From positions 1-22,496 of the forward strand of contig JASMLY010000084.1 of the NCBI GenBank assembly GCA_030748455.1: a stretch of 22,496 nt of DNA. The letters run 5' to 3'. A program made the position numbers and the translations under genes. How positions within the stretch are numbered: position 1 is the first letter of the stretch; the number at the start of each line of letters is the position of its first letter. This stretch comes from Phycisphaerales bacterium. Lineage in GTDB: Bacteria > Planctomycetota > Phycisphaerae > Phycisphaerales > SM1A02. The notes under the pieces are model-generated. The model searched no databases and was not told the DNA's origin. It saw nothing but the letters and a program-made list of their open reading frames with translations. Positions 1-22,496 of the stretch are shown here, in pieces.

Positions 1-1
1 T

Positions 2-745
2 TGCACCATTCAAATTGCAGGGAGTGATCAATATGGAAACATCGTCGCGGGTATCGATCTTATCCGACGTGACATGCTTGATGCGAGCAAAGATGTGTTT
101 CGTGGAGCAGGAATTACAAATCCACTTGTCACCGCTAGCGATGGGAGCAAAATTGGAAAGACTGAAACAGGCGCGATTTGGTTAACTGAAGATCGGACAA
201 GTCCGTATGCATTCCACCAATATTGGCTCAACGTTTCCGATGAAGATGCGGGTACATTCTTACGCTGGTTTACATTTCTCGATCAGCCCACGATCGAGTC
301 AATAGAGAAAGAACATAACGAAGCCCCACATCAACGTGCAGCTCAACACGCACTTGCTGATGCTATGACAGAGATTTTCCATGGTCCCGAAAACGTCAGG
401 TGTTGTAATGAAGCAGCGAAGGCGTTGTTCGGGGGAGATATCAAATCCCTCGATGCACAGATGCTTCTTGAGGTTTTTGCAGAAGTTCCGGCATGCGAAT
501 TTGCAAAAGATTCTTTAGGAACAGAGGTTGCTTCTCTCGTTGCCCTGTTGCCACAAACGGATCTTTGCAAAAGTAAACGCGAAGCGCGTGAGTTTTTGAA
601 AAACGGGTCAGTATCTATCAATGGTGAAAAACTCAGTGGTGATGCGGCAATCGAACGAGTACTCACAACAGAAGATTTGTTGCACGGTTCAACAATACTG
701 CTAAAGCGTGGGAAAAAATCTTGGTACGCCTTGAAGTGGCAATAA
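2..745 (+). CDS. tyrS: Tyrosyl-tRNA synthetase, C-terminal part (5' truncated by the window edge)
   Basis: This is a class I aminoacyl-tRNA synthetase that charges tRNA-Tyr in the cytoplasm. The frame is open from base 2, and the first residues carry the TyrRS block around GSDQYGN and AGIDLIRR, which in the family forms part of the tyrosine/AMP pocket. The KMSKS-equivalent loop is KIGKT, the usual TyrRS-type variant. The C-terminal part is an S4-like RNA-binding domain, recognisable from SKREAREFLKNGSVSING near the end. The N-terminal Rossmann half with the HIGH motif lies outside the window. The gene stops at TAA (743-745), directly against the stop codon of the opposing cdaR gene, with no obvious terminator hairpin between them. 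Family assignment is very secure. Confidence 0.96.
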   Translation, partial: CTIQIAGSDQYGNIVAGIDLIRRDMLDASKDVFRGAGITNPLVTASDGSKIGKTETGAIWLTEDRTSPYAFHQYWLNVSDEDAGTFLRWFTFLDQPTIESIEKEHNEAPHQRAAQHALADAMTEIFHGPENVRCCNEAAKALFGGDIKSLDAQMLLEVFAEVPACEFAKDSLGTEVASLVALLPQTDLCKSKREAREFLKNGSVSINGEKLSGDAAIERVLTTEDLLHGSTILLKRGKKSWYALKWQ

Positions 746-1759
746 CTACTCTGTTGTTGTTCGAACGTGTAGTGGTTCAATGATAAGTTCAATATCGAGG
801 ATTGAAGGGTCTTCAATCACCGGCGTAACTTCTGATCCTTCACCATCCTCATTTATGGCCAAGAACGATGCGATGTTCTTGCGTTCGATGCCTTGCTCTA
901 ACTCTCGTGAGGCGAGCCTGACAACTGCAAACACATTCGCAGTACCGTTGTTAATTTGATCAATGATCTCAGCGTCTGCTTCGACTGTAATGTTGGAGAG
1001 AATCTTTCTCGGTAACTCAATTGTGTAACTGCTGTAATCTTCTGAGGGACCCGCGATCAGTATTCGCACTTGTGGAATCTCGGTTTTTGCAGTATTTGAC
1101 TGTATTTTAAAGGAAATTGAAACGGTGCTAGGGGAGACAGACACGTTTGGTATATCTAGGGGTGAGGGTAGCCTGACACTTGCGTCTTTGGTTTGAACAA
1201 CGCCGTGTTTCAGTTGCGCAAGTTCGTTAGGTGTGAGCGTTGCTGTAACTTTGATTGCCTCTGGTAATGTGTCTCGAATCGAACTGGGTATGAGTAGGGT
1301 TACTGTCGCAGGGTCAACAGTGATGTCACCACTAATCTGCACATCATTGAGGACGGGGACGACGGCAGCCTCTACGGAAACCATCGATTGAACATTGAGT
1401 GTGACGGACTTTGGCTCGCTTCCTGTGATCTGGATTCCCGTTTCACGGATCGCATCGATTTCTGCAATGCGAGACGCTAAGTCAATTTGCGGAGTACCGC
1501 TTGTTGTCGGGACCGCGATCGTGAGCCCCTCGGAACATGCGTCCTTCGCTGCTCTTAAGCCTGAACGAGAGCCATGAAACGTAACTTCTGCAGTTGTCGA
1601 ATCGGGAGAGATCGTGCTGTTTGACCCTTCTGGGGGAGTAAAATGCAACTTGATAGGGAAGCTCGTGTCAGATTTGGTGTTCCCAGCTGCCCAAAGCCAC
1701 ACCATCACAGTAAGAATAACAACGAAAATATACGTGAGTGTGTTATCAGTTTTTTTCAT
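746..1759 (-). CDS. cdaR: YbbR-domain membrane protein, CdaR-like regulator of the diadenylate cyclase
   Basis: The protein is 337 residues with one N-terminal membrane segment (about residues 9-25, followed by a W-rich boundary) and then an extracytoplasmic region of beta-rich repeats, as in YbbR proteins. In the Firmicutes the YbbR protein CdaR binds and modulates the cyclase CdaA. The call rests mainly on position: the start codon overlaps the stop of the upstream cyclase gene by 4 bases (ATGA, 1756-1759), implying translational coupling. The repeat pattern (ISPDSTTAEVTFHG, then ISGDITVDPATVTL and similar strands) supports several YbbR units. The downstream glmM seen in many Firmicutes operons is absent here. 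Function in this organism is inferred from the partner gene. Confidence 0.85.
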   Translation of the reverse strand: MKKTDNTLTYIFVVILTVMVWLWAAGNTKSDTSFPIKLHFTPPEGSNSTISPDSTTAEVTFHGSRSGLRAAKDACSEGLTIAVPTTSGTPQIDLASRIAEIDAIRETGIQITGSEPKSVTLNVQSMVSVEAAVVPVLNDVQISGDITVDPATVTLLIPSSIRDTLPEAIKVTATLTPNELAQLKHGVVQTKDASVRLPSPLDIPNVSVSPSTVSISFKIQSNTAKTEIPQVRILIAGPSEDYSSYTIELPRKILSNITVEADAEIIDQINNGTANVFAVVRLASRELEQGIERKNIASFLAINEDGEGSEVTPVIEDPSILDIELIIEPLHVRTTTE

Positions 1760-2622
1760 TCTGAAGACTCCGCATTGAGATGTGTGGTTGGAATCGAGTC
1801 TTCAGATTTTCGCTCTTCAACAGAAGGAACTTCTTCTTGTTTTCGCTCTAGCCTAATTGACAACTCATGTTCGAGTTCATCTCGGTCTATGACTGTCAAG
1901 ATGCCATGATCCGCAAGAGAAATGCGACCGGTTTGTTCACTTACGATCACAATAAGCGCATCGCATCGCATTGACAATCCAACTGCTGCGCGATGTCGTG
2001 ATCCTAAATCGGCAGGGAGTTTTACGGATTCATCTGCAAGAGGGAATTGTGATGAAGCTCGCAGCACACGATCGCCACGAACCACAACGCCTAGATCATG
2101 TAGAGGGTTGTTTGGCCAAAAGATAGAAGTGACTAACTGTTCACTGACTTGGGCATCAAGTTCTTGCCCACCGACAGTATGATCGGCAGTACTATTTTCT
2201 CGTTCAATTGCGATGAGTCCACCAAATTGATTTCTACTAATGTACGCACACGATGCACTGATTGCAGTAATTGTTGAAGTACCAACAGAAGATGAACTAC
2301 GCAAACGTGCGATGAGGCCAGTTTGACCAATTCGAATTGCGGCCTGTCGCAACTCTGGCTGAAAAATAATGATGAGCAAAAGAAAAACGTACGTGGCGAA
2401 TTGTTCTGCAAAAAAGTTTAGGCGTTCAAAATATCCCGATGTGTTTGCGAGTGTGATCAAAATAGCAAGGGGTGCGAAGAGTACGATCAGCCCTCGAATG
2501 ACACCACCACCACGTGTGCCTTGCAAGAATCTCAGTGCAAAAAAGACACATACACCAATGACGAGTAACTCAGCAATTGTCTCAAAAACGTCGTAACCAA
2601 AAATAGACCAGCTCATATGCAC
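1756..2622 (-). CDS. cdaA: Membrane diadenylate cyclase (c-di-AMP synthase), CdaA/DisA_N family
   Basis: This enzyme family condenses two ATP into the second messenger c-di-AMP at the inner face of the membrane. The 288-residue protein has three N-terminal hydrophobic segments (about 14-33, 41-60, 72-87), then the linker typical of CdaA (FQPELRQA, 87-94) and a DisA_N catalytic domain (about 110-260). The RHR motif is intact (GSRHRAAVG, 207-215), as is the later VSEQTGRIS block. The usual DGA nucleotide-binding motif reads D-L-G here (176-178, within PLHDLGVVV). The D is kept but the following G and A are changed, which I confirmed from the DNA. Start: ATG at 2622, with a second in-frame ATG two codons later. 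Only 35 bases separate it from the divergent gene at 2658. Activity is likely, but the variant motif is a caveat. Confidence 0.92.
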   Translation of the reverse strand: MHMSWSIFGYDVFETIAELLVIGVCVFFALRFLQGTRGGGVIRGLIVLFAPLAILITLANTSGYFERLNFFAEQFATYVFLLLIIIFQPELRQAAIRIGQTGLIARLRSSSSVGTSTITAISASCAYISRNQFGGLIAIERENSTADHTVGGQELDAQVSEQLVTSIFWPNNPLHDLGVVVRGDRVLRASSQFPLADESVKLPADLGSRHRAAVGLSMRCDALIVIVSEQTGRISLADHGILTVIDRDELEHELSIRLERKQEEVPSVEERKSEDSIPTTHLNAESSE

Positions 2623-2657
2623 TCAAAGTATACGCGGATACCGTAGGATTCTCATCT

Positions 2658-3173
2658 ATGGCACGATTTGGAAGTTCACAAGGCGTCTCTCGCCCAACGG
2701 GGCGATGCGCGGCAACTAGCGAAGAAATCCCTCATGCGACCCTAGCAATCGCAGCGCTTTGTGAGCGAGAGGAGGATGAGGGATTCGACCGTTTCGACTT
2801 CAGCATTGAGGCTTGGGAGCGAGGAGAACGACCAGATCGCTTGTTTAGCCATTGGCGGTATATCACCCCTGAGGAGGGTAAAAAGCCCGATATTGTCATT
2901 GATGAGGCCGTTCTCGTTGATCTATTCGAGCGTCTCGAAGGGGATGAACGACCTCAGAGAATCGCGTTTCGGTACATCCTTGCCCTTGTGCTTTTGCGTA
3001 AACGGAAGCTAAAACTCGTTGGTCGAGAAGAAGCTGCAACGGGGGAAATCTGGCTATTACGATGGTCTGGGACGGATGGCGAGCCAGCAAAAGTTCACAA
3101 TCCAGGGATACAAGAAGACGAAATTCATGGACTTTCTGACCAATTGAGCGATTTATTGCAGGGTGACATCTGA
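2658..3173 (+). CDS. Conserved hypothetical protein, resembling a widespread planctomycete family
   Basis: The protein is 171 residues, hydrophilic and probably cytoplasmic, with no signal peptide or membrane segment. It starts with a Gly/Ser-rich tail and an RPTGRCAAT block, followed by a charged segment with FDRFDFSIEAWERGERP. A helix-rich centre (DEAVLVDLFERL, then FRYILALVLLRKRKLKL) leads to a C-terminal amphipathic end (QEDEIHGLSDQLSDLL). From memory this layout (short Cys-containing N-terminus, DFS-EAW, FRYVLALILMRK) matches an uncharacterised protein found across Planctomycetota. I know no function for it. Its stop TGA shares a base with the ATG of the following lipoprotein gene (TGATG, 3171-3175), so the two are probably translated together. 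It is divergent from cdaA across only 35 bases. Confidence 0.85.
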   Translation: MARFGSSQGVSRPTGRCAATSEEIPHATLAIAALCEREEDEGFDRFDFSIEAWERGERPDRLFSHWRYITPEEGKKPDIVIDEAVLVDLFERLEGDERPQRIAFRYILALVLLRKRKLKLVGREEAATGEIWLLRWSGTDGEPAKVHNPGIQEDEIHGLSDQLSDLLQGDI

Positions 3174-3949
3174 TGATCCGAGTTTTTCTGTGTTGTTGCT
3201 TTTTCGCAATTTCTGCCTGTGCCCCAAGGGGAGCGCGTATTGTAAAAGAAGACACCATCCCTCAGGCGGACATCCTACAAGCCCAAATCGAACGGACAAA
3301 GTACTTTGGAGCATTGGTAGGGAGGGGAGTCATTGAGTTCCACTGGGTTGATGAGGATGGTGCACATCGCGCTCAAGGAGATTTTGATTTTTGGAAATCA
3401 GGTAGCGCACTATCCCTCCGAATATCAAAAGGAAGCGAACCGTTGATGTGGATTGGAGGGGATGCGCATAATCACTGGATGTTCGACATGCTCGATGAAG
3501 AATCAAAACTTCTGATCAATCAAGAAGACGTAACACTTTCCGAAATCGAACACACGCTTGTGTTACTCGGATTAACACCATTGCCAAGTGGAGAGACTAC
3601 GACACATCAAGGCATCGTGTCAGTGAAAGCGAACGGGGAAACCTGGCAGGCGACGTATGATCCAATCTCTCATCGTCCTCTACGAATCGAACTGAAAAAT
3701 GACAAACAGCAAACCACTGCAATGCATCGCAGCGGATTGAAGGTCGAACTTGTTGGAAAGAACAGACTTCGCTGGCCTGCCTCAGGGAAGTTAATTGATA
3801 TCGTAAGTACAACATCAGATGCAGAAATAAAAATAGATTTTGCTTGGCTTTCTACTGATACGAGTCAAGAGAGAATGGATCGGGTATTTGACGTTGAGTT
3901 TTTGCAAAAAGCACTGAAGCCACGTAGGGTTGAGGGTTCTTTACGATGA
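3173..3949 (+). CDS. Lipoprotein, possibly LolA/LolB-like fold
   Basis: The protein is 258 residues with a clear lipoprotein signal: M-I-R, a Cys/Phe-rich hydrophobic run, and the lipobox I13-S14-A15-C16, so the mature protein should begin at a lipidated Cys16. The body alternates short beta-strands and charged turns (GVIEFHWVDEDGAHRAQGDFDFW, LSLRISKGSEPLMWIGGDAHNHWMFDM). That layout resembles the LolA/LolB/DUF4292 group of half-barrel lipid or lipoprotein carriers. This is pattern resemblance, not a family match I can prove. The start codon overlaps the stop of the upstream gene, and the stop overlaps the next start (ATGA, 3946-3949), placing it in the middle of a three-gene coupled unit of envelope genes. 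Confidence 0.85.
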   Translation: MIRVFLCCCFFAISACAPRGARIVKEDTIPQADILQAQIERTKYFGALVGRGVIEFHWVDEDGAHRAQGDFDFWKSGSALSLRISKGSEPLMWIGGDAHNHWMFDMLDEESKLLINQEDVTLSEIEHTLVLLGLTPLPSGETTTHQGIVSVKANGETWQATYDPISHRPLRIELKNDKQQTTAMHRSGLKVELVGKNRLRWPASGKLIDIVSTTSDAEIKIDFAWLSTDTSQERMDRVFDVEFLQKALKPRRVEGSLR

Positions 3950-4899
3950 TTGCTTCTGTGCTTGCAAGCCTGCTTGTGGCACAACAGTTGGTCTCCACGA
4001 GTAACAACGTGGGGGTTTGGTTTGTTCATGATCGTCCACCCGGTTCGACTGGTGCACTCTATGAAATTTGCCAACGAATAGATGAATCCAACTACCAAGT
4101 GGTGATTCCTTTGTCTAAAAGACCCATAGCACTCGCTGTGCACGATACAACGTTATGGTTTGTTGGCGGCGAGACACCTCCAGTGTTGTATCGAGCTCGG
4201 TTACATGAAAATCGAGCAACAGGTGATTTGAGAACAGACCCTCGTGGCAGAGCCTCTGCAGTCACAACGATCGATATTGAAGGAAGGGTGCAGGATCTCA
4301 TTATCCTGAATAACGACCCAGTTCTTGTTGTAGAGCAAGATGGATTGCAGTGTTATTCGCTCGATGGAAAACCGATTACCCCGAAGGTACATGGGCACAT
4401 TGGTGCCTGTAGTACCCAAGAAGAGAAGCTGCGCCTCGCCCTTCAAGAGGAGCAGCAGATTACGGTACACACGTACCAAGATCACGCTTGGAACGTTGGT
4501 GACCAGTTTTCCATCGATGGGAAACTCCAAGATTTTTTTACGTTTGATGATTGGCCCGTAGTGATCTCTTCCAAGAATGGTGTAGTTTCCTTCATTGGCG
4601 TACAACAAGGAACGCCTGTGACGTTTGCCACGTTTCCTGAACCTGCTGGGAGGTGGGCTGTTGTAGGTCATGATTCAGGAATTCAAGTTATTGGGGTTGA
4701 GCGAAATGGAACAACGACAGCGATGGAAATTGGTTGGCCATCTGGTCAAGTCTCGAGCCCGAGAGTTCTTACAAAACAATATGGAAGTGCGAGACCGCTT
4801 GAATTGACCCTCATGATCGTAACCTCTGTCATCCTTTTTATAGTTCTGACACTGATCATTCGTGGGAACGCAAAAAAATCGCAAAAAAACGGCAGTTAG
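3946..4899 (+). CDS. Secreted, C-terminally membrane-anchored protein with propeller-like beta repeats
   Basis: The protein is 317 residues. It has a short hydrophobic N-terminus (MIASVLASLLVAQQ), a long beta-rich domain, and one strong C-terminal membrane segment (about 288-307) followed by a basic tail ending KKSQKNGS. The predicted topology is therefore a large extracytoplasmic domain anchored by its C-terminus. The body contains repeated aromatic-turn units (GVWFVHDRPP, TTLWFVGGE, DLIILNNDPVLVVEQDG, VVGHDSGIQVIGVERNG) that look like irregular beta-propeller blades. I do not recognise a named family. It overlaps the preceding lipoprotein gene by 4 bases and is followed, after 173 bases, by the FliF-like gene, so an envelope role is plausible but not shown. 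Confidence 0.82.
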   Translation: MIASVLASLLVAQQLVSTSNNVGVWFVHDRPPGSTGALYEICQRIDESNYQVVIPLSKRPIALAVHDTTLWFVGGETPPVLYRARLHENRATGDLRTDPRGRASAVTTIDIEGRVQDLIILNNDPVLVVEQDGLQCYSLDGKPITPKVHGHIGACSTQEEKLRLALQEEQQITVHTYQDHAWNVGDQFSIDGKLQDFFTFDDWPVVISSKNGVVSFIGVQQGTPVTFATFPEPAGRWAVVGHDSGIQVIGVERNGTTTAMEIGWPSGQVSSPRVLTKQYGSARPLELTLMIVTSVILFIVLTLIIRGNAKKSQKNGS

Positions 4900-5072
4900 A
4901 GATCCGTATGGGTCGATATCTGGGATGTGATCTCGCACGGAAGCGAGTTCAGTTTGTCTAGATGCTCAGTTTTACATGTTGAGCAACACCAGAGGATGTA
5001 CGTGAAAGACAAATCGCCACACGCGACGAAACACAGGTACAAACGTCAAGTTCTGAAACTTGCGGAGCGTAG

Positions 5073-6179
5073 ATGCGCAAGCAAACGATAAATCGAGCTG
5101 TTGTCATAGGCATTGGGATATGCCTCACTGCCACGATCCTTTGGTTTAGCAAGGGGGGGCAGGTGGAAGAAACTGAACGTACAGATTCTTTTGCACTTGT
5201 TGAAGTAGAACCCGAGGAATCAATTTGGGGCAAGATGGTTCCAAAATCAATAACCGAGCAGAAAAACGATCGCAGGCTTGCCCTGCAAAGTGAATTGGCA
5301 CTGTTGATCGAGGGGCTTCAAGGGGTTTCGACGGCACAGGTTGTCCTCTCTCTACAAGAGAGCAAGGGACTTGGTCATCGATATATTCCAACAACGGCGT
5401 GTGTGACGATTACGCCTGCGTCACACACAGAACTCACAACTGCGGAGATCAAAACCATCACCCGCCTCGTTTCAAGTGGTGTCGCAGGGCTTCATGAAGA
5501 GGATGTAACAATTGTTGATAACAGAGACGGTTTGATTTGTACTGGCCAAGACATTCCTATTTTGCCTAAGCAGATGAACCAAGCAACGATTCGAACAAAT
5601 GTTGAAGAGGCTTTGGGATTGAAAGTTGCGACTGTGAACGTTGAAATGATTTCTCCTCCTGAGGGTGAACTCTTCATCCCATGGTTGGACAATAAAAAAC
5701 CCGTCGTTCGCCTTACTCTTCCGAGATCTTGGGTAACATGGCGAGCAGAAGAGGTTGGGGATGTACAAACAGTCCTTGAAAATATTTCTCACATAGCCCA
5801 AACAGCAGCCGCTGGTTCATTTGTAGAAATTTCAATCATTCACGACAACGTTGCGTACCCAGGTGATGCTGGTACAGTTGAATCATCAAGTAAGCAATGG
5901 GCAATGGTTTGTGGGCTTTTTGCATTACTTCTTTCAGGCATGACTGTAAGAAGGCGAAAGCGAGAAATCGGAGAAAACCAAGAGCCCAATAGGAACGTGC
6001 AGCAAGAGGCACAGTACATTTTGTCTCTACACCATCAAGATGCGAAGGTAGCAATCGATTCACTTCAAGGTTCACGGAGGCGATATGTTCTTGAGGCAAT
6101 CGCTCAATCGGAAGTGGTTCCGATCATTGAGGTGCCAGCGAGGTGTTCCGCCTCGAGTGTCATGGTCGAGTGCGGTTGA
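5073..6179 (+). CDS. Short FliF/YscJ-type membrane ring protein, orphan
   Basis: The protein is 368 residues, with one membrane segment near the N-terminus (about 8-25), an extracytoplasmic domain, a second membrane segment (about 275-291) and a cytoplasmic tail of roughly 75 residues beginning RRRKRE. Residues 66-157 closely follow the ring-building domain of FliF/YscJ: LQSELALLIEGLQGVSTAQVVLSLQES, then LTTAEIKTITRLVSSGVAGLHEEDVTIVDN. This matches the FliF pattern of ELARTI..L..V..ARVHL and I..LVASSVPGL..ENVTVVD. FliF proteins are usually about 550 residues and have a further N-terminal ring domain that is missing here. The cytoplasmic tail has QYILSLHHQDAKVAIDSL followed by RRRYVLEAIAQ, reminiscent of FliG helices. 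The start is supported by GGAG at about 5063-5067. No other flagellar or secretion gene is visible in the window. Confidence 0.85.
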   Translation: MRKQTINRAVVIGIGICLTATILWFSKGGQVEETERTDSFALVEVEPEESIWGKMVPKSITEQKNDRRLALQSELALLIEGLQGVSTAQVVLSLQESKGLGHRYIPTTACVTITPASHTELTTAEIKTITRLVSSGVAGLHEEDVTIVDNRDGLICTGQDIPILPKQMNQATIRTNVEEALGLKVATVNVEMISPPEGELFIPWLDNKKPVVRLTLPRSWVTWRAEEVGDVQTVLENISHIAQTAAAGSFVEISIIHDNVAYPGDAGTVESSSKQWAMVCGLFALLLSGMTVRRRKREIGENQEPNRNVQQEAQYILSLHHQDAKVAIDSLQGSRRRYVLEAIAQSEVVPIIEVPARCSASSVMVECG

Positions 6180-6218
6180 TTCCCGAGTAAATGACACGTA
6201 ATGTAAACAAAAGTATAG

Positions 6219-7385
6219 TTATTCGGCGAATGTAGAGCGTGTCATCATGAGCTCTAGTGTTTGACAGACAATATCGATTTCTCGTTTTGTTAATGAAGTA
6301 AAAAACGGGAGTGCAAGGGTTCGGGACGAAATGGATTCAGCGACAGGGCAACGGGGTGCGTTGGTCAATTGTTTTGCAACTGGTGGCAGCGTGTGTACAG
6401 GTCTAAAATAATCTGCTGCACCAATTTCATGCCGATGTAGTCCTCGAATAATGTGATCTCGGTCTTCTTCATTAAAACGATCGCTTATGCGAATCACGTA
6501 ACCATCCCAACTCATTCGAATACGGCCGTCAATCGTTGGGCACATCACGTCTGCCAATCCCCCAAGCCTTCGAGTGTACCAATCGGCTACTTGGCTCCTG
6601 CGTTGCATGATTTCTTCCATGCGTTTCATCTGTGTTGCACCTACAGCTGCGTGCACCTCGCTCAACCGAAAACTGTGCCCTAAAGAAACCATTCTCTCAT
6701 CGGTGCGAATTTGAGAGATCGCATCTTGGCCATGGAGCGGGTCATGAAGAAGGCCGTGGTTTCTCTGTGTTTTGCATGCCGAGGCGAGTGTATCATCATC
6801 TGTGACGATTACTCCCCCTTCAAGTGAGGTGAGTTGTGTTGTTGAATGAAATGCAAACACAGCAACTCTACCAAACGAACCAGTAGGTCGATCATGGATC
6901 AAACTGCCAACTGCTTGGCCAGCATCTTCGATCAGGGGGATCTCATGTTTCATTGCGGTTGACGCGATGGATTCGATGCCTGTTGGATTTCCAAAGATGT
7001 GTGTTGCAACAATTCCTTTTGTTTTATCAGTAATTTTACTTGCGATGTCTTCGTGGTCAGCGTTGAGTGATCGAGCGTCACAATCTGCAAAGACTGGTGT
7101 GGCCCCGAGCCGAAGGACACATGCAGTTGTTGATGGAGCATCGAACGTTGGGACGATGACCTCGTCACCTTCGCCAACTCCAAGCGATTCAAGTGCAGTT
7201 TGCATCGCACATGAAGCAGAGCACATCGCAATTGCGTGGGTGCCTGCAGCTTGCGAAGCAACCGCCTTTTCAAAACGAGTCGTCCAAGGACCAAGTGAGT
7301 GCATTTCTCCACGCAACGCGTCGGAAGCGGCAAGAATCTCTCGCTCTGTTATATCTGCACAGCTAAGTGGAATGTTTGTTGACAA
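6219..7385 (-). CDS. DegT/DnrJ/EryC1/StrS aminotransferase-family protein lacking the catalytic lysine
   Basis: The protein is 388 residues, the normal length for sugar aminotransferases of the DegT family, which use PLP to transfer an amino group to keto-sugars for cell-surface glycans. The fold is complete. It has GDEVIVPTFDAPSTT (73-87), the PLP-ring aspartate D154 in IEDAGQAVG, and EGGVIVTDDD (189-198). The C-terminal part includes YFRPVHTLP (about 330), as in family members that bind NDP-sugars. The position that normally holds the Schiff-base lysine (FHATKNL in relatives) reads FHSTTQL, so Thr183 replaces Lys. I checked this in the DNA. A standard transaminase reaction is therefore unlikely. 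It could be a pseudoenzyme, a partner subunit or a differently working homologue. It is convergent with the FliF-like gene (39-base gap), with the helical-repeat gene just upstream. Confidence 0.9.
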   Translation of the reverse strand: MSTNIPLSCADITEREILAASDALRGEMHSLGPWTTRFEKAVASQAAGTHAIAMCSASCAMQTALESLGVGEGDEVIVPTFDAPSTTACVLRLGATPVFADCDARSLNADHEDIASKITDKTKGIVATHIFGNPTGIESIASTAMKHEIPLIEDAGQAVGSLIHDRPTGSFGRVAVFAFHSTTQLTSLEGGVIVTDDDTLASACKTQRNHGLLHDPLHGQDAISQIRTDERMVSLGHSFRLSEVHAAVGATQMKRMEEIMQRRSQVADWYTRRLGGLADVMCPTIDGRIRMSWDGYVIRISDRFNEEDRDHIIRGLHRHEIGAADYFRPVHTLPPVAKQLTNAPRCPVAESISSRTLALPFFTSLTKREIDIVCQTLELMMTRSTFAE

Positions 7386-7394
7386 AGTATGTTC

Positions 7395-8903
7395 CTACGG
7401 TGTGGTTGTGGCAGCAGTAAGTGCTTGGTCAGTCATGCCCATCCGGCGGAGATACAACCACGCAGCCTGCGTTTCGAGTGAACTTCCGATTGATGCACCA
7501 CTTGCAGCGATCAGGCCTAGCAACCGTTGGTCGCTTTCAGAGAGCGCCTCAGTGCCACGGGCAGTGAGGAGCAGTGCCATTGCATCTGGTGGAGCAACAC
7601 CTATACGGCGAATCGCACCTGCTTCTTTAAGAAGCGGTGCATCTCCTCGGTGTTGCAGCATCGCGAGAAGCATAAGTTCCTGTTGTTGGCTATCGTCCTC
7701 AACTGAGCGAAGGAGTTCCCACGCCTGCTCTGGCTTGGTTTTGATTAACGCATCGAACGCAACGACAGCGATGTCCCGCCTTCTGGCAGTAATCTCTTCA
7801 TCACCATTGGGGAGCATTGAGAGTGTTGTATAGAACTGTTGAGCGAGTTGCGGAGGTAAATCTTGGGCAGTACGGAACGCCCATTCTATTGATTGTGAGT
7901 GACCACGATTCACCAAGTCGATGAGGGAATCGATGAATCCCTCTTGGTGTAGGGAATCGCTTGTGTCTATGCTGCCGATGAGATGCAACGTATGTGGTAA
8001 ACCATCGTCAGCCTCTATTTGTAATAAAGATCGAGTTGAATCATCGAGCAAAACACCAGCTTCCATCAACATCAGTACATAGCGAACCTGTTCAAGTTTA
8101 GAAGGGCTTGCAGGAATTGCATTTCTCCAAAAATCCATTCCAACCTGAGGTGCTGTCCGAAGGAGCGTACTTAGCGTGCTCCGCATCTGGACATCAGTAA
8201 GCCGATAGGTGGGTGATTCAAGCAATGTCTTGAGCCACTCTGTACTTGAGGGTAATCCGTACCGCTCAATAAGTTGCAATGTTTGTGTTAGTGCGATTCT
8301 TCTCTCTCTGGTTGTAGCACGTCTGAACCGGTTTGTGACATCGGTGATTGATTTTGAATCTTCAGAGAGCAACGATGCAATTGTTGCTAAACCTAAATCA
8401 GAGTTATTGATGAGCTGTTCGATAGTTTCTGCATTTGGTTCAAACCCTTTAGAACGTAAATCTGCGAGGAGCAATAGGGTAGGAGCAGGTTCGAGCAATG
8501 ACCATTCGAGTAACGATTGCATATCTTCCACAGTGAGCAATTGATCACGGAGTGCAAGCAGAACGAGTTGTTCCCTTGCTAAGGGTGCAACTTGTTGAAT
8601 GAGCCAAGGGTCAACCATCCCGTTCTCGCTGAGTTCAGCAAGGCCCAGAACAGCGTGCACTTGGACTGACCAGTCGTTGTGTTGGGCTAACTTGTAGAAA
8701 AATGGTTTGAGTGTTGGATCGTGAAGATTTCGAAGTGCACCGAGGTTCGCTAAGTGTTCACCAGTACGCTGGAATTGCGTTGCAGATGAGAGTTTTCTAA
8801 GCGCAGCTTTTGTGTAATCGCTGTTCATGCCCGCAAATGAAAATGCAGACATCCCGCAAAAAACAAGCGAAATCGATACAGCGTGTTTTCCTAAGAAACC
8901 CAT
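7395..8903 (-). CDS. Exported alpha-helical (HEAT-like) repeat protein
   Basis: From the chosen start the protein is 502 residues. The open frame extends upstream to an ATG at 8975, but ATG 8903 gives a proper signal peptide (MGFLGKH, hydrophobic core, cleavage likely after FSFA), while the extra 24 residues are Arg-rich and unlike a start. After the signal comes a succession of paired helices with Leu/Ala spacing (ALRNLHDPTLKPFFYKLAQ, WSVQVHAVLGLAELSENG, and later units to the end). The second of these is HEAT-like. A few C-terminal units resemble TPR spacing (AWELLRSVEDDSQQQELMLLAMLQ). Such proteins act as scaffolds in the periplasm, and no enzymatic motif is visible. The gene lies 9 bases upstream of the DegT gene, suggesting cotranscription. 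Confidence 0.82.
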   Translation of the reverse strand: MGFLGKHAVSISLVFCGMSAFSFAGMNSDYTKAALRKLSSATQFQRTGEHLANLGALRNLHDPTLKPFFYKLAQHNDWSVQVHAVLGLAELSENGMVDPWLIQQVAPLAREQLVLLALRDQLLTVEDMQSLLEWSLLEPAPTLLLLADLRSKGFEPNAETIEQLINNSDLGLATIASLLSEDSKSITDVTNRFRRATTRERRIALTQTLQLIERYGLPSSTEWLKTLLESPTYRLTDVQMRSTLSTLLRTAPQVGMDFWRNAIPASPSKLEQVRYVLMLMEAGVLLDDSTRSLLQIEADDGLPHTLHLIGSIDTSDSLHQEGFIDSLIDLVNRGHSQSIEWAFRTAQDLPPQLAQQFYTTLSMLPNGDEEITARRRDIAVVAFDALIKTKPEQAWELLRSVEDDSQQQELMLLAMLQHRGDAPLLKEAGAIRRIGVAPPDAMALLLTARGTEALSESDQRLLGLIAASGASIGSSLETQAAWLYLRRMGMTDQALTAATTTP

Positions 8904-9033
8904 ATATGTAGAGTGTAACGCACAAATAAGGCGTCTGGTGGGAGAGACAGTACGACCGCATCCTTTCAGTCGCACTGTTACCCATGATCGACGCTAGACT
9001 CATTCCATTGCCGACCGTTTTACCCTGCGCCAC

Positions 9034-10425
9034 TTACTCGTTTGCGCTTGAGCGAATTGCCCAAGTAAGTTGATCGAGCAGTTCTCGCAAGGTAATCTCC
9101 TCTTCTCCAACTCGAACAGTTCCTTCAGTGTTGGAGGTTCGTTCAAGCCGCTTTTCGATCCTTCGTGACGCTGCGTGAACGGTTGAATGATTTTTTCTGC
9201 CAAGAGCAGAAGCAAGTTCAGGGAAACTCAATGGTGTAAGTGATCTCCCTAGGTATGCAGCAAGACTTCTAGCAAAAACAACACGTGTCGATCTTGTGTT
9301 TCCAAGAAAGTCCTCTACAGAAACCCCAAGACGTTTGCAAGTAATTGCAACCACATCTTTCATTCGGATCGGATGAGATGTGGGTGGTGTTGCACGGAGT
9401 ACACGCTCAACATCATCTATACCAACAATGTTTTTGTGTTCCGTAGCCAAAAATTGAACAGCAGCAGTGATTCTTGTAACTGCGCCTTCGACTTCTCTGA
9501 CTGACCCGACCGCTTGGCTAGAGAGTCTTTCAATTGCAGCAGGGGTCATTGAAATTCCGCGATTGCTCAACAAACGTTCGATAATTGTGTGTCGTGTATC
9601 TCGGTCAGGCCGGCCAATTTCAACAACCATCCCAGCAACAAAGCGGTTCGCTAAAGCACGGTTGAGTCGCCTGATCCGCTGTGGATCTTCGTCAGAAGCA
9701 AGTGCGAGTCGCGCCCCGCGTAAGCCAGCAGAATCAAGCGTATGGAGTAGTTCATCTTGCGTCTTGGTTTTACTCGCAACGAAATGAATGTCGTCTATGG
9801 CGAGTAAATCAAGTTTGCGATATCGATTCCTGAATCGTTGGAAATCTCCAGCCCTTGAACTCGCGATAAACTCGTTTGTAAACTGCTCAGCAGTTACAAA
9901 CCGGACTCTCCCTGGTGCGGTTTTTGCAGCTTCTTTGCAGATTGCTTGAAGGAGGTGTGTTTTTCCTACTCCACACGCCCCGTGCACAAACAGAGGCGAA
10001 ATGGTAGTTCCATCTTGGAGCAGTTGTTTCGCCGCAGACCAAGCGAGCCTATTGCATGATCCGACCACAAACTCATCAAAACTTCGTAATCTTCGAGATG
10101 ATTTTTTTCTCGCTGCAGGTTTTGGATGGTGGTGGCTAGGCTCGCATTGTGTTGGGGGTTGTTGCGTCGCTGTTTGTATCGAAACACTTGTAGTTCGACC
10201 AAACGCCTCGGTAGCGGCATCTTCAATGACAGCAGCAAATCTCTGTTCGATCCATCTTGCTGCAAAGGGGGTTGCTGCCAAAATTTCAACGCCCTGTTCA
10301 GTGCAATTCATTTGAGTTTCAGAAAACCACATTCGGTATGGCCGTTTCCCAAGAGATTTCGTTAATTGATCTCGAAGTAGTTGTTCAGTTTCTGAAAAAG
10401 ATCGGGACATTGAAGGTGGAGGCAT
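9034..10425 (-). CDS. dnaA: Chromosomal replication initiator protein DnaA
   Basis: DnaA binds 9-base boxes at the origin, melts it and loads helicase. From the chosen start the protein has 463 residues, a normal length. The frame is open to ATG 10569, but the added 48 residues (rich in Leu, Ser and Pro) have no counterpart in the family. Domain I/II covers about 1-110. The AAA+ ATPase has Walker A GACGVGKTH (149-157) and Walker B LLAIDDIHF. The C-terminal helix-turn-helix domain carries the DnaA signature block LGRKNHSTV. The gene is not beside dnaN, recF or gyrB. Upstream (10570-10750) are a DnaA-box-like site and two candidate promoters, so autoregulation is plausible. Neither candidate start has a good ribosome binding site, so the start is moderately certain. 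Confidence 0.95.
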   Translation of the reverse strand: MPPPSMSRSFSETEQLLRDQLTKSLGKRPYRMWFSETQMNCTEQGVEILAATPFAARWIEQRFAAVIEDAATEAFGRTTSVSIQTATQQPPTQCEPSHHHPKPAARKKSSRRLRSFDEFVVGSCNRLAWSAAKQLLQDGTTISPLFVHGACGVGKTHLLQAICKEAAKTAPGRVRFVTAEQFTNEFIASSRAGDFQRFRNRYRKLDLLAIDDIHFVASKTKTQDELLHTLDSAGLRGARLALASDEDPQRIRRLNRALANRFVAGMVVEIGRPDRDTRHTIIERLLSNRGISMTPAAIERLSSQAVGSVREVEGAVTRITAAVQFLATEHKNIVGIDDVERVLRATPPTSHPIRMKDVVAITCKRLGVSVEDFLGNTRSTRVVFARSLAAYLGRSLTPLSFPELASALGRKNHSTVHAASRRIEKRLERTSNTEGTVRVGEEEITLRELLDQLTWAIRSSANE

Positions 10426-10629
10426 CGCGCAGTCGCAAAGCAATAGGAAACTTGGCGACGAGAGTACAAGTGAAAAAAGTTGTAATTGGGTCCTTCCGAC
10501 ATCCGCCCCTCCGATGGTTTTTGGATTGCCGTCATACCGACAAACTTGTGACCATCTTGATCGGTTCACTCATCCTTGAGTGATATGCGAAGCGTACAAC
10601 AAATGAAACTTCTTGCAAGAGTACTTGCT

Positions 10630-10651
10630 TTGCAAAAATTATATTTTGCAA
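10630..10651. promoter_or_regulatory. Inverted repeat enclosing a TATAAT hexamer (candidate dnaA promoter P2 / operator)
   Basis: TTGCAAAA (10630-10637) and TTTTGCAA (10644-10651) form a perfect 8-bp inverted repeat. Its 6-base centre reads TATAAT on the minus strand (10638-10643), a perfect -10 for dnaA. The -35 region at the right distance is weak. A second short repeat, GCAAG-agta-CTTGC, lies at 10615-10628. This layout suits a repressor or a structured leader. Confidence 0.45.
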
Positions 10652-10704
10652 TTCAGATGTGCGTAAGTCCTGTAATTTCCTAGGTCAATGAGCGCAAAAG
10701 AAAA

Positions 10705-10733
10705 ATAATTTTCACGAAAATGCAATTTGTCAA
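10705..10733 (-). promoter_or_regulatory. Candidate dnaA promoter P1
   Basis: Reading the minus strand, a perfect -35 TTGACA (10728-10733) is followed after 17 bases by AATTAT (10705-10710), which matches four of six positions of the -10 consensus. A DnaA-box-like site begins six bases upstream of the -35, as expected for an autoregulated dnaA promoter. The predicted leader would be long (roughly 270 bases to the preferred start). Confidence 0.55.
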
Positions 10734-10738
10734 TAACC

Positions 10739-10747
10739 TGTGGAAAA
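10739..10747 (-). promoter_or_regulatory. DnaA-box-like site
   Basis: The minus strand reads TTTTCCACA, one mismatch from the TTATCCACA consensus. It lies just upstream of the -35 of P1. It is the only near-consensus box I found between dnaA and the acetyltransferase gene, so it fits autoregulation better than a full origin. Confidence 0.5.
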
Positions 10748-10749
10748 CT

Positions 10750-11607
10750 TCAGGAGAGTGGACAAAAGAGCGCAATTCTGTTTGCGGTTTCTCTAAAATT
10801 ACACTTTTTGTAGAGCTGTATTGCAGGCGTATTGTCGCGGTCGACAGCGAGAGAAATTTTGTCGCATCCTCTGTTCATCGCTAAAGTTATAGCATTCCGT
10901 AATCCACTGAGAGCAACTTTTTGGTTTCTCATTTCAGGAAATATGCCAAGGTAGGCAAGCTCGAATGCGTGGCTATTTTCCACTGTATTGAGAAATATGA
11001 CACCAGCATTGGTGTTTTCTTTGCGAATGACAAACCAATGAGATGGATCGTGATCGCCAACCCCACGATGGCTCGCAAGTACGTCAGCGATGTTTCGCGT
11101 ACCGAGGATCTTAGGGCAATCAAGGGAACCAACATAGGTTCGCGAAAGCATGACACAGAGCTCCTCGTCTGTGAAATGAGTCGATTCGATGAGCAGGATA
11201 GATGGGTGTGGTGGTATGCGTTCGTAGGCCGATTTGTCCAAATCCATATAGGAAAGTGTGGCAAGTTCGTTGAAACCCGCCGCTTTCAAGAGTGTTTGTG
11301 AAGAACTATTCAGCGGCTCTAGGATTGCATGTGCCGTAGCGATCCCCCTTCGTCCCATCTCAGCTTTCGCTTCAAGAATGACCTCGATGAGCGATGAGGC
11401 CGTTGCGTTTGTAGGTGTGGAAGGTACAAACGTCGCAACAGATCCTGCCCCTTCGGTAACGAGAATGACCCCATCATCCAAATCACCCCAAAATGAATAT
11501 GGCACTGGTCGATTCCTGAGCCGTTCGAGGAATTGAGCTGCTTGGTTGGCTGGGCAATCAAGCAGCATCGTGGCTGCATCGAGGTGTTTTTTGTATGGAA
11601 TTTGCAT
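10750..11607 (-). CDS. GNAT-family N-acetyltransferase, probably two tandem GNAT folds
   Basis: The protein is 285 residues. The C-terminal half is a recognisable GNAT domain: the beta-4/alpha-3 region AYLGIFPEMRNQKVALSGLRNAI and the closing NTPAIQLYKKCNFRE, the classical acetyl-CoA-binding and dimer-side elements. The usual R/Q-x-x-G-x-G/A pyrophosphate loop is weakened to RNQKVA. The N-terminal half (1-130) has a similar strand-helix order ending in LLKAAGFNELATLSYMDL, which looks like a degenerate first GNAT copy, as in MshD-type tandem enzymes. The substrate cannot be told from sequence. The stop codon is about 180 bases from the dnaA frame, and the intervening DNA holds the dnaA regulatory sites. 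Confidence 0.85.
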   Translation of the reverse strand: MQIPYKKHLDAATMLLDCPANQAAQFLERLRNRPVPYSFWGDLDDGVILVTEGAGSVATFVPSTPTNATASSLIEVILEAKAEMGRRGIATAHAILEPLNSSSQTLLKAAGFNELATLSYMDLDKSAYERIPPHPSILLIESTHFTDEELCVMLSRTYVGSLDCPKILGTRNIADVLASHRGVGDHDPSHWFVIRKENTNAGVIFLNTVENSHAFELAYLGIFPEMRNQKVALSGLRNAITLAMNRGCDKISLAVDRDNTPAIQLYKKCNFRETANRIALFCPLS

Positions 11608-11684
11608 TGTTTTACGATTCGCATTCTATTGCAGGATGTGCGGTGAGGGTCGCAAAGTGCTAGAATCCACAGTTGGAGATTCTT

Positions 11685-12368
11685 ATGCGATTTGCGATTT
11701 CATCACTCTTGGTTTTTCTCATGGCATTTTTTGCAGTGTGCTCTTTTGACTCATCGGCGAGTGCCTATCCAAAGGCGACCGACCACGCTCAACGGTGGCA
11801 GTTAACGTTTGATACGACAGGGTTGCGGTTTTACCGCGATCTTCGTACAGGTCACGGCTATTGGGTCATGGTCTACGAAGTGACAAACGAAACGAGAAGT
11901 GATCAACATTGGGTACCAAGTTTTACGTTGGTGACGGATCAGGGTGAGATGCTCGATGCTGGCAATGATGTGCCTCGCAGAATCCATACAGATATTCTTG
12001 ATACATTTGGAGATCCCTTGCTGCAGATGCAATCTGAAGTACGCAGTGCACTCCACCGTGGTGAGGAAAATGCCATACGTGGTCTTGTTGTGTGGAAAGC
12101 GAAAAACGAAGATGCTCGGAGCCTTCAAGTGTTTGTCAGTGGCGTGAGTGGTGACACGGCAAAAGTTCGTAACCCCATCAGTGGAGAAGAAGTAGTATTG
12201 CACCGTGAGTTGCAACTTTCATGGGTTGTTCCAGGTGCGTTGACTGGTGACCTCAAGCCCTTGCCCAGACGTGAGGTGGGCGGTGGAGTTTCTGTGCGAC
12301 GCCTTTCCAACGAGGAAGTCGAAGCGGCTGCTGAGGACCAAGTCTACAGGCGGTGGGTTTTTCGCTAG
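11685..12368 (+). CDS. Exported hypothetical protein upstream of rpmA
   Basis: The protein is 227 residues from ATG 11685, chosen because GGAG lies at 11675-11678, six bases before it. The same frame could also begin at a TTG twelve bases earlier, which would put the ribosome site inside the gene. It has a Sec signal peptide (MRFAISSLLVFLMAFFAVCSF, cleavage probably after SSASA). The mature part is beta-rich and begins with RWQLTFDTTGLRFYRD and YWVMVYEVTNET, which resembles an immunoglobulin-like or DUF4352-like extracellular fold that describes ligand or membrane contact in other proteins. I know no function. It occupies the place where rplU (bL21) usually precedes rpmA, but a promoter lies between it and rpmA. 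Confidence 0.8.
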   Translation: MRFAISSLLVFLMAFFAVCSFDSSASAYPKATDHAQRWQLTFDTTGLRFYRDLRTGHGYWVMVYEVTNETRSDQHWVPSFTLVTDQGEMLDAGNDVPRRIHTDILDTFGDPLLQMQSEVRSALHRGEENAIRGLVVWKAKNEDARSLQVFVSGVSGDTAKVRNPISGEEVVLHRELQLSWVVPGALTGDLKPLPRREVGGGVSVRRLSNEEVEAAAEDQVYRRWVFR

Positions 12369-12408
12369 AAACAGCGGTTTTTGTTGCCACTCTCATGAGA
12401 TTCGTGAC

Positions 12409-12436
12409 TTGCCCTTATCAGAGAGATTGCTACAAT
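12409..12436 (+). promoter_or_regulatory. Candidate rpmA-obgE promoter
   Basis: TTGCCC (12409-12414) and TACAAT (12431-12436) are separated by 16 bases, about 58 bases upstream of rpmA. This would give rpmA-obgE its own transcription, separate from the exported protein upstream. The predicted start of transcription falls just ahead of the hairpin at 12446. Confidence 0.5.
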
Positions 12437-12445
12437 ATGGGGTCC

Positions 12446-12465
12446 CCCCAAGGAGGTTCTTGGGG
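12446..12465 (+). promoter_or_regulatory. Hairpin in the rpmA 5' leader with a Shine-Dalgarno-like loop
   Basis: CCCCAAG (12446-12452) and CTTGGGG (12459-12465) pair perfectly around the loop GAGGTT. Together stem and loop contain AAGGAGGTT, a full complement of the 16S 3' end, although the true rpmA ribosome site is AAAGGAG at 12481-12487. No U-run follows, so it is not a plain terminator. A leader element controlling stability or translation is possible. Confidence 0.45.
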
Positions 12466-12494
12466 TTTGGTTTGAAGTGTAAAGGAGCGTAGCT

Positions 12495-12767
12495 ATGGCC
12501 CATAAAAAGAGTGGTGGTTCTTCAAAGAACGGACGCGATTCAAATCCTCAATACCGAGGCATCAAACTTTTCGCTGGTCAATCTGCGAAAGCTGGCTCAA
12601 TCATCGTGCGTCAATGTGGCACCAAGTTTAAGGCTGGGTATCTCGTACGGCGTGGGAACGATGACACGTTATTTGCAACTGAGCCTGGCAAAGTACGGTT
12701 TCGTGGCCGGTATGTTGACGTGATTCCTTCAGACGATTCAATCCCGCAGTACACAGCGGTTGGGTAA
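12495..12767 (+). CDS. rpmA: 50S ribosomal protein L27 (bL27)
   Basis: bL27 is a small basic protein whose N-terminus reaches the peptidyl-transferase centre. The 90-residue product begins with the diagnostic [22 protein letters not shown], continues with [24 protein letters not shown] and has the typical SH3-like barrel end ([16 protein letters not shown]). A good ribosome site, AAAGGAG at 12481-12487, lies seven bases before the ATG. It is followed 15 bases later by obgE, the usual pairing, but rplU, normally upstream, is missing from this window. Promoter-like hexamers and a 5' hairpin precede it. Confidence 0.98.
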
Positions 12768-13797
<1,030 letters not shown>

Positions 13798-13799
<2 letters not shown>

Positions 13800-13831
13800 A
13801 GAACACACCTTTGGTGTGTTCTTTCATTTTT
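13798..13831 (+). terminator. Rho-independent terminator of rpmA-obgE
   Basis: AAAGAACACACC and GGTGTGTTCTTT form a perfect 12-bp stem with a 3-base loop (13798-13824), followed by CATTTTT. The stem begins inside the obgE stop codon TAA. It separates obgE from padR. Confidence 0.85.
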
Positions 13832-13873
13832 GGACAAATGTAAGAAAAATTCACACGCAGTGTGTTGTGTGGT

Positions 13874-13898
13874 CTATACTATGGTAGCCATAGTATAG
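13874..13898. promoter_or_regulatory. Perfect inverted repeat, candidate PadR operator over the -10 box
   Basis: CTATACTATGG (13874-13884) and CCATAGTATAG (13888-13898) form a perfect 11-bp inverted repeat with a 3-base centre, directly upstream of the padR ribosome site. The left arm contains TATACT, a usable -10 box. PadR proteins bind such dyads and repress their own promoter. The -35 is weak. A shorter dyad, CACAC-gca-GTGTG, precedes it at 13852-13864. Confidence 0.75.
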
Positions 13899-13908
13899 GA
13901 GGCATATC

Positions 13909-14271
13909 ATGCGAATCGAACGAGAATTGATGCGAGGGGCAGGACCTGTCGCGATTTTGAAACTGCTAAGTGCCAAGGAGCGATATGGCTATGAGCTTGT
14001 TTCGTCGCTCGAATCTGTGGGTGATGGTGCACTCGCTATGGGGCAATCCACCCTCTATCCAATGCTGTACAACCTTGAGGGTAAGGGGTTCGTACAATCA
14101 AAATGGAAAGAAGGGGAAAGTGGGAAGCAACGAAAATATTACACATTGACAGGCGATGGTAGGAATAAACTCGCTGCAGATACACAGCAATGGAAATCAG
14201 TGACCTCTGCGATGAAAGAACTCGGAGTTATTGCGCGAGCGCACAAACTAGGGGTTTGTTCATGTCGCTAA
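13909..14271 (+). CDS. PadR-family winged-helix transcriptional regulator
   Basis: The protein is 120 residues with the PadR signature: ILKLLSAKERYGYELVSSLE (first helices), QSTLYPMLYNLEGKGFV (recognition helix and wing start) and KYYTLTGDGRNKLA (wing and dimer helix). PadR repressors respond to small molecules or stress and often control a membrane-protein gene next to them. Here an AGGAGG ribosome site ends six bases before the start codon. A perfect 11-bp inverted repeat sits across the likely -10 region immediately upstream, so the gene is probably self-regulated. The stop lies ten bases inside the following membrane-protein gene, which suggests coupled translation. Confidence 0.93.
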   Translation: MRIERELMRGAGPVAILKLLSAKERYGYELVSSLESVGDGALAMGQSTLYPMLYNLEGKGFVQSKWKEGESGKQRKYYTLTGDGRNKLAADTQQWKSVTSAMKELGVIARAHKLGVCSCR

Positions 14272-15938
14272 AAAATGAAGTTCGATCGTCAACACTGCCA
14301 ACAGAAATACAAGAACTTATTCTTCGAGTCGTCAGGCGGACGAAGTTGCGGCCAAAAGAAAAAGCCGATGTGGCAAGGGAGTTGATCACACATTTTGAGG
14401 ACGCTATCGAACAAGGTGGCACACCAACAGAAGCAATCGCAGCGTATGGAGATGAAAAAACAGCTGCATTACTTTTGCGAAAAGCATGCAAACGAAAACG
14501 CTGGTGGGTAGAAGTTTTGTTTGTACGAGCAACCAAATATGCTGCATGTGGATTTGGCTGTGTCGTACTGATCTATCTCGTCATGGTGTTCTTTGCGTTA
14601 CAACGAGAGCCAACGATCGCTGTGGATTATGTTGCAAAATTGAATGAAACGGCCGCGGCAGTTCCAGAGAACGAACGAGCGTGGCCGATGTACCGCAAGG
14701 CTATTCTAGCGATCAACAAAACCCCCCAGCCAGAAGTAGAGATAGATGGTCGACCTGTTACACCTACTTGGGTTGATGGTGCGGGGTGGGATGTGTATGA
14801 GGAGTGGATTTTGTCACACCGCGAAACGTCGAATTTTATACGCGAGGGCGCGATGAAATCTGGCATGGGATTCATTACTAGCAATCAAATTGCAGAAGAA
14901 GATAAAGAGCTGTGGCCAGAACAATATGAACAGAATCAAGAACAATCGCAGCACCCAATTCTTACTATTTTGTTTCCACAACTTGGGGGATTGAGATCAA
15001 TGGCGAGGTTATTACAATTTGACGCCTTTGATGCAGCATCGAAAGGGGAAAGCAAACGGTGTTTTGAAGATATTCAGGCAATGATCCGTCTTGGAAGACA
15101 CACCCAAGAACATTCGACATTGATCAACGACCTTGTTGCCATGGCAATCTACAATACTGCATTCCAAACAACAGGGAAGATACTTGAAAAAGAACCTAAA
15201 GTTCTTTTACCAGAATTGAATGCACTGAAACAACTGCTTCTATCTTTAGATACGGAACTCGAAGTCCGATTTGATGGCGAGCGTATGTTCATTCTTGATT
15301 TGCTTCAACGGACGTATACTGATGATGGGAATGGAGATGGAAAACTTGTGCCTCGCAACATGGTTGAAATGATGTCCCTGCTGTATGAACCCTCCATCGC
15401 CTCGGACCCCACAGTATTTCTCGCTCCATTTGGTGATCTATTGATCGCTTCAAGAAAAGAAATGCTTGATCACTACGATTCGTATATTGCGTTGGTGGAA
15501 AAATATCGCAGCGTGCCATTGAATGAATGGGATGATGCAGTGTTGGAATGTAACCGGCAACTTGAGTCAAGAGTCGGTAATAGTTTTTTGAATAAATATT
15601 ATTTTCTTGATCTTCTCATGCCGGTATTGGATCGGGCATTGCTCGCTGGAAAATATACAAAAGCGAGTAGAGATGGTTTGATTGCAACGATGTATGCAGT
15701 GGAAGCAAAGCAGGGAACAGGTTCATGGCCAACTGATCTTACATTGGCAGGAGTTGTTGATCCTTGGAGCGGCGAGCCATGGAGCATTACAACAATCGAT
15801 TCTGCACCGAAGATTTATTCTATTGGTATAGATAAGGATGATGACAATGGAACGTACCACGACAAAGCGAAGGAGTGGCAGCCGGACTTTGCTGATATTC
15901 CAGATGGGGATTGGGTTGTTTGGCCAATACCAGAGTAA
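14262..15938 (+). CDS. PadR-associated membrane protein with HAAS-like N-terminal domain
   Basis: The ATG at 14262 lies ten bases inside the end of padR. An alternative in-frame ATG at 14190 would overlap more and adds nothing conserved. The 558-residue product begins with a helical domain (about 1-80, ending ARELITHFEDAIEQGGTPTEAIAAYGD) that looks like the HAAS/permease-prefix domain often encoded beside PadR genes. One membrane segment follows (about 92-113), then a large extracytoplasmic region. The C-terminal 75 residues (TGSWPTDLTLAGVVDPWSGEP, then KIYSIGIDKDDDNG) resemble the C-terminal end of prepilin-like proteins, but there is no N-terminal pilin motif. The HAAS resemblance plus position suggests it is the target of the PadR protein. 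Its biochemical role is unknown. Confidence 0.85.
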   Translation: MSLKNEVRSSTLPTEIQELILRVVRRTKLRPKEKADVARELITHFEDAIEQGGTPTEAIAAYGDEKTAALLLRKACKRKRWWVEVLFVRATKYAACGFGCVVLIYLVMVFFALQREPTIAVDYVAKLNETAAAVPENERAWPMYRKAILAINKTPQPEVEIDGRPVTPTWVDGAGWDVYEEWILSHRETSNFIREGAMKSGMGFITSNQIAEEDKELWPEQYEQNQEQSQHPILTILFPQLGGLRSMARLLQFDAFDAASKGESKRCFEDIQAMIRLGRHTQEHSTLINDLVAMAIYNTAFQTTGKILEKEPKVLLPELNALKQLLLSLDTELEVRFDGERMFILDLLQRTYTDDGNGDGKLVPRNMVEMMSLLYEPSIASDPTVFLAPFGDLLIASRKEMLDHYDSYIALVEKYRSVPLNEWDDAVLECNRQLESRVGNSFLNKYYFLDLLMPVLDRALLAGKYTKASRDGLIATMYAVEAKQGTGSWPTDLTLAGVVDPWSGEPWSITTIDSAPKIYSIGIDKDDDNGTYHDKAKEWQPDFADIPDGDWVVWPIPE

Positions 15939-15947
15939 ACTGCGTCC

Positions 15948-16520
15948 ATGCCAATAGGAATACACGCTGAGAAACTCAAGGAACTACACCAGAAGGCACA
16001 AACATACGAAGCATATCTAGGTGACCAAGATCACGCTATTCCTTGGCGTGACAATGATGCGAGGACAACAATTACGCCAGAGCAACAAGCGATACTTCAT
16101 GGCTTTGTCAGGAAGATGAACGTGCTTGTTTTGTCGGGAGTTTGGTGTGGAGATTGTTCTGCGCAGGGGCCAATGCTTGCAGCGATCGCGAATGAATCGG
16201 ATTGTATTGATCTTCGATGGCTCGATCGTGATGCAAACCAAGAACTTGCAGAGCACCTTTCAATCAACGCAGGGCATCGTGTACCAACTGTGTTGTTTAT
16301 GGCAGAAGATTATGAACCAGTGAGTGTGCTTGGTGATCGAACACTCACGCGCTACCGAGCAGTTGCAGCAAGACAGTTGGGAGCTGTGTGCGATATTCCC
16401 GGCGCTACAATTCCTGAAAATGAATACAACGACACAGTACAAGAGTGGTTGAATGAGTTTGAGAGGGTGCAGTTATTACTGAGACTTAGTCCGAGGCTTT
16501 CTCAGAAGCACGGCGATTGA
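15948..16520 (+). CDS. Thioredoxin-fold protein with a WCGDC site
   Basis: The protein is 190 residues, with no signal peptide, so probably cytoplasmic. Residues 60-70 read VLVLSGVWCGDC, giving active-site cysteines C67 and C70 in a thioredoxin-type WCxxC. A cis-proline is at P113 (GHRVPTVLF). The fold is elongated at its N-terminus by about 50 helical residues (LHQKAQTYEAYLGD). Thioredoxin-like proteins with CGDC or CPDC are known in bacteria but the partner of this one cannot be told. It starts nine bases after the PadR-associated gene without a good ribosome site. Its last 35 bases (including the stop) overlap the 3' end of mutS on the other strand. Confidence 0.88.
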   Translation: MPIGIHAEKLKELHQKAQTYEAYLGDQDHAIPWRDNDARTTITPEQQAILHGFVRKMNVLVLSGVWCGDCSAQGPMLAAIANESDCIDLRWLDRDANQELAEHLSINAGHRVPTVLFMAEDYEPVSVLGDRTLTRYRAVAARQLGAVCDIPGATIPENEYNDTVQEWLNEFERVQLLLRLSPRLSQKHGD

Positions 16521-19146
16521 ATTCTCGCAGTAATTCGAACGCTTCCATAGGCGAAAGTGAATCGAGGTCGACCGATTTAAGTTCTTCCACGAGTGGATGA
16601 GGAACATACTCAGTAAACAAACCCATCTGTGGTTCTGAAGAAATATGACTTGTTGCTTCTTCACCTGCTTGTGCATTGTGAACAGTAAGCGTGTTGAGTA
16701 CTTCATTTGCTCGATCGACAACTTGTTTCGGAACGCCAGCAATTTTTGCAACATGAATGCCGTAACTTCGATCGGTGCGTCCTTCTGCAATGCGATATAA
16801 AAATACGATGTCATCTTTCCATTCTCGAACAGTGACATGCAAGTTAGTAATGTTTGTGTCTCGATCGGCGAGTGTTGTCAGCTCGTGATAATGCGTTGCG
16901 AACAAAGTTCTACAGCCAACTTTCGAAAGTGATTCTGCTATCGCCCACGCGAGCGACAAGCCATCAAGCGTGCTCGTACCTCTGCCAATTTCATCGAGAA
17001 TCACAAGGCTGTTTTTCGTTGCATTATTGAGGATATTTGCCGTTTCTACCATCTCGACCATGAATGTCGACTGGCCAGCATGGAGTTCGTCGTTTGCACC
17101 TACTCTTGTAAAAATACGATCTACCAACCCAATCGTTGCGGACTTCGCAGGTACAAAACTACCAGTGTGCGCAAGCAGCGTAATGATTGCAACTTGGCGA
17201 ATATACGTCGACTTGCCTGCCATGTTTGGACCAGTGATGAGCGCAAGTGGTGCGTGTTGCAGGTCGCAGTCGTTTGGTACAAATGTATCTTGCAACAACC
17301 TGTCTAGAACAGGATGCCGCCCATCCTCAATCTCGAGTGTAGGCTCGTCAACGATTGTTGGTCGCACATACCCATACGTTGAAGCAACTTTGGCAAAACA
17401 AGCAAGCGTGTCAAGAGTTGCAATGACGTCTGCAAATCGGATGATCTCACCAATGCAAGATTGAACTTCATCACATAAATCTTTGAAGAGTTGTTGCTCT
17501 CGTTCAAGAGCGCGGGATTCTGCAGTAAGCACTTTGTTTTCGAAGACTTTTAACTCAGGAGTGATATACCGCTCGGCGTTTTTCAGGGTCTGCTTTCGAG
17601 TAAAATTATCTGGTACACGCTGCGCTTGCGCTTTTGAAACTTCGATGTAGTAGCCAAAGACTTTGTTGTACCCAACTTTCATTGTTCCGATGTTGGTTTC
17701 TTCAACAATTTTTGCTTGGTATTGCGAGAGCCAATTCCCCGCATCACGCTGAAGCGTTCGTGCTTCATCAAGTTCAGTATCAAAGCCATCGGCAAAGAGC
17801 CCGCCATCACGCATGTGCGCAGGAGGGCTTTCAATGCACATGGAAGTGATCGTGCTTGCTAGTGGTTTGAGTGCGAGCGAAAGTTGTGCAAGTTCAGTTT
17901 GATATTTTTCAAGAGTTTTTCCTTGCAAAGAAGTCGCGAGATCTTCACAGCCAAAGAGAGAATTACCAAGTGCAACAAGGTCTCGTGGTGTTACTCTTCG
18001 AGTTGCTACACGTCCTGTGATTCGTGCGACATCTTGCACTCTTTCGAGTTCTTCACTAACAGTCATGTGTAATTCGCGGTCGTTTTTGAAAGTCGCTACT
18101 ACATCTTGGCGCTGTTCGATTGCGCTGCGGTCGGCAAGTGGTTCACACAGCCACCTTCGAAGTAAACGTTTTCCCATCGCGGTTTTGCAGTGCTGCATGA
18201 CCCATAACAGGGAGCCATCGCTGGTATTTCCCCGAATTGTTTGTTCAATTTCTAAACTACGGATTGTTGTTGCATCAAGTGCGACGAACTGATCGGTTGT
18301 TCGAAGAATAGGTGGTTGCAAGTGTGCAAGGACATCTTTGTTTGCTTGTGTTACACCTAAGTACTCGAGAATTGCTCCTCCAACTCCAACGATCGGATGA
18401 TGTTCATCAATTCCAAATCCAGCGAGTGTGGTAACTCTGAATTGTCTTTTCAGTAGTTCGGATCCTTCGTGGATATCAAAATGCCATGATGGTCGTTTTG
18501 TGAGCGAAATTGCTTGGTGTTCAACTTTCGAGATGAGTGCTTCGTCATCCTCAGGGACGATGACTTCAGCAACACCGAGTCGTTCAAGTGCATCTTCAAT
18601 TCGATCGAATGTTGTGGTGTGTAACTCAAAAAGCCCTGTTGAAATTTCACAAACAGAGATGTACACGTTGTTTTCGTGTGTTTGTAAAGCGCACAAGAGA
18701 TTTGTTTGGCTGTCTTGCAGGAGCGAATCATCAACAAGTGTTCCGGGGGTGACAATTCTTGTGACACCTCGTTCAACAACACCTTTTGCATCAGCGGGAT
18801 CTTGTAGTTGTTCGCACACTGCTACACGAAACCCTTGTTCTACCATTCGTCGCATGTACCCTTCGGCTGCGTGGTGGGGGACACCTGCCATGTCAAGCCC
18901 GTTGCCGCGCTTCGTGAGCGTGAGCCCGATCGCATTTGAAACGGTTCGGGCGTCTTCATCGAACATTTCATAAAAATCACCCATCCGAAAGAATAACACG
19001 CATTCTGGATGTGCATCCTTAAAGCGACGATACTGTTGCATCGCTGGTGTCGACCAAGGATTGTTTGGGGCCTTACTCTTCTTCTTCGAGGCCGCCGATG
19101 ATGGCGTCATAGACACTATTTTAGCGGTAAAACTCGTTACGGGCAT
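16486..19146 (-). CDS. mutS: DNA mismatch repair protein MutS
   Basis: MutS recognises base mismatches and small loops and recruits MutL. The product has 886 residues, usual for the family. The N-terminal mismatch-binding domain has the Phe-x-Glu motif in MGDFYEMF. The C-terminal ATPase carries Walker A GPNMAGKST, then the VGANDELHAGQSTFMVEM block and Walker B LVILDEIGRGTSTLDGLSLAWA, then ATHYHELTTL. Domain order and motifs are complete. The first twelve residues may not be used, since a second in-frame ATG at 19110 also gives a typical N-terminus. mutL is not next to it. The gene diverges from the ZIP transporter and overlaps the thioredoxin-like gene by 35 bases at its 3' end. Confidence 0.98.
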   Translation of the reverse strand: MPVTSFTAKIVSMTPSSAASKKKSKAPNNPWSTPAMQQYRRFKDAHPECVLFFRMGDFYEMFDEDARTVSNAIGLTLTKRGNGLDMAGVPHHAAEGYMRRMVEQGFRVAVCEQLQDPADAKGVVERGVTRIVTPGTLVDDSLLQDSQTNLLCALQTHENNVYISVCEISTGLFELHTTTFDRIEDALERLGVAEVIVPEDDEALISKVEHQAISLTKRPSWHFDIHEGSELLKRQFRVTTLAGFGIDEHHPIVGVGGAILEYLGVTQANKDVLAHLQPPILRTTDQFVALDATTIRSLEIEQTIRGNTSDGSLLWVMQHCKTAMGKRLLRRWLCEPLADRSAIEQRQDVVATFKNDRELHMTVSEELERVQDVARITGRVATRRVTPRDLVALGNSLFGCEDLATSLQGKTLEKYQTELAQLSLALKPLASTITSMCIESPPAHMRDGGLFADGFDTELDEARTLQRDAGNWLSQYQAKIVEETNIGTMKVGYNKVFGYYIEVSKAQAQRVPDNFTRKQTLKNAERYITPELKVFENKVLTAESRALEREQQLFKDLCDEVQSCIGEIIRFADVIATLDTLACFAKVASTYGYVRPTIVDEPTLEIEDGRHPVLDRLLQDTFVPNDCDLQHAPLALITGPNMAGKSTYIRQVAIITLLAHTGSFVPAKSATIGLVDRIFTRVGANDELHAGQSTFMVEMVETANILNNATKNSLVILDEIGRGTSTLDGLSLAWAIAESLSKVGCRTLFATHYHELTTLADRDTNITNLHVTVREWKDDIVFLYRIAEGRTDRSYGIHVAKIAGVPKQVVDRANEVLNTLTVHNAQAGEEATSHISSEPQMGLFTEYVPHPLVEELKSVDLDSLSPMEAFELLREFNRRASEKASD

Positions 19147-19200
19147 GTCCTACATTGACCCACTATGCGAGGTACCACACCTAGCACCACGCCTGGCACC

Positions 19201-19206
19201 TATAAT
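19201..19206 (+). promoter_or_regulatory. TATAAT close to the ZIP transporter start
   Basis: A perfect -10 hexamer ends nine bases before ATG 19216, so a transcript from it would be leaderless or nearly so. No convincing -35 box lies at the proper distance, hence the low confidence. Confidence 0.3.
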
Positions 19207-19215
19207 TCCAAAACT

Positions 19216-20052
19216 ATGCTCGTTTTACTCTGCATTGCGATTGCCGTTTCCTCCATTCTTGGTGGTGTTGTACCCATGTTGATTCGCCCCACTCACCGAA
19301 GGGTACAGTTGGGGATCAGCTTTGTAGGTGGCGTGATGGCCGGTGTTGCGATTTTAGATTTACTTCCAGAAGCCCTTGAAGATGGTGAACCACACACAGT
19401 GATGGGTTGGCTACTCGCTGGTTTTTTTGCACTGTTTCTACTTGAGCGGTTTATGCCATCTCACTGTCACGATATTGCCCAAGACAGCCACGAACCACAC
19501 TGTGAGCACGAGCACAAGCTGACTGGCATTGGTGCGTTTGTTGGGTTGACAATACATAGCCTCCTTGCGGGTGTAGCACTTGGAGCAGCTTGGTTACTTG
19601 GTGGATTTCCAATCGCGCTTGGTGTGTTTGTTGCAATTGTGTTACACAAACCATTTGATGCGCTCACACTCATTGCGCTATTGAGAGTTGCACAAGTTCG
19701 TCCTAGAAGAATCCTTCTTACGAACATAGTCTTTTCACTTACAGTTCCATTAGGAGTGGTCATTTTTATTCTCTTTGGAAGTGCTTCTTCGACAGCAATT
19801 TCAGCTGCAATTGCCTTCTCTGCAGGAATGTTCCTTTGTATTTCTTTGAGTGATCTGCTGCCTGAACTCCAATTTCACGGACATGATCGGTTTTCTCTTA
19901 CAGGCGCACTTTTGCTTGGGTTAGCCATCGCGTGGGGTATTTCACAGTCACATTCGCATGATGCACACACGCATGAGGATGCACACACGCATGAGCATGA
20001 AGAACATTTCCTTGAACACGAGGAACATTCTCACTCTATGAATATCGAGTGA
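19216..20052 (+). CDS. ZIP-family metal ion transporter with histidine-rich tail
   Basis: ZIP proteins import divalent metals such as zinc through about eight membrane helices. From ATG 19216 the protein is 278 residues and begins directly with a membrane helix. The frame extends 17 codons further to ATG 19165, which would add an unusual Thr/Ser/Pro-rich head. The central metal-path helices hold H114 in LTIHSLLAGVALG and H144 in VLHKPFDAL, matching the ZIP helices 4 and 5, although the family's usual HNxPEG and HExPHE are partly changed. A His-rich loop lies at 83-100 (HCHD, HEPHCEHEH). The C-terminus contains a second run, SHSHDAHTHEDAHTHEHEEH, suited to metal binding. Metal specificity cannot be assigned. 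Confidence 0.88.
   Translation: MLVLLCIAIAVSSILGGVVPMLIRPTHRRVQLGISFVGGVMAGVAILDLLPEALEDGEPHTVMGWLLAGFFALFLLERFMPSHCHDIAQDSHEPHCEHEHKLTGIGAFVGLTIHSLLAGVALGAAWLLGGFPIALGVFVAIVLHKPFDALTLIALLRVAQVRPRRILLTNIVFSLTVPLGVVIFILFGSASSTAISAAIAFSAGMFLCISLSDLLPELQFHGHDRFSLTGALLLGLAIAWGISQSHSHDAHTHEDAHTHEHEEHFLEHEEHSHSMNIE
19960..19995 (+). repeat. Tandem 18-bp duplication in the ZIP transporter tail
   Basis: Two identical 18-base units (GATGCACACACGCATGAG) lie side by side and encode DAHTHE twice. The exact identity, including third codon positions, suggests a recent in-frame duplication of a metal-binding unit. Confidence 0.9.
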
Positions 20053-20146
20053 ACGCACAAACCTTTTGGAATAGCCACAGTGCAAAAAGGATCCACAAGT
20101 GCCTTCGTGCAATTTCAAGTCGAATCGATTATCCTGCCACATTCTT

Positions 20147-22496
20147 ATGACACAAACTGCGCCAAACTATAAAAAAACACTCCATCTACCAAAAACCTCG
20201 TTCCCGATGCGCGGTAATTTGTCACAAAATGAACCGCAATCAGTGAAGCGATGGGGAAAAGAAAAACTGTATCAAGAGATTCAAACCGAGCGTGCGGATG
20301 CTCCGCCCTTTGTTTTTCACGATGGTCCTCCATATGCCAATGGTTCAATTCACGTTGGTCATTTGCTCAATAAAGTATTGAAAGACATCGTCGTGCGAAC
20401 ACAAAATATGTCGGGGCGAAGATGTCCATTCACACCCGGTTGGGATTGTCACGGTTTGCCAATTGAACACAAGGTGATGACTGATCTTGTCGAGTCTGGC
20501 AAAATAGAGAAATTAAAATCGCTAGATGACGATACCCGCAGAATCGCAATTCGACGTGAATGTAAAAAATACGCATCGAAATTTGTCAAATTGCAAACAA
20601 CCCAAATGAAAAGTTTGCTCACGCTTGCAGATTATGATGAGCCATACCTAACGATGACACCTTCATACGAAGCTTCGGTCCTAGAAGTCTTCGCCGATCT
20701 TGTTGACACTGGAGCTGTGTATCGTCAACTCAAACCTGTTCATTGGTCAATTGCAAATGAGACTGCCCTTGCTGAAGCCGAACTCGAATACTACGATCGA
20801 GAAGACCCATCAATTTTTGTCTTTTTTGATGCAGAGGACAAAAACTCAGTAGCGAATGCGTTCAACGTTTCACTTGATGAAACGCCATCGTTTCTTATTT
20901 GGACAACGACGCCATGGACGCTTGTTGCCAACATGGCAATCACAGTTTCTCCACGATTTGAGTATTCCCTAGTACGGCTAGGATCGCACATCACAATTGT
21001 TGCAAGTGCGTTACTAGAAAACGTAGCAACGGTAGCAGGTGTTACACCAGAAATCCTTGGCACATGCCAAGGCGAGTCGTTAGTAGGACTGGCATACCAA
21101 CATGTATTTTGTGAGCGAGTTTGCCCAATCATTGCAGGTGAGCATGTCACCTTAGAAGACGGCACTGGACTTGTGCACACAGCACCGGGGCACGGTACAG
21201 ACGATTACATTGTAGGCCTTGCGAACAAACTCGATATTTATTGTCCTGTGAAAGCAGATGGACAGTACGACGAAACAGTTCCTGAGTTTCTCTCAGGGCT
21301 ATCAGTATGGGATGCAAATGAAGTTGTTGTCAACGCGTTAAAGGAAAGTGACCATCTGTATCACATGTCAATGTTTACGCACAGTTATCCACATGATTGG
21401 CGAAGTAAAACACCTGTGATATTCAGATCAACAGAACAGTGGTTTGTCGCAGTTGATTCTACAATGGAATCGGGAAAATCGCTTCGAGAGATGGCGCTTG
21501 ATGCAACTGAACATACAATTGAATTCATTCCAGCGTGGGGACAAAACCGTATGCGAGGAATGCTTGATTCGAGACCTGATTGGTGTTTGTCTCGCCAGCG
21601 ATCATGGGGCTTACCAATACCCGCATTTGCAAAACCAGATGGATCGGTTCTGCTCAACTCAGAGATTGTGCGAGTGGTCGCAAAGGTGTTTGAAGAACAT
21701 GGCTCTGATTCTTGGTTTTCTCAATCACCGGAGGTATTACTTGCTGCGTGGGACAATCCAGATCAAATCGATCTTACGACACTTGAAAAAATGCATGACA
21801 TCTTTGATGTTTGGTTTGAATCTGGATCATCATGGCATGCGGTGATGCAAGCAAGAGGTCAGGGCTACCCAGTGGATTTGTATTTAGAAGGGAGCGATCA
21901 ACACCGAGGGTGGTTCCAGTTATCAATGTTACCAGCACTAGCTGTAACTGGCAGTGCACCTTTCAAACGTGTTCTTACGCACGGGTTCATGGTGGATAAG
22001 AACGGTCACAAAATGAGCAAGAGTGGTGGGAATGCACTTACTGTTGAAGAGTTACTCAAAGATTTAGGCGCAGATGTTTGTCGTTGGTGGGTTGGATCTT
22101 TGCCATATGACAACGATATTAAAGTCGACCACTCCTTCTTCGAGCTAGCAGGAGAGAGTTACCGGAAAGTGCGAAACACATTTAGGTTTATCCTTGGTAA
22201 CGTTGGTGAAGCAACAAATGTTGAGATTGCACCATCATCAATCGATGGCTGGGTGTTGGGAGAGTTGACGAAGCTTGAACAAACAGTTGTTTCCGATCTG
22301 TTGCGTTATGACTTTCGATCTGCCCACCAAGCGGTATACAACTTCTGTAATGACACACTTTCTGCAACCTATTGCGCAGCGGTGAAGGACCGCCTGTATT
22401 GCGATAGTCTTGATTCCGAACGGCGCAAACGTACAGCAGCCACGATGTACTTAATCAGCGACACTCTTTGTAAGTTGATTGCACCCTTTACCCCTC
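20147..22496 (+). CDS. ileS: Isoleucyl-tRNA synthetase, N-terminal part (cut by the window edge)
   Basis: This class I synthetase charges tRNA-Ile and edits valine. The frame is open from ATG 20147 to the last base. It has the HIGH-type motif HVGH in DGPPYANGSIHVGH, followed by GWDCHGLPIEHK. The CP1 editing domain contains IWTTTPWTLVANMAI. The catalytic core resumes with DVWFESGSSWH and the KMSKS loop KMSKSGG (about 22010). GWDCHGLPIE favours the ordinary bacterial type over the eukaryote-like IleS2. The anticodon-binding domain has begun. The remainder, including any zinc-binding C-terminus, lies outside. No clear ribosome site precedes the ATG. Confidence 0.97.
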   Translation, partial: MTQTAPNYKKTLHLPKTSFPMRGNLSQNEPQSVKRWGKEKLYQEIQTERADAPPFVFHDGPPYANGSIHVGHLLNKVLKDIVVRTQNMSGRRCPFTPGWDCHGLPIEHKVMTDLVESGKIEKLKSLDDDTRRIAIRRECKKYASKFVKLQTTQMKSLLTLADYDEPYLTMTPSYEASVLEVFADLVDTGAVYRQLKPVHWSIANETALAEAELEYYDREDPSIFVFFDAEDKNSVANAFNVSLDETPSFLIWTTTPWTLVANMAITVSPRFEYSLVRLGSHITIVASALLENVATVAGVTPEILGTCQGESLVGLAYQHVFCERVCPIIAGEHVTLEDGTGLVHTAPGHGTDDYIVGLANKLDIYCPVKADGQYDETVPEFLSGLSVWDANEVVVNALKESDHLYHMSMFTHSYPHDWRSKTPVIFRSTEQWFVAVDSTMESGKSLREMALDATEHTIEFIPAWGQNRMRGMLDSRPDWCLSRQRSWGLPIPAFAKPDGSVLLNSEIVRVVAKVFEEHGSDSWFSQSPEVLLAAWDNPDQIDLTTLEKMHDIFDVWFESGSSWHAVMQARGQGYPVDLYLEGSDQHRGWFQLSMLPALAVTGSAPFKRVLTHGFMVDKNGHKMSKSGGNALTVEELLKDLGADVCRWWVGSLPYDNDIKVDHSFFELAGESYRKVRNTFRFILGNVGEATNVEIAPSSIDGWVLGELTKLEQTVVSDLLRYDFRSAHQAVYNFCNDTLSATYCAAVKDRLYCDSLDSERRKRTAATMYLISDTLCKLIAPFTP

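Follow-up and report, generated by a model that had tools for sequence, protein, structure and literature searches.

Flagellar remains that are reused are already known in kind, from Chlamydia, from Lysobacter and from a survey, and the loss of flagella is told for other groups in the available parts of PMC6461901 and PMC10746217. The nearest precedent for the locus described here is the short chlamydial FliF with FlhA. In the part of PMC2830194 open to us, chlamydial FliF is a protein of ~341 aa with two membrane helices, whose residues 271–341 are needed for the FlhA cytoplasmic domain, and Chlamydia pneumoniae keeps a remnant (FliF, FlhA and FliI) that resembles ours in its short two-helix FliF, its FlhA and the small number of other flagellar orthologs. 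It differs in that C. pneumoniae keeps FliI and has an injectisome alongside, whereas FliI was undetected here; the planctomycete line, unlike Chlamydia, has kept FlhF and in one sublineage fused it to FlhA, and relatives still show how it descended from a full operon. Lysobacter enzymogenes likewise retains and reuses flagellar export genes without flagella, but it keeps FliI, and the accessible part of that report mentions neither FliF nor FlhF (PMC7277350). The hat-shaped complex is an inner-membrane structure outside flagella with cytoplasmic densities taken for FlhA; however, FliF was shown not to form its periplasmic part, and it occurs in species with flagellar export genes (PMC9380563, accessible part). 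The same text tells of a secretin-less type III secretion system of Myxococcales in which protein transfer is thought to span the inner membrane only, although that system belongs to the injectisome lineage. In the literature on planctomycete FliF/FlhA type III systems, fused FlhA-FlhF and PVC flagellar genes, as far as its text was accessible, no description of such a system was found, so three things are new as far as searched: the short FliF of planctomycetes, the stepwise way in which it arose at a single site, and the fusion of FlhA with FlhF. The first-pass annotation had suspected an undescribed planctomycete system, which agrees with this literature and with relatives that have no detectable flagellum.

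The window, that is, the whole stretch of 22,496 nucleotides analysed here (contig JASMLY010000084.1 of a Phycisphaerales bacterium), carries at 5073..6179 (+ strand) a gene for a short FliF-type ring protein of 368 aa, assigned by sequence, fold and synteny orthology. The Pfam model YscJ_FliF matched residues 61–152 of this protein with 64.2 bits, and the match covered positions 83–174 of 179, the second half of the model only. The Pfam-recognised part is the RBM2 domain (residues 60–149; 5250..5519, +), whose presence was also supported by structure alignment and by hhalign, with an E value of 1.1e-18 for RBM2 of the short FliF against canonical FliF. RBM1 is absent from the protein: the Pfam match starts at profile position 83, and the gap between the first membrane helix and RBM2 measures 32 residues. 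Both sequence and model place a membrane helix on either side of the ring domains. The first (residues 3–27; 5079..5153, +) is given by the AlphaFold2 model and the hydrophobic sequence, and the second (residues 270–290; 5880..5942, +) by the model and a conserved sequence block. The claim of the first-pass annotation that a FliF-type ring domain lies between two membrane segments is thus confirmed by Pfam, hhalign, Foldseek and the model. Its description of a simplified FliF without the first ring domain and ~180 residues shorter than usual (11 canonical FliF proteins from this order measure 529–587 aa) is borne out by the start of the Pfam match and by the model.

Two AlphaFold2 models of the window protein, built from 13 and 18 sequences, had pLDDT values of 64.0 and 68.7 and pTM values of 0.29 and 0.31. 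Both models concur in the first membrane helix, in RBM folds at residues 60–149 and 170–256, in the second membrane helix at ~270–290 and in three tail helices. With the middling confidence of these models, the second fold was assigned as an RBM3-like domain (residues 170–256; 5580..5840, +) without a beta-collar insertion, since only 15 residues lie between the strands 187–193 and 209–217. At the same middling confidence, a conserved three-helix cytoplasmic tail, FliG-like in look, was assigned to residues 309–345 (5997..6107, +); the second model gives its helices a pLDDT of around 85. The top PDB matches of the model in Foldseek were FliF structures. With VIA-align, residues 60–158 superposed on Salmonella RBM2 (6sd2_A) at 1.2 Å, and residues 60–259 aligned to FliF 125–438 (7bk0_B), which comprises RBM2 plus RBM3. 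Sequence similarity to the FliF of genome G153 reached residue 210, into RBM3 (E 8.3e-14), and profile comparison found no sequence match of the RBM3-like domain to canonical RBM3.

When profiles were ranked, as had been proposed at first pass, FliF stood above SctJ/YscJ and SpoIIIAG for the window protein, both in NCBIfam and in structure alignment. The SctJ/YscJ equivalog model TIGR02544 gave 29.8 bits against a cut-off of 161.95 and matched over profile positions 99–184 only. PRK05934, which we take to be the model of the chlamydial short FliF (a guess from its length of 341), gave 15.5 bits against 297, with residues 74–153 aligned to 75–151 of 341. With the tail profile, no canonical FliF C-terminus, where the FliG-binding motif lies, scored above 1.3 bits. 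The window protein resembles the flagellar MS-ring FliF in RBM2, two membrane helices, an RBM3-like fold and, by descent, its operon site, but it has no RBM1, no collar and no recognisable canonical C-terminus, and no flagellum was detected in its relatives. RBM2 and the collarless RBM3 would form a small inner-membrane ring, which we consider rather probable as part of the explanation developed below.

The fliF of the window has no flagellar neighbour. Three genes without a known family precede it, here and in the six relatives that carry a short fliF. The head of this run encodes a 171-aa protein (2658..3173, +; no Pfam match) that is strongly conserved, 86–91% identical in the loci L001–L003, and by eye also stands in the other three loci. 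It is followed by a 258-aa putative lipoprotein (3173..3949, +; no Pfam match), so called by eye from its N-terminus, which overlaps both neighbours and is kept in 6/6 relatives. Directly before fliF lies a gene for a 317-aa protein with a C-terminal hydrophobic stretch (3946..4899, +; no Pfam match), kept before the short fliF in 6/6 relatives. By eye, this last protein has a signal-like N-terminus and repeated W-containing motifs. The proteins encoded at 3173–4899 were found by tblastn in none of 18 loci set beside them in the synteny comparison. On the other side, the lone short fliF of the window, like that of each of the six relatives, is followed by a DegT-type aminotransferase gene (6219..7385, −), a gene whose product weakly matches HEAT and dnaA (9034..10569, −), except that in G095 the contig ends before dnaA is seen.

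The aminotransferase and dnaA genes served as synteny markers for the ancestral site of a flagellar operon. In the flagellated relative G137, the site reads flgC-fliF-fliG-fliH-fliI...flgE, then aminotransferase, dnaA and acetyltransferase, and in G086, the second flagellated relative, the same aminotransferase follows flgE. In G153, nothing but fliF (487 aa) and fliG (284 aa) lies between a response-regulator gene (by eye) and the aminotransferase. G154 has a 626-aa FliF::FliG_C fusion before the aminotransferase (L139:4107-5987), and G175 (L140) has the same fusion, interrupted by an in-frame TAG. Through this conserved gene neighbourhood the window gene is an ortholog of flagellar FliF and is a FliF by descent: its site is the one that holds the G137 operon, the G153 pair and the G154 fusion. 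One site thus shows living steps from a full operon over fliF-fliG and a FliF::FliG fusion to a lone short FliF. That this locus of small-genome Phycisphaerales is a dismantled flagellar operon belongs to the same explanation, which we hold to be the better supported one. The earlier reading of the gene as an orphan without flagellar neighbours is right about the neighbours at the locus but not about the orphan, since relatives carry export genes on other contigs and the locus is that of a gutted operon.

The origin of the tail was considered with FliG in mind. By eye, its pattern ILSLPHxDARxAIDALxGxRRxxVLEAIxES resembles FliG helices near LPHHKAAEILGGLPxQKQxEVxKRIANME. The hhalign probability was 0.9% for the whole short-FliF profile against 12 FliG sequences and 5.0% for the tail core against FliG, or 5.6% when the FliG of G153 was added. 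When 798 ORFs were ranked by the tail profile, FliG or partial FliG made up 12 of the first 16 after 7 self matches; these hits, four of them partial, belong to a single family, with 0.009 as the lowest whole-sequence E value and 7.9 bits as the highest single-stretch score seen. Five of the 12 FliG sequences reached the 99th percentile of 2400 shuffled FliG with the tail profile, the top one and one more aligning near the start (10–27) and three at 147–177. The tail score of the G153 FliG was equalled or exceeded by 99 of 2000 shuffles. FliG was found neither in a Pfam search of seven tails nor in a PDB profile search, and the second stretch of profile A1 on a PDB FliF-FliG fusion (−2.3 bits), which by position should end in FliG, carries no weight alone. 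A FliG-derived tail is conceivable, given that G154 and G175 carry a natural FliF::FliG_C fusion at this site; that fusion involves FliG_C, not the tail-like part of FliG. The FliG-like tail is suggestive only, and from these comparisons a FliG origin seems to us about evenly balanced between yes and no.

A search of 5.8 billion proteins gave 13 clusters with one sequence and 18, query included, with a seven-row profile, all of 343–409 aa; no relative of short FliF was found in viral contigs. The loci L001–L003, for which two peptide patterns were used, come from Phycisphaerales/Planctomycetota metagenome assemblies. The short-FliF profile matched 91 of the 151 genomes of the order, near full length in six of them (G001, G002, G003, G080, G095 and G146; E 1.2e-65 or better; frames of 375–406 aa), whose genomes measure 1.8–2.1 Mb. 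The other 85 matches lie in frames of mostly 550–640 aa; three are shorter than 500 aa (398, 404 and 483 aa), and those of 398 and 483 aa are near contig ends. At family level, 101 genomes were searched, among them five of these six; this added no full-length match and gave two other frames below 500 aa, of 491 aa in G153 and 402 aa in G198.

The frames of short fliF stay open down to 29–36% identity, and the tail is conserved among relatives. Between L001, L002 and L003 the dN/dS of fliF was 0.136, 0.141 and 0.091 at dS of 0.8–1.7 (Nei-Gojobori); pairs with the window were left out as saturated (dS 2.3, 3.4 and infinite). The gene before fliF gave 0.17–0.18 in the same three pairs, and values elsewhere were 0.07–0.08 for flhA, 0.07–0.08 for dnaA and 0.13 for flhB (one pair). 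The remnant is under purifying selection.

Gene content was read in the six relatives, and the other flagellar genes of the window's genome are judged from relatives whose FliF is 59–62% identical to that of the window. PF01514 gave one copy each in G001–G003. FlhA was found in 6/6 relatives, though in G146 only over model positions 225–656, and FliP in 5/6, with none detected in G146, so the pair that denotes an export apparatus is there in the relatives (6/6 and 5/6). FliI (PF18269) was found in 0/6, against 121/151 genomes in the order; four of the six stand explicitly among the genomes lacking it, and G002 and G146 are not among the matches listed. The rod/hook family PF06429 was found in 0/6, and the control genome G100 gave four matches, three of them over the cut-off. 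FliG_C was absent from four relatives searched (G001, G002, G003 and G080), and G095 and G146 were not among its 64 matches in the 101 family genomes; FliM/N and flagellin were each found in 0/3 relatives searched. Single absences are weak, three of the relatives being metagenome assemblies, though they are mutually consistent, and short profiles could miss rod or switch proteins that have diverged strongly. An expectation that relatives would carry this gene without other flagellar genes holds for rod/hook and FliI, but fails for FlhA and FliP. A complete flagellar set in which the gene simply serves as FliF was not found in the relatives searched for rod/hook, FliI, FliM/N and flagellin, and by this gene content a flagellum with rod, switch and filament would not be the setting of FliF.

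The export genes of the relatives sit on contigs other than that of the short fliF. In G001 and G003 they form one row, fliO-fliP-fliQ-fliR-flhB-flhA-flhF-flhG-fliA; G095 and G080 have the same row without flhG, and G002 has flhB to fliA on a short contig, with fliP on another. FlhG is present in three relatives. In G002, FlhA (710 bits), FlhB and FlhF were best matched by flagellar NCBIfam models, all below the cut-offs, and the FliA/WhiG sigma factor reached 227.5 bits, above its cut-off of 189.6. The same sigma gene was found in G003, G080, G095 and G146 (by BLAST) and in G001 (by reading), near flhF. The autocleavage motif of FlhB is degenerate in these relatives: it reads NPTT in G002 and G003, NATT in G001, NAMT in G095 and NAST in G080 (L116, L008, L015, L109 and L110), and NPTH in G137, the bearer of the flagellar operon; at this site FlhB is cleaved. 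In the FlhA tree, the eight rows that are short or fused group together as a single clade (100/100), whose placement among the others is poorly supported (55/69).

FlhF is shortened in these relatives. The canonical N-terminal motif AL..VK.DLG.DAVIL was present in 18/18 canonical FlhF of the order and in 0/6 among G001, G002, G003, G095, G080 and the G146 fusion; the pattern also misses the FlhF of G137, although the FlhF model does match the N-terminus of that protein. The TIGR03499 match starts at position 92 of 286 in G002, at 51 in G080 and at 3 in G137, and in the fusion at 28, yet there it extends into the end of FlhA. In the accessible part of PMC11236974, Shewanella FlhF binds FliG through its N-terminus, FliG in turn binds FliF, and FlhF alone failed to bind the cytoplasmic part of FliF. 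By analogy, we take the lost motif for this FliG-binding domain.

In G146, the export cluster (L108:7904-10402) is a single 832-aa frame that joins FlhA 263–688 to FlhF. Scoring of 7999 candidates gave 19 further FlhA-FlhF fusions from several sources, with 762–827 aa, FHIPEP plus SRP54 and 44–96% identity. In 20/20 fusions (P0014 and the 19), the FlhA match starts at residue 228–270 of G003 FlhA and the FlhF match at residue 1–20 of G003 FlhF. Because all 20 proteins, from several sources, carry the same join, an assembly error is unlikely as its source. A FliO-like start reached an E value of 1e-5 in only 2/20 (P0020 and P0027), and seven fusion starts compared by reading look alike. The FliF of G146 and P0105 have the same sequence, and the longest contig with a member of the P0105 cluster measures 1.65 Mb. 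The fusion sublineage has thus lost the first 227–269 residues of FlhA, yet it keeps the short FliF; in this last step of the series the FlhA start (and, in G146, the sole genome of this lineage searched for it, FliP) is lost, while FliF, the FlhA end and FlhF stay. The first third of FlhA makes up most of its membrane part. Since FliP is undetected in G146 and this first third is gone, the fusion sublineage should not export protein, and on sequence grounds export has probably been lost there while FliF persists.

Fused proteins often work together, from which a FliF-FlhA-FlhF complex is predicted. We favour, as rather probable, a selected remnant of a dismantled flagellum: an inner-membrane ring that holds FlhA and FlhF. 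Retention of the ring together with a protein of the export gate and a GTPase for positioning, two of them even fused, suggests a flagellar piece kept for another job. The flagellum of small-genome Phycisphaerales would have been dismantled until fliF alone was left at the ancestral site, and RBM1 and the collar would have been discarded once no rod remained. The cytoplasmic tail of the short FliF ring may hold the FlhA cytoplasmic ring, as in chlamydial FliF, and FlhF, having lost its own FliG handle along with FliG, may be recruited through FlhA, in the derived lineage by fusion; the idea that FliF, FlhA and FlhF touch comes from other species. In genomes that still have FliPQR and FlhB, the ring may house an export gate powered by protons and spanning only the inner membrane; in those that lost them, FliF-FlhA-FlhF would stay as a GTPase-controlled scaffold. 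The remnant may be under the control of the FliA-type sigma factor. In other bacteria FlhF marks the pole, and by analogy this is the best lead to the ring's role in the cell. A bolder and more tentative proposal, possible in our view, is an inner-membrane organelle that neither secretes nor rotates: a small FliF ring with a cytoplasmic FlhA domain fused to FlhF, under a FliA-type sigma factor, in which the FlhA domain would replace the lost N-terminal domain of FlhF and set the GTPase directly on the ring, marking or organising a site (pole, division or envelope growth).

Alternatively, the whole could serve export across just the inner membrane, with FliF around a FliPQR-FlhB-FlhA gate driven by proton motive force, without ATPase or rod, and releasing proteins into the periplasm or building a tube. 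FliP with FlhA in 5/6 relatives, the whole fliP-Q-R-flhB-flhA row in four and purifying selection on flhA (0.07–0.08) and flhB (0.13, one pair) fit such a machine. Non-flagellated Lysobacter enzymogenes also exports foreign flagellin through genes of this kind (PMC7277350, accessible part), and a 'core complex' is said to serve nanotubes, as told in the available text of PMC9380563. However, the NPTH site of FlhB is altered to NPTT, NATT, NAMT or NAST, and a sublineage without FlhA residues 1 to 227–269 and, in G146, without FliP keeps its short FliF, so a function shared by all of them should be something other than export; as a general account we find it rather unlikely. The clear series of gene losses at the locus and the in-frame TAG in the FliF::FliG fusion of G175 would also be expected of functionless remains of a disappearing flagellum, and such remnants are discussed in PMC12199754. 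Against this disfavoured and improbable reading stand the low dN/dS, the conserved tail, frames open to 29–36% identity, 20 proteins that preserve the fusion at identities as low as 44% and retention in small genomes.

An ordinary flagellum, with its remaining parts either too diverged to recognise or encoded on contigs that are missing, would account for the FliA-type sigma factor, for the retained FlhF and for FlhG in three relatives, and assemblies may be incomplete. It is nevertheless very improbable: rod/hook and FliI were each found in 0/6 where relatives of the same order match strongly, FliF has no collar, FlhF has no N-terminal domain and the operon site is emptied. Scarcely credible is an injectisome-type secretion system with an SctJ-like ring. 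RBM2 matches SctJ structures as well, TIGR02544 weakly matches the window protein and is the sole NCBIfam match of the G146 FliF (26.2 bits, below the cut-off), with the FliF model absent there; but for the window protein FliF models and structures outscore SctJ, the FlhA, FlhB and FlhF of G002 are best with flagellar models, though below cut-offs, and the site is that of the flagellar operon. If the ring of the favoured remnant works, flagellar core parts would be useful without motion or secretion. These bacteria belong to the PVC grouping, and together with the chlamydial case a working ring would mean that PVC bacteria retained the pairing of a short FliF and FlhA either on two occasions or from an early date.

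Apart from the short-FliF genomes, a second reduced line was observed in G011 (L111), G026 (L112) and G122 (L113), which carry FlhA, FliP and FlhF-like genes; G122 also has FliR and a 234-aa frame at the FlhB position, assigned by position. FliI was not found in these three genomes, and none of them is among the short-FliF profile matches. G033, G084, G108 and G126 have more than one FlhA match per genome, which points to a possible second type III system; one of the three FlhA matches of G084 is a split piece.
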